NCBI RefSeq assembly: GCF_004795895.1
Contig: NZ_CP039250.1
Coordinates: forward strand, 1,922,001-1,986,000
DNA length: 64,000 bases
Direction: 5' to 3'
Source of the DNA: Sphingopyxis sp. PAMC25046
Lineage (GTDB): Bacteria; Pseudomonadota; Alphaproteobacteria; Sphingomonadales; Sphingomonadaceae
Shown: one piece after another, positions 1 to 64,000 of the stretch
How the letters are laid out: each line of letters starts with the position of its first letter
Numbering within the stretch: the stretch's first letter is position 1
The notes under the pieces: generated by a model
The model's input: only the letters and a program-made list of their open reading frames with translations
Databases searched by the model: none
Told to the model about the DNA's origin: nothing
Made by a program: the position numbers and the translations under genes

Positions 1-2
1 GC

Positions 3-641
3 CACAAGGGCATCCACCTCTATGAAGTCGTCGTCACGGGGCGCGAGGCGCATTCGAGCCTGGTGCACGAGGGCGTGTCGGCGAACATGGTCGCGATCGA
101 CATATTGGGCGTGCTCGGACGCATCGCCGAAAGCGAGCGCGCCTATCACCGCGACGCGCGCTTCGATCCGCCTTGGTCGACGCTGACCGTGGGGACGATC
201 CGCGGCGGTACCGCGGCGAACATCCTGGCGCGCGAATGCCGCTTTACCTTCGACCTGCGCACGGTGCCTGACCGCGACGTCGGTGGCGTGCTCGCGCCCT
301 TCTGGGCAGCGATCGAGGAAGCGCGAGCGCGGCTGAAGGACGAGGGCGAGGAGACCGGCATTACGGTACGGACGATCGCCGAGGTCCCGCCGCTGCGCCG
401 CGAGGAGGAGGGCGCAGCCGAGCGGCTGGCCGCAATGCTGAGCGAGGCCGCGGCCCCGGCGGGCGCGGTATCCTATGGCGCCGAAGCCGGACAATTCCAG
501 ACGGCGGGCATGTCGACGGTGATCTGCGGCCCGGGTTCGATCGTCCAGGCGCATCGTCCCGACGAATATATCGAGATCGCGCAGATTGAGGCGGGCGCGC
601 GCTTCATGTCGAGGTTGATTGCGATGACCCATGCGGAGTAG
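3..641 (+). CDS. M20-family hydrolase, ArgE-like (5' partial)
   Basis: The gene is cut by the left edge of the window; its frame is open from base 3. About 212 residues are visible. They hold the M20 dimerisation (lid) domain, with TGREAHSS near the start, and the C-terminal part of the metal-binding domain, with EAGQF and CGPGSIVQAHRPDEYI, where the QAH histidine is the expected zinc ligand. These blocks match acetylornithine deacetylase/succinyl-diaminopimelate desuccinylase-type M20 enzymes, which remove an N-acyl group from an amino acid. The neighbouring catabolic genes argue for a scavenging deacylase rather than arginine synthesis; that is an inference. The catalytic N-terminal half lies outside the window. 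Confidence 0.85.
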   Translation, partial: HKGIHLYEVVVTGREAHSSLVHEGVSANMVAIDILGVLGRIAESERAYHRDARFDPPWSTLTVGTIRGGTAANILARECRFTFDLRTVPDRDVGGVLAPFWAAIEEARARLKDEGEETGITVRTIAEVPPLRREEEGAAERLAAMLSEAAAPAGAVSYGAEAGQFQTAGMSTVICGPGSIVQAHRPDEYIEIAQIEAGARFMSRLIAMTHAE

Positions 642-650
642 AGATCGGCG

Positions 651-1409
651 ATGCGCGCCGCCCGACCCAAATCCGAAAAATCCGCCGAGCCAGCGGAGGT
701 CCTCGACATAAGCGACGAGGTCGCCCGTCAGTCCTCGGGACAGAAGGTCTATGCCTTGCTGCGCGAGCAGATACTGAACCTCGACCTGCCGCCGAACACC
801 GAGCTGGACGAGGTTCAGTTCAGCCGCGAGCTCGGCTTTTCGCGCACACCGATCCGCGAGGCGCTGATCCGGCTGGCGTCCGACAGCCTGGTGGTGCTGG
901 CGCCGAACCGGGGCGCCCGCGTCGCGCCGCTCGACCTCGATCAGGTGCCGCAGGTGCTTGAGGCGCTCGAGCTTTATGAACGGGCGACCACGCGCTGGGC
1001 CGCCCTCCGCCGGCAGCCGCATCATCTCGACCTGCTCGAACAGCGCAACCGCGAGTTCGCCGCCGCGAGCGAAACGCGCGATCCGCGCCTGATCGTCGAG
1101 GCGAACTGGGCCTTTCACGATGCGATCAATCAGGCGTGCGGGAACAAGTTCCTAGCCGCCGACTGCTCGAAAATGCTGCGCGGCGTGATGCGCCTGTCGC
1201 TGCTCGCCTTTCGCCAGAACGGCGCGGCGCTGCTGAGCTATTCGGACGTCATCGACCAGCATAACCAGATGATCGATGCGATCAGCCGCGGCGATGCGAA
1301 CGAAGCCGAGCGGCTCGTCTACGAGCATTCGGACGAGTTTCGCGAGCGGATGAAGACCTTTGTCGCCGGTGCGAGCACCGCCGATTTCTTGCTGAACGGT
1401 CGCGGCTGA
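651..1409 (+). CDS. GntR-family (FCD) transcriptional regulator
   Basis: The 252-residue protein has an N-terminal winged helix-turn-helix (about residues 25-90; GFSRTPIREALIRLASD is the recognition region of the family) followed by an all-helical FCD ligand-binding domain (about 100-230). In the usual D-x3-H metal motif of FCD domains this protein reads NWAFH, so the aspartate appears replaced by asparagine. It starts 9 bases after the M20 gene and shares its strand. FCD regulators normally sense an organic acid or amino-acid metabolite and repress the adjacent catabolic genes; a matching inverted repeat lies in the divergent promoter at 6953-6975. Family assignment is firm, ligand unknown. 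Confidence 0.93.
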   Translation: MRAARPKSEKSAEPAEVLDISDEVARQSSGQKVYALLREQILNLDLPPNTELDEVQFSRELGFSRTPIREALIRLASDSLVVLAPNRGARVAPLDLDQVPQVLEALELYERATTRWAALRRQPHHLDLLEQRNREFAAASETRDPRLIVEANWAFHDAINQACGNKFLAADCSKMLRGVMRLSLLAFRQNGAALLSYSDVIDQHNQMIDAISRGDANEAERLVYEHSDEFRERMKTFVAGASTADFLLNGRG

Positions 1410-1425
1410 GCCGCGACCGCCAGCT

Positions 1426-2721
1426 TCAGTCCTCCAGATCCTCTGCAACTCTGCCGCTTGCGCGGTAGAAGAAGGCCGCGGTCGGCACGGTCAGCGCCAT
1501 GACGATGATGAGCGCATAGCGCAGCCCTTCGGGGCCGTGAATCGCACTGAAATGGTCGCTGAGCGCGCCGGTGATCACCGGCCCGAGCCCGAAGCCGAGC
1601 AGGTTGCCGAAGAAGAGAACGACTGCGATCGCTGTCGCTCGCCGGGCGCTGCCGCACACCGCATGGATTGCGGCGAAGGCGGCTGGCAGCGCGGCGTAGA
1701 GCAGGATACCCCCGATCGTGCTGACGACCAGAAAGGTCGGCAGGTCGTCGATCAGGAACATCGCACAATTGGGCAGCGTGGCGAGGCCGAAGGCGATGGC
1801 GGGAAAACGCACGATCCAGCGCGGATCGCGCCGCGACAGCGCATCCTGGATCGCGCCGCCGGCGAGGCTGCCGATGAGCACCCCGAGCGCCGATGTCGCG
1901 CCATAATAGAGGCCCGCCTGTTCGATCGGGCTTTCGATCACGCGCACGAGGTAGGAGGGCACGAAGACGAGCGAGCCATAGGCCGCGAAATGATAGAGGG
2001 TGAAGCCCGCGAGCATGAGCACGAACGACCGCTTTCCGACGAGGCGCTCGACCGAGGTACGGAAATCTTCCGTACTGGCGCGGGGCACCGCGGCATCGAC
2101 GCGCTGGCGCGGCTCGTCGAGCACCCACCAGACGAGCGCGGCGATCAACAACCCGGGCAGGCCGAACGCAACGAGCGTCGCGCGCCAGCCATGCGCGGCG
2201 ACGAGCTGCGACCCTGCAGAAAGGCCGATCAGATAGCCGACGGTTCCCGATGTCGCGAAGATGCCGATCGCGCGGGCGCGCTGCGCGGTCGGGAAATAAT
2301 CGACGATCAGCGACTGGGCGGGCGGGGTCGCGCCCGCTTCGCCCACACCGACACCGATACGCGCGAGCAGCAGCTGCCAGAAACTCGCCGCCGCAGCGCA
2401 CAGGACCGTCATCAGGCTCCATACCGAGATCGCGACGGCGATCAGTATCTTGCGGTTACCACGATCGGCGAAGCGCGCGATCGGCAGGCCGAACGCCGAA
2501 TAGAGCAGCGCGAAGGAGAGGCCGCTGAGCAGACCGAGTTGGGTGTCGGAGACCCCGAATTCCTGTTTGATCGGCTCGAGTAGCACCGAAATGACAACGC
2601 GGTCGATCGAGCTCGACGCGCCGACAAGGAAAAGGATCGCGAGGAAGGTCCAGCGGCGTGCCGGAGAATAGAGATGCGCCGCGCCGCCACCCCGTGCGGC
2701 GGGGGTGGGGGTGATGCTCAA
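1426..2721 (-). CDS. MFS transporter
   Basis: The 431-residue protein has the hydrophobic pattern of a 12-helix major facilitator superfamily permease. It begins a few residues in with an RRWTFLAILFLVGASSSIDR-type first helix and carries the loop 2-3 motif region after it (SGLSFALLYSAFGLPIARFADR). The chosen start is a TTG whose last bases overlap the stop of the upstream peptidase gene (TTGA overlap), which implies translational coupling; no ATG fits the N-terminus. It ends 16 bases from the convergent GntR gene. Its likely job is inner-membrane uptake of the compound brought in by the TonB receptor and processed by the S9 peptidase. Confidence 0.88.
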   Translation of the reverse strand: MSITPTPAARGGGAAHLYSPARRWTFLAILFLVGASSSIDRVVISVLLEPIKQEFGVSDTQLGLLSGLSFALLYSAFGLPIARFADRGNRKILIAVAISVWSLMTVLCAAAASFWQLLLARIGVGVGEAGATPPAQSLIVDYFPTAQRARAIGIFATSGTVGYLIGLSAGSQLVAAHGWRATLVAFGLPGLLIAALVWWVLDEPRQRVDAAVPRASTEDFRTSVERLVGKRSFVLMLAGFTLYHFAAYGSLVFVPSYLVRVIESPIEQAGLYYGATSALGVLIGSLAGGAIQDALSRRDPRWIVRFPAIAFGLATLPNCAMFLIDDLPTFLVVSTIGGILLYAALPAAFAAIHAVCGSARRATAIAVVLFFGNLLGFGLGPVITGALSDHFSAIHGPEGLRYALIIVMALTVPTAAFFYRASGRVAEDLED

Positions 2722-4712
2722 TTGCGATCTCGCCACTGTGCGAACCAGCGCAGCACGCGCGTCCCCTGATCGATCTGCGCTTCGTAGCGCGCAGCGGCGT
2801 GCCCCTCTTCGGGGTACAGCACCAGTTCGGTCGGTACGTCGGCAAGCACGAGCGCGTGGTGGAACTGGACCGCCTGCGCCGGCGGGGTGGTCTTGTCCAT
2901 CTCGCCCGCGATCAGCAACGTCGGTGTCGTCACCTTGTTCGCATGCGCCAGCGGGCTCCGCTGGTCGAAGGTGCCGCCGACATCGTACGGATCGCCTTCC
3001 GAATAGAGCGACAGGAATTCCGGATGGTGGGCGGTGAAATACTGGCTGCGCATATCGGTTAGCGGTGCGATCGCGCACGCCGCCTGAAAGCGGCCGGTCT
3101 GGCCGACGAGCCAGGTGGTCATGAAACCGCCGTAGCTGCCGCCGGTCACGAACAGCCGGCTGCCGTCGACCGGATGATTGGCGATCACATGGTCGATGCC
3201 GGCCAATATGTCGTGCACATCCTCGCCCGCCATGTCGCCGATGACGCGCGAGGCGAAATCGAGCCCGCGTCCCGAACTGCCGCGCGGATTGGGGAAGAGC
3301 ACGGCATAGCCCGAACCGACGAGCAGCGCGGCGAGCGGGTTGTCGAAGGTCCAGCTGTCGCGAAACAGGTGCGAGGGGCCACCGTGAATGAAAGCGACGA
3401 GCGGCGGACGTTCGACCCCTTGGGGCATCGCGAGATAGCCGAGTATGTCGAGCCCGTCGCGGCCCTGCCAGCGCACGACTTCGGCCGGTTTCATACGTGC
3501 CTGAACGGGCGCGAGATCGGGCGGGGTCAGATCGAGCAGCATCTGCTCGCCCGTGGCGGTCGAGCGCGCGAGATAGGGATAGCGATCGAAGGCGTGGCCG
3601 GGAACGAGGACGGCGTAGTCGCCTTCCGGGATCGCATAGGGCACTTTGCGCCCCGCGGTGCCCGAGGCGCGCCATTCAATCACGGTGGTATCGCTCGCGA
3701 TATCGAGCGTCCCCGCGACCGACCCCGGTGCGGCGAAGCCCGCGAAGAAGAGGCGGTTCGCATCGCGCCAGGCGAGCGCCGAGACCTGTGCGCCTATATC
3801 GGGCTCGCGCGCCGCGCCGGTCGCGCGGTCGTAGAGGATGAGCGAACCGAGCTGCACCGTGCGGTGGAAGCGTCCCTCGATCGCCGCGATCGTCTTGCCG
3901 TCGGGCGCGGCGGTTACGCCTGCTATCTCAACCTCCGGCGCGGCGAAGCGTTCGAACGCGCCGCCCGCCGCGGGGGCGATCGCGATTTCGGTTTGATACC
4001 ATCCGCCTTCTGTCGGGCTGGCCGAGGTGATCGCGACGACTGCGTCGGGACCGCACCAGTCGGCTTCCCAGACATTTTGGCCATCGGCGCCGACACGCTG
4101 GAGCGCCCCGCTTTCGACGTCGAGAATGTGCGCGCGGCGCCACAGGCCGTCATGGCCGCCGGTTTCGACGGTCGGCATCCATGAGGGGCGTTCGCCGCCA
4201 TCGCCGCCGCCGATGCGTGCGGTCGCCGCCGACCCGGCAGCATCGGCACCGGCGTCGGCGCTCTGGAGCAGAATTCTGCCGCTGTCGGCTGCCCAGACGA
4301 AGCTTTCCACTGCCTCGCCGGCGATCGGTGCGGGCGCGGTGGCGCGATCGAGGGCATCGGCCGATGCGATCATCAACTGGAAATTGCCTGCGCCATGATC
4401 GCGGTCGGACAGGAAGGCGAGCCGGCGGCCGTCGGGTGACCATTTCGGCTGGCTGTCGTTCGCTGCGTCGCTGCCCAGCAGGGTCACCGCGCCGTCGGGG
4501 GCGAGCAGGCCGATGCGGGAGACCGGGAAGCCGCCGCTGGCGCGCATCATCGGACCCGAAAAGGCGATCATGCCGTTTGTCGGATTTGCCGCGACATGGA
4601 CGATGCCATGGAATTGCGCCGCGCCGGGGCGATAGACGCGCTCGAAATAATCGCGGACCTGCGCTTCGATGGCGTTGGCGGAGGAGGGGAGATCGCAATC
4701 CGGGGAAGGCAC
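2718..4712 (-). CDS. S9-family peptidase (prolyl oligopeptidase / acylaminoacyl-peptidase type)
   Basis: The 664-residue protein has an N-terminal beta-propeller of WD/PD40-like repeats (for example SPDGRRLAFLSDRD) over about 60-400 and a C-terminal alpha/beta-hydrolase domain. The nucleophile elbow is GGSYGG, the acid lies in AGEMDKTTPP and the histidine in EEGHAA. No signal peptide is seen at the chosen start, so it is probably cytoplasmic. I chose a GTG with an AAAGG seven bases upstream. A TTG that overlaps the stop of the TonB gene would place the terminator hairpin at 4734-4755 inside the gene. The family releases amino acids or acyl-amino acids from short peptides, fitting a role in opening an imported peptide-like substrate. 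Confidence 0.88.
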   Translation of the reverse strand: MPSPDCDLPSSANAIEAQVRDYFERVYRPGAAQFHGIVHVAANPTNGMIAFSGPMMRASGGFPVSRIGLLAPDGAVTLLGSDAANDSQPKWSPDGRRLAFLSDRDHGAGNFQLMIASADALDRATAPAPIAGEAVESFVWAADSGRILLQSADAGADAAGSAATARIGGGDGGERPSWMPTVETGGHDGLWRRAHILDVESGALQRVGADGQNVWEADWCGPDAVVAITSASPTEGGWYQTEIAIAPAAGGAFERFAAPEVEIAGVTAAPDGKTIAAIEGRFHRTVQLGSLILYDRATGAAREPDIGAQVSALAWRDANRLFFAGFAAPGSVAGTLDIASDTTVIEWRASGTAGRKVPYAIPEGDYAVLVPGHAFDRYPYLARSTATGEQMLLDLTPPDLAPVQARMKPAEVVRWQGRDGLDILGYLAMPQGVERPPLVAFIHGGPSHLFRDSWTFDNPLAALLVGSGYAVLFPNPRGSSGRGLDFASRVIGDMAGEDVHDILAGIDHVIANHPVDGSRLFVTGGSYGGFMTTWLVGQTGRFQAACAIAPLTDMRSQYFTAHHPEFLSLYSEGDPYDVGGTFDQRSPLAHANKVTTPTLLIAGEMDKTTPPAQAVQFHHALVLADVPTELVLYPEEGHAAARYEAQIDQGTRVLRWFAQWRDRN

Positions 4713-4733
4713 GGGCAAACCTTTGAAAAGGCG

Positions 4734-4755
4734 GGGGCCGGATCGCTCCGGCCCC
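4734..4755 (-). terminator. Hairpin after the TonB receptor gene
   Basis: A perfect 9-bp stem (GGGGCCGGA / TCCGGCCCC) with a 4-base loop lies just after the TonB receptor stop and is followed, in the leftward direction, by CGCCTTTTC. This looks like a Rho-independent or attenuating hairpin that would lower expression of the downstream peptidase and MFS genes relative to the receptor. Confidence 0.6.
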
Positions 4756-4765
4756 TGCAAGAGAC

Positions 4766-6892
4766 TCAATAACGGAATTCAAACTGCAGGCCCACCGTGC
4801 GCGGGCGCATGCGATATTCCTGGCTGATGTCCGTCGGGGGCTGGGTGATGCCGTTCCAGTTGCCGATATTCTCGACATAGAGCGACGCGGTCCAGTTGTC
4901 GGGCGATTCGAGCCCGATACTGCCGCGCGCGAGCAAGGGGTCGTCGCTGACGAAATAGCGCGCCGCGCCTGCGGCGAGCAGGCGCGCCGGAATCTTCGAG
5001 CGATAGGTCAGCGAGCCCGAGAGCACGCCCTTCAATCCCGCCTGCCCGACCGGGAAGCGATAATCGAGGAAGCCGCTCGCCGTATATTCGGGAGAGAAGG
5101 CGAGCCGGTCGCCCTTGTTGTAGAGCGTGACGGGTCCGGCAGCGGTCTGCGTCACGATCGGGCCGGCAAGGTCGAGACCGTTCCAGCTGAACGTGCCGCC
5201 GATATCGAGCCCCTCGAGCGGGTGCGCGGTCAGCGCGAGGTCGGCGCCGAAGCCGCTCGCTTTCGGCCCGTTCACCGACGCGGCGAACACGACGCCGTCG
5301 ATATCGACGTTCAGATTCTGCTGAATATCCTTCCAGTCGATATAATAGAGCGCGGCATCGAAGGTCAGTCCGCCGTCGAGCAGGCTACCCTTCGCGCCGA
5401 TTTCGTAGTTCGACAGGCGGTCGGCCTTGACCGGCGGAATGCCGGGCGCGCTGCGGATGATCGTCGGGCTCTGGTTGAAGCCGCTGCGAAAACCCTGCGA
5501 ATAGGAGGCATAGGCGGTGAATTTGCGGCTCGGCAGCCAGGTGATCACCGCGCGCGGGGTGACCGCGTCGAAGGTGTCGGTGCGGCGCGCGAGCGGCTGG
5601 GCCGGATTGCCCGTGGTCGGGGTGACCTCGATCTGGGTCACGCGGTCCTTGAAGTAGCGCAGGCCGCCGGTGACTTCGAGCGTGCCCTCCATGAAGCTGC
5701 GCGTGACTTCGCCGAACGCCGCGAACGAGCGCGACTTGTCCTGGAAGTTGATCGGTGCGGGAAGCACGAACAAGGTCTGGTTCAGAAGGTCGGACGCGTC
5801 GCGATAGAAGCCGCCGACCGACCAGCGCCAGTCGCCGCCACCGGTCGAATTGATCAGCAGCTCCTCGGTGAAGATCTTCGAGCTGATTTCGGTGTGGAGC
5901 GTCTGGTTCGCGGCGAGATTGGTATAGTCGCGCTCGCTGAGGTTGGTGAATTTGAGATAGCTCGTCGCGCTCGACACTTCGAAGGCGCCGAAGTCGTAGC
6001 CGAGTTTGGCGCTGAACGCGTCATAATTGAGCTTTTGCGGCAGGGGGACGGTGGTGAGCTGGTTGCCGTCGTCATTGGCATAGGCGGGTGCGTCCTGATC
6101 GATGCGCGAGATCCACGCCGACAGGCCGAAGCTGAATTCGTCGGTCGGCTGGCCGTTGAGCTTGACGCGCACGTTGCGCGAGCGCGTGTCGTTGGCGTTT
6201 TTGATGCCGCGCGCGGGCTGGTCGATCCAGCCGCCGGCGCTTTCGAAGCCGCCGACGATGCGGAGGCCAAGCTTGTCCTCGACGAGCGGGATGTTGACGG
6301 CCATGTCGCCGCGATAGCTCTGGTCGCCGCCCTCGGTCGCGGCGACGCCGGCGCGTGCCTTGAATTCGAAGCGGTCGAGATTTGCATCGTTGGTGAGGAC
6401 GCGCACGACGCCGTTCAGCGCGTTGGCGCCGTAGAGCGTACCCTGCGGCCCGCGCAGCACTTCGATCCGCGACATGTCATAGGCGTTGGTGTCGGGCAGG
6501 ATCGCCGACTTGACAAGGCCGAAGGGGACCGAATCGATATAGAAGGCCGACGTGCTCGATCCCGCGAGCGTCGCGCCGTTCGCGGCGACGCCGCGGATCG
6601 TGAGCTGCGTCCCGCCGCCCTGCGGCGAGTTGGTGATCGAGATGCCGGCGACCGAACGCAAAGCTTCGGAGACGCCGCCGCTGGCCTGCGCGTCGAGTTC
6701 CTTTCCGCCGAGCGAGGTGATCGAGATCGGCACGTCCTGGAGCCGTTCCTCACGCTTTTGCGCGGTGACGACGATTTCGTTCGCGCTCCCGGCGCCCGCG
6801 TCTTCGTCCGCCGTCTGCGCGGTGGCGGGCGCCGTCCACAGCAGCGCGGCGAGAACGCCAAGGCCCGATCCAGTCTTCAGCTTGCTACGCAT
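4766..6892 (-). CDS. TonB-dependent receptor
   Basis: The 708-residue outer-membrane protein starts with a signal peptide ending near TAPATAQ, then the TonB-box/plug region (EIVVTAQKREERLQDVPISI) typical of the large sphingomonad receptor families. The plug runs to about residue 160 with RIEVLRGPQGTLYG, and a 22-strand barrel follows, ending in the aromatic FEFRY. It is the first gene of a leftward operon with the S9 peptidase and MFS permease and is divergent from the thioesterase/SDR/BKACE/aconitase X operon. This placement suggests uptake of the substrate of the cluster, not a siderophore. The substrate cannot be read from the sequence. Confidence 0.95.
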   Translation of the reverse strand: MRSKLKTGSGLGVLAALLWTAPATAQTADEDAGAGSANEIVVTAQKREERLQDVPISITSLGGKELDAQASGGVSEALRSVAGISITNSPQGGGTQLTIRGVAANGATLAGSSTSAFYIDSVPFGLVKSAILPDTNAYDMSRIEVLRGPQGTLYGANALNGVVRVLTNDANLDRFEFKARAGVAATEGGDQSYRGDMAVNIPLVEDKLGLRIVGGFESAGGWIDQPARGIKNANDTRSRNVRVKLNGQPTDEFSFGLSAWISRIDQDAPAYANDDGNQLTTVPLPQKLNYDAFSAKLGYDFGAFEVSSATSYLKFTNLSERDYTNLAANQTLHTEISSKIFTEELLINSTGGGDWRWSVGGFYRDASDLLNQTLFVLPAPINFQDKSRSFAAFGEVTRSFMEGTLEVTGGLRYFKDRVTQIEVTPTTGNPAQPLARRTDTFDAVTPRAVITWLPSRKFTAYASYSQGFRSGFNQSPTIIRSAPGIPPVKADRLSNYEIGAKGSLLDGGLTFDAALYYIDWKDIQQNLNVDIDGVVFAASVNGPKASGFGADLALTAHPLEGLDIGGTFSWNGLDLAGPIVTQTAAGPVTLYNKGDRLAFSPEYTASGFLDYRFPVGQAGLKGVLSGSLTYRSKIPARLLAAGAARYFVSDDPLLARGSIGLESPDNWTASLYVENIGNWNGITQPPTDISQEYRMRPRTVGLQFEFRY

Positions 6893-6952
6893 AATGTCCC
6901 CTTTTGCACGTTTTATGGATTGTGACGAGAGTGCGAATACCCAATGAACACA

Positions 6953-6975
6953 TTGTGTATAATCTGTGTAGACAA
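6953..6975. promoter_or_regulatory. Inverted-repeat operator candidate in the divergent promoter
   Basis: Arms TTGTGTA and TAGACAA (6 of 7 positions pair) are separated by nine bases, in an AT-rich stretch between the divergent TonB receptor and thioesterase genes. TTGT..ACAA ends are characteristic of sites for GntR/FCD regulators. The nearby GntR gene is the obvious candidate to bind here and control both operons; this is an inference. Confidence 0.5.
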
Positions 6976-7025
6976 GTCAAGCGCGGGCGATTAGTCCGAT
7001 GCCATCGGCAACGGAAAGGTGCGAC

Positions 7026-7487
7026 ATGGAACAAGAAATCACCGTAGAATCAGTGGGAAGCGCTCCCGTCGAAACCTTTCGCGGAGTCGTCTTTCCGTGG
7101 CATTGCGACGCGATGGGGCACATGTCGGTGCAGCATCAGATGCCGCTTCTCGACAATGCCGTCTATCATCTGCTCGGCTTTTTCGGCCCCGTCGCGGCCG
7201 AGGTCGATGGCCGCCGCGCAGGCTGGGCCGATGTCTCGCACGAAATTCGCTATCTCGACGAAATGACCGCGGGCGACCTGCTCGTCCTTTCGAGCGGCAT
7301 CCTGTCGGTCGGGCGTTCGTCGATCCGGCACCGGACCATCCTGTCGCGGCGCCCCGATGCGACGGCCTGCACGATCATGGAGGGCGTCACCGCCCGCTTC
7401 GACCTCTGCGCGCGCAAAGCGACGCCGCTGTCCGATCGCGAACGCGCGATAGCCGAGCGGCTGATGCTGCCGGCCGAAACAAACTGA
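7026..7487 (+). CDS. Acyl-CoA thioesterase, hotdog fold (4HBT-like)
   Basis: The 153-residue protein has the hotdog signature FPWHCDAMGH followed by the long helix (MPLLDNAVYHLLGFF). The Asp in HCDAMGH is the usual catalytic acid of 4-hydroxybenzoyl-CoA-type thioesterases. The ATG is set by a GGAAAGG six bases upstream. It is the first gene of the rightward operon and is followed by an SDR and a BKACE. In carnitine degradation a betainyl-CoA thioesterase of this fold acts right after the BKACE, so a parallel role, hydrolysing the acyl-CoA made by the BKACE here, is plausible. The real substrate is unknown. Confidence 0.83.
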   Translation: MEQEITVESVGSAPVETFRGVVFPWHCDAMGHMSVQHQMPLLDNAVYHLLGFFGPVAAEVDGRRAGWADVSHEIRYLDEMTAGDLLVLSSGILSVGRSSIRHRTILSRRPDATACTIMEGVTARFDLCARKATPLSDRERAIAERLMLPAETN

Positions 7488-7504
7488 ACCAGAGGGAGAC
7501 TTTA

Positions 7505-8263
7505 ATGCAACGAGTGCTGGTAACCGGTGCGGGCGACAGCGTCGGCCGAGCGATCGCCGAGCGTTTCCTGCAAAAGGGCGCGAAGGTGCATATCTGCGAC
7601 GTGCGCGGCGATGCCGTCGCGGCGACGCTGGCGGCCAATCCGGGAATGAGCGGCAGCGTCACCGACGTCGGCGTGCGCGCCGAGGTCGACGCGCTGTTCG
7701 ACGATGTCCGCGCGCAGGTCGGCGACCTGTCCATCCTGGTCAACGTCGTCGGCATGGCGGGCCCGCGTGCGCCGATCGAGGATATCGACGAGGATGAATG
7801 GGATAAGACGATCGCGGTCAACCTGTCGGGTATGTTCTATACGATGAAGCGCGCCGTCCCGATGCTGAAGGCGAACGGCGGCGGGTCGATCGTCAATTTT
7901 TCGACCTGTTCGACGCGAACCGGCATTCCGTTCCGCGCGCCCTATATCGCGTCGAAGGCGGGGGTCGAAGGGCTGACGAAGAACAGCGCGCGCGAGCTGG
8001 GTCCGTCGGGAATCCGTGTCAACGCAATCCTGCCCGGCATCATCAACAACGACCGCTTCCGCTTCATCGTCCAGCGCAACGTCGACGCGACGGGCCGCAG
8101 CTTCGAGGATATCGAGAACGACTATCTCAAATATGTGTCGCTGCGCTGCAAGGTCGAACTCTCCGAGTTCGCGGACATGGTCGAATTCATCACCTCGGAC
8201 GCCGGCAAGAAGATCACCGGCGAGATCATCGCCGTCAGTGGCAACATGGAATGGGAAGAATGA
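7505..8263 (+). CDS. SDR-family NAD(P)-dependent oxidoreductase
   Basis: The 252-residue protein has a Rossmann start (VTGAGDSVGRA), the NVVG motif in place of the usual NNAG, a Ser in NFSTCSTRTG and the catalytic YIASK (Y-x3-K). These make it a classical short-chain dehydrogenase. AGGGAGA precedes the ATG. The gene lies directly before the BKACE gene (2-base gap). The simplest reading is oxidation of a beta-hydroxy acid to the beta-keto acid that BKACE cleaves. It is not related to the L-carnitine dehydrogenase family, so the substrate is probably not carnitine itself. Confidence 0.9.
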   Translation: MQRVLVTGAGDSVGRAIAERFLQKGAKVHICDVRGDAVAATLAANPGMSGSVTDVGVRAEVDALFDDVRAQVGDLSILVNVVGMAGPRAPIEDIDEDEWDKTIAVNLSGMFYTMKRAVPMLKANGGGSIVNFSTCSTRTGIPFRAPYIASKAGVEGLTKNSARELGPSGIRVNAILPGIINNDRFRFIVQRNVDATGRSFEDIENDYLKYVSLRCKVELSEFADMVEFITSDAGKKITGEIIAVSGNMEWEE

Positions 8264-8265
8264 CG

Positions 8266-9165
8266 ATGAACCAGAAAACGATCCTGACCTGCGCGGTCAC
8301 CGGCGGCGCCCCCTATAACAAGAAGCATCCGTCGATGCCGGTCACCCCGAAGCAGATTGCCGACGCGTGCATCGAGGCGGCGTCGGCGGGGGCGAGCATC
8401 GTCCACATCCACGTCCGCGATCCCGAGACGGGTGAGGGTAATCGCGACCGCGCTCATTTCCGCGAAGTCGTCGACCGCGTCCGCCAGACCGGCACCGACA
8501 TTGTGCTCAACCTGACGTGCGGCATGGGCGCCTATTTCCTGCCCGATCCCGAGCGCGAAGGGCATATGCTGCCGGGCAGCGACGTCGTCGGCGTCGACGA
8601 GCGCGTCGCGCATGTCGAGGAACTGCTGCCCGAGATCGCAACGCTCGACATCGTTACGAACAATCAGGTCGAGGGCCCGACCGAATATATCTATTTCAGC
8701 CCGACGCACACGCTGCGCGCGATGGCTAAACGGTTTCAGGCGGCAGGGGTGAAGCCCGAACTCGAAGTGTTCGGCCCCGGCGACATATTGTTCGGCAACA
8801 AGCTGGTCGAGGAAGGGCTGATCGATGGGCCGCCGATGATGCAGATGGTGCTCGGCGTGCAATGGGCGGCGCCGCACGGCGTCGAGACGATCCTGTATCA
8901 GAAGGGCCTGATGGCGCCCGGTACGATCTGGGGCGCTTTCGGTATCGGGCGCGAACAGATGCCGATGCTCGCGCACACGCTGCTGCTCGGGGGCAACATC
9001 CGCGTCGGGCTGGAGGATAATCTCTATATGTCGCGCGGCGTCTGGGCGACCAACGGCCAACTCGTCGAACGCGCCTATACGCTCGTGAACGCCGTCGGCG
9101 GCTATGAGGTCGCGACGCCCGCCGAGACGCGCGAGATGTTGAAGCTCAGAACACCGGGCGCATGA
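8266..9165 (+). CDS. Beta-keto acid cleavage enzyme (BKACE, DUF849)
   Basis: The 299-residue TIM-barrel protein begins TILTCAVTGGAPYNKKHPSMP and has the metal-binding pair in HIHVRDPETG plus GLEDNLYMSRG near the C-terminus, both hallmarks of the 3-keto-5-aminohexanoate cleavage family. These enzymes condense a beta-keto acid with acetyl-CoA, releasing acetoacetate and a new acyl-CoA; family members act on lysine-fermentation intermediates, dehydrocarnitine and other keto acids. The gene follows the SDR and overlaps the next gene by ATGA. It is the key clue that a beta-keto acid arises in this pathway. The specificity subgroup cannot be set by eye. Confidence 0.93.
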   Translation: MNQKTILTCAVTGGAPYNKKHPSMPVTPKQIADACIEAASAGASIVHIHVRDPETGEGNRDRAHFREVVDRVRQTGTDIVLNLTCGMGAYFLPDPEREGHMLPGSDVVGVDERVAHVEELLPEIATLDIVTNNQVEGPTEYIYFSPTHTLRAMAKRFQAAGVKPELEVFGPGDILFGNKLVEEGLIDGPPMMQMVLGVQWAAPHGVETILYQKGLMAPGTIWGAFGIGREQMPMLAHTLLLGGNIRVGLEDNLYMSRGVWATNGQLVERAYTLVNAVGGYEVATPAETREMLKLRTPGA

Positions 9166-10103
9166 CCGGGACGGCCGCAACAATCCCTTGGTACGATGCA
9201 GGAGCGGTCGCGCGGGCAACGCCGATGCCCGCGCTGATCGCTGCGTTGCAGCACGCTTTCGCTTCGGACGAATATCACGCACCACCGCGGCTCGCCGCCG
9301 ATATGGGCGGGGCGTCGCTGCTCGTCATGCCGGCGTGGAAAGGAAGCGAACGGATCGGCACGAAGATCGTCATGGTCGATCCGCGCGCGCGTCCTTCGAT
9401 CCAGTCGACATATATCCTGTGCGACCGCGCGTCGGGCCGGCCGGTCGCTGCGATCGATGGTGCTGCGCTCACGCGGCGCCGCACCGCGGCGGCTTCGGTT
9501 CTTGCCGCATCGCGGCTTGCGCGGCCGGCGTCGGCCATCTTGTTCGTCCTCGGGACCGGCGCGCTCAACGCGCCGATCATCGAAGCCTATGCCTCCGCTT
9601 TCGCGTTGAAACGGGTTCTGGTCTGGGGCCGCGATGCGGCCAAGGCAGAGGCGGCGGCGCGCGCGGCGCGCGCGCAGGGATATCCTGCGGAAGCGGTTGC
9701 GACGGTCGAGGCGGGATTGGCGGTAGCGGATATCGTGTCGGCTGCGACGCTCGCGGCCGAACCGCTGATCGCGGGAGCGAAGCTGCGGCCCGGTATGCAC
9801 ATCGACCTGATCGGCGCCTTCCGGCCCGACATGTGTGAGGCCGATGCCGAGGCGTTCGCTCGTGCGCGCGTTTTCGTCGATACCCGCAAAGGCGCGATGG
9901 AAGAGGCGGGAGACCTGCTGCAGGCGATCGCCGCGGGTGCAGTCGGCGCGGGTGCAATCGAAGCCGATCTTGCGGCGCTCTGTTCCGGCGTACATCCGGG
10001 CCGCGCGGGCGATGAAAAGTCGATCACTCTGTTCAAATCGGTCGGTACCGCGATCGAGGACCTGGTGGCGGCCGAACTCGTCGTGCGGGATGTCGCGCCG
10101 TGA
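9162..10103 (+). CDS. Ornithine cyclodeaminase-family protein, probable 1-pyrroline-2-carboxylate reductase
   Basis: The 313-residue protein belongs to the ornithine cyclodeaminase/mu-crystallin family. GTKIVMVDPRA carries the substrate-binding lysine, and LGTGALNAPIIEAY is the nucleotide-binding turn. Family members are ornithine cyclodeaminases, alanine dehydrogenases or delta1-pyrroline-2-carboxylate reductases. Immediate coupling (GTGA overlap) to aconitase X, whose bacterial form dehydrates cis-3-hydroxy-L-proline to that pyrroline, favours the reductase role, giving L-proline. Motifs support the family; the exact reaction is inferred from context. Confidence 0.85.
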   Translation: MTGTAATIPWYDAGAVARATPMPALIAALQHAFASDEYHAPPRLAADMGGASLLVMPAWKGSERIGTKIVMVDPRARPSIQSTYILCDRASGRPVAAIDGAALTRRRTAAASVLAASRLARPASAILFVLGTGALNAPIIEAYASAFALKRVLVWGRDAAKAEAAARAARAQGYPAEAVATVEAGLAVADIVSAATLAAEPLIAGAKLRPGMHIDLIGAFRPDMCEADAEAFARARVFVDTRKGAMEEAGDLLQAIAAGAVGAGAIEADLAALCSGVHPGRAGDEKSITLFKSVGTAIEDLVAAELVVRDVAP

Positions 10104-11332
10104 AGCTCGAACCGATCGACCATGCCCTGCTGGCGGGCGAGCATGGCGCGGCAGCCGCGCGCGCCATGGCGCTTCTCGTCCGTTACGGCACCGCCTGCGG
10201 CGCCGAGCATTTTATCCCGATCGAGTCCGCGCATATCGACGGATGCCTCTATCATGGGCCATCGAGCATCGATTTCGCCCGGCGCTTCGTGGATCTGGGC
10301 GGCCAGGTGCGCGTGCCGACCACGCTCAATGTCGCGGCGGTCGATGTCACGCACCCTGGTTGGCATTGCGGCCCGCCGGAGATCGTCGCGGAGCAGGAGA
10401 CGCTGACGCACCTGCACGAACAACTCGGTTGTCTGCCGACGCTGACCTGCGCGCCCTATCAGCGCATGGCGCGTCCGCGGCGCGGCGAACATGTCGCCTG
10501 GGCCGAATCCAATGCGATCGTCTTCATCAATTCGGTACTCGGCGCGCGCACCGACCGCTATGGCGATTTCACCGACCTCTGCGCCGCGCTGACGGGGCGC
10601 GTCCCGCTGGCGGGCCTGCACCGCGACGCGGCGCGGCGGCCCGCGGTCGTTTTCGAGCTTCCGTCGATCGAGGCCACGGGGTTGCCGCGCGATCTCTATT
10701 TTGCCGCGGTCGGCTATGTCTTCGGCCGGCGCGCGCCGGGGATCGTTCCCTATTTGCGCGGCTTGCCGATCGATGCGAGCGAGGACGAGTTGAAGGCGCT
10801 CGGCGCGACGGGGGCGTCGTCGGGCGCGCTCGCGCTGTTCCATGCCGAGGGGGTGACGCCCGAGGCCGCGGACATGCCGACGCGAGGGGTTCCGGTCGAA
10901 ACCGTGTCGCCGGTGGAGGTCGAAGCCGCGATCGCCTCGCTCTGCCGCGCGGCCCAGGGCGAGGCGGTCGCGGCCGTCTGCCTCGGTACGCCGCACTATT
11001 CGATCCAAGAATTCGCCTTGCTCAATCGGGCGGTCGACGGGCGCCGCCGGTCGGCGGCAACCGAAATCTTTGTGTCGACGTCGCGCGAGATCGCGGCCCT
11101 GATCGCAGGCGACCCGGCGTTCGACGCCTTGCGCGCCTTTGGCATCAATATCGTCGTCGACACCTGCACCTATCTGGCGCCGGTCGTCCGTGAGACATCG
11201 GGGCTGATCCTGACGACATCCGGCAAATATGCGCATTACGGTCCCGGCAATCTTGGGCGCCGCGTCGCGCTGATGACGCTCGAGCGTTGCGTCCGGTCGG
11301 CCGAGACGGGGAAGGTGGCGGCACCATGCTGA
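10100..11332 (+). CDS. Aconitase X, large catalytic subunit
   Basis: The 410-residue protein matches the AcnX catalytic domain (formerly DUF521). RYGTACGAEHFIPIESAHIDG, the SNAIVFINSVLGARTDRYGD block and the DTCTYLAP segment are its conserved regions, and Cys residues in LTCAP, CLGTPH and DTCTY are candidate iron-sulfur ligands. The GTG start overlaps the previous stop, and its 3' end overlaps the small subunit. Bacterial two-subunit AcnX is known as cis-3-hydroxy-L-proline dehydratase, and the coupled reductase gene supports this. Mevalonate-5-phosphate dehydratase is the archaeal alternative and is unlikely here. Confidence 0.9.
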   Translation: MKLEPIDHALLAGEHGAAAARAMALLVRYGTACGAEHFIPIESAHIDGCLYHGPSSIDFARRFVDLGGQVRVPTTLNVAAVDVTHPGWHCGPPEIVAEQETLTHLHEQLGCLPTLTCAPYQRMARPRRGEHVAWAESNAIVFINSVLGARTDRYGDFTDLCAALTGRVPLAGLHRDAARRPAVVFELPSIEATGLPRDLYFAAVGYVFGRRAPGIVPYLRGLPIDASEDELKALGATGASSGALALFHAEGVTPEAADMPTRGVPVETVSPVEVEAAIASLCRAAQGEAVAAVCLGTPHYSIQEFALLNRAVDGRRRSAATEIFVSTSREIAALIAGDPAFDALRAFGINIVVDTCTYLAPVVRETSGLILTTSGKYAHYGPGNLGRRVALMTLERCVRSAETGKVAAPC

Positions 11333-11772
11333 TCCGTGGACACGCATCGATCGAGGGGATGGCGAGCGGGACGCTATTGAAGCTCTCCGATCCGCTGAGC
11401 CTTTGGGGCGGAGTCGATCTGCACACCGGCCGAATCGTCGATGCCTCCCACCCGCAGCGGGGCGCCATACTCGCCGATCAACTGCTGGCGATGCCGGGCA
11501 GCCGGGGATCTTCCTCGTCATCGAGTGCGCTGGTCGAACTTGCCCGCGCGAAGCGCGCGCCGGCCGGCGTGATCACCACGCGCGCCGACCCGATCCTAAC
11601 GATCGGCGCCTTGGTTGCCGACGACCTCTACGGCACGATTATTCCCATCCTGATCATATCCGAAGACGATTTCGCAAGTCTGACGTGCGGCGCGACCGGG
11701 CATCTTTGGTGCGAAACCGATCGTTCTGTGCTTACGTTTCCGGGTCACGAACCGATGCGGTTTTACAGCTAG
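11326..11772 (+). CDS. Aconitase X, small (swivel) subunit
   Basis: The 148-residue protein matches the AcnX small domain (formerly DUF126). It has WGGVDLHTGRIVDASHPQRG, the serine-rich MPGSRGSSSSSSAL loop that binds the substrate carboxylate, and a beta-rich C-terminus. The ATG lies inside the end of the large-subunit gene (7-base overlap), so the subunits are translationally coupled. It is the last gene of the rightward operon. Confidence 0.9.
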   Translation: MLIRGHASIEGMASGTLLKLSDPLSLWGGVDLHTGRIVDASHPQRGAILADQLLAMPGSRGSSSSSSALVELARAKRAPAGVITTRADPILTIGALVADDLYGTIIPILIISEDDFASLTCGATGHLWCETDRSVLTFPGHEPMRFYS

Positions 11773-12019
11773 CCGGAAAGCAGAACCGCGTAGTCGGTTG
11801 CCGAGGCGATCGATCCCGTGATTTATGCCGGGCGTGCCGCCGTCCCATCCCCGCACAAGCGAGGGAACGAACGGCACGCCTTTGAAGGCCATCCTTCGGC
11901 TCAGCCTATGCGGTTCCGTCGGGGGTGGGAAGTATGTCGCGCAATACTCCAACCATTTTGCCGTGAACGTCGGCTTTCCGAGATTCGCGCTCGAAACCCG
12001 CCTGTCTGAAATTGATGAC
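11773..12019. other. Non-coding spacer between the aconitase X operon and the insertion sequence
   Basis: No credible gene is seen. A GC-rich stretch around 11838-11880 reads like a dispersed intergenic repeat (CATCCCCGCACAAGCGAGGG with a partly complementary neighbour). Base composition becomes more mixed from here, consistent with the start of an accessory region. Confidence 0.4.
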
Positions 12020-12033
12020 GTGGACGGCTCTCC
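12020..12033 (+). repeat. Left subterminal inverted repeat of the IS1111-type element
   Basis: GTGGACGGCTCTCC pairs with the right-end copy at 13 of 14 positions. Confidence 0.75.
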
Positions 12034-12080
12034 AACCTCCCGCGGTATGATCCGCGGGATGAGCTGGAAGGAGAGCTACG

Positions 12081-13109
12081 ATGGAGAAGATTGCAACAGT
12101 CGGGTTGGATATCGCGAAGTCGGTGTTTCAGGTCCACGGCGTTGATGCTGCAGGCGAAGTCGTGGTGCGCAAGCGCCTGAGCCGGGCGCGGGTTGTTCCA
12201 TTCTTTGCGAAGCTGCCGCGGTGCCTGGTCGGTATCGAGGCTTGCAGTACATCGCATCATTGGGCCCGTGAGCTGATCGCGTTGGGGCATGATGTTCGGC
12301 TGATGCCGGCGCAATATGTGAAGCCGTACGTGAAGCGCGGCAAGAATGATGCTTCCGATGCCGAGGCGATCTGCGAGGCGGTGACGCGGCCAACGATGCG
12401 GTTCGTCGCAGTAAAGACCCCGGAGCAGCAGAGCGTGATGATGCTTCACCGGGTCCGCCTGATGCTCAACCGCCAGCGCACTCAGCTGTCGAACGCGACG
12501 CGGGCGCATATGTCGGAGTTTGGGATCGTGGCGCCGGTAGGTCGCATTGGGTTCGACCGCCTGCTGGCGATAGTCGCCGACAAAGATGACGAGAGCATCC
12601 CACCCGATGCCCGGCTCTGCCTGGAGATGCTCGGGGCGCAGCTCGCCATCGTGAAGGAACAGATCCTCGAGAACGACCGGAGCATCCGGGCGAGTGCGCG
12701 CGATACGGAAGTCGGGCGGCGGCTGATGGAGATTCCCGGCGTCGGCCCGCTGCTTGCGAGCGCCTTCGTCGCCAGCGTCGCTGATCCCCAGGTATTTAAG
12801 ACAGGCCGTGACCTTGCTGCATGGATCGGCCTGGTCCCCCGACAGAACTCCAGCGGCGGGAAGGAGCGGCTCGGCGGCATATCGCGTGCGGGCAACCAAT
12901 ATCTGCGCCAGATGCTCGTTGTTGGGGCGATGGCGGTAATCCGTCACGCAGAACGACACGGGACCAAGCGGGTCTGGCTTATCGAGCTGATGAAGAGGCG
13001 CGCCACGAAGGTCGCGGCCGTCGCGCTCGCGAACAAGACCGCGCGCATGGTCTGGGCCCTGATGACGAGCGGCGAGCACTACCGCGAACCGCAGGTCGCG
13101 CACGCATAG
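12081..13109 (+). CDS. IS110-family transposase (DEDD recombinase)
   Basis: The 342-residue protein appears intact. The RuvC-like N-terminal domain holds the acidic residues in GLDIAKSVFQVHG, VGIEACSTSHHWA and KNDASDAEAICEA. The C-terminal Tnp domain has the helix-hairpin-helix IPGVGPLLASA and the serine-containing GLVPRQNSSGGKERLGGIS. This enzyme family uses the RuvC acidic residues and the C-terminal serine with a bridge RNA to recombine donor and target. The ATG is preceded by AGGAGAG. The gene has no frameshift, so the element may still be mobile. Confidence 0.95.
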   Translation: MEKIATVGLDIAKSVFQVHGVDAAGEVVVRKRLSRARVVPFFAKLPRCLVGIEACSTSHHWARELIALGHDVRLMPAQYVKPYVKRGKNDASDAEAICEAVTRPTMRFVAVKTPEQQSVMMLHRVRLMLNRQRTQLSNATRAHMSEFGIVAPVGRIGFDRLLAIVADKDDESIPPDARLCLEMLGAQLAIVKEQILENDRSIRASARDTEVGRRLMEIPGVGPLLASAFVASVADPQVFKTGRDLAAWIGLVPRQNSSGGKERLGGISRAGNQYLRQMLVVGAMAVIRHAERHGTKRVWLIELMKRRATKVAAVALANKTARMVWALMTSGEHYREPQVAHA

Positions 13110-13361
13110 GAGATCAGGCGCCGGGCAAGAAGGCGTCGCCGAGGTTGGGAAGGGCAGACAGGAGCTGATGCACAAAGCCGGTTGAAACCGCCGGATCAGG
13201 AAAACCCATTTTGGCCGGTGCACTCCGAGTGCGAGAAATTGGTCGGGACCCGATCCGCGCGAAAGGCATCATGGCCAGCGGCGCATGACAAGGCCGCATC
13301 ACAGGCCGGACACATGGCTGCACCAACCAGCAACTGCATCATCCAGAAACCGCTTGCCAAC
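13110..13361 (+). ncRNA. Probable bridge-RNA region of the IS1111-type element
   Basis: This 252-base stretch between the transposase stop and the right inverted repeat has no gene. It contains short self-complementary segments, for example GCACT-CCG-AGTGC at 13220-13232 and TCGGG-A-CCCGA just after. IS1111-group elements encode their target- and donor-recognising bridge RNA at this position, downstream of the transposase. The location is from established knowledge of the group; the RNA itself is inferred. Confidence 0.45.
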
Positions 13362-13375
13362 GGAGGGCCGTCCAC
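13362..13375 (-). repeat. Right subterminal inverted repeat of the IS1111-type element
   Basis: GGAGGGCCGTCCAC is the inverse of the left copy with one mismatch. The overlapping 17 bases at 13368-13384 recur exactly at 19509-19525. Confidence 0.75.
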
Positions 13376-13522
13376 ACACGGCCACTCCGGGCAGCAATCG
13401 CAAGAGCAAAGTGGCAGTTTTGAGTGGATGCCGGATCGGCGGGTATGAAGGGGAAGCTGTTTCAGCCGCAGATAGTCCCGCAGTCGCGCCAGCGGCCGGA
13501 AGCGAAATTGTTCCGGAGAAAC

Positions 13523-14497
13523 TCATTCCGAATGTCTCCCCATAAAGTCGAGGATCAGGCGCGCTATCTCTTCGTTCTTCTCGTTGAGAGCGAAGTGGCC
13601 CGCGTCGAGCAAGTGAATTTCTGCATCAGGCACGTCCTTCTTGAACGCGGCGCCCCCCGCGGCGATGAAGGATGGGTCGTTGGCTCCCCATACAACCAGG
13701 GTTGGCGGCTGACGTTCGCGAAGCCAAGCCTGCCACTTCGGATAGGCCGCCACGTTGGTCCGATAATCGTAGAGCAAGGCGGACTGGATCTCGCGCTGGC
13801 CCGGCTTTGCGAGATGCGCAAACTCGTTAAGCCAACTTTCGGGATTATAACGCTCTGGATGCGATGTGCCGGCTATGTGGCGCTGCATCGTGGTTTCGAA
13901 AGACAGGAAGGTTTCAAGAACTTCCGGATGGCCTTTCGGATCGGCCCAAAATTCGGCAATTCCGGGCCATTTCTTGCCCAGACCTTCCCGATATGCATTG
14001 CCGTTCTGCGTTATGAGCGTTTCCAGACGCTCGGGATGCGCCAGCATCATCCGGAAACCTACCGGAGCGCCGTAATCGTGAAGGTACATGCTGTAACGCT
14101 CGACCTTTAGGCGTACCAGCAGCTCATCCATCACTTTCGCGAGATGATCGAACGTATAGGGGAAGGCGGATGGATCGGGTGCGTCGCTTTGTCCGAAGCC
14201 CGGGTAATCCGGCGCGATGATGTGGTATCGAGTGGCCAGCAGCGGGATGAGCGCGTCATACTGGCGAGATGACGTCGGAAAACCATGCAGCAAGACGATT
14301 GTCGGCGCATCTTTCGGTCCGGCTTCGCGATAGAATATGCCGACGCCGCCGATTTGCACCTTGTGATAGGTCGTAATCGAATGAGAAGACGCCTGCGGAG
14401 CGGCCCATGCCGCCGATGTGACATTGGTAAATAGGATAACAGCTGCCGCCACGCAGAATAGCCAATTTGTCAGGCGGACGGCCGCACAGCAAATCAT
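13523..14497 (-). CDS. Exported alpha/beta hydrolase, epoxide hydrolase/dehalogenase type
   Basis: The 324-residue protein has an N-terminal hydrophobic segment ending near SAAWAAPQ, probably a signal peptide. The hydrolase core follows: oxyanion HGFPTSS, an aspartate nucleophile in HDYGAPVG, a second acid region VVWGANDPSF and the histidine in DAGHFALNE. An aspartate nucleophile marks the epoxide hydrolase/haloalkane dehalogenase group rather than serine esterases. It is a stand-alone leftward gene in the accessory region, with a GAGGA ribosome site. Its G+C content looks lower than that of the flanking core genes, in keeping with transfer. Confidence 0.87.
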   Translation of the reverse strand: MICCAAVRLTNWLFCVAAAVILFTNVTSAAWAAPQASSHSITTYHKVQIGGVGIFYREAGPKDAPTIVLLHGFPTSSRQYDALIPLLATRYHIIAPDYPGFGQSDAPDPSAFPYTFDHLAKVMDELLVRLKVERYSMYLHDYGAPVGFRMMLAHPERLETLITQNGNAYREGLGKKWPGIAEFWADPKGHPEVLETFLSFETTMQRHIAGTSHPERYNPESWLNEFAHLAKPGQREIQSALLYDYRTNVAAYPKWQAWLRERQPPTLVVWGANDPSFIAAGGAAFKKDVPDAEIHLLDAGHFALNEKNEEIARLILDFMGRHSE

Positions 14498-14778
14498 GAA
14501 AGGTCCTCGATCCAGCCAGTGTCAGCCTTCCGCCGTGGACGATCCAAAACAGCCTTTGGACACGAAGCACCGGGAAAGCTCACAAATTATCGTGGTTTTA
14601 TATTCGCTCGGAGGGCCCGGTCAGTTACAGCAACAAGACCGCAGCATCCATTTCGGGCCGTGCACGGGCTCGCGGCCCAGGGTCACTGCTGTTCATTGAT
14701 ATCTGCGCTTGAAAGGTGCCCGACCGCGACCGGCCAAATTTGGGAGAACCAATTCGGTTGGAGGTACAAGGCTCTTCC

Positions 14779-15318
14779 TCAGCACCCCCGTAAAAGCTCC
14801 TTCTCGAGTATTTCAAAAAAGAGGTCATTCCGGGCCGGGCGGCCGAACCGATCGTCTCCGTAGGGGAACGGCTCGGTCTCTCCGGTCCGCGCATACCCGC
14901 GCCGTTCGTACCAGGCGATCAGCTCTGCGCGCTGGTGGACGACGCTTAGGCGCATTCGCCGGGCACCATGGGTAACCGCGAAATCTTCGGCTGCCGCGAG
15001 CAACTTCGTGCCGAGACCGCCGTCCTGGATCTCCGGCTTCACCGTGAGCATGGCGAGATACCAGGATCCATCGCCATTGTCGTCGAGGCGCACATGACCG
15101 ATATGCGCTCCCGCGGTATCTCGCCAGATCAGCAATCGTGCACCCGAAGCGGCCAAATCGTCGCGCAAAAGGGACTCGTCGATCCGCGTGCCCTGGATCA
15201 GCGTCTCAACCTTCCACTCGGCCTGCCCAGCGATGTCGCGATACGCCCGGTTCGTCATTTCGATGGCCGCGGGATAGTCGGCGGGATGCGCTTCTTGCAA
15301 TTCATACTCGGTGGTCAT
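14779..15318 (-). CDS. GNAT-family N-acetyltransferase
   Basis: The 179-residue protein has the GNAT core: the acetyl-CoA loop is DGGLGTKLLAAAE, preceded by the strand LAMLTVKPE, and the C-terminal WYERRGYARTGE is typical. I set the start at the ATG of MTTEYELQEA because family alignments begin here; an upstream in-frame extension lacks conserved features. It is the last gene of a leftward series that begins near 18.2 kb opposite a LysR regulator. The acceptor substrate is not deducible. Confidence 0.85.
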   Translation of the reverse strand: MTTEYELQEAHPADYPAAIEMTNRAYRDIAGQAEWKVETLIQGTRIDESLLRDDLAASGARLLIWRDTAGAHIGHVRLDDNGDGSWYLAMLTVKPEIQDGGLGTKLLAAAEDFAVTHGARRMRLSVVHQRAELIAWYERRGYARTGETEPFPYGDDRFGRPARNDLFFEILEKELLRGC

Positions 15319-15368
15319 CGTTTTTCGCTCTGATTTGGCCGGACTGGCAGAGGAGGTGGCGGGCGCCC

Positions 15369-16154
15369 TCACCGGGGTTTGCGGAAGCGGTAAATGATGC
15401 GGTCAGTCTTTCCGCGGACCGCGGGATCGAGCGACAGCTTCGAATGATCGTCGGCGGGGTTGCGCAGCAGATCGGACTCGGCTTCGAGCTTAAACCCCGC
15501 GCGCTCGAAATCCGCGCGGAGCTTCGCCGGTTCGATGCGGTGGAGCTTTCTGACGACCGCGCGTGTGTCGCCGCCGGGCGCCGCGACGTGATCGACGACG
15601 CCGACAATCCCGCCGGGCTTGGTCGCCGCGAAGATTCTGGCGAGGAACGCGTGCGGGTCCATCCGCGGAAACTGGAACTGTTCGTTCTCCCAATAGGTGT
15701 CGTGATAGACGAGGTGCATTAGCACAAAGTCGAAGCTCGCAGGGTCGAGCGTCAGATCGGCGGCGGTGCTCGAGATCAGGTGGACGCTGGGAACGCGCGC
15801 GACCAGGTCGGCAAAATTCTTCTTGCCTGCATCGTCGAGCAGATTGGCGGGCTCCCACGCGACCACCGCACCCTTGGGACCGACCGCGCGGCCCATGATC
15901 TCGGCATAATAGCCGACGTGCGTGAAAGGGACCGAGGTCCCGGTAAACAGGTCGAGCGCGCGGTCGCCCTGCTCAAGCCCGAGAAACTTCAGCACCTCGA
16001 CGGGCTTGCGGCTTTCGTCGAGCGCGACCGCCTCGACGGGCCTCCCGGGATCGGCGACGGCCGCCCGCACCTCGGCGGGAGCGGCCTGGACTGTCGCCAT
16101 CGGCAATGGCACCGCGAGCATAAGCGGGAGCAGGAGCGGTTTCAGAATGCGCAT
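15369..16154 (-). CDS. Exported class I SAM-dependent methyltransferase (COG4798-like)
   Basis: The 261-residue protein begins with a clear signal peptide (KPLLLPLMLAVPLPMATVQAAPAE) and then a methyltransferase-like fold: LDLFTGTSVPFTHVG takes the place of the glycine-rich SAM loop, and FDFVLMHLVYHDTYWE follows strand 4. GGAGAAAACCAA precedes the ATG. Proteins of this predicted methyltransferase family are annotated in many proteobacteria, but export is puzzling because SAM is cytoplasmic. It may have lost methyltransferase activity or act as a binding protein. It lies between the dehydrogenase and GNAT genes on the same strand. Confidence 0.8.
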   Translation of the reverse strand: MRILKPLLLPLMLAVPLPMATVQAAPAEVRAAVADPGRPVEAVALDESRKPVEVLKFLGLEQGDRALDLFTGTSVPFTHVGYYAEIMGRAVGPKGAVVAWEPANLLDDAGKKNFADLVARVPSVHLISSTAADLTLDPASFDFVLMHLVYHDTYWENEQFQFPRMDPHAFLARIFAATKPGGIVGVVDHVAAPGGDTRAVVRKLHRIEPAKLRADFERAGFKLEAESDLLRNPADDHSKLSLDPAVRGKTDRIIYRFRKPR

Positions 16155-16216
16155 TTGGTTTTCTCCGATGGTGGCGGTCAATGGTGGACGAAAGCGCCCT
16201 CCGTCTCCGTCCGGAA

Positions 16217-17086
16217 TCAGGTAAGGTTCCTCGACGTTCCATCTGTCTGGCCGACCGCAGACCAATCGCGCTCCCCACCGCCAGCACCAATGATCGCGTC
16301 CATGCGTCCGGCGATCAGTTCCGTCAGTGGCAGTTCCGCATCGCCTGCCGCCGCGAGCGCCAAGCCCACATCCTTGCGCCCCAGCCGCATCGGGAATCCC
16401 GCCGGCTCGAACCGCTTTTGCGCGATGATCGGCCCGTAGCTGCCGATCAGGCGATTGCCGTAGTTCACTTCGAGCAGCAGCGCCGCCATCCGATTCGCGG
16501 CGATCCCGTGAGCGGCGACGATGCGGAACTGTTCCGTCAGCATCTGCATGATGGCCGGGATGCCGGCGTTGAGCGCGATCTTTGCCGCCGCGGCCATCGC
16601 CGGGCGGTCGCCGACCCGTTGCGTCTCTGCCCCGATCGCGTCGAACAAGGGCTGTGCTGCGTCCAGATCGTCCGCGGCGCCCGCTGCGATCACCGACAGC
16701 TTGCCGGCCGCCGCCACGTCCGGGCGGCCCAGCACCTGCGCCGACACGAAACGCTGTCCCGCCTCGGCGTGCGCCGCCGCCAGTCTGGCGGTGAGGTCCA
16801 CGCTGACCGTGCTGCACGAGATATGGAGCAGGTCGGGACCTGCCGCGAGCAGTCCGCCGTTCCCGAACACGACCGCCTCGACGGCCGCGTCGTTGGCCAG
16901 CATCGTCATGACGGTGCCAGCCTGGGCGGCCGCGGCGAGGCCGGCGGCGACCTTCGCACCCCGAGCAGCGAACGGCTCGGCTTTGTTCCGGTCCCGGTTC
17001 CAGACGGTGACCTGGTGACCGGCCGTTAGGAGATTGCCGGCCATGCCCGAGCCCATTTGCCCGAGCCCGACGAATGCTACATCCAT
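16217..17086 (-). CDS. NAD(P)-dependent beta-hydroxyacid dehydrogenase / imine-reductase-like protein
   Basis: The 289-residue protein has an N-terminal NADP-binding Rossmann domain (FVGLGQMGSGMAGNLL, with VWNRDRNKAE after strand 2), then VSAQVLGRPDVAAAGKLSVIAAG and the helical C-terminal domain with AAAAKIALNAG, where the lysine of hydroxyisobutyrate dehydrogenases lies. The GRPDVAAAGK block resembles imine reductase/reductive aminase relatives more than true 3-hydroxyisobutyrate dehydrogenase. The second of two close ATGs was chosen because AGGAG sits six bases ahead of it. It follows the quinone-oxidoreductase-like gene by 73 bases. Confidence 0.87.
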   Translation of the reverse strand: MDVAFVGLGQMGSGMAGNLLTAGHQVTVWNRDRNKAEPFAARGAKVAAGLAAAAQAGTVMTMLANDAAVEAVVFGNGGLLAAGPDLLHISCSTVSVDLTARLAAAHAEAGQRFVSAQVLGRPDVAAAGKLSVIAAGAADDLDAAQPLFDAIGAETQRVGDRPAMAAAAKIALNAGIPAIMQMLTEQFRIVAAHGIAANRMAALLLEVNYGNRLIGSYGPIIAQKRFEPAGFPMRLGRKDVGLALAAAGDAELPLTELIAGRMDAIIGAGGGERDWSAVGQTDGTSRNLT

Positions 17087-17159
17087 TTTCATCTCCTCTA
17101 GCTTCGAGGGCCGCCCCGGCGATCTGAGCTGACCAACCAGGCGACATCGGCGTTGCTCT

Positions 17160-17942
17160 TCAAGCGTCGACCATATCCGCAACGTGGGCGACGAGGCCGG
17201 TTTGGCCCGGCGCAACATGTTCGGCCATCGTGTGGCGATCAGGGAAGTCGCCGCCGTTCTGTGACCGGAAGGGGATGGGCGCGTCGGTGAATAGCCCTGC
17301 AAGACGCACACGCCATGCTGCTTTGATCGCGTCCACTTCCTCCGCCGTGGAAACGTGACCCGCGCCATAGACCACGTGCGTCGGGAGCACGTCCATGCCG
17401 GGGTAGAACAGGGCGCCATGAGTCAGCGGGAACAGCAGCTGATCGATCGGCCCGTTGATACCGCGCGGGCCATAGTCGGCCGCTGGGCCGCCGGCCTGCA
17501 CGTTGACCAGCGCTCGCTTGCCCTTGAGGATGCCATCGCCAAAGCGGAACTCGTTGGAGCCATTCTGATAGCCGTAGGCAAAGCCGAAGGCATAGACCCG
17601 CTCTATCCAGCCCTTCAGGATCGCGGGCACGCCGTACCACCACAGCGGGAACTGCAGGATCACGGCATCGGCTTCGAGCAGCTTCTGCTGCTCGGCGATC
17701 ACGTCGGGCGTCTGATGCCCGCTTGCGTAAGCATGGCCCGACTCCATGATGAACGACAACCGTTCGGGGTTGTCGCGCACTGGAAAGTCGTCGGCGTCGT
17801 ACACCGCCTTCCACTTCATGCCGTAGAGGTCCGAATGGACCACGGTGTGTCCCGCTGCCGACAACGTCTCAGCCGTCACCTCGACCAACTGCCGTGTCAG
17901 CGAAGTGGGTTCGGGGTGCGCGTAAACAACGAGAATGTTCAT
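17160..17942 (-). CDS. NAD(P)H dehydrogenase (quinone), flavodoxin-fold NQO1/KefF type
   Basis: The 260-residue protein starts MNILVVYAHPEPTSLTRQL, the FMN/FAD phosphate-binding start of the family, and has FPLWWYGVPAILKGWIERVYAFGFAY, which carries the flavin and tyrosine contacts of NQO1-type enzymes. It would reduce quinones or other electrophiles by two electrons. AGGAAGAG precedes the ATG. It is the first intact gene of the leftward set, just after the remnant alcohol dehydrogenase and facing a LysR regulator, so control by that regulator is likely. Confidence 0.9.
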   Translation of the reverse strand: MNILVVYAHPEPTSLTRQLVEVTAETLSAAGHTVVHSDLYGMKWKAVYDADDFPVRDNPERLSFIMESGHAYASGHQTPDVIAEQQKLLEADAVILQFPLWWYGVPAILKGWIERVYAFGFAYGYQNGSNEFRFGDGILKGKRALVNVQAGGPAADYGPRGINGPIDQLLFPLTHGALFYPGMDVLPTHVVYGAGHVSTAEEVDAIKAAWRVRLAGLFTDAPIPFRSQNGGDFPDRHTMAEHVAPGQTGLVAHVADMVDA

Positions 17943-17970
17943 AATGATCTCTTCCTGATAGTTGGGGTTG

Positions 17971-18220
17971 CTATAATTCGAGGACGATCTTGCCAAAATA
18001 GCCGCCAGATCCCTGGAGCCGGAAGGCGTCCGCGATTTCGGCCAGCGGAAAGGAGCGGTCGATCACCGGGGGGGGGGTGAACGGCGTCGGCACGGCGGAT
18101 CAGGTCCAATTGAGGCCGGCGACTGCGGATGGCGGTCGGTCCTGGTTCGCCGGGGTCGGGGAGGTCCACCAGCGTCAGGCTGTCGAGCCCTTGGTGCGGA
18201 GAAGCCTGGATAGCTATCAT
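17971..18220 (-). pseudogene. Collapsed zinc-type alcohol dehydrogenase / quinone oxidoreductase
   Basis: The first 30 residues read like the start of an MDR-type dehydrogenase (LDSLTLVDLPDPGEPGP). After a short damaged stretch, a different frame reads VIDRSFPLAEIADAFRLQ and GYFGKIVLEL with a proper stop, which is the C-terminus of the same family. About 250 residues of the usual 320 are missing and the frame is broken near a run of nine G/C bases (18069-18077). The gene was therefore lost by internal deletion. It stands first in the leftward set facing the LysR gene. Confidence 0.8.
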
Positions 18221-18340
18221 AGGAGAAATGGTATCCGGGTCGTCGATTGATGCGTCGCAGGATTAGGCCTGCTCCTGGCTTAAATGGTGCAGTCGCCTTG
18301 GATATTGAAATCGAACCTTTTACGTGTTGTTATCGACACG

Positions 18341-19234
18341 ATGGATACCAGAAACCTCGATCTCGGGCTTCTCGTGACGCTCGAGACCCTGCTTGAGGAG
18401 CGCAACGTCACACGAGCCGCGCGCCGGTTGAACCTCAGCCAGCCTGCTTTGTCGGCACGGCTGGCGCGGCTCCGTGAGGCGCTGGGCGATCCGCTCCTGA
18501 TCCCGGGCCAGCGCGGAATGATCCTGACCCAGCGGGCACTCGAACTGATGCAGCCACTGCACGAGGCACTGGAGGGTGTTCGCCGCGTCGTCGAGCAAGG
18601 AGCGCCGTTCAACCCGGAGACCCTGCGTGCGACGGTGGTGATTGCGGCGAGCGACTACGTCCAATATGCGCTGCTGGCGCGCTACTCGGTCGTTTTGCGG
18701 GCCGAGGCGCCGATGGTCCGCATCGCCTGGCGGACGCTCGACGTGATGGCGCTCACGACACAGTTGGAGCATGGTGAGGTGGACCTGGCCTTGGCAAGGC
18801 CCGAAGAAGCGCCGGCGGCGATGCGCCAGCGCCGGCTCTACGAGGAGGAGTATGTGGTGGTCGCGCGACAAGGGCATCCGGTCGTGCGGGGTGTCCTTGA
18901 TCTGGAGTTGTTCTGTGCGTTGGACCACATCGTCGTTTCAAAACTGGGCGGAGGCTTTGCCGGGCCTACCGATGCGGCGCTTGAGGCGATCGGCCACCGT
19001 CGTACTGTTGCCTTGTCCACGTCGGGCTTCCTGATCGTGCCGGAGATCGTGTCACGATCCGATATGATTGCGGTGATTCCACGTCGGATCGCAGACGGTT
19101 GGCCAGACCGGGTGCAGGTACTGGAACCGCCGCTCCACATACCCGGCTTTGCCATCGCCAGTATCTGGCATGACCGGACCACCAACCATCCCGCACAAGT
19201 CTGGCTGCGTGACCGGCTCGCTACGTTGGCATGA
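18341..19234 (+). CDS. LysR-family transcriptional regulator
   Basis: The 297-residue protein has the N-terminal winged helix of LysR regulators (LETLLEERNVTRAARRLNLSQPALSARLARLREALGD shows the helix-turn-helix; about residues 10-65) and a periplasmic-binding-protein-like effector domain (about 90-290). I chose the ATG at MDTRNLDLGLL, where the family usually starts; an in-frame ATG 19 codons upstream is possible. It is divergent from the dehydrogenase remnant and the quinone reductase gene, the classical arrangement for a LysR activator of redox genes. Confidence 0.93.
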   Translation: MDTRNLDLGLLVTLETLLEERNVTRAARRLNLSQPALSARLARLREALGDPLLIPGQRGMILTQRALELMQPLHEALEGVRRVVEQGAPFNPETLRATVVIAASDYVQYALLARYSVVLRAEAPMVRIAWRTLDVMALTTQLEHGEVDLALARPEEAPAAMRQRRLYEEEYVVVARQGHPVVRGVLDLELFCALDHIVVSKLGGGFAGPTDAALEAIGHRRTVALSTSGFLIVPEIVSRSDMIAVIPRRIADGWPDRVQVLEPPLHIPGFAIASIWHDRTTNHPAQVWLRDRLATLA

Positions 19235-19274
19235 CGTTCCGGCCAGCGTATAAAAGAATGGGTCACCGTCTCAT

Positions 19275-19430
19275 TAGTGCGTACCTTGATATGGATGACG
19301 GCGAGTTGGACTGAGGCGAGGAAGTTGTCGCCGGCTTGCCATATCGGGTTGCGACGGCGCGGAAATGCTTGAGTTATTGAAGTAGCGCTCGACGAGATTG
19401 CACTTCTGGCCTGCGCGCAGGCAATTTTCA
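19275..19430 (-). pseudogene. C-terminal scar of an IS5-family transposase
   Basis: Read leftward, one frame gives NLVERYFNN, a second gives KHFRAVATRYGKPA and a third NFLASVQLAVIHIKV. In order they reproduce the end of IS5/IS427-type transposases (an NLVER-F-N-LK-FR-VATRY-K...NFLA-VQLAS-I block). At least two frameshifts separate the pieces and no N-terminal part is present. Confidence 0.7.
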
Positions 19431-19508
19431 TCGGCTCTGAACTTCGGAAACGTTCCTGGATGGGCTGAGTATCTGTCCGCTTCTTTGGCTTCGGAACCGA
19501 AAGCTGCC

Positions 19509-19525
19509 CGTCCACACACGGCCAA
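19509..19525. repeat. Second copy of a 17-base sequence found at the IS1111-type right end
   Basis: CCGTCCACACACGGCCA is identical to 13368-13384. Flanks differ on both sides. It may be the outer tip of another lost IS1111-type element or a shared target-like sequence. Confidence 0.5.
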
Positions 19526-19603
19526 GAGCAGCGATTTCGCTCCGAAACAAGCGTTCCGGGGGATGAGGTTCCGACCTCGGGCGCAATCGATTGCCACATT
19601 CGC

Positions 19604-20650
19604 TCAAAGAATTCCTGTGTCCTTGAGCCAATCTTCCACAAGCGTCGGCCATCTCTCGACGGGATGACCCAGCGGGCGCATGGCGAAGGCGTGCCCTCCC
19701 CTGGCAAAGAGATGGACTTCTGCTGGAACACCTGCGTCGTCCAGCGCTCGCGCATAGACTATGCTGTTGCAAATCGGATCGACGGGATCGTCCCAAGCCT
19801 GAAGAAGAAATGTTGGCGGGGTCGCCTTGGTGACTTTGATACCAGGATCAAGCGAACCCCCCGCTCTGCAGAGGTGGCCCGGGAACATTGCGATGGCAAA
19901 ATCGGGCCGGCTGCTCACTTTGTCTATTTCGTCAACTGGCTCATATGCAGGTTCGAATATATTGCTGGTCTGAGCGACCAGATAGCCTCCGGCCGAGAAG
20001 CCTATGACACCGATCTTGCGGGGGTTGATCTCGAGTTCACCGGCGCGCGAGCGCATCAAGCGTATCGCACGCTGCGCGTCCTGCAATGCAAGGAGATGTT
20101 TGGGTGTCACGCCACAATCGCAGTCTTCATCATGGTGGTGGTTGCTTTTGGGTACGCGGTATTTGACGAGCACGCAGGTTGTGCCTCTTGAAGTCAGCCA
20201 GTCGCAAACTTCACTACCTTCCAGGTCGATCGCGAGCTTGGCGAATCCTCCGCCGGGAAAAACCAGCATCGCTGCGCCATTGCCGGGTTGTTTGGCTGGA
20301 AACACTGTAAGAGTGGGTACGGCGACGTTGAACACGCCGGTAACCGGACGTCCGGCGAAGCGTTTCGGATTCGTTGCCGTTTCGCTATACTCTGGAGGAA
20401 GTCTGACATCTTCCATGTTCGGCGCGGCTCCAGGCCACAAGGGCGTCTGCTGATGGCCGGCCGGAGGTTGCCACACGCCCTCTTTCCTGCCCTCAATGCT
20501 CGCCGTCTCGGATATCTTTGTCAGGCCCTTAGTGTCAGAATTAAGCGTCTCAGCCTCGCTGCAGCCAGTAACGAAGCCTTGAACGCACAACAGGCCTGCC
20601 AGAATCAGGCTTCGCTGCAATGAAATTCCGGACCGCCCCGCATGCCGCAT
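19604..20650 (-). CDS. Lipoprotein alpha/beta hydrolase, acetyl-esterase type
   Basis: The 348-residue protein starts at an ATG with GGGAGGA upstream and has a lipoprotein-type signal peptide ending FVTGC. The hydrolase core has the oxyanion FPGGGF, the nucleophile GFSAGG, an acid in AWDDPVD and the histidine in RGGHAFAM. This is the BD-FAE/acetylxylan-esterase-like group found in carbohydrate deacetylation. A histidine- and acid-rich insert (KSNHHHDEDCDC) precedes the nucleophile and is unusual. It is isolated in the accessory region, flanked by IS scars. Confidence 0.85.
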   Translation of the reverse strand: MRHAGRSGISLQRSLILAGLLCVQGFVTGCSEAETLNSDTKGLTKISETASIEGRKEGVWQPPAGHQQTPLWPGAAPNMEDVRLPPEYSETATNPKRFAGRPVTGVFNVAVPTLTVFPAKQPGNGAAMLVFPGGGFAKLAIDLEGSEVCDWLTSRGTTCVLVKYRVPKSNHHHDEDCDCGVTPKHLLALQDAQRAIRLMRSRAGELEINPRKIGVIGFSAGGYLVAQTSNIFEPAYEPVDEIDKVSSRPDFAIAMFPGHLCRAGGSLDPGIKVTKATPPTFLLQAWDDPVDPICNSIVYARALDDAGVPAEVHLFARGGHAFAMRPLGHPVERWPTLVEDWLKDTGIL

Positions 20651-21124
20651 TGTGCCGCTTCCTCCCGTTGAATCGCCAGCAGAAAAATTCCTCCTGACAA
20701 CATCTAGCCTCCAAGCGACCACGTGGCCAAAGGATGATTTCTCGGGCCAGAGGCCAATTTTTTTTGGGGCAAGCGTGGATCTGGAGTATGCTCGCTAAAC
20801 ACGCCGCGCCTTTGAAGTCGCAGCGCGGCATGAACTTTGCGCGCGCGGCTCCTATTGCTTGCATTGCGAAAGGTCTGCCATCCGTCTCTTGCTGAAGCTC
20901 CAGCCGGAACGTCAGCTTTTCATGATTTTCTACCGAAAGCAGTCCGTCGGCAATCGGCCAGAACCGACGAAAATCACCCAGTGTTCGACGGTGCCAACGG
21001 AATGTGAAGCATCGGCTGGAAAGTTGGCTGCTGCGTTTCTACCTATAAGGTCGCTCGATCTATGCCGTGGCGCCATCTGGCAATGCCGAGGAACTAACTG
21101 CGACAAGCCTGTAGGAAAAATTCC
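20651..21124. other. Intergenic stretch without a recognisable gene
   Basis: Open frames on both strands are short and resemble no family. The stretch is AT-richer than the core (a run of eight T at about 20758-20765) and separates two divergent hydrolase genes, so it should hold their promoters. I see no clear promoter match. Confidence 0.4.
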
Positions 21125-21787
21125 TTGTCCAAAATTGTCAACGGCGCGAGTCTGAAGCCGCGCTCCGGAGCTTCGCCTAAAAAGATCGTGCTGCTGCTTC
21201 ATGGGTTTGGTTCAAGCGGCGCAGACATGATCGCGCTCGCGCCCCAATGGCAAGAGGCGCTTCCCGACACATTGTTCCTCGCCCCGCATGCGCCGCAGCG
21301 CTGCGGAATGATGGGAGCCGGATACCAATGGTGGGGACTGACCGGATTCTCACCGTCGGCACTGGCAGCTGGCGCGGCCTCGGCGGCGCCCGCGATTGAT
21401 GCCTTTATCGACCGCAAACTTGCACAGTATGAGCTGACCGAGGCAGATTTGGCGCTTGTCGGCTTCAGCCAGGGCACGATGATGGCGCTTCATGTAGCTC
21501 TCCGCCGGCGGCGCGCGGTCGCCGCAGTGGTGGGTTATTCGGGGATGCTAACGAGCACGGCCGATATTGCGCACGATGACTTCGCAAAGCCGCCGGTGCT
21601 CCTAGTGCATGGAACGGCTGATCCCGTGGTTCCGATCGCGGCGCTGCACATGGCAGAAGGCGAGCTGAGGCGCCTCGGTGTGGAGGTCACCACACACATC
21701 TCCTACGGCGTCGCTCACAGCGTCGAACCAGTCGGCCTGCGGCTTGGCCGGGATTTCATCGCCGACACCTTCGCGCGTTCGCGGTGA
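21125..21787 (+). CDS. Alpha/beta hydrolase, phospholipase/carboxylesterase type
   Basis: The 220-residue protein has the compact fold of the YpfH/carboxylesterase 2 family: oxyanion LLLHGFGSSGAD, APHAPQRCG with the QWW segment, the nucleophile GFSQG, the acid in HGTADPVVP and the histidine in GVAHSV. No signal peptide is seen. The start is a TTG because no ATG or GTG lies near the N-terminus; AGGAAAAATTCC precedes it. It is a single gene at the right end of the accessory region. Confidence 0.85.
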   Translation: MSKIVNGASLKPRSGASPKKIVLLLHGFGSSGADMIALAPQWQEALPDTLFLAPHAPQRCGMMGAGYQWWGLTGFSPSALAAGAASAAPAIDAFIDRKLAQYELTEADLALVGFSQGTMMALHVALRRRRAVAAVVGYSGMLTSTADIAHDDFAKPPVLLVHGTADPVVPIAALHMAEGELRRLGVEVTTHISYGVAHSVEPVGLRLGRDFIADTFARSR

Positions 21788-22000
21788 GTACATTCAATAT
21801 TCTCTGACGGCGGTTGATCCGACCCAAAAAGATTGGCTCAAAAAATCACTTGTTCAAGACGAATCACTGGTGTTTAAGACGTCTCGGATTCCCTGTTTTG
21901 GCATCAAACCCGAGCATCAAAACTGCCTCGGGGCCGCTGTTGGGGCTAAAATTTTATCGAAATCGGATAATTTTTTTCCGTTTCAAATCATAACTTTAGA

Positions 22001-22025
22001 GGCGGGTTTCCCGCTACCCGCTCCA
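22001..22025. other. Hairpin with a tRNA-Gly-like 3' end
   Basis: GGCGGGTTTCCCGC followed by TACCCGCTCCA folds as a small hairpin downstream of the leftward FKBP gene. It also resembles the 3' end of bacterial tRNA-Gly (T-arm plus acceptor and CCA) with four T-loop bases missing. It could be a terminator without a T-tract or a degraded attachment site at the edge of the accessory region; both readings are weak. Confidence 0.3.
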
Positions 22026-22041
22026 GGCCTTTCCCCGACAA

Positions 22042-22539
22042 TCAGCCCGCAGGCTCGATGCCGAGCAGTTCCACCGCGAACAACAGAGTCGCGCCGCCCG
22101 GAATCGGGCCCTTTCCGTCGGGGCCATAGGCGAGCTGCCACGGGATCGCGAATTCGACCTTGTCGCCGACGCCCATGAGCTGGACGCCTTCCTGCCAGCC
22201 GTCGATCACGCGATTGAGCGGAAAGGTGGCGGGTTCGCCGCGCGCGACTGAACTGTCGAACTCGCGGCCGTCAGCGAAGGTGCCGACATAATGGACGGTG
22301 ACTTCATCGGTCGCGCCGGGGTGGGCGCCGCTGCCGTCGCCTGCAACGCGCCGCCAGCGCAGCCCGCTTGGGGTCACGCGCCATCCGTCGGCGCCATGGC
22401 GTTCGGCGAGCGCGGCCATTTGCCGGTTAAGGTATGCGGTGCCCTGCATAGGCGCCGCATCGGTCGGCTGGGCGTGGACTGCGGCGGATAGGCACAGGGT
22501 GGCGGCTGCGGCGGCAATCAGCCGGTGCGGCGATGACAT
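22042..22539 (-). CDS. Exported FKBP-type peptidyl-prolyl isomerase
   Basis: The 165-residue protein has a signal peptide (LIAAAAATLCLSAAVHAQ) and a single FKBP domain over about residues 55-163: VTVHYVGTFADGREFDSS, FPLNRVIDGWQEGVQLM and IPWQLAYGPDGKGPIPGGATLLFAVELL are the conserved blocks, including the substrate-pocket Tyr, Phe, Val-Ile and Trp. It should act in the periplasm on prolyl bonds during protein folding. It is a single leftward gene. Confidence 0.93.
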   Translation of the reverse strand: MSSPHRLIAAAAATLCLSAAVHAQPTDAAPMQGTAYLNRQMAALAERHGADGWRVTPSGLRWRRVAGDGSGAHPGATDEVTVHYVGTFADGREFDSSVARGEPATFPLNRVIDGWQEGVQLMGVGDKVEFAIPWQLAYGPDGKGPIPGGATLLFAVELLGIEPAG

Positions 22540-22618
22540 AGGCGTGAAACTCCCTCGAACGATGCCTGCATAAACGCATCGCGGGCCGGATAGGCAAGGG
22601 GCTATCTGTCGGATGGCA

Positions 22619-22643
22619 GGAACTTTCGCGGGCCGTCGTCGTT
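22619..22643 (+). promoter_or_regulatory. EcfG-type general stress promoter
   Basis: GGAAC and CGTT are separated by exactly 16 bases, matching the alphaproteobacterial EcfG consensus (GGAAC-N16/17-CGTT). It points toward the DUF1328 gene, whose ATG is 120 bases downstream. Membrane proteins of this type are typical members of the stress regulon. Confidence 0.65.
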
Positions 22644-22762
22644 CTGCGTTCGTATCGACTATCAGATGTTTGATGCGCGGCCACCGGCCGTTCCCCCCTC
22701 GAAAGCCATGCGCTTTCGAAACCGGTGATGCGCGCGAATGCAAAAATGCAAGGAGACGACAG

Positions 22763-22936
22763 ATGTTCAAATGGGCTTTGATTTTCGCCGTGATCGCGCT
22801 GATCGCCGCGGTACTCGGCTTTGGCGGCGTTGCGGGTGCGGCGGCAGGTGTCGCCAAGATCCTGTTCTTCGTCGGTCTCGCGCTTGTGGTGCTGTTCCTG
22901 ATCCTCGGATCGGCCGCGGCGCGCAAGATAAGTTAA
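22763..22936 (+). CDS. DUF1328 small membrane protein (YtjA family)
   Basis: The 57-residue protein consists of two hydrophobic helices, with [21 protein letters not shown] at the N-terminus and [18 protein letters not shown] at the C-terminus, matching the DUF1328/UPF0391 family. AAGGAGACGACAG precedes the ATG. The function is unknown; the family is often strongly expressed under stress or in stationary phase, in agreement with the EcfG-type promoter upstream. Confidence 0.9.
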
Positions 22937-23043
22937 AAAGATTCGGCGCGTCGGGAACCATCCGGGATCCGCCGCGTTTCATTTGTCTGCTCGATCGAAA
23001 GAGAGAGTGGAATTTGACTTCTGTCTTCGGACGAAGTCTAGGG

Positions 23044-23073
23044 AAGCCCCGCCGCAGAAATGCGACGGGGCTT
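23044..23073. terminator. Bidirectional terminator hairpin
   Basis: AAGCCCCG and CGGGGCTT pair around an inner CGCA-GAAA-TGCG stem-loop with one mismatch. In the rightward direction ACTCTTTT follows. It lies between the convergent DUF1328 and DUF885 genes and can serve both. Confidence 0.75.
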
Positions 23074-23081
23074 ACTCTTTT

Positions 23082-24899
23082 CTAGGCCGGAAATGCCGCG
23101 AGGACGCGGCGTTCGAGCACCGCGAGCGGGATGCGCCCGGCGCCGAGCACGACATCGTGGAACTGCTTGATGTCATAGCCGGGGCGCTTCGACACCGCGT
23201 CGCGCGCGCGGCTGATCGCGATCTGCCCGACCTTGTACGAACAGGCCTGCCCCGGATAAACGATATAGCGGTCGATCTCGGTGCGCGACGCGCTCGGCGA
23301 GTTCGACGAATTTTCAACCATATAATCGATCGCCTGCTCGCGGCTCCACCCCATCGAATGAAGGCCGGTGTCGACGACGAGGCGCGACGCACGAAAGGCG
23401 TAGGAAGCGAGATAGCCAATCTTGCCGAGCGGATCGTCGTCATACATCCCAAGCTCGTCGGCGACCTGTTCGGCGTAAAGGCCCCAACCTTCGCCATAAG
23501 CGGTGACCGACGCCGCCTGGCGATAGAGCGGCAGTTCGCTGTCCTCGAACTTCAATGCCCCTTCGAACAAATGTCCCGGCGCGCCTTCATGATAGGCGAG
23601 GGTGGGGAGGGTGTAGCGCGGCCATTCGGCGGTATCGCGCAGGTTGATGAAGAAGATGCCCGGGCGCGAACCGTCGGGGGTTCCAGCCTGCGCCGAGCCG
23701 CCCGGCGCGCCGATTTCGATCTCGGGCGGGACGCGGCGGATTTCATAGGGCGCTTTCGGCATACGGCTGAACACCTGCGGCAGGCGGCCACGAACCTTGC
23801 CGAGCAGCCCGTTCAGATAGGCGAGCATTTCGGCGCGGCCCGAATCGTCGTTGGCAAAAAGCTGCCCCTCGGCCTTACCCAGCGCGTTCAGGCGGTCGCG
23901 GATGCTGCCCTTCGTATAACCTTGCGCCTTGAGCAGTTCGTCCATCCGCGAGGTCAGATCGGCGACTTGCTCGCGGCCGATGCGGTGGATTTCGGCGGCG
24001 TCGAGGCTGGTCGTCGTATGCTGCGCGAGCGTCGCGGCATAATAGGCCTCGCCATCGGGCAGGCGCGCGACGCCGGCGTCGGTGCCTGCGAGCGAGAGCA
24101 GCGCGGTTAGCGCGTCGATCTGACGGGTGAGCGCGGCGCGGATCGGGCCTGCGAAGACCGCGGCGGCGCGCTCGCCATAGCCCGAAAGGCCGATCGCCGT
24201 GCTGCGCTTCGCGATCGAGGCGACGAGCGTCTTGTCCGCGACCTCGCCGTCGCGGAGGCGGGCGAGTTGCTGGAGTGCTTGATCGAGGATGAAGCGCGGC
24301 GCGACGACGCCCATCGCGGCGTTCGCCTTGACGATTTCGGTGTCGGCGTCGAACAGCGCCGGGATCGCCTGCAGCCGTACCATATAGGCGTCGGCGTCGG
24401 CCTTTGTCGCGACGGGGTGCTGGCTGTCGAGGAAGGTGCTGACCCCGGTGTAGAAGCCGCCGAGCTGGGTCACGCCATAGGGGCCGGGCCGGTGCCCGAA
24501 ACCGCCGGTGTGATAGGTGAAGCGGGCGAGCCGCTGGCGCGCCACAAGGTCAAATTCGGCGCTGTCGTGCGCGATCCGCGCCGCGTCGCCAAGCGTTTCG
24601 GGCTTGATCGCGCGGACCGCGGCGAGGTCGCGATCGATCTGGCGGTTACGTGCCGTGCGCGCGGCGGGCGACCAGTCTGGAAACTCTGCCCGGAGCGCGG
24701 CACGGGCGCCGGTATCAATACCGAGCGAAGTGGCGCGCGTCGGCTCGTCGCGCAGCCCCTGCTCGAATTGCGCGGAGAGCAGCGCGTCGAGGCGCACGTC
24801 GGCGCTTGCTTCGGCCGCCGCGGGGCGAGCGAGGCCGGCGACGGCAAGACCGCCCATCGCGGCAAGGACGGTCCGTCGATCGGGCACGGTGTCGGTCAT
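23082..24899 (-). CDS. DUF885-family protein, probable exported metallopeptidase-like hydrolase
   Basis: The 605-residue protein starts with a Tat-like signal (DRRTVLAAMGGLAVAGLARPAAA). It has the DUF885 landmarks: FTYHTGGFGHRPGPYGVTQ in the N-terminal half, LAYHEGAPGH (the histidine/glutamate block thought to bind metal) near residue 430 and AYGEGWGLYAEQVADELG after it. GAGGGAGA precedes the ATG. The family is common and multi-copy in sphingomonads and has no firm substrate; peptidase-like activity is inferred from the HE-x4-H pattern. Confidence 0.88.
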   Translation of the reverse strand: MTDTVPDRRTVLAAMGGLAVAGLARPAAAEASADVRLDALLSAQFEQGLRDEPTRATSLGIDTGARAALRAEFPDWSPAARTARNRQIDRDLAAVRAIKPETLGDAARIAHDSAEFDLVARQRLARFTYHTGGFGHRPGPYGVTQLGGFYTGVSTFLDSQHPVATKADADAYMVRLQAIPALFDADTEIVKANAAMGVVAPRFILDQALQQLARLRDGEVADKTLVASIAKRSTAIGLSGYGERAAAVFAGPIRAALTRQIDALTALLSLAGTDAGVARLPDGEAYYAATLAQHTTTSLDAAEIHRIGREQVADLTSRMDELLKAQGYTKGSIRDRLNALGKAEGQLFANDDSGRAEMLAYLNGLLGKVRGRLPQVFSRMPKAPYEIRRVPPEIEIGAPGGSAQAGTPDGSRPGIFFINLRDTAEWPRYTLPTLAYHEGAPGHLFEGALKFEDSELPLYRQAASVTAYGEGWGLYAEQVADELGMYDDDPLGKIGYLASYAFRASRLVVDTGLHSMGWSREQAIDYMVENSSNSPSASRTEIDRYIVYPGQACSYKVGQIAISRARDAVSKRPGYDIKQFHDVVLGAGRIPLAVLERRVLAAFPA

Positions 24900-25112
24900 G
24901 CGAGTCTCCCTCTTGTCAGGCGACGGGAGCGTAGAGATACGAGGTTGCCGCCGCAACATGCTGACGCGATTGCGAAACTTTTCGTTACTTCGACATAGCC
25001 GCCGCCGGTCCATCCGTCCGACTTCCGCGACGAATGGCCTCTGGGCGCGGATCAATGGCGGCCGCTCGGTCGTTACTTGGGGGTAGGGACATGTCCAGCG
25101 ACGGAGAATGAG

Positions 25113-25343
25113 ATGAATATTTTCAAGAAGACGGCGATATCTTTTGCGGCCCTGTCGGTCGTGGCGGCCCCGGTCGCGGCGTCGGCCGCAGCGAGCGCCC
25201 CGCGCGCGGCTTCGGCCGTCGAGGGCGCGAGCGAGCTCGAGGGCAATTCGAGTTGGATCATCGGTCTGGTCGGCCTGCTGGTCGGCGTTGGCGCGATCAT
25301 CCTCGTCGCCGATAATGACGAGGATTCGCCTGTCAGTCCCTGA
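25113..25343 (+). CDS. Small secreted or membrane-anchored protein, unknown function
   Basis: The 76-residue protein has a signal peptide (TAISFAALSVVAAPVAASA), a short linker and one hydrophobic segment (SWIIGLVGLLVGVGAIILVA) followed by an acidic tail DNDEDSP. GGAGAATGAG precedes the ATG. Proteins of this layout occur in many sphingomonads without known function. It is a single gene ended by hairpins. Confidence 0.75.
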   Translation: MNIFKKTAISFAALSVVAAPVAASAAASAPRAASAVEGASELEGNSSWIIGLVGLLVGVGAIILVADNDEDSPVSP

Positions 25344-25347
25344 CAGG
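25329..25347 (+). terminator. Hairpin over the stop codon of the small protein gene
   Basis: CCTGTCA and TGACAGG form a perfect 7-bp stem with a 5-base loop, overlapping the TGA stop. A second, imperfect GC-rich hairpin follows at about 25370-25395, before CTCCTTCTGCTT. Confidence 0.5.
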
Positions 25348-25433
25348 TCCTGAATTGAGCATAGGTCGGGGCCGGTCGCGCTTGGCGCGGCCGGCTCCTT
25401 CTGCTTGCGCCCCCATGAACGGCGCGCCCGTTC

Positions 25434-25453
25434 TGCGACATTTTGCGACATTT
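25434..25453 (+). promoter_or_regulatory. Perfect 10-base tandem repeat, candidate response-regulator operator
   Basis: TGCGACATTT occurs twice in direct tandem, one helical turn apart, about 100 bases before the EF-hand gene and upstream of the response regulator. OmpR/PhoP-type regulators bind such head-to-tail repeats. Autoregulation of this locus is therefore plausible. Confidence 0.5.
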
Positions 25454-25550
25454 TTTCGGTCATCCGGCACCCGGCTGGGACAAATCGCTCCTAAAACGGC
25501 TTCATCGGGACCCGGCTCTCCCCGCAAGGTCCCTCGAAGGAGTTCGTTAG

Positions 25551-26144
25551 ATGAACAGGAAAATCACTCTTTTGACGCTGGGCGCGGCCCTGATCGCCGT
25601 GCCCGTCCTCGCTGCCCCCGGCGGTGATCGGAACGCGACGCAGACCCGCGCCGAGGTGCAGACCAAGGCGGCGGAAATGTTCGCCAAGCTCGATGCCAAC
25701 AAGGACGGCAAGCTCGACACCGCCGATCGCGCCGCCAAGCGCGCCGAGCGCCAGGCGAAGATGTTCGCCAAGCTCGACGCCGACGGCAATGGCAGCATCA
25801 GCAAGGCCGAATGGGATCAGCATGGCGCCGACCGCGCGGCCAAGCGCGATGAAAGGCGCGCCGAGGCCGGCGAGGCCGGAAAGGGCAAGCGCCACGGCAT
25901 GCGCGGCCATCACGGAAAGCGTGGCGGTCACCATGGCATGATGATGGGCAAGGCCGACACCGACGGCGACAAGGCGATCAGCCAGGCCGAATTCCAGACC
26001 GCGGCGCTCGCCCGCTTCGACGCCGCCGACGCGAACAAGGACGGTCAGGTGACGCCCGAGGAACGCAAAGCGCAGCGCGAGGCGTGGAAAGCCAAGGCTG
26101 GCGAATGGCGTGCCAAGCGCGGCGCGGCTCCGACCGGCGAATAA
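25551..26144 (+). CDS. Exported EF-hand calcium-binding protein
   Basis: The 197-residue protein has a signal peptide (LLTLGAALIAVPVLAAPGG) and four EF-hand-like loops: DANKDGKLDTAD, DADGNGSISKAE, DTDGDKAISQAE and DANKDGQVTPEE. The first, second and fourth are near-canonical; the third has Lys where a Gly is usual. Between loops two and three lies a His/Lys/Gly-rich linker (KRHGMRGHHGKRGGHHGM) that could bind other metals. GAAGGAGTTCGTTAG precedes the ATG. It lies 134 bases ahead of the two-component genes on the same strand, as in several calcium- or metal-responsive loci. Confidence 0.9.
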   Translation: MNRKITLLTLGAALIAVPVLAAPGGDRNATQTRAEVQTKAAEMFAKLDANKDGKLDTADRAAKRAERQAKMFAKLDADGNGSISKAEWDQHGADRAAKRDERRAEAGEAGKGKRHGMRGHHGKRGGHHGMMMGKADTDGDKAISQAEFQTAALARFDAADANKDGQVTPEERKAQREAWKAKAGEWRAKRGAAPTGE

Positions 26145-26226
26145 GCGATTTGGCAGGGGCCTTTTGGTAACGACAGGCCATCCCCCTCCCGGCATTGCCT
26201 TTGCCGCCGGTCCCTGCCAGCTATCG

Positions 26227-26252
26227 CCCACCGGTCCTCGCGGGCCGGTGGG
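26227..26252 (+). terminator. Hairpin between the EF-hand gene and the response regulator
   Basis: CCCACCGG and CCGGTGGG form a perfect 8-bp stem with a 10-base loop. No T-tract follows, so it may reduce rather than end transcription into the regulator genes. Confidence 0.4.
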
Positions 26253-26277
26253 CGAACTAGCATTTGACGGAAAAACG

Positions 26278-27012
26278 ATGAACGATAGCGATACGCCGCG
26301 CATCCTGCTGATCGACGACGAACCGTCGATCCGCGAACCGCTCGCCGAATATCTGACCGCGCAGGGCTATATCGTCGTCGACGCGGCGAGCGCCGCCGAG
26401 GCACGCTCGGTGCTGCGCGCGCAGACCGTCGATCTCGTGGTGAGCGACATCATGATGCCCGGCGAGGACGGCTTGTCGCTGACCCGCCATTTGCGCGAGA
26501 CGAGCAGCATTCCCGTCATCCTGCTGACCGCGCGCGCCGAGGATACCGAACGCATCATCGGGCTCGAGATCGGCGCCGACGATTATGTCGTCAAACCTTT
26601 CAACCCGCGCGAACTGGTCGCGCGCATCCGCACCGTGCTGCGCCGGACGCAGGCGGGCGGCCGCGCGCTCGACAGCAACGGCACCAGCTATGCTTTCGGG
26701 CCCTGGGTGCTGCGCGAGGTCGAGCGCGTGCTCGTCGACGAAGCGGGCGAGGAAGTCGCGCTGTCGTCGGGCGAATATCATCTGCTCCACGCGCTGGTCC
26801 GCCATCCGCGGCAGGTGATGAGCCGCGACCGGCTGCTCGACCTCGTTCGTGGGCGCGAGGCCGACATTTTCGACCGCGCGATCGACAATCTGGTCAGCCG
26901 GCTGCGCAAGAAGATCGAAATCGACGCCGCGCATCCGCAGATCGTCAAGACCGTGTGGGGCGGCGGCTATACGCTCGCCTGCGAGGTCAAGCGCATGGGG
27001 CCCGCCACATGA
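26278..27012 (+). CDS. OmpR-family response regulator
   Basis: The 244-residue protein has a receiver domain (about 8-122) with the acidic pair in IDDEPS, the phosphoacceptor Asp in VVSDIMMPGEDG, Thr in LLTARA and Lys in DDYVVKPFNP. A winged-helix output domain (about 145-238) ends with RKKIEIDAAHPQIVKTVWGGGY. The ATG at MNDSDTPRIL was chosen because GGAAAAACG precedes it and the receiver starts at once. It overlaps the kinase gene by ATGA. Confidence 0.96.
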   Translation: MNDSDTPRILLIDDEPSIREPLAEYLTAQGYIVVDAASAAEARSVLRAQTVDLVVSDIMMPGEDGLSLTRHLRETSSIPVILLTARAEDTERIIGLEIGADDYVVKPFNPRELVARIRTVLRRTQAGGRALDSNGTSYAFGPWVLREVERVLVDEAGEEVALSSGEYHLLHALVRHPRQVMSRDRLLDLVRGREADIFDRAIDNLVSRLRKKIEIDAAHPQIVKTVWGGGYTLACEVKRMGPAT

Positions 27013-28364
27013 AGTTCCGCCTGTGGCCGAGAAGTCTTGTCGGCCAGCTCGTCTTTGCCGTCGCGGTGATGTTGTTCGTCGCGCAGGCGATCAACTTCGC
27101 GCTGCTCGTGCGCGGGCAGAAACAGCAATTTCTGGCGCATGGCGGCGGGATGGCGGTCGCGCGGATCATCGACGCCGTCGAACGCGACCGGCGCGGCGAT
27201 TTTCGGGCGCGCCGCGACGGCGAGCGGCGCGAGCGCAGCGCCAAGCAGGTGATTTCCGACACGCCGATCGCGGTGCCCGTCCGCGCGAAGAGGATGCCCG
27301 AGCTGGCCGAATATGTTTCGGGCCTGCTGCGCGAGGCCGATGTCGAGGTCGGGACGGTCGACGCTTGGGCCTTGCCTGTCCGGTCGCACGGGCCGCGCGC
27401 CGATTTCCCGCGCCGGTCCGGCTTTCCGGGCAGGATCGTCGTCGTCTCGGCAAAGATCGATGGCCGCTATGTCACGGTGCGCAGCAGGATCCAGATCGGC
27501 GGCGACCGGTTGCAGGGTTTTCTTCTGTGGCAGACGCTGTCGCTCTACCTACTTCTGCTCGTCCCTATCATGCTGATCGCGTGGCGCGTCGCACGGCCCT
27601 TGCGCGACCTGACGCGCGCGGCGCGCATAAACCCCGCGCTGCGCGACGCCACGCCGCTCGAAGAGGAGGGACCGTCGGACATGCGCGACCTCATCGCCGC
27701 CTTCAACGCCTATCGCGCGCGGATCGCGACGATGCTGTCCGACAAGGACCGAATGCTCGGCGCCGTCGGACACGACCTGCGCACCCCGCTCGCCAGCCTG
27801 CGCGTGCGCGTCGAGCAGGTCGAGGACGAGGCGCTGCGAGACAAGATGATCGCGAGCATCGAGGAAATGACCGCGATGCTGAGCGACATTTTGGCGCTGG
27901 CGCGCTCGGGCGCGGGGACCGAGGCGCAGGAGCGCATTCCGCTCCGCGAACTGATCGGCGAACTGGCGGCGGACTATCAGGAGCGTGGTCGGGACGTCGC
28001 GATCGCCGACGTCGCCGATGTTTCCGTGCTGGCGCGGCCGATGCTGCTCAAGCGCGCCTTGCGCAATCTGGCGGACAATGCCGTGGCCTATGGCGTGCGG
28101 GCGCGCTTGTCGGTGCGCGTCGAAGGGGAGACGGCGCGGATCGCGGTATCCGACGACGGCCCCGGCCTGACCGACGAGCAGATCCGGACGCTGATCGAGC
28201 CCTTTGCCCGCGGCGAACAGTCGCGCAATCGCGCGACCGGCGGCGCGGGGCTGGGTCTGTCGATCGCGCGCGACATCGCGGAAGGCGAAGGCGGCTCGCT
28301 AACCTTGTCCAACCGTCCCGGCGGCGGGCTCGATGCGGTGATTGCGCTGCCCGTTCAGGCGTAG
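27009..28364 (+). CDS. Sensor histidine kinase
   Basis: The 451-residue membrane protein has a first helix at about 14-34, a periplasmic domain rich in Arg/Asp, a second helix at about 165-185 (TLSLYLLLLVPIMLIAW), a HAMP linker, the HisKA box with VGHDLRTPLASLR and the ATPase domain with N box LRNLADNAVAYG, G1 DDGPGLTDEQ and G2 GGAGLGLSIA. It is the partner of the regulator it overlaps. The upstream exported EF-hand gene hints at a divalent-cation or envelope signal; that is an inference. Its end overlaps the convergent thioesterase gene by 10 bases. Confidence 0.95.
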   Translation: MKFRLWPRSLVGQLVFAVAVMLFVAQAINFALLVRGQKQQFLAHGGGMAVARIIDAVERDRRGDFRARRDGERRERSAKQVISDTPIAVPVRAKRMPELAEYVSGLLREADVEVGTVDAWALPVRSHGPRADFPRRSGFPGRIVVVSAKIDGRYVTVRSRIQIGGDRLQGFLLWQTLSLYLLLLVPIMLIAWRVARPLRDLTRAARINPALRDATPLEEEGPSDMRDLIAAFNAYRARIATMLSDKDRMLGAVGHDLRTPLASLRVRVEQVEDEALRDKMIASIEEMTAMLSDILALARSGAGTEAQERIPLRELIGELAADYQERGRDVAIADVADVSVLARPMLLKRALRNLADNAVAYGVRARLSVRVEGETARIAVSDDGPGLTDEQIRTLIEPFARGEQSRNRATGGAGLGLSIARDIAEGEGGSLTLSNRPGGGLDAVIALPVQA

Positions 28365-29158
28365 ATTGCGATCGCCTGGCTGCCGCTGAGGACCGGTTCG
28401 CCGGCGCGGTTCCACAGCATCATGTCCTGCACCGACAGGCCGTGGCGCGCATAGCCGGTCTTCGCCGAGAGCAGCCACCATCCGTCGTCGGTTTTGGGCG
28501 TCCCGGTGAGCATGTTCACCGTCCAGTTCATCGAACTGATCGGGCCGAACTGGCTGAACAGCGCCATAGCGGCAGGGGGCAGCGCGTCGCCCATCGCGAG
28601 CAGCGCGATGGCGGGATGGCACGCGGGCTCCTCGACGAAGCGCACCCAGGTCAGATATTCGCCGACCTCGCTTTTCCACGCAAAGCGCGGGCCCGTCGTC
28701 GGGCGCATGTCGAAATGGCGCGTAAACGACGGCCGCGCATGATGTTCGGGCACCGGTGCCAGCGCTTCGGGATCGGGCGCATCGGGCATCGCCAGCCGGT
28801 TATGGTCGAGATGGCTTTCCCGGTCGGGCGAGAAGGCGAAGACCGCGGCGGTGCCGAAACCCTGGTCGCTCGAGACGCCGGCGTCGATGAACAACGAGGA
28901 TTTCGACTGGCGCAGCACGCGCGTCTTGACGGTGCAATCGCCGCCGACCGGGCCGACGAAGCTGATTTGTGCATAGCGCAGCGGCGTCTCGGTCGGGTGA
29001 AGCGCCATAGCGCCCGCGAGCGCGACCGCCGAACTGATCCCGCCATAGGCGGTGCGGCCCTGCATCCACCCTTCGTCGATATGCGCCTTCGCCACGCCGT
29101 CTTCGGTGTGGAGGGTGGAGAGAAGGGTGTCGAGGGCGGATGGAGAAGCGGAAGTCAT
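28355..29158 (-). CDS. Acyl-CoA thioesterase, TesB-like double hotdog
   Basis: The 267-residue protein has two hotdog halves: GWMQGRTAYGGISSAVALAGAM in the N-terminal half and FSQFGPISSMNWTVNMLTG in the C-terminal half. These are typical of the thioesterase-like superfamily that includes TesB. It would hydrolyse acyl-CoAs in the cytoplasm. It lies upstream of the enoyl-reductase-like gene's stop on the same strand, with an inverted-repeat hairpin between them, so the two are probably separate units. Confidence 0.85.
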   Translation of the reverse strand: MTSASPSALDTLLSTLHTEDGVAKAHIDEGWMQGRTAYGGISSAVALAGAMALHPTETPLRYAQISFVGPVGGDCTVKTRVLRQSKSSLFIDAGVSSDQGFGTAAVFAFSPDRESHLDHNRLAMPDAPDPEALAPVPEHHARPSFTRHFDMRPTTGPRFAWKSEVGEYLTWVRFVEEPACHPAIALLAMGDALPPAAMALFSQFGPISSMNWTVNMLTGTPKTDDGWWLLSAKTGYARHGLSVQDMMLWNRAGEPVLSGSQAIAIYA

Positions 29159-29188
29159 AATGTCATTTCACCATAAAGCCGGCGTGCC

Positions 29189-29252
29189 CTGAGCTTGTCG
29201 AAGGGCCGCTCTTCTTTTGAAGCATGGAAGAACGGTGCTTCGACAAGCTCAG
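29189..29252. repeat. Inverted repeat (intergenic hairpin element)
   Basis: CTGAGCTTGTCGAAG (29189-29203) and CTTCGACAAGCTCAG (29238-29252) are perfect 15-base inverses 34 bases apart. This sequence type is a dispersed intergenic repeat in many GC-rich proteobacteria. It can form a strong RNA hairpin in either direction, so it may also end transcripts. Confidence 0.75.
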
Positions 29253-29269
29253 CACGAACGGAGCCGAAA

Positions 29270-30439
29270 TTAGTCCTCGATCTGGAACGTCAGGCCCGCA
29301 TTCGCGGTCAGCCGCGCGATCAGCGCATCACCGAGCAGCGCGCCGGGCGTCCACACGCCGCCCGCGCCCTTGTTTTCGAGCAGCGCCATGCCCGTTTCGG
29401 CGAGCATCTTCGACGTCGAGCCATATCCGGGGTCGCGGTCGCCTTGAACGCTCGCTCGGACTGTGGCGCCGTCGGGATATTCGCCGATGAAGAGAATGTC
29501 GTAAAAGCCCTTCTCGCGCTCTTCCTTGCTCGGGCCTTCGCCGGGCTGGAGCGTCGACTCGCCGAACGGATTCGCTTTCGCCATCGCTTCGGCCATTGCC
29601 TTGCCCGCGTCGCCGATCGTCGTCATCACCATCTCGTCGTAAACCAGATCCTCGCCCCACTTGTGGCCGAGCAGGAAATTGGTGCGGTGGACATTCTTGG
29701 TGTTGATCGGTGCCATCACGAAGGGGGCGGTCCAGGTACCCGTCGCGCCGTCATATTCGGGGATCAGCCCGGTCGGCTGCGCGGGGCCCTCGAAGCCCGG
29801 CGTCAGCGCGAAAGAGGATTTGAGCAGCAGTGCGAGCGAGGGCTTTTTGGCGATCGCCTTTAACGTCTCTGTGAGGCTCGCGATCGTGCCACCCGATGCG
29901 CCGCCCGCCATCTTGCGCACGCGGCCTTTCACCCGCGGCGCGGGCTTGCCGTGACGTTTGACAGCCTCGGCTTGCAGGAAGGAGACGCCGAGATCGAAGG
30001 GGATCGAGTCGAAGCCGCAGGAAAAGGTGATGCGCGCGCCCGACGCCTTCGCCGCGGCCTCGTGCTCGTCGATCATCTCGCGCATCCAGCCGGGTTCGCC
30101 GCAGAGGTCGGCATAGGCGGTGCCCGCGCGGACGCAGGCGGCGACGAGTTCGCTGCCGTATAGCTGATAGGGGCCGACGGTGGTCAGCACGACCTTCGTG
30201 CTCGCCGCCATCTTGTCGAGGCTCGCGGGATCGCTCGCATCGGCGACGATCAGCGGGGTCTTTTCGTCGGCGCCGATCAGGTCGCGCACTTCGGCAAGCT
30301 TGTCGAGGCTGCGCCCCGCCATCGCCCATTTCGGCCCGTCCTTGCGGCCCTTGTAATGGTGCGCGAGATATTCGGCGACGAGGCGGCCGGTAAAGCCCGT
30401 CGCGCCGTAGACGACGATGTCGAAATCGCGGGACGCCAT
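29270..30439 (-). CDS. Saccharopine dehydrogenase-like / trans-acting enoyl reductase family protein
   Basis: The 389-residue protein starts DIVVYGATGFTGRLVAEYL, an NAD(P)-binding turn, followed by AGRSLDKL and VVLTTVGPYQLYGSELVAACV, and CGEPGWMREMID then SCGFDSIPFDLG. This set defines the saccharopine dehydrogenase NADP-binding family that includes the mycobacterial trans-acting enoyl reductase. The natural substrate in sphingomonads is unknown and may be a lipid. GGAGGG precedes the ATG. A repeated ACGT motif lies in its promoter. Confidence 0.88.
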   Translation of the reverse strand: MASRDFDIVVYGATGFTGRLVAEYLAHHYKGRKDGPKWAMAGRSLDKLAEVRDLIGADEKTPLIVADASDPASLDKMAASTKVVLTTVGPYQLYGSELVAACVRAGTAYADLCGEPGWMREMIDEHEAAAKASGARITFSCGFDSIPFDLGVSFLQAEAVKRHGKPAPRVKGRVRKMAGGASGGTIASLTETLKAIAKKPSLALLLKSSFALTPGFEGPAQPTGLIPEYDGATGTWTAPFVMAPINTKNVHRTNFLLGHKWGEDLVYDEMVMTTIGDAGKAMAEAMAKANPFGESTLQPGEGPSKEEREKGFYDILFIGEYPDGATVRASVQGDRDPGYGSTSKMLAETGMALLENKGAGGVWTPGALLGDALIARLTANAGLTFQIED

Positions 30440-30453
30440 GGCAAACCCTCCCT

Positions 30454-30468
30454 TTACGTAAACGTTAA
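30454..30468 (-). promoter_or_regulatory. ACGT-TT-ACGT operator-like motif
   Basis: Read leftward, TTAACGTTTACGTAA lies 15-29 bases before the start codon of the enoyl-reductase-like gene. Motifs of this shape are bound by MerR-type regulators of acyl-CoA and branched-chain amino-acid catabolism (LiuR) and by some TetR repressors. The match is from memory and untested. Confidence 0.35.
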
Positions 30469-30511
30469 GTGAAGGCTAGCGCAGACGCACCACGATGCCA
30501 AGCGCGAAGCG

Positions 30512-31024
30512 TCAGCGACGCCAGAAGGGGCGTTTCTCGACCACCACCGGCGCGCCGGCCGCTTCTGCCCGGCCCTCGGCGCGCGCGGCGCGCAGTTCGG
30601 CATCGGTCGCGTGCTGTTGAGCCCGGTGCGTGGCGAGTTCGTCGCGGCGGCGCTGGCGCAGCGCGTCGTAACTCCAACGCGTGTTGCCATAACCGAAGAG
30701 GCAGAGCAGGCCGCCCGCAATCGCGAGATTCTTCATCGCCGCCATCGCCTGCACCGGATCGGTAAACTCGCGGTGGAAAAAGAGGATCGTCAGCAGCACG
30801 AACGCCGCGAGCAGGATCGACCACAGCCGCGTCGCTATGCCGAGCGCGAGGCAGGCACCCGCGATAAGTTCGAACAGTCCGGTCGGGATCGCAAGCCCGC
30901 CGGGCAGCCCCGCGGCGGCGATCATCGCATTGGTGTCGTTGACATGGATCAGCTTGTTGATCCCGGACACGATGAAAATCACGGCGATGAACAGGCGGCC
31001 GAAAAAGACGGCGATCATGGACAT
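30512..31024 (-). CDS. DoxX-family membrane protein
   Basis: The 170-residue protein has four hydrophobic helices in the first 115 residues (RLFIAVIFIVSGINKL is the DoxX start; GLFELIAGACLALGIATRLWSILLAAFVLLT follows) and a charged C-terminal tail of about 50 residues (RQRRRDELATHRAQQH). AGGAGGATAATCC precedes the ATG. DoxX proteins are inner-membrane proteins of uncertain redox or stress function. Confidence 0.88.
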   Translation of the reverse strand: MSMIAVFFGRLFIAVIFIVSGINKLIHVNDTNAMIAAAGLPGGLAIPTGLFELIAGACLALGIATRLWSILLAAFVLLTILFFHREFTDPVQAMAAMKNLAIAGGLLCLFGYGNTRWSYDALRQRRRDELATHRAQQHATDAELRAARAEGRAEAAGAPVVVEKRPFWRR

Positions 31025-31095
31025 GGATTATCCTCCTCTGGCGCGCCCCGGCCGCTTGTGCAGACAGGACGCGCAGCGAAGGCGATGGGTTCCCG

Positions 31096-32817
31096 TCAGT
31101 GCGGAGTGAAGACCAACTCGGCAACCTCGCAGTCGCTGCAAGCGAGCGCCCGCAGAGTCGCGGCACCGGGGCCCGCAGGCACATCGATGTCGGCGAGCTT
31201 CACGGTCCGCCAAGCGGTGCTGGCCGGAACCGACACGCCAGTTTCGTCGATCCCGATGCGGCCGCCCTTCGCCGTGCGGACGCGCGCCGAGACGGTCCAG
31301 CGGCCGGTCTTTGCGATATCGGCACTGTAGCGCATCCACTCGCCCGTGACGAAGTCGCTGACATAGGGCGTGCCGTCGGCTTCGCGAGAAATGTCGACGC
31401 CGTCGTTGCGGTAGGTGGTTCCGTTGTTCCACGGTGTTCGTTCGCCGCCGGTCGTGACGTGATAATTGGCGTCTACCGTATCGCCATAGGCAACGCCCGG
31501 CGGGCCGAGGTCATAGTCCACGGCCGCGATGGTTAGCGGCTCCGCTGCCAAAGTGCGCGGTGCGAACGCGCGGTAAGTCGGGTCGTGCGGCTGGCGGAAC
31601 ATCGCGTCGATGACATCGGGTTTCGGGATATTCCGGTCGAAGCGCGTGTTCTGGGCAAGTTGCATCATTGCGGCGAAGGCTTCGTCGGCTACGGGCTTCG
31701 GTCCCTTGCCGGTCATCCATAGGGTGATCTTCATCCAGTCGTCGCCGGCGACGATTTCGAGCGGCTGGTTGAAGCCGATTTTCTTGAGCGGCCAGAAATT
31801 CCAGCCGATGCCGCCTTCCTCGACGAGCGCGATCGCGTCGCGGTACCATGCATTGCTGTTCTCGCCCGACTCGCCGAGCCAGATCGGGCGGTTGTAGCTG
31901 GTGCGCAGTGCCTTGATTCCGGCGAGGCTCGCTTCGTCGTTGCGGTTCCAATATTTGTGGAAGCTCAGCACCATATTGGCATCCCACGCCAGCGGCAGGC
32001 CCTGGTAATTATTGCCCCAGCAATTGCCCTCGATGATGACGATATGCTTTTGGTCGACTTCGCGGATAGCGCGGGTGATGCGCTGTTGCAGCGCCCACAC
32101 CGCCTTGTTCTCGGTCTCGTCGCAGCCATTACCCTTGCCGGGGGTCGCGAAGCTCCAGTTAGGCTCGTTGATCAGATCATAGGCGCCGATCCATGGTTCG
32201 TCCCTGTAGCGCGCGGCGAGCTTCTTCCACAGCGCGACGGTCTTGCGCTGGTTCTCCTCGCTCTGCCACAACGAGGGCTTGGCGGGATCGCGGTCGGAGA
32301 TGGCGAGGTCGTTGCCCTGGCCGCCGGGTGCGGCATGGAGGTCGAGGATCAGCCAGATTCGGTTCGCCTTGCTCCATTCGAGCAGGCGGTCGATGCGCCG
32401 GAAACCTTCCTCGCGCCACGTATCCTGACCTGCGTTGGGTTCCTTGTCGGAGGGCAGGGTGAGCTGGTCGAAATGGATCGGCAGGCGCACCGAGTTGAAA
32501 CCCCACTTCGCCATCTGGTCGATGTCGGCGCGGGTCGTATGGTTATCGAGCCAGGCGCGGTAGAATTCTGCCGTCCGTTCCTCGCCGACCAATTCGACGA
32601 GTTTCGCGCGGATCTTATGCTGTTGCCCGACTTCGCCAAGCTTCAGCATATAGCCTTCCTGAAGCATCCAGCCGCCGAGCCCCATGCCGCGCAGGATCAC
32701 GGGCTTGCCCGATCCGTCGACGATTTCGGTGCCCTCGACCTTCAGAAAGCCTTCGGCGTGCGCGGCGGCGGAGCAAAGCAGCGCGGCGAGCGTGACCGCG
32801 GCGGCGTGGAATTTCAT
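31096..32817 (-). CDS. Exported glycoside hydrolase family 5 with C-terminal carbohydrate-binding-like domain
   Basis: The 573-residue protein has a signal peptide (AAAVTLAALLCSAAAHAEG). The GH5 barrel spans about 25-385, with MAKWGFNSVRLPIHF, the acid/base Glu in DLINEPNW and the nucleophile Glu in WLGESGENSN. Residues about 425-573 form a beta-rich domain (AVDYDLGPPGVAYGD, RNDGVDISREADG, VTGEWMRYS) that resembles CBM6-type modules. It should cleave beta-glucans or related polysaccharides outside the inner membrane. It is not beside other carbohydrate genes. Confidence 0.9.
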   Translation of the reverse strand: MKFHAAAVTLAALLCSAAAHAEGFLKVEGTEIVDGSGKPVILRGMGLGGWMLQEGYMLKLGEVGQQHKIRAKLVELVGEERTAEFYRAWLDNHTTRADIDQMAKWGFNSVRLPIHFDQLTLPSDKEPNAGQDTWREEGFRRIDRLLEWSKANRIWLILDLHAAPGGQGNDLAISDRDPAKPSLWQSEENQRKTVALWKKLAARYRDEPWIGAYDLINEPNWSFATPGKGNGCDETENKAVWALQQRITRAIREVDQKHIVIIEGNCWGNNYQGLPLAWDANMVLSFHKYWNRNDEASLAGIKALRTSYNRPIWLGESGENSNAWYRDAIALVEEGGIGWNFWPLKKIGFNQPLEIVAGDDWMKITLWMTGKGPKPVADEAFAAMMQLAQNTRFDRNIPKPDVIDAMFRQPHDPTYRAFAPRTLAAEPLTIAAVDYDLGPPGVAYGDTVDANYHVTTGGERTPWNNGTTYRNDGVDISREADGTPYVSDFVTGEWMRYSADIAKTGRWTVSARVRTAKGGRIGIDETGVSVPASTAWRTVKLADIDVPAGPGAATLRALACSDCEVAELVFTPH

Positions 32818-32897
32818 GATCTCATCCCCGTTTTTGATCTATGGGAACGTTATCAATTTTCGCGTCCGGAGCAAGCGCGACCGCGTGGGTCGGGGTA

Positions 32898-33452
32898 TCA
32901 AAGCTTTGGCAGTGTAACGCCCTTCTGCCCCATATATTTGCCCGCGCGGTCGGCGTAGCTCGTCTCGCAGGGCTCGTTGCCCTGGAGGAAGAGAAACTGG
33001 CAGGCGCCCTCATTGGCATAGATCTTGGCGGGCAGGGGGGTGGTGTTCGAAAATTCGAGCGTCACATGGCCTTCCCAGCCCGGTTCGAGCGGGGTGACGT
33101 TCACGATGATGCCGCAGCGTGCATAGGTCGACTTGCCGAGGCAGATGACGAGCACGTCGCGCGGGATACGGAAATATTCGACCGTGCGCGCCAATGCGAA
33201 GCTGTTCGGCGGAATGATGCAGACGTCGGTTTCGCGGTCGACGAAATTCTTGGGATCGAATTCCTTGGGATCGACCGTGGTCGAATCGATGTTGGTGAAA
33301 ATTTTGAACTCGGGTGCAACGCGCGCGTCATAGCCATAGGAGGAAAGGCCGTAGCTGATGCAGCCGTCGCGGCGCTGCGCCTCGACGAACGGTTCGATCA
33401 TGCCCTGCGTCCGGGCGGCTTCGCGAATCCAGCGATCGGAAAGAATGGCCAT
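32898..33452 (-). CDS. dcd: dCTP deaminase
   Basis: The 184-residue protein has the dCTP deaminase/dUTPase trimer fold, with the family blocks [65 protein letters not shown] shown in parts, and [14 protein letters not shown] at the end. It converts dCTP to dUTP for thymidylate synthesis; the catalytic Glu lies in [10 protein letters not shown]. The length matches the monofunctional enzyme. Cytidine deaminase is the next gene upstream on the same strand, so pyrimidine genes are grouped here. Confidence 0.97.
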
Positions 33453-33491
33453 GCGTGTCTCTTGTAAGGGCTGCGCGCGTTGCGCAAGCGG

Positions 33492-33953
33492 TCAGTCGAT
33501 GAGGCCGAGGTCCTTCGGCCCGAAAGCGGCGGGAAGCAGTTCGCTGAGCCTGTAGCTCTTCACCGCCTTGCCGTCGCCCGAGGCGCAATGGACGAGAATG
33601 TCGGTCTTCGACCGTTCGGCGGCTTCGTTGAGGATCTGGCGGCAGCGCCCGCACGGATTGACCGGGGCACTGCCCAGAAGCGCATCGCTGTCGGGACGCC
33701 CGCCGACGATCGCGACCTCGGCGAGTTCGCCGATCCAGCCCTCGTTCGCGATTTTGGCCACCGCCGCCGTTTCGGCGCAGAGCGTCAGGCCATAGCTCGC
33801 ATTTTCGACATTGGCACCGGTCACCACGTCGCCGTTCTTCAAGAGCAGCGCGGCGCCGACATGAAAACCCGAATAGGGCGCATAGGCGCGGCTCGCGGCA
33901 TCGCGCGCCGCGTCGATCAGCGCATCGCGAGTGTCGGGGCGGGTCTTGGTCAT
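33492..33953 (-). CDS. cdd: Cytidine deaminase
   Basis: The 153-residue protein has the zinc-binding deaminase motifs CAETAA and PCGRCRQ and the substrate-binding NVENASYG. It deaminates cytidine and deoxycytidine in pyrimidine salvage. The start overlaps the upstream GH25 gene by ATGA, with AGGAGAG as ribosome site, so it is translationally coupled to it. The dCTP deaminase gene follows after 39 bases. Confidence 0.95.
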   Translation of the reverse strand: MTKTRPDTRDALIDAARDAASRAYAPYSGFHVGAALLLKNGDVVTGANVENASYGLTLCAETAAVAKIANEGWIGELAEVAIVGGRPDSDALLGSAPVNPCGRCRQILNEAAERSKTDILVHCASGDGKAVKSYRLSELLPAAFGPKDLGLID

Positions 33954-34705
33954 CGCATCTCTCCTTGCGGGCGCAGCACGTTCCAGCCGACGGTGCTGTT
34001 GGCGCCCGACAGACGGACATAGTCGTTCGCCTGCCACATCGCCCAGGGATGCGCGCCATAATCCGGTTCGAAGAAATCGCGGCGCAGCCAGGTGGTACGG
34101 GCGATTCCCCGCGTCACCTTATAATCGCTCTCGAACGTCGGGCCCGGCGCGATCAGGCTCTGCTTGCCCATATGCGCCTCGATCTGGGCGAGAAATGTGG
34201 CGAGTTCGGACAGCAAGAGTGCGCGTGTCGGTCGGTCGGGGCAGCGGTCGTCATAATCGAGCCAGACCACGGCGGGCAGCATATCGGCGCGGCGCGGGAC
34301 ATGGCGGATGAAATTGGCGGCCTGATCGGTCGCGAGCTGACAAAGGCTGTAGCGATGAATCGCGCCCGCCTGAACCCCCGCGTTGCGCGCTTCGGCCATG
34401 TTGCGGGCGAATTTCGCGTCGACCCCGCCCGATCCGTCGGTCGCCATGATATAGGCGAATTCGGCGCCTGCGGCCTTGATCGAGCCCCAATGGACGTCGC
34501 CGTTGCCAGCGTCGATCGTCACGCCCTGCGTTGGATAGATGGCGCGGTCGGGCGTCCAGCGCGCCGCCCACCACAGCGCGAGGCCGGCGACTAGGAGCAG
34601 CAGCACGATAACCGCGCCAATCCGGCGCAACAGACGCGCTACCTTCGCGCGCCATGCCGCCGCGGCCTTTGCTGCCTTTCCGCCCCTGATTGCCCCCGCC
34701 TTCAT
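33950..34705 (-). CDS. Membrane-anchored GH25 muramidase (lysozyme)
   Basis: The 251-residue protein starts with a basic cytoplasmic segment and one transmembrane helix (IGAVIVLLLLVAGLALWWAA, about 29-48). The GH25 barrel follows: GVTIDAGNGDVHWGSIKAAGAEFAYIMATDG, then PAVVWLDYDDRCPD, and AMWQAND near the end. In classical GH25 enzymes the first strand carries DxS and the fourth DxE; here they read TIDAG and WLDYDD, so the usual catalytic glutamate position holds Asp. It would cleave or bind peptidoglycan from the periplasmic face. It sits between UPF0262 and cdd, all leftward. Confidence 0.83.
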   Translation of the reverse strand: MKAGAIRGGKAAKAAAAWRAKVARLLRRIGAVIVLLLLVAGLALWWAARWTPDRAIYPTQGVTIDAGNGDVHWGSIKAAGAEFAYIMATDGSGGVDAKFARNMAEARNAGVQAGAIHRYSLCQLATDQAANFIRHVPRRADMLPAVVWLDYDDRCPDRPTRALLLSELATFLAQIEAHMGKQSLIAPGPTFESDYKVTRGIARTTWLRRDFFEPDYGAHPWAMWQANDYVRLSGANSTVGWNVLRPQGEMR

Positions 34706-34707
34706 CG

Positions 34708-35205
34708 TCAGCCCTTGATGTGCAACACGCAGATCAGTGTGAATAATCGCCGCGCGGTGTCGAAATCGACCGCGATCTTGCCGTCGAGCCGGTCCATCAG
34801 CATCTCGGCCGCTTCATTGTGCAGCGCGCGGCGCGCCATGTCGACGGTCTCGATCTGCTGCGCGGTCGAGGTCTTGATCGCCTGATAATAGGAATCGCAG
34901 ATCGCGAAATAATCGCGGATGGGGCGGCGGAAACGCCCGAGACCAAGGATGATCGCCTCGAGCGGGGATCCATCTTCGCGCGCGATTTCAAAGATCAGGC
35001 GGCCGTCCTCGACACGCAACATCAACCGATAGGGGCCGGCATAGCCGTCGGGATGGCCGCGCTGCGGTACGAACTTATTATCCTCGATCAGGTCGAAAAT
35101 CGCGACACGGCGTTCCTGCTCGACGTCGGGATTGCGCCAGACAATCGACCCTTCGTCGAGCTCGACCGAAATGATCCGCTGTTTGGAGGGGTCTGCGTCG
35201 CTCAT
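34708..35205 (-). CDS. UPF0262 family protein
   Basis: The 165-residue protein matches UPF0262 (IISVELDEGSIVWRNPDVEQER, NKFVPQRGHPDGYAGPYRLML, RDYFAICDSYYQAIKTS, ALHNEAAEMLMDRLDGK). The family is almost limited to alphaproteobacteria and has no known function. It is divergent from dnaB and upstream of the GH25 gene, with 2 bases between them. No signal peptide or membrane segment is seen. Confidence 0.9.
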   Translation of the reverse strand: MSDADPSKQRIISVELDEGSIVWRNPDVEQERRVAIFDLIEDNKFVPQRGHPDGYAGPYRLMLRVEDGRLIFEIAREDGSPLEAIILGLGRFRRPIRDYFAICDSYYQAIKTSTAQQIETVDMARRALHNEAAEMLMDRLDGKIAVDFDTARRLFTLICVLHIKG

Positions 35206-35252
35206 GCTGCCTGTGCTTCTACTTGGCGCGCCGCGAAGGGCAAGGGGGCGAC

Positions 35253-35261
35253 TTATTCACA
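35253..35261 (+). promoter_or_regulatory. DnaA box upstream of dnaB
   Basis: TTATTCACA is a perfect match to the DnaA box consensus (TTATNCACA) and lies about 75 bases before the dnaB start codon, in the intergenic region shared with the UPF0262 gene. A single box suggests transcriptional control by DnaA, not an origin. Confidence 0.5.
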
Positions 35262-35335
35262 GCAACCCACAGTTATGATAGCCTGTCGGGCATCACCTGT
35301 TGCGCCGTCCGAAGCGGCACCGCATGAAGGTCGCC

Positions 35336-36847
35336 ATGCCTGAGCTAGCCCTGATCCCGACCCCGGCCAACACCGGGGACGAACGCCAATTACCCCGTAA
35401 TATCGAAGCCGAGGCCGCGTTTCTCGGCGCGATCCTGATCGACAACCGAGTCGTCGAGGATTTGCCGGTTGCGCTGACCCCCGACCATTTCTTCGAACCG
35501 CTTCACGGCCGCATCTTTCAGCAGACGATGGCGCTCATCGAGCGCAACAGCATCGCGACACCGGTGACGCTGAAGCCTTATTTCGAGGCCGACGAGGCGA
35601 TGAAGGCGGTCGGCGGGGTCGGTTATCTTGCGCAGCTGACCGGCAGCGGTGCGGGTCTGATCGGCGCGCGCGACTTTGCCCGGCAGATTTTCGATCTCGC
35701 GCTGCTTCGCGAACTTGCGGGGGTCGGGCGCACACTCGTCGACAATGCGCTCGACACGAGCGAGCGCGTCGACCCGCAGGCGCAGATCGAGGAGGCCGAA
35801 ACCGCGCTCTACCGTGTCGCGGGCGGCGAGGCCGAGATGGGGTCGGTCAAGAATTTCAGCCAGGCGAGCCTCACCGCGCTGCAGGCGGCCGAGCGGGCGC
35901 TCAATTCTGGTGGGCATCTGTCGGGGATCACCACCGGGATCGCGAGCATGAACGCCAAGATCGGCGGCATGCACAATTCGGACTTGATGATCCTCGCCGG
36001 CCGCCCGGGCATGGGCAAGACCTCGTTCGCGACCAACATCGCCTATAATGCCGCCGAACGCTGGCGCCGCGACGAGGAAGACGGCATTCCGCCCGAGAAG
36101 AATATGGGCGCAAAGGTCGCCTTCTTCAGCCTCGAGATGTCGGCCGACCAACTCGCGACGCGCGTGCTCGCCGAACAATCGGGCGTGTCGGGCGAAGCGC
36201 TGCGCATGGGCAAGATCAGCAAGGAGCAGTTCCAGCAATTGAGCCGCGCGGCGCAAGCGCTACAGACACTGCCTTTGTTCATCGACGATACGCCGGGGCT
36301 GACGATCGCGGGGCTGCGCACGCGCGCGCGTCGCCTGCAGCGGCGCCACGGCATCGGTTTCATCGTCGTCGACTATCTCCAGCTCTTGCAGGGCTCGTCG
36401 AAAAGCGGCGATAACCGCGTGCAGGAAATTTCGGAAATTTCGCGTGGCTTAAAGACCTTGGCGAAAGAACTTAATGTCCCTGTGATGGCGCTCTCGCAGC
36501 TCAGCCGCCAGGTCGAAAGCCGCGAGGACAAGCGTCCGCAGCTCTCCGACCTTCGCGAATCGGGCTCGATCGAACAGGATGCCGACATGGTGCTCTTCGT
36601 GTTCCGCGAGGATTATTATGTCGCGGCGCGCGAGCCCAAACGCCCGGTCGAGGGCGACGACGTGAAAATCCACGCACAGCATGAGGAATGGGCGGCCGAG
36701 ATGGAGCGCGTCTTCGGCCTCGCCGAAGTCATCGTCGCCAAATCGCGTCACGGTTCGACCGGCAAGGTGCGCCTGCACTTCGAAGCGAAGACGACCAAGT
36801 TCAGCGACCTCGCCGACGACAGCATGGCCTATGATGATTATGAATAG
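35336..36847 (+). CDS. dnaB: Replicative DNA helicase DnaB
   Basis: The 503-residue protein has the N-terminal DnaB domain (RNIEAEAAFLGAILID to about 150), the linker and the RecA-like ATPase: Walker A GRPGMGKTSFATN, Walker B IVVDYLQLLQG, SQLSRQVESREDKRPQLSDLRESGSIEQDADMV carries the arginine-finger and B-M motifs. It unwinds the fork as a hexamer. I chose the ATG of MPELALIP (AAGG five bases ahead); another in-frame ATG lies 4 codons upstream. A 15-residue insert (RWRRDEEDGIPPEKN) follows Walker A, as in related alphaproteobacteria. Confidence 0.97.
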   Translation: MPELALIPTPANTGDERQLPRNIEAEAAFLGAILIDNRVVEDLPVALTPDHFFEPLHGRIFQQTMALIERNSIATPVTLKPYFEADEAMKAVGGVGYLAQLTGSGAGLIGARDFARQIFDLALLRELAGVGRTLVDNALDTSERVDPQAQIEEAETALYRVAGGEAEMGSVKNFSQASLTALQAAERALNSGGHLSGITTGIASMNAKIGGMHNSDLMILAGRPGMGKTSFATNIAYNAAERWRRDEEDGIPPEKNMGAKVAFFSLEMSADQLATRVLAEQSGVSGEALRMGKISKEQFQQLSRAAQALQTLPLFIDDTPGLTIAGLRTRARRLQRRHGIGFIVVDYLQLLQGSSKSGDNRVQEISEISRGLKTLAKELNVPVMALSQLSRQVESREDKRPQLSDLRESGSIEQDADMVLFVFREDYYVAAREPKRPVEGDDVKIHAQHEEWAAEMERVFGLAEVIVAKSRHGSTGKVRLHFEAKTTKFSDLADDSMAYDDYE

Positions 36848-36853
36848 GTCGAG

Positions 36854-37657
36854 TTAGAAGGCCGGATCGTTCGCCGGATCGTCGTCGACCGGGGTAACTT
36901 CGCTGTGGATGCCGCATTCGGTCTTGTCCCAGCCGCGCCAGCGGCCCGAGCGCGGGTCTTCGCCGGGCTTGACCTTCGACGTGCAGGGCGAGCAGCCGAT
37001 CGACGGATAGCCTTCGGCTTCCAGCGGGTGGCGCGGTAGGTCGTGCGCGGCGAAATAATCGTCGAGCATCTCGCGCGTCCAGTTGGCAAGCGGGTTGAAC
37101 TTGAGCCGGCCGGTCGAGCCGTCGAGCTCGAAGCGCGCGAGCCCCTGCCGCGTCGCGGACTGGAACCCCTTGCGGCCCGTGATCGACGTGTCGAAATCGG
37201 TCAGCGCCTTTTCGAGTGGCTTGACCTTGCGGATTTCGCAGCAGCCGTCGGGGTCGTAGGACCAGCGCAGCTCGGTCGCGTCCTTTTGCGCGAGGTCTTC
37301 GGCATCGGGGGTCAGGTTGACGATGTTGAGATTCAGCTTCGCCGCCAGCTCGTCACGGTAAGCGAGAGTCTCGGGGAAATGCTTGCCGGTGTCGAGGAAC
37401 AAAACCGGCATGCCGGGCGCAGTCTGTGCCACGAGATGGAGCAGCACCGCGCTTTCGGCCCCGAAGCTGGAGACGATCGCGGTTTCGCCGAGCAGGCCCG
37501 CACCGATCACGCTCGCGACGATTTCGGCGGCGTCCTGGCCGCGGAACAAATTGTTGAGCCGGATGACGTCGGCTTGCGTGAAGCGCGGCGCGACGTCGAT
37601 GCGGTCGCGGGTGCGGTCTTCGCCGGCTTTGGGGAGAGAGTGTTTCACGTCAGCCAT
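36854..37657 (-). CDS. cysH: Adenylyl-sulfate (APS/PAPS) reductase
   Basis: The 267-residue protein has the PAPS reductase fold with SSFGAESAVLLHL and the KHFPET segment. Two cysteine pairs (GCCEIRKVKPL and GCSPCTSKV) indicate the [4Fe-4S] cluster of the APS-using bacterial type, and a C-terminal KTECGIH carries the catalytic cysteine. It reduces activated sulfate to sulfite. Last gene of the leftward sulfur operon, overlapping DUF934 by 8 bases; it ends 6 bases from dnaB. Confidence 0.95.
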   Translation of the reverse strand: MADVKHSLPKAGEDRTRDRIDVAPRFTQADVIRLNNLFRGQDAAEIVASVIGAGLLGETAIVSSFGAESAVLLHLVAQTAPGMPVLFLDTGKHFPETLAYRDELAAKLNLNIVNLTPDAEDLAQKDATELRWSYDPDGCCEIRKVKPLEKALTDFDTSITGRKGFQSATRQGLARFELDGSTGRLKFNPLANWTREMLDDYFAAHDLPRHPLEAEGYPSIGCSPCTSKVKPGEDPRSGRWRGWDKTECGIHSEVTPVDDDPANDPAF

Positions 37658-38063
37658 GCCTTAATTTCCATATCGGCACCGCACCGTCGGCGGCGCCCTG
37701 ATAATGTTCGGGCCAGCGCGTTAGCGCCGCCTCGACATCGGCGGGATTGAGCGCCTTTTCGGGCGCGAAGCTGTCGAAGCCGCAACGCTTCATATAGGCG
37801 ATCTGGTCGACGAGGACGTCGCCCTGAGCGCGCAGTTCGCCGGTATAGCCCGCCTCGCGTAGGATGCGCGCCGACGAATAGCCCCGACCGTCGCGGAACT
37901 TGGGAAAGGCGACCTCGATCAGCGCGAGCCGGTCCAGATGCGGGATCAGCGCGCGCGCATCCTCGTCGGGCTCGAGCCGCACCGCGGTCGCGTTCGATTG
38001 CGACAGGAAAGCGTCGAGCGTGACGCAGGGTTCCTCACCCGATTGAAGGGCCGTATCAGTCAT
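37650..38063 (-). CDS. DUF934 protein of the sulfate-assimilation operon
   Basis: The 137-residue protein matches DUF934 (LDRLALIEVAFPKFRDGRGYSSARILRE, GELRAQGDVLVDQIAYMKRCGFDSF). The family is found between sulfite reductase and cysH in many proteobacteria and is thought to help sulfite reduction; no enzyme activity is known. It overlaps the RidA-like gene by ATGA upstream and cysH by 8 bases downstream. Confidence 0.9.
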   Translation of the reverse strand: MTDTALQSGEEPCVTLDAFLSQSNATAVRLEPDEDARALIPHLDRLALIEVAFPKFRDGRGYSSARILREAGYTGELRAQGDVLVDQIAYMKRCGFDSFAPEKALNPADVEAALTRWPEHYQGAADGAVPIWKLRHG

Positions 38064-38461
38064 TCGCTTTCTCCCGGGATGCGCGCGATCACCTTGATTT
38101 CGAAGGTGAAGCCGGACAGCCAGGTCACGCCCACCGCCGTAATGTTCGGATAGGGCTTTCCGCCCCAATTCGCCCCAAGCACCGGGAATATCGTGTCGAA
38201 ATTCCGGTCGGGATCGATCATGAACAGCGTCACGTCGACCACCTCTTCAAAACTCGACCCGGCGGCCTTCAGGATCGCGTTCAGATTGTCGAAGGCGAGC
38301 TGCACCTGCGCGGCAAGGTCGGGTTCGGGCGAGCCGTCGAGCCGCGCGCCGACCTGCCCCGATACGAACAGGAAGCCGTTGGAACGGATCGCGGGCGAAT
38401 AGCGATGCGCCTCGTAGAGCGCATGGGGTTCGGGCGGGAAAACCGCGTCGCGCTCAGCCAT
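38060..38461 (-). CDS. RidA-family protein (YjgH-like, without the deaminase arginine)
   Basis: The 133-residue protein has the YjgF/RidA fold (RSNGFLFVSGQVGARLDG, DLAAQVQLAFDNLNAILKAAGSS, VVDVTLFMIDP). At the place of the catalytic arginine of RidA enamine deaminases it reads PYPNITAVGV, as in YjgH-type members, so deamination of 2-aminoacrylate is not expected. It overlaps the reductase gene by 8 bases and DUF934 by 4, so it is firmly part of the sulfur operon. That placement is unusual and suggests a role in cysteine or serine metabolite handling. Confidence 0.88.
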   Translation of the reverse strand: MAERDAVFPPEPHALYEAHRYSPAIRSNGFLFVSGQVGARLDGSPEPDLAAQVQLAFDNLNAILKAAGSSFEEVVDVTLFMIDPDRNFDTIFPVLGANWGGKPYPNITAVGVTWLSGFTFEIKVIARIPGESE

Positions 38462-40085
38462 AGATCGCCTCCTTGAAGGGGGCCATGCCGACGCGGCGAT
38501 AGGTGTCGACGAAGCGCTCGCCTTCGGTCCGTTCGGCAAGATATTTGTCGGTGACGCGCTCGATCGCATCGACGATGCCGTCCTCGTCGAAGCCCGGACC
38601 GGTGATGGTACCGAGCGACACATCCTCCGCGCCCGATCCGCCGAGCAAAAGCTGGTAGTTTTCCGTGCCTTTGCGATCGACCCCAAGGATGCCGATGTGG
38701 CCCGCATGGTGATGCCCGCAGGCGTTGATGCAGCCCGAAATCTTGAGCTTGAGTTCGCCCAGTTCCTTCTGCCGGCCGAGGTCCGAAAAGCGCGTCGCGA
38801 TCTTCTGCGCGACCGGGATCGAGCGCGCGTTGGCAAGGCTGCAATAGTCGAGCCCGGGGCAGGCGATGATGTCGCTGATCAGGTCGAGGTTCGGCGTCGC
38901 GAGCCCGGCGGCGTCGAGCGCCTGCCAGATCGCGTAGAGGTCGGCCTTGCGGACGTGCGGCAGCACGATGTTCTGCGCGTGGGTGACGCGCAGTTCGTCG
39001 TGGCTGTACTTCTCCGCGAGGTCGGCCATCAGGTCGATCTGTGCCGAGCTGGCGTCGCCGGGGATGCCGCCGACGGGTTTCAGGCTGATATTGACGATCG
39101 CATGGCCCGGTACCTTGTGTGCGGCGACATTCTGGTCGACCCACACGGCGAAGTCGGGATCGCTGCGGTCGATTTCGTCCGAAGCCGAAGCGTCGAGCGG
39201 AGGCGAAGCGAATTGCGCAGCGATGCGGTCGAACTCGGCCTTTGGCGGGTCGATGCCGAGCGACTTCACATGCGCGAATTCCTCCTCGACCTGGCGGCGA
39301 TATTCGTCGGCGCCGAGCTCGTGGAGCAGGATCTTGATACGCGCCTTGTAAATATTGTCGCGGCGGCCGTAGCGATTGTACACGCGCAGGCACGCCTCAG
39401 CATAGCTCAGCATGTCTTCGAGCGGGACAAAATCCTTGATCAGCGGCGCGATCATCGGGGTGCGGCCCATGCCGCCGCCGACGTAGAAGGCGGCGCCGTG
39501 CTGCCCGTCCTTTTCGACAATCTGGATGCCGATGTCGTGAAGGCGCATCGCGGCGCGATCCTCGTCGGCTGCGATCACCGCAATCTTGAACTTGCGCGGC
39601 AAATAGCTGAATTCGGGGTGAAAGCTCGACCATTGGCGGAGCAATTCGGCCCACGGGCGCGGATCGGTGATCTCGTCGGCAGCCGCGCCGGCCCACTGGT
39701 CCGAACTGATGTTGCGGATGCAATTGCCGCTCGTCTGGATCGCGTGCATTTCGACCGACGCGAGGTCTTCGAGAATCGCGGGCGCGTCCTCCAGCTTGAT
39801 CCAGTTATACTGGATATTCTGGCGCGTGGTGAAATGGCCATAATCGCGGTCGTATTTGCGCGCGATATGCGCCAGCATCCGCATCTGTCGGCTGTCGAGC
39901 GTGCCATAGGGCACCGCGACGCGCAGCATATAGGCGTGAAGCTGGAGGTAGAGGCCGTTCATCAGCCGCAGCGGCTTGAACTGGTCCTCGGTGATCTCGC
40001 CGGCAAGACGGCGCTTCACCTGGTCCGAAAATTCGGCGATGCGGGCGGCGACCATCGCATGATCATATTCGTCATATTTGTACAT
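38454..40085 (-). CDS. cysI: Nitrite/sulfite reductase (assimilatory sulfite reductase hemoprotein)
   Basis: The 543-residue protein has the two ferredoxin-like halves (RQNIQYNWIKLED in the first, THAQNIVLPHV in the second) and the siroheme-[4Fe-4S] ligands in ACPGLDYCSLA and GCINACGHHH. It reduces sulfite to sulfide in six electrons. Its place between DUF2849 and cysH favours sulfite over nitrite. It starts one base after the DUF2849 stop and overlaps the RidA-like gene. Confidence 0.95.
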   Translation of the reverse strand: MYKYDEYDHAMVAARIAEFSDQVKRRLAGEITEDQFKPLRLMNGLYLQLHAYMLRVAVPYGTLDSRQMRMLAHIARKYDRDYGHFTTRQNIQYNWIKLEDAPAILEDLASVEMHAIQTSGNCIRNISSDQWAGAAADEITDPRPWAELLRQWSSFHPEFSYLPRKFKIAVIAADEDRAAMRLHDIGIQIVEKDGQHGAAFYVGGGMGRTPMIAPLIKDFVPLEDMLSYAEACLRVYNRYGRRDNIYKARIKILLHELGADEYRRQVEEEFAHVKSLGIDPPKAEFDRIAAQFASPPLDASASDEIDRSDPDFAVWVDQNVAAHKVPGHAIVNISLKPVGGIPGDASSAQIDLMADLAEKYSHDELRVTHAQNIVLPHVRKADLYAIWQALDAAGLATPNLDLISDIIACPGLDYCSLANARSIPVAQKIATRFSDLGRQKELGELKLKISGCINACGHHHAGHIGILGVDRKGTENYQLLLGGSGAEDVSLGTITGPGFDEDGIVDAIERVTDKYLAERTEGERFVDTYRRVGMAPFKEAIYG

Positions 40086-40086
40086 G

Positions 40087-40383
40087 TCAGATCACCCAGT
40101 CGCCGGCCGCAGGATCAGCGGGTTTCAGTGTCAGGTCGGGGCGTACGGTTGGCCCCAATGCGCGGATACGGTCCTTGATATGCGCGGGGCGCGGGCCATC
40201 GGGCGTCGCTTCGCCCGCGATGATATAGGGAGCGTTGACGCGGCGCGCGCCTTCCTCGGCGGCGAGGATCGCCTCGCCATGTTCCCCGACATCGGCGGCG
40301 TCCTCGATGTGCAGCGACCAGTCGGCGCCCGTCCACCAAGTGACAAATCCCGTTTTCAGGTCGTTGCCCGTGAGCAGTTTCAT
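40087..40383 (-). CDS. DUF2849 protein of the sulfur operon
   Basis: The 98-residue protein matches DUF2849 (LLTGNDLKTGFVTWWTG, GARRVNAPYIIAGE, PAHIKDRIRALGPTVRPDL). It is found next to sulfite reductase in alphaproteobacteria, with no known activity; a small accessory role with the reductase is inferred. It overlaps the cobA-type gene by ATGA. Confidence 0.88.
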   Translation of the reverse strand: MKLLTGNDLKTGFVTWWTGADWSLHIEDAADVGEHGEAILAAEEGARRVNAPYIIAGEATPDGPRPAHIKDRIRALGPTVRPDLTLKPADPAAGDWVI

Positions 40384-41177
40384 GTGAAGTCCCTTGTATT
40401 TTCGATCTTTGCGGCGACGCCCGGTGCGCCCAGACAGTCGAGAGCGTCGGCGCGCGCGGCAACCTTGCCGACGATGATGAGGGCCGGACTGGCGACCTTC
40501 TCGCGCGCGACGAGGTCGCCAAGATCGGTGAGCAGCGTGCGGAGAACACGCGCGTCGTCGGTGGTCCCGCGCTCGACGATCGCGATCGGCAGGTCCGGCG
40601 AAACGCCGTCGGCGATCAGCTTGTCGGCGATCGCGTGCGCGGTCGCGAGGCCCATGTAGATGACGAGCGTGCGGCCGTGTCCCGCGAGCCCCGACCAATC
40701 CTGATCGGTCAAATCCTTGCACTGGCCGGCGACGAAGCTCACCGCGCTCGCATCTTCGCGGTGGGTGAGTGGCAGGCCAGCCTGCGCGGCGCAACCCGCG
40801 GCGGCGGTGATGCCGGGGACGACCTCGCAGGCGACCCCGGCTTCGCGTGCCGCGTCGAGTTCTTCGCCGCCGCGGCCGAAGATGAAGGGATCGCCGCCCT
40901 TCAGCCGCACGACCTGCTTGCCGGCAAGCGTCTCGCGCACAAGCATTTCATTGATCAATTCCTGCTTCATCGTGTGACGGCTGCGCTGCTTCGCAACGCT
41001 GATCCGCTCGATATGCGCCGGGATCAGTGCGAGCACGCCTTCGCCGACGAGCCCGTCGTGGACGATGAGGTCGGCGCTTTCGAGCAGGCGCGCGGCGCGT
41101 AGCGACAACAGGTCGGGATCGCCGGGACCGGCACCGACGAGCCAGAGCTTGCCCGCAGGAGGGAGAGTCTTTGCCAT
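40380..41177 (-). CDS. cobA: Uroporphyrinogen-III C-methyltransferase (siroheme branch)
   Basis: The 265-residue protein is a single SUMT domain: GAGPGDPDLLSLRAARLL, VHDGLVGEGVL, RLKGGDPFIFGRGGEE and ITAAAGCAAQAGLPLTHR are the family blocks. It makes precorrin-2, the precursor of siroheme for the reductase in the same operon. The fused CysG dehydrogenase/ferrochelatase part is absent and must lie elsewhere. It is first in the operon, and no strong ribosome site is visible before the ATG. Confidence 0.95.
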   Translation of the reverse strand: MAKTLPPAGKLWLVGAGPGDPDLLSLRAARLLESADLIVHDGLVGEGVLALIPAHIERISVAKQRSRHTMKQELINEMLVRETLAGKQVVRLKGGDPFIFGRGGEELDAAREAGVACEVVPGITAAAGCAAQAGLPLTHREDASAVSFVAGQCKDLTDQDWSGLAGHGRTLVIYMGLATAHAIADKLIADGVSPDLPIAIVERGTTDDARVLRTLLTDLGDLVAREKVASPALIIVGKVAARADALDCLGAPGVAAKIENTRDFT

Positions 41178-41262
41178 GCAGGATAGATGATCGCGCGGGC
41201 CGCGATTGGCAAAGCAGGCTTTATTGACGGTGGTGAAGGTAAAATTGCCGCTCCACCACTCT

Positions 41263-41335
41263 CGTCACCCCGGACTTGATCCGGGGTTCATGGCTTCGTC
41301 GCCGGAATGGATGCCGGATCAAGTCCGGCATGACG
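41263..41335. repeat. REP-like inverted repeat
   Basis: Two 22-base arms (41263-41284 and 41314-41335), each carrying CCGGACTTGATCCGG or its inverse flanked by CGTCA/TGACG, match at 20 positions. This is a common dispersed intergenic palindrome in sphingomonads. It lies between the cobA-type promoter and the end of astD, and could form a terminator-like RNA hairpin. Confidence 0.8.
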
Positions 41336-41344
41336 AAAATGGGG

Positions 41345-42790
41345 TTACAGATATTTCTTCGTCACCAGCCGCGATCCCTCGGGATCGCGCAGTCCCACGC
41401 CGATCGAGGCGCGCATCGCATCGCTTTCCGAGCTTGCGACCGGATAGGCGCAATAGTCGGCGGCATAGAAGGCGCTTGGCCGGTGATTGCCCGACAGGCC
41501 GATGCCGCCGAACGGCGCCGCCGACGAAGCGCCGTTGGTGGGGCGGTTCCAGTTGATCACCCCGGCGCGGGCATTGGCCCAGAACTGATCATAAAGTTGC
41601 GGCGTGCCGCCGATCAGCGACGCCGACAAACCGAAAGCCGTGTTGTTCGCCTCGGCGATCGCAGCCTCGAAGGTGCCGACGCGGACGACCTGCAGCAGCG
41701 GGCCGAACAGCTCGATATCGGGGCGTTCGCGCATTGCGGTCACGTCGATGATACCCGGGGTCAGGAAGGGGCGGCCCGCGACCGGGCGCGTCATGTGGCG
41801 AATTACCTGTCCGCCGTTCGACATCAGGATCAGAAAGCTTTCGGTGAGGCCGTCGGCCGCCTCATTGTCGATCACGGGCCCCATATAGGGAGCGGGATCG
41901 GCGTGCGGGTGATCGACGATCAGCCGGTTCGCGAGCTTGCAAACCTCGTCGATCAGCGCGTCGGCGAGGCCGTCCTTCACGATCAGCCGCCGCGCGTTGC
42001 TGCACCGCTGCCCGGCGCTCAGGAAAGCCGACTGGACGACGAGGATCGCCGCGGTGCGGATGTCGGCAGTGTCCCACACGACGATCGGATTGTTGCCGCC
42101 CATTTCGAGCGCGAGCATCTTGCCCGGCTGGCCCGCGAACTGACGGTTAAGCGCCAGGCCGGTACGCGCCGAACCGGTGAAAAGCAGTCCGTCTATGCCT
42201 TCATGGCCCGCGAGCGCCTTGCCCGTTTCGGGCCCGCCGATCACGAGGCGCAGCACTTCCTGCGGCACGCCCGCGCTGTGAAAGAGCTCGACTAGTCTAG
42301 CGCCGACCGCCGGGGTCTTTTCGGAAGGCTTGAAGACGACGGAATTGCCCGCGATCAGCGCCGGGACGATGTGGCCATTGGGCAAATGCGCCGGGAAATT
42401 ATAGGGGCCGAGTACCGCCAAGGCGCCGTGCGGCTTGTGGCGCACCGCGTTGCGCAGCCCCATCGCGCCTTCGATCCGGCGATTGGGTGTCCGTTCGGCA
42501 TAGGCTTTGACCGAAATATCGACCTTGTTCGCGACCGATTCGACTTCGGTGCGCGCTTCCCATAGCGGTTTGCCCGTTTCGCGCGCGATCAGGTCGGCGA
42601 GCGCCTCGCCCTCGGCCTTCACCCGGTCGACGAAGCGGCGCAGCGTTTCGGTGCGGAAGGTGACGGGCTTGGATGCCCATTCGGGCCAGGCGCGGCGCGC
42701 GATTTCGACTTCGGTTTCGACGTCGCTGACCGGCCCGCGCCAGAGCTCTTCGCCGGTTGCGGGTTCGAAGGAAATCAAAGGCTCGCTCAT
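41345..42790 (-). CDS. astD: N-succinylglutamate 5-semialdehyde dehydrogenase
   Basis: The 481-residue aldehyde dehydrogenase starts EPLISFEPATGEELWRG. It has the NAD-binding GPYNFPAHLPNGHIVPAL, the acid Glu in LALEMGGNN and the nucleophile Cys in SAGQRCSNARR, with the GPYNFPAH and GQRCSNARR forms seen in AstD. It oxidises the semialdehyde of the arginine succinyltransferase pathway. The other ast genes are not in this window, so it may be separate from them here. Divergent from the hydrolase gene. Confidence 0.9.
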   Translation of the reverse strand: MSEPLISFEPATGEELWRGPVSDVETEVEIARRAWPEWASKPVTFRTETLRRFVDRVKAEGEALADLIARETGKPLWEARTEVESVANKVDISVKAYAERTPNRRIEGAMGLRNAVRHKPHGALAVLGPYNFPAHLPNGHIVPALIAGNSVVFKPSEKTPAVGARLVELFHSAGVPQEVLRLVIGGPETGKALAGHEGIDGLLFTGSARTGLALNRQFAGQPGKMLALEMGGNNPIVVWDTADIRTAAILVVQSAFLSAGQRCSNARRLIVKDGLADALIDEVCKLANRLIVDHPHADPAPYMGPVIDNEAADGLTESFLILMSNGGQVIRHMTRPVAGRPFLTPGIIDVTAMRERPDIELFGPLLQVVRVGTFEAAIAEANNTAFGLSASLIGGTPQLYDQFWANARAGVINWNRPTNGASSAAPFGGIGLSGNHRPSAFYAADYCAYPVASSESDAMRASIGVGLRDPEGSRLVTKKYL

Positions 42791-42937
42791 GGTCGCCCGC
42801 GTCTTATCGGCGAAAGCGGGCTGCGGCAACCTGCGCGACGGATTGCTTGCGCCGCGCGGCGCGGTTGGCGATAGACGCGGGGGGCGAGTCTCGCGCGGCG
42901 GGGCGTGCGAAACGCGAAGCGAAGGGGACGTACCATA

Positions 42938-43831
42938 TTGGCCCAGCAGGAAAGCCGCCACGACTGGTCGGACCAATATTGGTGGTCGCACGATGGCGTC
43001 CGCCTGCACGCGCGCGTCTATGCCGGGCCCGAGGGCAGCGAGAACGCGCCGCCGATACTGTGCATGCCCGGCCTCGCGCGCAATGCGCGCGATTTCGAAG
43101 ATTTGGCGCCGCATGTGGCGCAATACCGAAAAGTGATCGTCATCGAATTCCGCGGGCGCGGCGAGAGCGCCTATGCCAAGGATCCGATGACCTATGTCCC
43201 GCTGACCTATGTGCAGGATGTCGTCGCGCTGCTCGACGAGATGAAGATCGATCGTTTCACGGCGATCGGCACCTCGCTCGGCGGGCTGGTGGCGATGCTG
43301 ATGGCGGCGACGCTGCCCGGCCGGCTCGTCGGCGCAGTGCTCAACGACGTCGGGCCCGAACTCGAGACCGCGGGGCTCGAGCGGATCCGCGACTATATCG
43401 GCGCGGGCGGCAGCCAGCCGACGTGGATTCACGCGGCGCGCGCCTTTGCCGAACTGAACGGCGCGGTCTATCCCGCTTACGATATCCGCGACTGGCTGCG
43501 GGTGACCAAGCGTACGCACAAGCTGACCCCCGAGGGGCGCATCGTCACCGATTACGACAAACAGATCGCGGCGCCGCTGCGCGTTCCGAACGGCGGCGAT
43601 GCGGGGGTCGACCTGTGGCCGGCCTATCGTGCTCTCGCCGGCATTCCGCTTCTGATCCTGCGCGGCGAGCTGTCCGATATTTTGGCGCGGCGGGCGGGCG
43701 AGAAGATGGCGGCCGAATTGCCGGGCGCGCGGCTGGTCGAGGTTCCAGGGGTCGGCCATGCGCCGACGATGGACGAGCCCGAGGCGCGCGCGGCCATCGA
43801 CGCATGGACTGCGGAGCTCCCGCAAGCGTGA
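42938..43831 (+). CDS. Alpha/beta hydrolase
   Basis: The 297-residue protein has the fold's landmarks: LCMPGLARNARDFEDLAPH, EFRGRGESAYAKD, the nucleophile GTSLGG, LLILRGELSDI and the histidine in GVGHAPTMDEPE. No signal peptide is seen. The start is uncertain: a TTG at MAQQESRHDW has GAAGGGG ten bases upstream, while a GTG 11 codons further up is also in frame. Its stop overlaps the GTG of the glycosyltransferase, so the two are co-translated. Substrate unknown. Confidence 0.87.
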   Translation: MAQQESRHDWSDQYWWSHDGVRLHARVYAGPEGSENAPPILCMPGLARNARDFEDLAPHVAQYRKVIVIEFRGRGESAYAKDPMTYVPLTYVQDVVALLDEMKIDRFTAIGTSLGGLVAMLMAATLPGRLVGAVLNDVGPELETAGLERIRDYIGAGGSQPTWIHAARAFAELNGAVYPAYDIRDWLRVTKRTHKLTPEGRIVTDYDKQIAAPLRVPNGGDAGVDLWPAYRALAGIPLLILRGELSDILARRAGEKMAAELPGARLVEVPGVGHAPTMDEPEARAAIDAWTAELPQA

Positions 43832-45006
43832 GCGCCGACGAGCCCGAGACGCCCTGGCCGATCCGTATCCTGCACCTTCACTCGAGCTTTTCGCTGGGAG
43901 GGAAGGAGGCGCGCGCCGTCCGGTTGATGAACCTGATGGAGGACCGGGCGCATCATACGATCCTGTCGGCGATGCCCGGCGCGCTCGGCGCGCGTGACGC
44001 GATCGATCCGGGGATTGTCGTCCATTTTCCCAAGGATGCGCCGCCGCTGCACGGCAAGCCGTCGTTTGCGCGCTATCGTGAACTCGCGGAATATATGACC
44101 CGCTTCGAGCTGGTTCTCAGCTATAATTGGGGCGCAATGGACGGGGTGATGGCGCGCCGGGTCCATGTATCGCGCCTGTGGCACAGCATGCCCGAACTGA
44201 TCCATCACGAGGACGGGTTCAACGAGGACGAAAGCGTCCGGCGCAACTGGAAACGCAATCTGTTCCGCCGCGTGGCGCTGCGCACCGCACAGTCGGTCAT
44301 CGTCCCGTCGGCCTTGCTTCAGCGGATCGCGACCGATGAGTGGAAGGCGGGCGCGCGCACCCATCTGATCCGCAACGGCATCGACGCCGCCGCTTATGCC
44401 AAGGGGCCGTCGGTGCCGATCCCGGGCTTCGAGCGGCGCGACGGCGAGGTGGTGATCGGCACCGTCGCCGGGCTGCGCAAGGTTAAGGACCTGCCGCGCC
44501 TCGTGCGCGCCGTGGCGACGCTGCCGGCGAACGTCCGGCTCGTCATTGTGGGCGAAGGGCCCGAGCGTGCGGCGATCCTCGCCGAGGCGGCGGCGTGCGG
44601 GATGGGGGACCGGCTCATCATGCCCGGCTTCATGGCCGAGCCCGCACGCTGGATCGGCCATTTCGATCTGCTCGCGCTCTCGTCGCTGAGCGAACAGGCG
44701 CCGATCGCGGTGATCGAGGCGATGGCAGCGGGTTTGCCCGTCGTAAGCCCGGCGGTAGGCGATGTCGCAGCGATGGTTTCGGACGCCAACCGTTCCTATG
44801 TCGCGGCGGACGAATCCACTTTCCGCGCGGCATTGCTCCGGATGACCAAAGATGCCGCGCTGCGCGCCGAGGTCGGCGCTGCGAACCTGCGCGCCGCGGT
44901 GCAACGGTTCGACGAATCTATGATGGTCGGCGCTTATGAAAAGCTCTATGCTCGCGCGCTGGAAGGTTATGGGCCGTTCAGCGGTGGCTGGGTCGGCTTC
45001 GATTGA
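43828..45006 (+). CDS. Glycosyltransferase family 4 protein
   Basis: The 392-residue protein has a GT-B fold: LHLHSSFSLGGKEARAVRL at the N-terminus (the acceptor-side glycine loop) and the donor-side GTVAGLRKVKDLPRLV, LVIVGEGPERAAI and LSSLSEQAPIAVIEAMAAGLPVVSPAVGDV with the E-x7-E-like pair at the C-terminus. It would transfer a sugar from a nucleotide donor, probably into a surface glycan. It is the second gene of a two-gene unit, with GTG start overlapping the hydrolase stop. Confidence 0.9.
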   Translation: MSADEPETPWPIRILHLHSSFSLGGKEARAVRLMNLMEDRAHHTILSAMPGALGARDAIDPGIVVHFPKDAPPLHGKPSFARYRELAEYMTRFELVLSYNWGAMDGVMARRVHVSRLWHSMPELIHHEDGFNEDESVRRNWKRNLFRRVALRTAQSVIVPSALLQRIATDEWKAGARTHLIRNGIDAAAYAKGPSVPIPGFERRDGEVVIGTVAGLRKVKDLPRLVRAVATLPANVRLVIVGEGPERAAILAEAAACGMGDRLIMPGFMAEPARWIGHFDLLALSSLSEQAPIAVIEAMAAGLPVVSPAVGDVAAMVSDANRSYVAADESTFRAALLRMTKDAALRAEVGAANLRAAVQRFDESMMVGAYEKLYARALEGYGPFSGGWVGFD

Positions 45007-45090
45007 CAACGGGGGGCAATTTCCGCTTACGCAAGCGGGATTGGGGGCCGGTTCGCAAGCGCGGATCGGCGGAGAGAGAGAAGGTTTAGA

Positions 45091-46494
45091 GTGTTCAAAG
45101 GTTTGAAGCCCATCCTGTATGGCGGGCGTGAAGTCTGGCCGCTGGTCGAAGGCGGCAAGGGCGTGTCGGCGACCAATCATATGTCGAGCGGCGCGTGGGC
45201 CGCGGCGGGCGGCATCGGCACGGTTTCGGCGGTCAATGCCGACAGTTACGACGCCGAAGGCAAGATCATCCCGCAAATCTACCGCGCGCTGACGCGCAAG
45301 GAGCGCCACGAAGAGTTGATCCAATACGGCATCGAGGGTGCGGTCGCACAAGTCGAGCGCGCCTATGACGTGTCGGGTGGCAAGGGCGCGATCAACATCA
45401 ACGTGCTGTGGGAAATGGGCGGAGCGCAGCAGATTCTCGAAGGCGTGCTCGAACGGACCAAGGGCCTTGTCGCGGGCGTCACCTGCGGTGCGGGCATGCC
45501 TTACAAGCTGAGCGAGATCGCCCAGCGGCACAATGTGCTCTATCTGCCGATCATCAGCTCGGCGCGCGCATTCCGCGCGCTGTGGAAGCGCGCCTATCAC
45601 AAGGTGTCGGACCTGCTCGGTGCGGTGGTCTATGAGGACCCGTGGCTCGCCGGCGGCCACAACGGCCTGTCGAACGCCGAAGATCCGCTGGTGCCGCAGG
45701 ACCCCTATCCGCGCGTCAAGGCGCTGCGCGACACGATGCGCGCCGAGGGAATTTCGGACGAGGTGCCGATCGTGATGGCGGGCGGCGTCTGGTATCTGCG
45801 CGACTGGGAAAACTGGATCGACAATCCCGAACTCGGCCAGATCGCCTTCCAGTACGGCACGCGGCCGCTGCTGACTGAGGAAAGCCCGATCCCGCAAGAA
45901 TGGAAGGATCGGCTGCGCACGCTCGACGACGGTGACGTGCTGCTCCATCGCTTTTCGCCGACGGGTTTCTATTCGAGCGCGGTGCGCAACCCGTTCCTGC
46001 GCGATCTCGAAGCGCGCTCGGAGCGCCAGATCCCCTATTCGAAGCAGGAAGCGGGCGACCATATCGTCCAGCTCGACGTCGGGGTGAAGGGCAAGAATTT
46101 CTGGGTCACGCCGCACGATAGGGCGCGCGCGCGCGACTGGTTCGCCGAAGGCTATACCGAGGCGCTGAAGACCCCCGACAATACGGTCGTCTTTGTGACC
46201 GAGCCCGACAAGGCGATGATCCGCAAGGACCAGGCCGATTGCATGGGCTGCCTGTCGCATTGCGGCTTTTCGTCGTGGAAGGACCATGACGATTATTCGA
46301 CCGGCTACCTCGCCGACCCGCGCAGCTTCTGTATCCAGAAGACGCTGCAGGACATCGCGCATGGTGGCGACGTCGAGCAGAATCTGATGTTCGCGGGCCA
46401 CGCCGCGTTCAATTTTAAGACCGATCCCTTTTATTCGAACAATTTCACTCCCACGGTGAAGCAGCTTGTCGATCGGATCCTGACGGGAGACTGA
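45091..46494 (+). CDS. Nitronate monooxygenase-like FMN oxidoreductase
   Basis: The 467-residue protein is a TIM-barrel flavoprotein of the 2-nitropropane dioxygenase group: GVSATNHMSSGAWAAAGGIGTVSAV, VAGVTCGAGMPYKL, GGHNGLSNAEDP and IVMAGGVWYLRDW fit the FMN site. It is about 100 residues longer than typical members, and a C-terminal DCMGCLSHCGFS could bind a metal or iron-sulfur cluster. The GTG start has GAGAAGG six bases upstream. Physiological substrate unknown. Confidence 0.88.
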   Translation: MFKGLKPILYGGREVWPLVEGGKGVSATNHMSSGAWAAAGGIGTVSAVNADSYDAEGKIIPQIYRALTRKERHEELIQYGIEGAVAQVERAYDVSGGKGAININVLWEMGGAQQILEGVLERTKGLVAGVTCGAGMPYKLSEIAQRHNVLYLPIISSARAFRALWKRAYHKVSDLLGAVVYEDPWLAGGHNGLSNAEDPLVPQDPYPRVKALRDTMRAEGISDEVPIVMAGGVWYLRDWENWIDNPELGQIAFQYGTRPLLTEESPIPQEWKDRLRTLDDGDVLLHRFSPTGFYSSAVRNPFLRDLEARSERQIPYSKQEAGDHIVQLDVGVKGKNFWVTPHDRARARDWFAEGYTEALKTPDNTVVFVTEPDKAMIRKDQADCMGCLSHCGFSSWKDHDDYSTGYLADPRSFCIQKTLQDIAHGGDVEQNLMFAGHAAFNFKTDPFYSNNFTPTVKQLVDRILTGD

Positions 46495-46535
46495 CGCGCG
46501 CTTCTCCTTTTAGAGCATGGACGGGACGTGGTTGC

Positions 46536-46859
46536 ATGAAGTGCATCTGGCCAATGGCAGTGGTCGCCGCGGCGTTAGCGCTCGGCCCGCTCGGGTCGGG
46601 CGCTGCACACGCGGAAACGCCCGCCGAGCGGGCTTGGCGCAATTATGAGTTACTTCACAGCGGTGCCAAAAAGCCAAGCGACCTGAGCGATGTCGAGCGG
46701 CGCGAACTGGCGGCGCTGCTGCAATTGATGCGTGAAGATCGGAACGCCGACCGACGCACCCCGCGGCAGCGCTGCATCGATGAAGAAGTCGAGCGCGAAG
46801 GCGGAAATCCGAGCGATCTGGCGATGCGGGTGATCGACCTAAAATGTAGCCAGCGCTGA
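46536..46859 (+). CDS. Small exported protein, unknown function
   Basis: The 107-residue protein has a signal peptide (MAVVAAALALGPLGSGAAHAE) and a charged helical body ending DLKCSQR, with two cysteines (RCIDEE and LKCSQ) that could form a disulfide. I do not recognise a family. It follows the flavoprotein gene by 41 bases and converges on the hydroxyacid dehydrogenase gene. Confidence 0.7.
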   Translation: MKCIWPMAVVAAALALGPLGSGAAHAETPAERAWRNYELLHSGAKKPSDLSDVERRELAALLQLMREDRNADRRTPRQRCIDEEVEREGGNPSDLAMRVIDLKCSQR

Positions 46860-46867
46860 CGAGGGGA

Positions 46868-47866
46868 TCAGGCCCACCCCTCCAGCACCTGGTCCGGCGG
46901 CCGGTGCCCGTCGCACCAGGCACGAATATTCGCGATGACCTTTTCGCCCGACGCCTCGCGCCCCTCGATTGTCGCCGAGCCGAGGTGCGGGAGCAGCACG
47001 ACATTGTCGAGCGCAAGCAGCGCGGCATCGACCGCGGGCTCGTGCGTATAGACGTCGAGCCCGGCGCCCGCGATGCGGCCGGTCTGGAGTGCCGCGATCA
47101 GCGCCTTTTCGTCGACGATCTCGCCGCGCGCCGTGTTGATCAGGTACGCGGTCGGCTTCATGGCGCCGATCCGGGCCGCATTGACCATCTCGTGCGTCTC
47201 GGCGGTGTGTGGGCAATGGATCGTCACGACATCGCTGATGCGCAGCAGCGTATCGACGCTGGCATGATAACTTGCGCCCAGTTCCTCCTCAATCGCTTGC
47301 GGAAGGCGGCGGCGGTTATGGTAATGGATCGAGAGGCCAAAGGCGCGAGCGCGGCGGGCGACTGCTAGACCGATGCGACCCATGCCGATGATGCCTAGCA
47401 ACTTGCCGCCGACGCGGTGGCCCAGCATCGCGCTCGGCGCCCAGCCGGCCCATAGGCCCGACCGCATCAGCTTCTCGCCCTCGGCCAGCCGGCGCGGCAC
47501 CGATAGGATCAGCGCCATCGTCATGTCGGCGGTGTCCTCGGTAAACACCCCCGGCGTGTTCGACACCATGATGCCCTTCGCGCGCGCGGCGGCGAGGTCG
47601 ATATGATCGACACCCGCGCCGAAATTGGCGATCAGCTTGAGCCGCTCGCCCGCCGCGGCGATCACCTCGGCGTCGATCTCGTCGGTCACGGTCGGAACGA
47701 AGACGTCGCAATCGGCAACCGCGGCCTTCAACTCGTCGCGCGTAAACGCATGATCGTGCGCGGACAGCGCGACATCGAAGAGTTCGGCCATGCGCGCCTC
47801 GACGTGCGGCATCAACTGACGAGTGACGATGACGCGCGGTCGCTTCGGGCGGTTGGAATCGGGCAT
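46868..47866 (-). CDS. D-isomer-specific 2-hydroxyacid dehydrogenase (glyoxylate/hydroxypyruvate reductase-like)
   Basis: The 332-residue protein has the NAD-binding GIIGMGRIGLAVARRARAFG with the HNRRRL segment that favours NADP, the substrate-binding FGAGVDHID, the catalytic Arg in NTARGEIVDEK, Glu in DVYTHEP and His in LLPHLGSAT. It reduces 2-keto acids such as glyoxylate or hydroxypyruvate. The ATG at MPDSNRPKRPRV fits the family length. Divergent from the SH3 gene. Confidence 0.92.
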   Translation of the reverse strand: MPDSNRPKRPRVIVTRQLMPHVEARMAELFDVALSAHDHAFTRDELKAAVADCDVFVPTVTDEIDAEVIAAAGERLKLIANFGAGVDHIDLAAARAKGIMVSNTPGVFTEDTADMTMALILSVPRRLAEGEKLMRSGLWAGWAPSAMLGHRVGGKLLGIIGMGRIGLAVARRARAFGLSIHYHNRRRLPQAIEEELGASYHASVDTLLRISDVVTIHCPHTAETHEMVNAARIGAMKPTAYLINTARGEIVDEKALIAALQTGRIAGAGLDVYTHEPAVDAALLALDNVVLLPHLGSATIEGREASGEKVIANIRAWCDGHRPPDQVLEGWA

Positions 47867-47916
47867 GGCCGCCGATAGAGCGCCGCGCGACGCGGCGGTC
47901 AAGAGCGGGCGACGCA

Positions 47917-47944
47917 AAAAGGCTGGGGATGAACGCAGCCTTTT
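47917..47944. terminator. Terminator-like hairpin in a divergent promoter region
   Basis: AAAAGGCTG and CAGCCTTTT form a perfect 9-bp stem with a 10-base loop. It looks like a bidirectional terminator but lies between the divergent hydroxyacid dehydrogenase and SH3 genes, 49 bases before the SH3 start. It may be a leader attenuator or a barrier between the promoters. Confidence 0.45.
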
Positions 47945-47992
47945 GCGCGGTGAGCGGTTGAAATGCGGATATGAGTTTGACAAGGCAAAGCG

Positions 47993-48457
47993 ATGACCAG
48001 CCGCCATATATTCGCCGCCGCCGTGCTGATGGCCAGTGTGGGACCGGCCGCCGCGCAATCCCAACCCGATGTCGAAGTGCCTTATTGGGCTTCGATCAGC
48101 GTCGATAAAGCGCGGATGCGCAAGGGGCCGTCGCCCGACGTCCCGGTAATGTGGGAGTATCGGCGAAAGGATTTGCCGGTAAAGGTCGTCGCGCGCCACG
48201 AAAACTGGCGCAAGGTCGAGGATCCCGACGGGACGCAAGGCTGGATGGCGGCGCGCCTCTTGAGCCGCGCCCGCACCGCGATCGTCACCGGCGAAATCCG
48301 CCCGATGCACGAGGACGCCAGCGTGTCTGCGGCGGTCGCCTATCGCGCTCAGCCCGGCGTCGTCGGCCGGATCAGCGATTGCAAGAACGGCTGGTGCCTG
48401 TTCGACGTCCAAGGCCGCAAGGGGTGGATCCAGACCGACCATATCTGGGGCGATTGA
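47993..48457 (+). CDS. Exported SH3-domain protein
   Basis: The 154-residue protein has a signal peptide (MTSRHIFAAAVLMASVGPAAAQ) and two bacterial SH3-like repeats, at about 35-90 (KARMRKGPSPDVPVMWEYRRKDLPV with NWRKVEDPDGTQGWM) and about 95-154 (GRISDCKNGWCLFDVQGRKGWIQTDHIWGD). It matches the COG3807 type, thought to bind the cell wall in the periplasm. The reading ends before a strong terminator. Confidence 0.88.
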   Translation: MTSRHIFAAAVLMASVGPAAAQSQPDVEVPYWASISVDKARMRKGPSPDVPVMWEYRRKDLPVKVVARHENWRKVEDPDGTQGWMAARLLSRARTAIVTGEIRPMHEDASVSAAVAYRAQPGVVGRISDCKNGWCLFDVQGRKGWIQTDHIWGD

Positions 48458-48470
48458 CGGCCCATAGGAA

Positions 48471-48500
48471 AAGGGCCGGACGATTGCTCGTCCGGCCCTT
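48471..48500 (+). terminator. Rho-independent terminator after the SH3 gene
   Basis: AAGGGCCGGACG and CGTCCGGCCCTT form a perfect 12-bp stem with a 6-base loop, followed by TCTGTCTTT. It lies between convergent genes and could serve the RcnB-like gene as well. Confidence 0.85.
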
Positions 48501-48514
48501 TCTGTCTTTAGCGG

Positions 48515-48982
48515 TTAGCGCCACCGGAAATGGTTGCGATAGACCCGCACGACCTTGCCGCTGCGCGTATTGACCAGCAAAAGGTCGTTATAGTGGCGGA
48601 CATAGGTCAGGCTGCGACCCGCCCGAGGCACGCCCCAGCGGCTGTCCCAGGCCGGGCGATAGGCCGGGGCGTAATAGCTCGAACGGAGCGTCGCGCCGAC
48701 GCGGAACTGCTGGTAGCGGAAGGGCGCGCGATAATTCTGGTAGCGCGTATCACGGCGCCAGTCGCGGACCTCGTCGCGATAGTCGCGCTTCGCATCGCGA
48801 TACTCGCGACGTTCTTCGCGAATGTCGCCGCGATCGCCATAGCGCTGTGCATCCCGCAATTCGCGGCGCTCTTCGCGAACGTCGCGGCGTTCTTCACGGA
48901 TATCGCGGGTCTGCGCCTGCGCGACGGCCGGAACCATCATCGCGGCGATCAGGCCGGCGGCGAGAAATTTGGTCTTCTTCAT
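48515..48982 (-). CDS. RcnB-family exported protein
   Basis: The 155-residue protein has a signal peptide (KFLAAGLIAAMMVPAVAQAQ) and a long charged repeat (REERRDVREERRELRD, DIREERREYRDAKRDYRDEVRDWRRD) forming a probable helix or coiled coil. The C-terminal RcnB domain follows (about 105-155; YVRHYNDLLLVNTRSGKVVRVYRNHFRW). RcnB of E. coli is a periplasmic nickel/cobalt homeostasis protein; these sphingomonad forms share the C-terminal domain but have no proven metal role. Confidence 0.85.
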   Translation of the reverse strand: MKKTKFLAAGLIAAMMVPAVAQAQTRDIREERRDVREERRELRDAQRYGDRGDIREERREYRDAKRDYRDEVRDWRRDTRYQNYRAPFRYQQFRVGATLRSSYYAPAYRPAWDSRWGVPRAGRSLTYVRHYNDLLLVNTRSGKVVRVYRNHFRWR

Positions 48983-49128
48983 TGTGCCATTCCTTTTTCA
49001 TCCGTCAGGGGGAGGGGATCTGCCCGATGACAAGAAATGGTCTAGGCGATTCGATTTGAACCGACCCAGAATGCCGCGTTTATTTTCAGGTCATTAGTGT
49101 CGCAATTTGTCGTGATCATAACGACGAA

Positions 49129-49154
49129 ATGGCGCCGTCTCGCGACGGCGCCAT
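49129..49154 (-). terminator. Terminator hairpin after the thiolase gene
   Basis: ATGGCGCCGT and ACGGCGCCAT form a perfect 10-bp stem with a 6-base loop, 22 bases beyond the thiolase stop, followed leftward by TTCGTCGTT. Confidence 0.7.
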
Positions 49155-49175
49155 GCAACTTTTCGCGATTTCCGG

Positions 49176-50363
49176 TTAGACCAGTTCGACCGCGACCGCA
49201 GTCGCTTCGCCGCCGCCGATGCACAGGCTGGCTATGCCGCGCGTCTTGCCATGACGCTGGAGTGCCGCGATCAGCGTCGTGATGATGCGCGTACCGCTGG
49301 CGCCGATCGGATGGCCGAGCGCGGTCGCGCCGCCATGGACGTTGATCTTGTCGTGCGGGATGCCGAGGTCGTGCATCGCGAACATCGCAACACAGGCAAA
49401 GGCCTCATTGACCTCGAACAGGTCGACGTCGCCGATTGACCAGCCGGTCTTGGCGAGCAGCTTGTTGATCGCGCCGACCGGGGCGACGGTGAAATCCTTG
49501 GGTTCCTGCGCGTGCGCGGCGTGCGCGACGAGGCGCGCGACGGGCTTCGCGCCCTTGGCATCGGCGATCGACTGGCGCGTCAGCACGACGGCGGCGGCAC
49601 CATCCGAAATCGACGAACTGGTCGCGGCGGTGATCGTACCGTCCTTGGCAAAGGCGGGGCGCAGCGTCGGGATCTTGTCGGGCATCGCCTTGCCCGGCGC
49701 CTCGTCGGTGTCGACGACGACATCGCCCTTGCGGCCCGCGATCGTTACCGGCGCGATTTCGGCGGCAAAGGCGCCGTCGGTGATCGCGGCCTTGGCGCGG
49801 CTCAGCGAGGTCAGCGTATAGTCGTCCTGCGACTGGCGGCTCAGTTGATAGGCATCGGCGGTGTCCTGCGCGAAGGTGCCCATCGCGCGGCCCGCATCAT
49901 AGGCGTCCTCCAGCCCGTCGAGGAACATATGGTCATAGGCGGTGTCGTGGCCGATGCGCGCGCCCGAACGATGCTTCTTGAGCAGGTAAGGCGCGTTGGT
50001 CATCGATTCCATGCCGCCCGCGACGATCAGGTCGACGCTGCCCGCGGCAAGCGCTTCGGCGCCCATGATCACCGTCTGCATGCCCGAACCGCACACCTTG
50101 TTGACGGTCGTCGCTTGCACCGATTTGGGCAGGCCCGCCTTGATCGCGGCCTGGCGCGCCGGCGCCTGGCCGAGCCCGGCGGGCAGGACGCAGCCCATAT
50201 AGATGCGCTCGATATCGTCGCCCGAAACGCCCGCGCGCTCGACCGCCGCCTTTACCGCGGTCGCGCCGAGGTCGGTCGCGCTCGCGTCCGACAAGCTGCC
50301 CTGCATGCTGCCCATCGGGGTGCGCGCATAGGAGAGGAAGACGACGGGATCGGTGGCGGTCAT
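49176..50363 (-). CDS. Acetyl-CoA C-acyltransferase (thiolase)
   Basis: The 395-residue protein is a degradative/biosynthetic-type thiolase: nucleophile Cys in NKVCGSGMQ, VNEAFACV, catalytic His in GGATALGHPIGASG and second Cys in CIGGGEA. It condenses or cleaves acyl-CoA with acetyl-CoA in the cytoplasm. The ATG at MTATDPVVFL was chosen over an in-frame upstream extension that has no family match. Acetoacetyl-CoA thiolase and 3-ketoacyl-CoA thiolase cannot be separated by eye. It ends in a terminator and is divergent from the aldehyde dehydrogenase. Confidence 0.93.
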   Translation of the reverse strand: MTATDPVVFLSYARTPMGSMQGSLSDASATDLGATAVKAAVERAGVSGDDIERIYMGCVLPAGLGQAPARQAAIKAGLPKSVQATTVNKVCGSGMQTVIMGAEALAAGSVDLIVAGGMESMTNAPYLLKKHRSGARIGHDTAYDHMFLDGLEDAYDAGRAMGTFAQDTADAYQLSRQSQDDYTLTSLSRAKAAITDGAFAAEIAPVTIAGRKGDVVVDTDEAPGKAMPDKIPTLRPAFAKDGTITAATSSSISDGAAAVVLTRQSIADAKGAKPVARLVAHAAHAQEPKDFTVAPVGAINKLLAKTGWSIGDVDLFEVNEAFACVAMFAMHDLGIPHDKINVHGGATALGHPIGASGTRIITTLIAALQRHGKTRGIASLCIGGGEATAVAVELV

Positions 50364-50521
50364 GGCAAAAGACTCCGTAGGGGAAAACTGGTCGGCGGTT
50401 CGATTAGCGGCTTTGCTGCAATTGCGAAAGGGGTAGGGCAAAGATGGGGAGAGCGTTTCAACTTGCAACCGGCCTTGCGACATGATCAAACATCGCCGCC
50501 AAGCATTAGGGGAGACGGGTC

Positions 50522-51976
50522 ATGGCCACCGCGATCAAGCAGGATCTAGCCGGCGAAACGGCGCGCATGCACGAGGTGCTCGCCGCGCAGAAGGCGAGCT
50601 TCACCGCCGCCATGCCCGAAAGCCTGGCCGTCCGCACCGACCGGATCGACCGCGCGGTTGCCTTGCTCGTCGATAATGCCGAGGAATTTGCGAAGGCGGT
50701 GAGCGAGGATTTCGGCCATCGCAGCCGCGAACAGACGCTGATGACCGACATCATGCCGTCGGTCAGCGCCCTCAAACATGCGAAAAAGCATATGGCCGCC
50801 TGGTCGAAGGGCGAGAAGCGCAAGCCAACCTTTCCGCTCGGGCTGCTCGGCGCCAAGGCCGAGGTCGTTTATCAGCCGAAGGGCGTCGTCGGGGTCGTCG
50901 CGCCGTGGAATTTCCCCGTCGGCATGGTCTTCGTCCCGATGGCGGGCATCCTCGCCGCGGGCAACCGCGCGATGATCAAGCCCAGCGAGTTCACCGAACA
51001 TGTCTCGGCGCTGATGGCACGGCTGGTCCCCGAATATTTCGACGAGAGCGAGATGGCGGTGTTCACCGGCGATGCCGAGGTTGGCATCGCCTTTTCCAAG
51101 CTCGCCTTCGACCATATGATCTTCACCGGTGCTACCAGTGTCGGGCGTCACATCATGCGCGCCGCCGCCGACAATCTTGTCCCCGTGACGCTCGAGCTCG
51201 GCGGCAAGTCGCCGACCTTCATCGGGCGCAGCGCCAACAAGGAGCAGGCGGGGCAGCGCGTCGCGCTCGGCAAGTTGATGAACGCGGGGCAAATCTGCCT
51301 CGCCCCCGATTACCTCCTCGTCGCCGAGGACCAGGAGGGCGAGGTGATCGACAGCGTCACCAAGGGCGCCGCGGCGCTCTATCCGACGCTGCTCGCCAAC
51401 GACGATTACACCTCTGTGGTCAACGTCCGTAACTACGACCGGCTGCAATCCTACCTTGCTGACGCGCGCGAGAAGGGTGCGGAGGTGATCGAGGTCAATC
51501 CGGGCGGCGAGGATTTCGCTAGCGCCAACGGCCACAAGATGCCGCTGCATATCGTGCGCAATCCCACCGACGACATGAAAGTGATGCAGGAGGAAATCTT
51601 CGGACCCATCCTGCCGGTCAAGACCTACAAGACGATCGACGACGCGATCGATTATGTGAACGAGCACGACCGTCCACTCGGTCTTTATTATTTCGGGCAG
51701 GACAAGAGCGAGGAGGATCGCGTGCTGACGCGCACGATCTCGGGCGGGGTGACGGTCAACGACGTACTGTTCCACAACGCGATGGAAGACCTGCCGTTCG
51801 GCGGCGTCGGGCCGTCGGGGATGGGCAATTATCATGGGCTGGACGGTTTCCGAACCTTCAGCCATGCGCGTGCCGTCTATCGCCAGCCCAAGCTCGACGT
51901 CGCGGGACTTGCCGGCTTCAAACCGCCTTATGGTAAAGCGACGGCGAAGACGCTGGCGAAAGAGCTGAAGAAATAG
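50522..51976 (+). CDS. Coniferyl-aldehyde-dehydrogenase-like NAD(P)-dependent dehydrogenase
   Basis: The 484-residue protein is of the class 3-type aldehyde dehydrogenase group that includes coniferyl aldehyde dehydrogenase: APWNFPVGMVFVPMAGILAAGN, the Glu in LELGGKSP, the nucleophile Cys in NAGQICLAPDYLLV and PFGGVGPSGMGNYHG. The QICLAPDY form is typical for the group. It oxidises aromatic or aliphatic aldehydes to acids. Start set by an ATG with GGGGAGACGGGTC upstream. It ends one base from the convergent transporter gene. Confidence 0.9.
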   Translation: MATAIKQDLAGETARMHEVLAAQKASFTAAMPESLAVRTDRIDRAVALLVDNAEEFAKAVSEDFGHRSREQTLMTDIMPSVSALKHAKKHMAAWSKGEKRKPTFPLGLLGAKAEVVYQPKGVVGVVAPWNFPVGMVFVPMAGILAAGNRAMIKPSEFTEHVSALMARLVPEYFDESEMAVFTGDAEVGIAFSKLAFDHMIFTGATSVGRHIMRAAADNLVPVTLELGGKSPTFIGRSANKEQAGQRVALGKLMNAGQICLAPDYLLVAEDQEGEVIDSVTKGAAALYPTLLANDDYTSVVNVRNYDRLQSYLADAREKGAEVIEVNPGGEDFASANGHKMPLHIVRNPTDDMKVMQEEIFGPILPVKTYKTIDDAIDYVNEHDRPLGLYYFGQDKSEEDRVLTRTISGGVTVNDVLFHNAMEDLPFGGVGPSGMGNYHGLDGFRTFSHARAVYRQPKLDVAGLAGFKPPYGKATAKTLAKELKK

Positions 51977-51977
51977 C

Positions 51978-53087
51978 TCAGTCCTTCCCGGCGACCCTGA
52001 TCGGCTTGCCGAGCAGCGTCTTCACATAGATGCGCTGGACCAGGACATAGACGACCACGGTCAGCGGCGCGGCGAGCAACACGCCGAGAAAGCCGAACAA
52101 GATGCCCGCGGCGACGACCGCGAACAGCAGCACCGCTGGCGGCACGTCGACCGCCTGTTTCTGGATCATCGGCTGCAGGAAATTGCCCTGCAATTGCTGG
52201 ATCGCGAGGAACAGCAGGAGCGTCCATAGCGCCGTCATGGGCGACACGGTGAAGGCGAGCAGCACCGCGGGAACGCCTGCGATGATCGGCCCGATCATCG
52301 GGATGACGTCGAGCAGGCCGGCGATCAGGCCGAGACCCCCGGCCGCGGGGACGCCGAGCAGCGCGAGCCCCGCCCAGGTCAGCGCCGCGACGACGAGCGA
52401 CGATACCGCCTGTCCGACCATCCAGCCTTTCAGCCCGCGCGCCGCATCGTCGAGCGCCAGCGCTCCCGTTTCTTCCGCGCGCGTCGGAAGCATGAGCAAC
52501 AGCCCGCGCCGGTAGGTCGCCGGGTCGCTGGCGAGGAAGATCGCCGCGACGAGCACGAGCACGAAATCGGCGATGCCGCTGCCCGCTGCCAGGGCATAGC
52601 CGCCCGCTTGCGATGCTAGGCGCGAGATATCGTCGCTGCCGACCTCGGCCAGCTCGCGCACGCGTTGTCCCAGTCCATAGCGGTCGAGAAATGCCTCGAC
52701 GCCGCGCAATGCTTGCGGAAGCTGCTCGCGAATCGTGTCGACCTCGCGCGCCAGCTGCGATCCGAACAGCATGAAGGCGCCCGCGAAGATCGCGACGATC
52801 CCCGCGACCGACAGTGTCAGCGCGATGCCACGGCCGATCTTCGTTTTGCGGCAGATCCAGCTCGCGATCGCGTCGAAGATCGCGCCGAGCACGATCGCTG
52901 CGAAAACGAGCATAAAGAAACGCGTCAGTTCGATCACCAGCAGCGCGACGCCGACCAGCGCCAGCACGATCAATGTCGCTCCCGCGATCCGGCCGGGGCC
53001 AAACGCGGGCGACGGAGCACCGGCGGGCTTCGCTTTGCTCTGCGGTCGGGCGGGCGAGGCGGCGGGTGCCGGCGTCTTTTCGGTCAT
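51978..53087 (-). CDS. AI-2E family transporter
   Basis: The 369-residue membrane protein has a Pro/Ala-rich cytoplasmic start and about seven or eight helices. The family's blocks are DVIPMIGPIIAGVPAVLLA, LFLAIQQLQGNFLQPMIQ and GFLGVLLAAPLTVVVYVLVQRIY. Members are permease- or antiporter-like proteins (PerM/TqsA relatives); signal export is unproven for most. I set the start at MTEKTPAPAAS because the in-frame extension upstream runs through the tRNA gene. Confidence 0.9.
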   Translation of the reverse strand: MTEKTPAPAASPARPQSKAKPAGAPSPAFGPGRIAGATLIVLALVGVALLVIELTRFFMLVFAAIVLGAIFDAIASWICRKTKIGRGIALTLSVAGIVAIFAGAFMLFGSQLAREVDTIREQLPQALRGVEAFLDRYGLGQRVRELAEVGSDDISRLASQAGGYALAAGSGIADFVLVLVAAIFLASDPATYRRGLLLMLPTRAEETGALALDDAARGLKGWMVGQAVSSLVVAALTWAGLALLGVPAAGGLGLIAGLLDVIPMIGPIIAGVPAVLLAFTVSPMTALWTLLLFLAIQQLQGNFLQPMIQKQAVDVPPAVLLFAVVAAGILFGFLGVLLAAPLTVVVYVLVQRIYVKTLLGKPIRVAGKD

Positions 53088-53190
53088 CGCGCCACCATAT
53101 CGGCGGCGGTATTTCGCGCAAGCATATGCTCCGCCGTGATTCGCGCTGGACGCGGACCGTGCTTTTATGGCAACGGCTCCGCGTCCACGG

Positions 53191-53275
53191 GCCCCTGTGG
53201 TGAAATTGGTAGACGCGCTCGACTCAAAATCGAGTTCCGCAAGGAGTGCTGGTTCGAGTCCGGCCAGGGGCACCA
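53191..53275 (+). tRNA. tRNA-Leu (anticodon CAA)
   Basis: A full cloverleaf can be drawn: acceptor GCCCCTG/CAGGGGC, D-arm with AAATTGGTAGAC, anticodon stem CTCGA/TCGAG with loop CTCAAAA (anticodon CAA at 53225-53227), a long class II variable arm, T-arm with GGTTCGAGTCC, and an encoded CCA (53273-53275). It reads the UUG codon. The class II variable arm and anticodon both support leucine. Confidence 0.96.
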
Positions 53276-53298
53276 ACGCAATCGGTCGTGGCGAACGC

Positions 53299-53946
53299 CT
53301 ATCGTGCGACGAAGGTCAGCGTCGAAATGTGGTACGTCTTCGCGACGTCTTTGCCGCCGAGGGGGCGAAGGCCCTCGATATCGTGCGAGATCGACAGCAG
53401 GTAACGGCCGGAGCCTGTCACGGGCACGTCGATGCGGCCCTGGTCATCGGCGGCGAAGCTTTTTTGCCAGCGGTCGGCGTTGATCACCGTCACCTTCGCG
53501 CCGGGGAGCGGCTGGCCCATCCAGTGGACGACGAAACTGTCCGCCCCGGCGGCGGTCGGAACGATTTCGAGGTCGAGCGCCGACCGCGTTTCGATGCGCC
53601 CGGCGCGCGCATAATAGATCACGCCCTCCCATTTGCCGCCGTCGGCTTTCCACGGCGCGAATACATTGTCGTCGGTCAGGCGGACGTCGCCCGTGCCGGT
53701 CACTGCCGCTTCGATATGGTTCGCGCGGCGGACCAGCGCCGCCGGCTTCGCACTGTGGTCCGCGACGAGACGCGGGGCCGTCAGCTTGGAAAATTCGGGG
53801 TCGCCGGCTTCGGGAACCGGGTCGGCGGGTTCGCCGAGGTAGATGCGTGCGGGGCCGCTCCCATCGCGTTCAATCCAGACCTCGTGTGCGGTGGCGGGTG
53901 ACGAAAGGAAGCTGAAAGCCATCAGCACGGCCAAGGTCTTTTTCAT
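53299..53946 (-). CDS. Exported DUF4198-type protein, iron-locus associated
   Basis: The 215-residue protein has a signal peptide (LAVLMAFSFLSSPATAHEVWIE), and the mature protein starts with the HEVWIE histidine characteristic of DUF4198 proteins of metal transport loci. Two beta-sandwich parts follow, the second with a carboxypeptidase-like repeat (GQPLPGAKVTVINADR, DDQGRIDVPVTGSGRYLLSISH). It is divergent from a TonB siderophore receptor and so probably helps metal capture in the periplasm. Confidence 0.83.
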   Translation of the reverse strand: MKKTLAVLMAFSFLSSPATAHEVWIERDGSGPARIYLGEPADPVPEAGDPEFSKLTAPRLVADHSAKPAALVRRANHIEAAVTGTGDVRLTDDNVFAPWKADGGKWEGVIYYARAGRIETRSALDLEIVPTAAGADSFVVHWMGQPLPGAKVTVINADRWQKSFAADDQGRIDVPVTGSGRYLLSISHDIEGLRPLGGKDVAKTYHISTLTFVAR

Positions 53947-54059
53947 CGGGCGTCCTCTTTTTCGAATATGCCGGAGCGGCGGTGGGGCTGCGGCAGCCCG
54001 TTGGAGGGTATGTGACCTCGAACGACACTTATTGCAAACGATTATTAATAGCTTGCTAT

Positions 54060-54074
54060 TGCGACCTATTCGCT
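54060..54074 (+). promoter_or_regulatory. Fur-box-like inverted repeat before the TonB receptor gene
   Basis: TGCGA-CCTAT-TCGCT matches a TGCGA-N5-TCGCA palindrome in 9 of 10 arm positions, the shape of a common Fur box variant. A weaker third copy (TGAGA-TTGAG-TCGCA) lies at 54093-54107, and AATAGC-TT-GCTATT (54047-54060) overlaps on the left. Confidence 0.5.
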
Positions 54075-54121
54075 CTAGCTGCCGCCCCTAATTGAGATTG
54101 AGTCGCAAAAAGGGAAATGCC

Positions 54122-56218
54122 ATGACCGTCCGAATGATCGCGCTCTGCGGAGCAGCCACGCTGGTTCTTGCCGGCAATCCGGCTTGGGCGGGCGAGGGGG
54201 CGGACGATGCCGCGTTCGCTGACGCAGCTGCCGAAGCCGATGCGGGCGCCGCCGAGGACGCGATCGTCGTCACTGGCTATACCGGAACCAAGACCGATAC
54301 CGCGCTGACCGAATTGCCACAGCCGATCAAGGTCATCACCGCCGAACAATATGAAGCGCAGGGCGCGATCAGCATCAGCGACACGGTGAAATATGCCGCC
54401 GGCGTCCTCGCCAATCCCTATGGCCGCGACACTCGCGTGGACGGGTTCAACGTCCGCGGGCTCGATGCGCTGCAGTTCCGCGACGGGATGCGCGACATCT
54501 TCTCCTATTATGCCTCGATCACGTCGGACCCCTATAATTTCTCGCGTGTCGAAATCGTGCGCGGCCCGGCCTCGGTGTTGTTCGGCCAAGGGTCGATCGG
54601 CGGTCTCGTCAACCTCGTCAGCAAGACGCCCGACTTCACCACGCGCGGCGAAATCAACCTCGTCTATGGCAGCTTTGACCGCAAGGAAGTGCTGGGCGAC
54701 GTCAACCTCGCGCTCACCGACAATCTCGCGGTCCGCTTCGTCGGTCGCGCGCGCGATGCCGACACCTATGTCGATCATGTTCCCGACGACCGCGTCATGT
54801 TCGCGCCCTCGATCCGCTGGCAACCGACACCCGACACCGACGTGGTGCTGACCGGCCTCTATCAGGAGGACGACACCGGCTCGACCTCGCAGTTCTTGCC
54901 GATCGTCGGTACCTTTCGCCCCAACACCGTCGCCGGCGAGCAGCTCGAGCGCTACACCTTCGTCGGCAAGCCTGGCTGGGACCGTTATGCCGGTCGCTCG
55001 CTCCAGGGCGGCGGATCGATCACCCACCGCTTCTCGGACAAGGTGCAGCTCAGCCTTAAGGCGCGCTACATCGACAGCGACCTTGAATATAATACCCACT
55101 ATGCCGATAGCTATACGAACCCGCAGGACCCCTTCTCGGTCTATGGAACCGACGGGCGCACCATCGGCCTCTATGCCGATGCCAGCGACGCACGGATGAA
55201 CGTGTTTTCGACCGACAATAATCTCCAGTTCAATTTCGACACCGGCGCCAATGTCGCGCACAAGCTGCTCGTCGGCGTCGATTACAGCTGGAACAAAGTG
55301 CAAAAGCGTGGGGTCTTCGGCTTCGAGATCGTCGATCTCTACGACATCGATGGCGGTGCGCTGCTCGCTTACGAACCCAGCGGCGATTTCACCCCGGAAA
55401 GCCAGAAGCAGCTCGGTGTCTATGTTCAGGACCAGATCCGCTTCTTCGACCGCGTCTCGGTCGTGCTCGGCGCGCGCCGCGACCGCGTCACCGGATCGTC
55501 GGGGCAGAAGGACAATGCCACCACCTTCCGTGCCGGCATCATCGGCGAGATTGGCGCGGGCATCTCGCCCTTCTTCAGCTACACCGAGAGCTTCCTGCCG
55601 GTCGCCGGCCGCATCGACAATGGTGACGGCACCTTCGGCGATCCCTACCGGCCGCAAACGGGCACGCAGTATGAAGCAGGCGTGAAGTGGCAGCCGACGC
55701 CGAACACGCTCGTCACCGCCACCGCCTTCAAGATCAAGGAGCGCAACCGCGTTCTCTATCTTGCCGCCGGCGGCACGGCCCAGTCGGGCGTGCTCGACAC
55801 CAAGGGCTTCGAAATCGAGGCCAGCCACACGTTGCCCGGCAATTTCGAACTGCTCGCCAATTACGGCTATGCGAAGCTCAAGTCGGAAACCAACACCAGC
55901 CTCGATTACATGCCGCGCCACACCGCGTCGCTCTGGTCGACCAAGACTTTCGGCCTTCCCGAGGACGCGCAGCTCCGCCTCGGCGGCGGCGTCGTCTACA
56001 GCGGCAAGAGCGTGTCGACGAGCCCGGTGTGGTCGATCGTCACGCCGTCGCGCACGACGGTCGACGCGCTGGCCGAAATCAACTGGAACAACTGGCGCTT
56101 CGCGGTCAACGCCACGAACCTCCTGAACAACGAATATTTCGCATCCTGCCTCGCGCGCGGCGACTGTTTCGTCGGCGCGCCGCGCAATGTGATGGGAACG
56201 GTCGGTTATCGCTTCTGA
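54122..56218 (+). CDS. TonB-dependent siderophore receptor
   Basis: The 698-residue outer-membrane protein has a signal peptide (ALCGAATLVLAGNPAWAGE), a TonB box region (DAIVVTGYTGTKTDT), the siderophore-receptor plug (LPQPIKVITAEQY, RVDGFNVRGLDALQFRDGMRD, RVEIVRGPASVLFGQGS) and a barrel ending MGTVGYRF. The plug type is the FhuA/FepA-like ferric siderophore family. The ATG at MTVRMIALC was chosen because the signal peptide starts here and AAAAAGGGAAATGCC precedes it. It heads a unit with DUF3649, PepSY and DUF3325 genes. Confidence 0.95.
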   Translation: MTVRMIALCGAATLVLAGNPAWAGEGADDAAFADAAAEADAGAAEDAIVVTGYTGTKTDTALTELPQPIKVITAEQYEAQGAISISDTVKYAAGVLANPYGRDTRVDGFNVRGLDALQFRDGMRDIFSYYASITSDPYNFSRVEIVRGPASVLFGQGSIGGLVNLVSKTPDFTTRGEINLVYGSFDRKEVLGDVNLALTDNLAVRFVGRARDADTYVDHVPDDRVMFAPSIRWQPTPDTDVVLTGLYQEDDTGSTSQFLPIVGTFRPNTVAGEQLERYTFVGKPGWDRYAGRSLQGGGSITHRFSDKVQLSLKARYIDSDLEYNTHYADSYTNPQDPFSVYGTDGRTIGLYADASDARMNVFSTDNNLQFNFDTGANVAHKLLVGVDYSWNKVQKRGVFGFEIVDLYDIDGGALLAYEPSGDFTPESQKQLGVYVQDQIRFFDRVSVVLGARRDRVTGSSGQKDNATTFRAGIIGEIGAGISPFFSYTESFLPVAGRIDNGDGTFGDPYRPQTGTQYEAGVKWQPTPNTLVTATAFKIKERNRVLYLAAGGTAQSGVLDTKGFEIEASHTLPGNFELLANYGYAKLKSETNTSLDYMPRHTASLWSTKTFGLPEDAQLRLGGGVVYSGKSVSTSPVWSIVTPSRTTVDALAEINWNNWRFAVNATNLLNNEYFASCLARGDCFVGAPRNVMGTVGYRF

Positions 56219-56244
56219 TGCATATGGGCTGGGAGCGAGGCTAT

Positions 56245-56259
56245 TGCGAGTCAGTCGCA
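56245..56259 (+). promoter_or_regulatory. Fur-box-like inverted repeat before the DUF3649 gene
   Basis: TGCGA-GTCAG-TCGCA is a perfect inverted repeat with the arms and 5-base spacing seen before the TonB receptor gene. It lies between the receptor stop and the DUF3649 start, so the downstream genes may have their own iron-controlled promoter. Confidence 0.5.
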
Positions 56260-56278
56260 TGTTTGCGATAGGGACGCG

Positions 56279-56587
56279 ATGAGCAGGGCGGTCCCAAAAT
56301 TGCGCGTCGCGAGCGCGCGCGCCGTTGCGGCGCGTGTGGTGGCCGCGGTGCCGCTCAACTATGCCGTAACGAGCGCGCTCACCATGCTCGTCGCGCGGCT
56401 TCTGCCGGGCGATGCGGCGCAGGCGTCGATCGGCGCGACCACGCTTTCCTTTGCGATTTTCGCAAGCCTTGCCATGACCGCCTTCACGGTCCGCTCGGTC
56501 GCGAAGCTGTGGTTCGGCCTCGTTGCCACCGGACTCGTCGCAGGCGCGGCTGATTGGGCGCTGATCGCGGTAGGAGGCCGGCTGTGA
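56279..56587 (+). CDS. DUF3649 iron-uptake-associated membrane protein
   Basis: The 102-residue protein has about three hydrophobic helices (PLNYAVTSALTMLVARLLPGDAAQAS; TLSFAIFASLAMTAFTVRS; KLWFGLVATGLVAGAADWALIAVG) and matches DUF3649, a partner of PepSY proteins in siderophore loci. It overlaps the PepSY gene by GTGA. Probable inner-membrane subunit of an iron reductase or release system; this is inferred from context. Confidence 0.85.
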   Translation: MSRAVPKLRVASARAVAARVVAAVPLNYAVTSALTMLVARLLPGDAAQASIGATTLSFAIFASLAMTAFTVRSVAKLWFGLVATGLVAGAADWALIAVGGRL

Positions 56588-58155
56588 AGAGCGGCTTCCG
56601 GCAATCGATGGCATGGCTGCACACCTGGACCGGGCTGCTGCTCGGCTGGCTGCTGTTCGCTATCTTCGTGACTGGGACATCGGCCTATTTTCAGGAAGAG
56701 ATCACGCGCTGGATGACGCCCGAAGTGCAGAGCGTCGCGGCCGACCGGGCGAGCGGCTTCGTCGCGGCGACCGAGTGGCTGAAGCGCGAGGCGCCCGGTG
56801 GCAGCGAATGGTCGATCTATTCGACGGGCAAGCGGGCCGCCGGCCTGCAGCTCTATTGGGTGAACGGCCCCGATGCTCCCGCCGATGCTCCGACCAGCGC
56901 GCGGCTCGACGGTACGGGGACCAAGGTTTTCGCGCGCGAGACGCTGGGCGGATGGTTCCTCTACCGCTTCCACTACGATCTTCATTACATCGACTGGTAT
57001 TGGGCGCGCTGGCTTGTCGGCATCGCGGCGATGGCGATGCTGATCGCGATCCTCAGCGGCATCGTCACGCACAAGAAAATCCTTGCCGATTTCTTCCTGC
57101 TGCGGCTCGGCAAGGGGCAGCGGAGCTGGCTTGATGCGCATAATGCGTCGAGCGTGTTGTTCCTGCCTTTCATCCTGATGATTACCTATACCGGCCTTGT
57201 CAGCCTCGCGACCCACTATATGCCGTGGGGTATCGCTGCCAATTACGTCAATCAGGACAAATATTTCGAAACCGCTTTCCCTTGGCCCGTGCCGGCGGAA
57301 AAGACGGGTCCGGCGCCGCTTGCACCCATTGGTCCGATCGTCGAGCGCGCGGAACAAAGCTGGGGAATCGCCGCCGGCAGCGTACGCATCCTCAACCCCG
57401 GCGATCGCTCGGCGCAGGTCATCGTGACGAGTGCGCCCGACGCGGGCATGTCGGTTCGCCCGCGCTCGCTGACCTTCGACGGGGTAACGGGCGTCCCGGT
57501 CGGTGCGCACGTCCCCTCGGGCGCCGCGACCGCGACCGAGGGCACGATGATCGGGCTTCATGCCGGTCGCTTCGCTTCGCCCTGGCTGCGGGCGCTCTAT
57601 TTCATCTCGGGGCTGGCGGGCTGTATCATGGTCGCGTCGGGTCTGATCCTCTGGACGGTGAAGCGCCGTGCGAAGCTTCCCGACCCCGATCGGCCGCATC
57701 TCGGCTTCCGGCTCGTCGAAAAGCTGAACATCGCGGCGATCGTCGGCTTGCCCTTCGGCATGGCCGTCTATTTCCTCGCTAACCGCCTGCTGCCACTCGG
57801 GATCGTCGACCGCAGCGACCAAGAGATCGACACCATGTTTATCGCGTGGGGCGCGGTGGCGGTATGGGCGCTGGCGCGACCCGCGCGGAACGCCTGGCTC
57901 GAAACCTTGTCGGCAACGGCGATTGCGTTCGCGTCGGTGCCCGTCGTCAACGCCCTGACAACGGATCGGGGCCTCTTCACCAGCCTTGCTGCGGGCGATA
58001 GCGTCTTTGCCGTGTTCGACGGCGCGATGATCCTTATTGCCGCCGCCTTTGGCTGGGCGGCACTGAAAGCTGCGCTCAGGGGCAGGGCGCAAAGCGGCAG
58101 GGCCATGGCGCGCCGTTCGCCCACCGATGCGGTGCCGGGCGTGGAGGCGGCATGA
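56584..58155 (+). CDS. PepSY-associated membrane protein (iron uptake)
   Basis: The 523-residue protein starts MAWLHTWTGLLLGWLLFAIFVTGTSAYFQEEI, the first helix of PepSY_TM proteins, with further helices near 155-175, 205-225, 335-360, 390-410 and three near the C-terminus. Conserved histidines in WLHTWTG, HYDLHYID, IVTHKK, LDAHNASS and GLHAGRF are candidate heme ligands, as in ferric-siderophore reductases. It overlaps both flanking genes (GTGA and ATGA), which proves tight coupling to DUF3649 and DUF3325. Confidence 0.9.
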   Translation: MKSGFRQSMAWLHTWTGLLLGWLLFAIFVTGTSAYFQEEITRWMTPEVQSVAADRASGFVAATEWLKREAPGGSEWSIYSTGKRAAGLQLYWVNGPDAPADAPTSARLDGTGTKVFARETLGGWFLYRFHYDLHYIDWYWARWLVGIAAMAMLIAILSGIVTHKKILADFFLLRLGKGQRSWLDAHNASSVLFLPFILMITYTGLVSLATHYMPWGIAANYVNQDKYFETAFPWPVPAEKTGPAPLAPIGPIVERAEQSWGIAAGSVRILNPGDRSAQVIVTSAPDAGMSVRPRSLTFDGVTGVPVGAHVPSGAATATEGTMIGLHAGRFASPWLRALYFISGLAGCIMVASGLILWTVKRRAKLPDPDRPHLGFRLVEKLNIAAIVGLPFGMAVYFLANRLLPLGIVDRSDQEIDTMFIAWGAVAVWALARPARNAWLETLSATAIAFASVPVVNALTTDRGLFTSLAAGDSVFAVFDGAMILIAAAFGWAALKAALRGRAQSGRAMARRSPTDAVPGVEAA

Positions 58156-58439
58156 TCCATGCTCTGCTCCTCCTGCTTGCCTTCTCGGGCTTCGTGCTGC
58201 TCTGCGCCGCGCGCGACCGGCACCAGCGCGATCTTCTGGGCCGCAAGCTACCCGTGGGGGCGACCGCCCGTCTGCGCCGGGGCGGCTTGTTCCTCCTGCT
58301 GGCCGCTTATCCGGTGGCGGGCCTCGCGCTCGGTTGGGGTTATGGGGCGATCGAGTGGCTCGGGCAGCTTAGCGGCGGCGCACTGCTCACCGTACTGCTT
58401 CTCAACCGCCTGTCGGCCCGCGGAACCGCCAGCCGCTGA
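58152..58439 (+). CDS. DUF3325 small membrane protein
   Basis: The 95-residue protein has three hydrophobic helices (ALLLLLAFSGFVLLCAARDRHQRDLLG start, GGLFLLLAAYPVAGLALGWG, GGALLTVLLLNRL) and matches DUF3325, the usual third partner of the DUF3649/PepSY unit. The start overlaps the PepSY stop by ATGA. No independent function known. Confidence 0.87.
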   Translation: MIHALLLLLAFSGFVLLCAARDRHQRDLLGRKLPVGATARLRRGGLFLLLAAYPVAGLALGWGYGAIEWLGQLSGGALLTVLLLNRLSARGTASR

Positions 58440-58502
58440 TCCTCCGTACGAAGGCGTCGTCGGCCGAACTGGACGCGTTTCTTCGCGAACTCTAAGGGGT
58501 TC

Positions 58503-59318
58503 ATGCCCTCGGCGGTTGGGGGGAGGTTGGCAGGTTCGATGACACATAAGCGCGCCATCATCATATCGGCGGAATTCGCCAGCTTCGTGGGGCGCGGGCG
58601 CGTCGATCCGGCGTGGCTGCCGCCCGAACCGATCGTCATCGGCTTCGGCGATATGGGTGAACCCGCGGTCAGCATATTGGCGAGCGAGGATATCGATCAC
58701 GGAGCGGACGGTCATATCCTGCTGTTCGCGATCAGCCGCACTGCCTGCCTGCGCATGTTCGGCCTGCTGCCGAGTGTGGCGGGAAGCTGGTATCTTTCCA
58801 CCGACCTGCGCGAGCTTGGTCGCGCGATCGTCGCGGTCGAGGGGGAGAGCGAAGTGGCGGGCATGCTCCGCGTCGCGCGCAGCCTCGAACTGCTCTGCAG
58901 GCTGTTCGAGGCGCTCGAAGAGCATCGGATGGTCGAGTTTCACGGCAAGACGTCGCTGAGCGAGGTCGATGCCAAGCGCGTCGCTGCCGCGCACCAGCTG
59001 GTGAGCGAAAGCTGGCGCGAGCCATTGACCGTGGCGGAGGTCGCGCGGCGGTCGGGGCTCGGCAAGGCGAAGCTGACGCAGGGTTTTCGCGAGATGTATA
59101 AATGCACTGTTGCAGAGGCGGTGAGCGAGCGACGGCTGTCGCACGCGCGCACCTTGCTTTCGCTGAGTGACCTTCCCGTTTCCAGCGTCGGCTATCGCTG
59201 CGGCTATCAAAGCAACGCCAGCTTCACGCGCGCCTTCGTGCGCCGGTTCGGCACGACGCCGACCGACTTGCGCCGACGCGAAAAGGGGCAGCATGGACCG
59301 GCTGCGCCTTTGCCGTGA
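58503..59318 (+). CDS. AraC-family transcriptional regulator
   Basis: The 271-residue protein has a beta-rich N-terminal region without a clear match and a C-terminal AraC domain with two helix-turn-helix units (LTVAEVARRSGLGKAKLTQGFREMY and VSSVGYRCGYQSNASFTRAFVRRFGTTPTDLRR). It resembles PchR-type siderophore regulators, and its position 63 bases after the iron-uptake genes supports this. TAAGGGG precedes the ATG. The ligand is probably a ferric siderophore. Confidence 0.9.
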   Translation: MPSAVGGRLAGSMTHKRAIIISAEFASFVGRGRVDPAWLPPEPIVIGFGDMGEPAVSILASEDIDHGADGHILLFAISRTACLRMFGLLPSVAGSWYLSTDLRELGRAIVAVEGESEVAGMLRVARSLELLCRLFEALEEHRMVEFHGKTSLSEVDAKRVAAAHQLVSESWREPLTVAEVARRSGLGKAKLTQGFREMYKCTVAEAVSERRLSHARTLLSLSDLPVSSVGYRCGYQSNASFTRAFVRRFGTTPTDLRRREKGQHGPAAPLP

Positions 59319-59386
59319 TGCCTGTCGTGGTTTCCGAGAAGCGCCGGCGGAAGTTTCATGATACCCGGCAGCGGCGCGGCGTAAAA

Positions 59387-59413
59387 TCCCGGCGTCGCCA
59401 AGCGGCGCCGGGA
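59387..59413 (-). terminator. Terminator of the heavy-metal efflux operon
   Basis: Leftward, TCCCGGCG-C-CGC and GCG-A-CGCCGGGA pair with one mismatch, and TTTTAC follows. It lies 11 bases beyond the czcA-type stop and also faces the AraC gene end. Confidence 0.75.
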
Positions 59414-59423
59414 AGGATCGGGT

Positions 59424-63896
<4,473 letters not shown>

Positions 63897-63900
<4 letters not shown>

Positions 63901-64000
63901 CGGATTGTCTCCATATTGGCAAGCAGGGGCGCGTGGCGGCCCAAAAGCCGGTCGAGCCGCACGCCGAGCAAATGAAAGCGCCTGAGCAGCTCGACCCGCC
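63897..64000 (-). CDS. TolC-family outer-membrane efflux protein (partial, C-terminus)
   Basis: Only the last 33 residues are in the window (RVELLRRFHLLGVRLDRLL then RHAPLLANMETIR and a stop). The stop overlaps the adaptor ATG. The arrangement of outer-membrane protein, adaptor and pump is the normal czcCBA order, so it is called from context; the visible piece alone proves little. Confidence 0.6.

Follow-up and report, generated by a model that had tools for sequence, protein, structure and literature searches.

A conserved sphingomonad gene cluster uniting BKACE and AcnX modules, and a putative linear route from 3-hydroxyproline-based residues to proline

Two described catabolic systems provide the closest points of reference for the gene cluster considered here. 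The degradation of carnitine employs a dehydrogenase together with a beta-keto acid cleavage enzyme (BKACE) that acts on dehydrocarnitine and a hotdog thioesterase that acts on betainyl-CoA. The degradation of cis-3-hydroxy-L-proline (the LhpI or type I AcnX route) employs the catalytic and swivel domains of AcnX along with a reductase of the OCD family. Counterparts of both sets of enzymes lie side by side at the edge of the window – the whole 64-kb stretch of DNA analysed – with a short-chain dehydrogenase (SDR) where the carnitine system has carnitine 3-dehydrogenase, and with an AcnX split into two subunits.

The eleven genes and orientations that the preliminary description gave for positions 3–11772 were all recovered by analysis of open reading frames and of Pfam and NCBIfam matches. 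The forward strand carries the 3′ part of an M20 (ArgE-like) N-acyl amino acid hydrolase gene (3–641), which is cut by the window edge and continues upstream (L002:16445-17641; the protein starts near contig position 1921445 in the host genome, L002:16445), and a GntR/FCD regulator (651–1409). On the reverse strand follow an MFS permease (1426–2700, the start codon of which is not settled), an S9 prolyl-oligopeptidase-family peptidase (2718–4769) and a TonB-dependent receptor (4766–6892). Divergent from these, on the forward strand, are a hotdog thioesterase of the 4HBT_2 type (6999–7487, start at 6999 or 7026), the SDR dehydrogenase (7505–8263), the BKACE (8251–9165, start at 8251 or 8260), an OCD/mu-crystallin family enzyme that is likely a pyrroline-2-carboxylate reductase (9162–10103), and the large (10100–11332) and small, or swivel (11326–11772), subunits of AcnX. 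Neighbouring genes are mostly contiguous or overlapping. The S9 peptidase retains GGSYGG, GExD and EEGHA in all seven orthologues and has no signal peptide evident on inspection by eye. An IS110-type transposase, its reading frame read by eye, seemingly lies downstream of the cluster at 12081.

A critical issue is whether these genes constitute a unit. A scan of genome contigs gave 77 BKACE loci, six of which encode a BKACE 92–98% identical to that of the window, and it is these six that share the cluster with its gene order unchanged: all eleven genes in five genomes and ten in the sixth, which lacks the OCD gene and has two more distant OCDs elsewhere in its genome. Sphingopyxis panaciterrae (L005), a cultured species, is among the carriers. 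At the other 71 loci (examined over at most 10 kb a side, several being much shorter) a window-like AcnX is absent. The preliminary description would have been refuted by a BKACE half and an AcnX half that are never conserved together in relatives; in fact they occur together in all seven genomes with this BKACE, each member of the clade of at least 92% identity being adjoined by AcnX and OCD or by AcnX. The flanks of the cluster differ between genomes while the gene set is constant, and co-occurrence of the genes exceeds chance.

The two arms also have a promoter element in common. Between them lies a block (6945–6980, no strand assigned) in which 34 of 36 bases are invariant across the seven loci, and within it, at 6948–6960, the near-palindrome ACACATTGTGTAT. 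This element is found in both promoter regions at all seven loci with at most one mismatch to a single motif; the motif, derived from these same sites, has one such match in the 64-kb window. Since the near-palindrome is common to both promoter regions throughout, it suggests that the two form one putative regulon.

Membership of the BKACE family is clear (PF05853, 1.9e-85), and HIHVRD and RVGLEDN align with the HxH and ED motifs, which we take to be those of the metal site. The seven cluster BKACEs form one clade with support of 100/100, nested in a 20-row group whose sister is a 15-row group with a carnitine dehydrogenase gene nearby in 14 rows; the tree omits L001, L003, L110 and L137, which duplicate the window locus, and matches shorter than 780 bases (L046, L078, L079 and partial copies in L111–L114), and its neighbour labels were set by BLAST distances, with L149 and L150 classed as 'other' despite an annotated carnitine dehydrogenase about 1.6 kb away. 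The nearest kin are not the carnitine group itself but L121, which has an SDR and HyuAB, and L011 and L012, where SDR, Hyu and carnitine dehydrogenase were all not found. Residues differ too: at the position aligned to Glu14 of Kce (a number and an amine-related role that we assume) the cluster has Ala, the carnitine-linked rows shown have Gly and Kce has Glu, while DIVTNNQ occurs in all seven cluster BKACEs and DCGTxNF in nine of the 11 carnitine-group rows shown. The solved BKACE structure 3C6C matches the window protein with 451 bits (about 66% identity by eye); its gene context in strain HN-2 (L121) has HyuAB and no AcnX, unlike the window. Over its printed stretch, 3C6C seems identical to the protein of L121.

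The SDR carries TGAGDSVG, YIASK and an Asp after beta-2, which by general rule presumably marks it as NAD type; carnitine 3-dehydrogenase gives no match in the window-type clusters L004–L008 and L014, where the SDR stands in its place. The thioesterase belongs to its family (PF13279, 2.8e-9), its only NCBIfam match (2.9e-5) being to the C-terminal portion of carnitine 3-dehydrogenase, and its L014 orthologue has no NCBIfam match at 1e-5. It is 27% identical to the thioesterase of Paracoccus versutus (L151; 7e-13), with WHCDxxGH common to both; by BLAST the fused carnitine domain is no significant match (best 0.07), and solved structures gave none up to E 0.1. The carnitine-like logic proposed earlier for the SDR, BKACE and thioesterase draws support from the BKACE tree and, weakly, from the thioesterase relationship. 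Carnitine itself was rejected as the substrate, there being no carnitine dehydrogenase beside the BKACE and the BKACE lying outside the carnitine-linked group.

Both domains of AcnX are present, the catalytic at 3e-118 (PF04412) and the swivel at 9e-22 (PF01989); motifs are held in common among the aligned AcnX proteins, and the large subunit matches the solved AcnX structure 7CNQ (8e-82). Against the NCBIfam equivalog for cis-3-hydroxyproline dehydratase (LhpI) the large subunit scores 369 bits, below the cut-off of 700, the small domain being a separate gene. The OCD enzyme scores 315.7 bits against the pyrroline/piperideine-2-carboxylate reductase model PRK06141 (cut-off 322), as do its kin, scored as BLAST-span pieces, at 316.6 (L004), 313.1 (L008), 307.4 (L118) and 321.1 (L120). 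The nearest AcnX relatives adjoin peptidases of the proline-peptide type: in three of eight members of the genus AcnX has OCD and peptidase genes (S9, M24 and S58 in L120; M24 and M2 in L118) and no BKACE within about 20 kb. These three and the BKACE-linked AcnX form one clade (100/100), the BKACE-linked rows alone doing so only at 83/65. The earlier assignment of AcnX and OCD to 3-hydroxyproline is favoured by family scores and by the peptidase-rich clusters of the kin, and is tempered by the shortfall of AcnX from the equivalog cut-off.

We propose a single GntR-controlled regulon for uptake and degradation with a linear core pathway that would convert a 3-hydroxyproline-based residue to proline, a reading we regard as about evenly poised; the substrate, its regulation of the genes and the chemistry of every step are inferred. 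The TonB receptor and MFS permease would import a peptide- or acyl-linked compound, from which the S9 and M20 hydrolases would release a beta-hydroxy-gamma-amino acid whose gamma-amino carbon forms part of a 3-hydroxyproline skeleton. A candidate is detoxinine, 3-hydroxy-3-(3-hydroxypyrrolidin-2-yl)propanoate, or a near analogue such as a piperidine form. The SDR would oxidise the side-chain hydroxyl to a beta-keto acid, which the BKACE, with acetyl-CoA, would cleave to acetoacetate and 3-hydroxyprolyl-CoA; the thioesterase would then free 3-hydroxyproline, AcnX would dehydrate it to pyrroline-2-carboxylate, and the OCD enzyme would reduce this to proline. A thioesterase has a place in the operon if the pathway calls for the free acid, and the substrate expected for AcnX is a beta-hydroxy amino acid in free form. 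A Pro_dh domain and a CoA-transferase pair are encoded elsewhere in the host genome and could complete the route.

More tentatively, the cluster may be a dedicated pathway for the detoxinine-type residues of detoxin- or rimosamide-like depsipeptides. The SDR, BKACE and thioesterase would oxidise and clip off the two carbons with which the producer's polyketide module extends the residue, and AcnX and OCD would take the exposed 3-hydroxyproline to proline – a catabolic mirror of NRPS-PKS assembly. Were this so, BKACE would gain a new role on proline-derived statine-type acids. The linear pathway, if correct, would itself offer a specific five-enzyme route that is cheaply testable, allow degraders of statine-type natural products to be predicted from sequence, and explain the presence of thioesterase, BKACE and AcnX in one operon.

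Possible, if doubtful, is a widened form of the reading first offered for this DNA, namely that an imported peptide or acyl compound has two distinct parts, 3-hydroxyproline as one residue and a beta-hydroxy acid, perhaps of statine type, as the other, with AcnX and OCD handling the first and SDR, BKACE and thioesterase the second. The full-length M20 protein exceeds both NCBIfam acetylornithine-deacetylase cut-offs (487 against 412 bits, and 427 against 297.7 for the ArgE-type deacylase model TIGR01892), as suits the hydrolysis of N-acyl amino acids; the common promoter element and joint conservation fit as well, and either module occurs without the other elsewhere. However, two unusual residues in one compound are demanded, a simple beta-hydroxy fatty acid would need neither BKACE nor thioesterase, and the thioesterase step is best explained if its free acid feeds AcnX. 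Such a split is less economical than the linear pathway, in which the product of BKACE and thioesterase is the substrate of AcnX.

It is improbable that two unrelated modules, say one for peptides of 3-hydroxyproline and one for a separate carnitine-like compound, merely have a regulon and importer in common. To the credit of this view, the three genus members named above have AcnX with OCD and peptidases but no BKACE, and when 26 further AcnX stretches were taken from the class and order, none had a BKACE at 1e-6. Yet the invariable adjacency of this BKACE to AcnX, the close packing of the genes, the common element and the constancy of the gene set amid varying flanks all speak against it. 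Most unlikely is that BKACE and thioesterase free some beta-hydroxy amino acid other than 3-hydroxyproline for AcnX to act on, with OCD reducing the resulting imine to a different amino acid: heterodimeric AcnX relatives do lie beside a class II aldolase and a D-serine-dehydratase-type PLP enzyme, and the OCD falls just below its model cut-off, but that near-threshold score is to a pyrroline/piperideine-2-carboxylate reductase and the nearest AcnX stretches hold proline-type peptidases. A beta-hydroxy fatty-acyl substrate was rejected: it would use an acyl-CoA ligase and beta-oxidation, and by Pfam none of the eleven cluster proteins is such a ligase.

Comparison with known arrangements places the linear pathway in context. 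Clusters of SDR, BKACE and HyuA/HyuB occur in Cupriavidus, Sphingobium, Robiginitomaculum and in members of the order (L009, L029, L121, L204, L205, L207, L208), with SDRs 43–57% and BKACEs 41–67% identical to those of the window. L009 also has a thioesterase, and L208 gives a weak thioesterase match of short length. They differ in possessing HyuA/HyuB, and a window-like AcnX or OCD was not found in the stretches examined. Hyu linkage is scattered over the BKACE tree rather than confined to one clade (8 rows, 6 changes). The L121 pair, the only one scored, is nearer caprolactamase (541 bits) than acetophenone carboxylase (299 bits), both below cut-off, and a caprolactamase-like Hyu would fit gamma-amino acids derived from lactams; with HyuA/HyuB absent from the window cluster, a ketone carboxylation route was rejected. 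From carnitine degradation, to whose BKACE group its own is sister, the window module differs in being joined to AcnX and OCD. The fused LhpI of L154 adjoins a 4-hydroxyproline epimerase, a trans-3-hydroxyproline dehydratase and an ABC transporter, whereas the AcnX of the window keeps company with BKACE, SDR and thioesterase and a TonB/MFS importer. The linear pathway appears to join two known enzyme modules; if it is real, modules of carnitine-like and proline-peptide catabolism have merged into one sphingomonad pathway.

Every gene named in the preliminary description proved to be an open frame in the window, as judged by ORF and family searches. The M20 gene (L002:16445-17641, on a stretch of the same genome reaching upstream) starts upstream of the window, and its product scores above the NCBIfam acetylornithine-deacetylase cut-offs. 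The genome, a single contig of 4.5 Mb of which the window covers positions 1922001-1986000, contains one match to aconitase X (AcnX; PF04412) and one to the window's beta-keto acid cleavage enzyme (BKACE; E <= 0.001).

A pattern-based scan of genome contigs with the window BKACE gave 77 loci, against which the 11 cluster proteins were searched by tblastn. The full set of 11 genes is present in four Sphingopyxis loci (L004-L007) and in Sphingomonas sp. Root720 (L008); Sphingomonas colocasiae (L014) has 10, the OCD being missing and BKACE followed directly by AcnX, with two more distant OCDs (43% and 36%) elsewhere in that genome. None of the remaining 71 BKACE loci carries a window-like AcnX within flanks of up to 10 kb per side, many of them shorter; at L033 a BKACE of 44% identity has a distant AcnX (30%) some 6 kb away. 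All seven clusters keep one gene order, and neighbouring ORFs of at least 100 aa mostly differ (for six loci, flanks of about 1-1.7 kb on the upstream side and 7-8 kb on the downstream side; for the window genome, the upstream side only). A PF00756 esterase is found upstream of M20 in three (the window genome, L005 and L008), and the L008 flank has one TonB paralogue matching the cluster receptor. Among the seven upstream genes scanned, the sole TauD-family dioxygenase (PF02668) is L004:3-878, just upstream of M20.

Within the genus, window-type AcnX occurs in 8 of 80 genomes (E <= 1e-30): BKACE adjoins it in five and was not found in some 20 kb around it in the other three (L118-L120). The total of seven cluster genomes takes four of those five as probably L004-L007, from the pattern of identities. 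The set is thus patchily distributed, yet kept together. Transposase- or integrase-like frames were seen near AcnX clusters at window 12081-13109, L002:11361-11990, L119:7803-8432 and L007:1-718, the last being the only one checked against Pfam; the L002 and L119 frames agree in the N-terminal sequence compared, and some 150 bases separate the end of the L119 frame from the AcnX small subunit.

A control came from AcnX itself, which occurs in 13 of 296 genomes of the order (PF04412 above cut-off) and, in window-like form (1e-60), in 22 of 385 of the class, the best besides the window's own at 50%. The stretches compared came from all 21 other class genomes and from 5 of the 12 further genomes of the order that exceed the cut-off; none of these 26 contained a BKACE at 1e-6, which makes AcnX with BKACE the exception. 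Among the genomes examined, the pairing is particular to the seven. A plasmid of Sinorhizobium medicae that carries a cluster with a fused cis-3-hydroxyproline dehydratase, LhpI (L154), has an annotated BKACE about 4 kb off on the other strand (L154:11032-11889), 26% identical to the window's.

Between the TonB receptor and thioesterase genes, a block of 36 bases (window 6945-6980) is the same at 34 positions in all seven loci; the DNA around it is variable, most so between Sphingopyxis and Sphingomonas. Within the block lies the near-palindrome ACACA(A/T)T(G/T)TGTAT. All seven also have an element resembling it (ATACAA..TGTAT, varying slightly) upstream of M20-GntR, a few bases past a TTGACT box (TTGACC in L007); the window genome's copy (L002:16304) has one mismatch to the motif. 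Within one mismatch the motif, derived from these same sites, occurs once in the 64-kb window; we read it as the putative GntR operator.

The large AcnX subunit matches the solved cis-3-hydroxy-L-proline dehydratase 7CNQ at 279 bits and 7CNR, which we take to be an archaeal AcnX, at 189 bits; the OCD proteins score 307-321 bits against the pyrroline/piperideine-2-carboxylate reductase model (cut-off 322). In a 41-row tree the window AcnX falls into one clade with those of the three genus members that lack a nearby BKACE, ten rows in all (100/100). Their stretches – S9, M24, S58 and OCD in L120; M24, M2, PF00756 esterase and TonB in L118, with OCD about 9 kb away; TonB and OCD in L119, its remaining frames like L118's by eye – are of peptide degradation with a proline flavour. 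AcnX alone is no proof of 3-hydroxyproline, since more distant heterodimeric AcnX accompany a class II aldolase, an SDR and an NAD(P)-dependent oxidoreductase on a Pseudomonas sp. MPC6 plasmid (L153; no hydroxyproline enzyme is annotated in the stretch shown) and adjoin a D-serine-dehydratase-type PLP enzyme (PF01168/PF14031; L178:5772-8685).

In a tree of 110 BKACE sequences the seven form one clade (100/100), whose nearest outside rows are L121 (Cupriavidus pinatubonensis plasmid p2; SDR, HyuA/HyuB) and L011/L012 (a Lysobacteraceae MAG and Peristeroidobacter soli). Beside the BKACE of the latter two, SDR, Hyu and carnitine dehydrogenase were not found, and thioesterase matches are weak (8e-6 and 2e-6); by eye, the L012 BKACE (57% identical) lies near apparent LeuC/LeuD-type aconitase-family genes and an M24-type protein. 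All belong to a 20-row group (98/86): seven AcnX-linked, five Hyu-linked, three with SDR only, two labelled carnitine-type and three other. One of these genes, from Paracoccus versutus (L151), stands between a separate thioesterase gene and one annotated 3-hydroxyacyl-CoA dehydrogenase NAD-binding, presumably the fold of carnitine dehydrogenase. In the sister group (15 rows, 99/94; joining node 95/92), 12 rows were labelled as having a carnitine-type dehydrogenase no more than 1.5 kb away; the number rises to 14 once L149 and L150, with annotated carnitine 3-dehydrogenase slightly beyond that distance, are included. Dehydrocarnitine is a beta-keto-gamma-ammonium acid, and BKACE kinship therefore points to that substrate class; against this, the active-site motif varies between groups (DIVTNNQ in all seven cluster BKACEs, DITTGNQ in L009, L013, L081, L082 and L121, DCGTxNF in 9 of 11 aligned rows from the carnitine group). 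A further BKACE, 57% identical to the window's, adjoins an NRPS/type I PKS gene in Sinorhizobium mexicanum (L148; NZ_CP041240.1, 224709-225611), and similar ones occur on two other Sinorhizobium plasmids (H3, H4).

SDR-BKACE clusters with HyuA/HyuB recur (L121, L009, L029, L204, L205, L207 and L208), that of L009 also with a thioesterase, that of L208 with a short weak thioesterase match and that of L121 with a gamma-carbonic-anhydrase annotation. The L121 pair, the only one scored, is caprolactamase-like at 541 and 249 bits, both under the 1000-bit cut-offs. We know of no assayed function for these relatives; perhaps they serve a lactam route ending in BKACE, and an amino acid substrate would again be in keeping with a lactam hydrolase acting ahead of SDR and BKACE. 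Hyu linkage is scattered on the BKACE tree, which counts against such a reading.

Gene content, order, conservation, the common promoter element and family kinship were established by computation. The preliminary description proposed a two-part substrate, split into a hydroxyproline-type and a beta-hydroxy acid part, which we consider possible, if rather doubtful. AcnX of the window kind should, we assume, require a free beta-hydroxy amino acid, and the simplest substrate suiting both it and the thioesterase is 3-hydroxyproline with an acetate-unit extension and a beta-hydroxyl. In the linear pathway that we infer, from a detoxinine-type acid via 3-hydroxyproline to proline – reactions, regulation, substrate and stereochemistry alike – NAD(P)H made by the SDR would be used by the OCD, balancing the chain, and the end products would be proline and acetoacetate; the genome has a Pro_dh domain, within a 1059-residue frame, and a CoA-transferase pair. 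Removal of amide-linked partners would fit the S9 and M20 enzymes, and of ester-linked partners could fit the esterase next to M20 in three of the seven clusters.

In NCBIfam the sole match of the window thioesterase is to the thioesterase portion of carnitine 3-dehydrogenase (2.9e-5; its L014 orthologue had no match at 1e-5). By BLAST it shares 27% identity (7e-13) and a WHCDxxGH motif with the L151 thioesterase, but gets no better than 0.07 against the fused carnitine domain. BKACE yields an acyl-CoA; that the operon opens with a thioesterase gene of its own suggests that the pathway needs the acid in free form, as carnitine breakdown does. Detoxinine, a residue in detoxins and rimosamides, is an acetate-extended 3-hydroxyproline with a beta-hydroxyl, and its side chain has the layout N-C-C(OH)-C-COOH, the same as that of carnitine.
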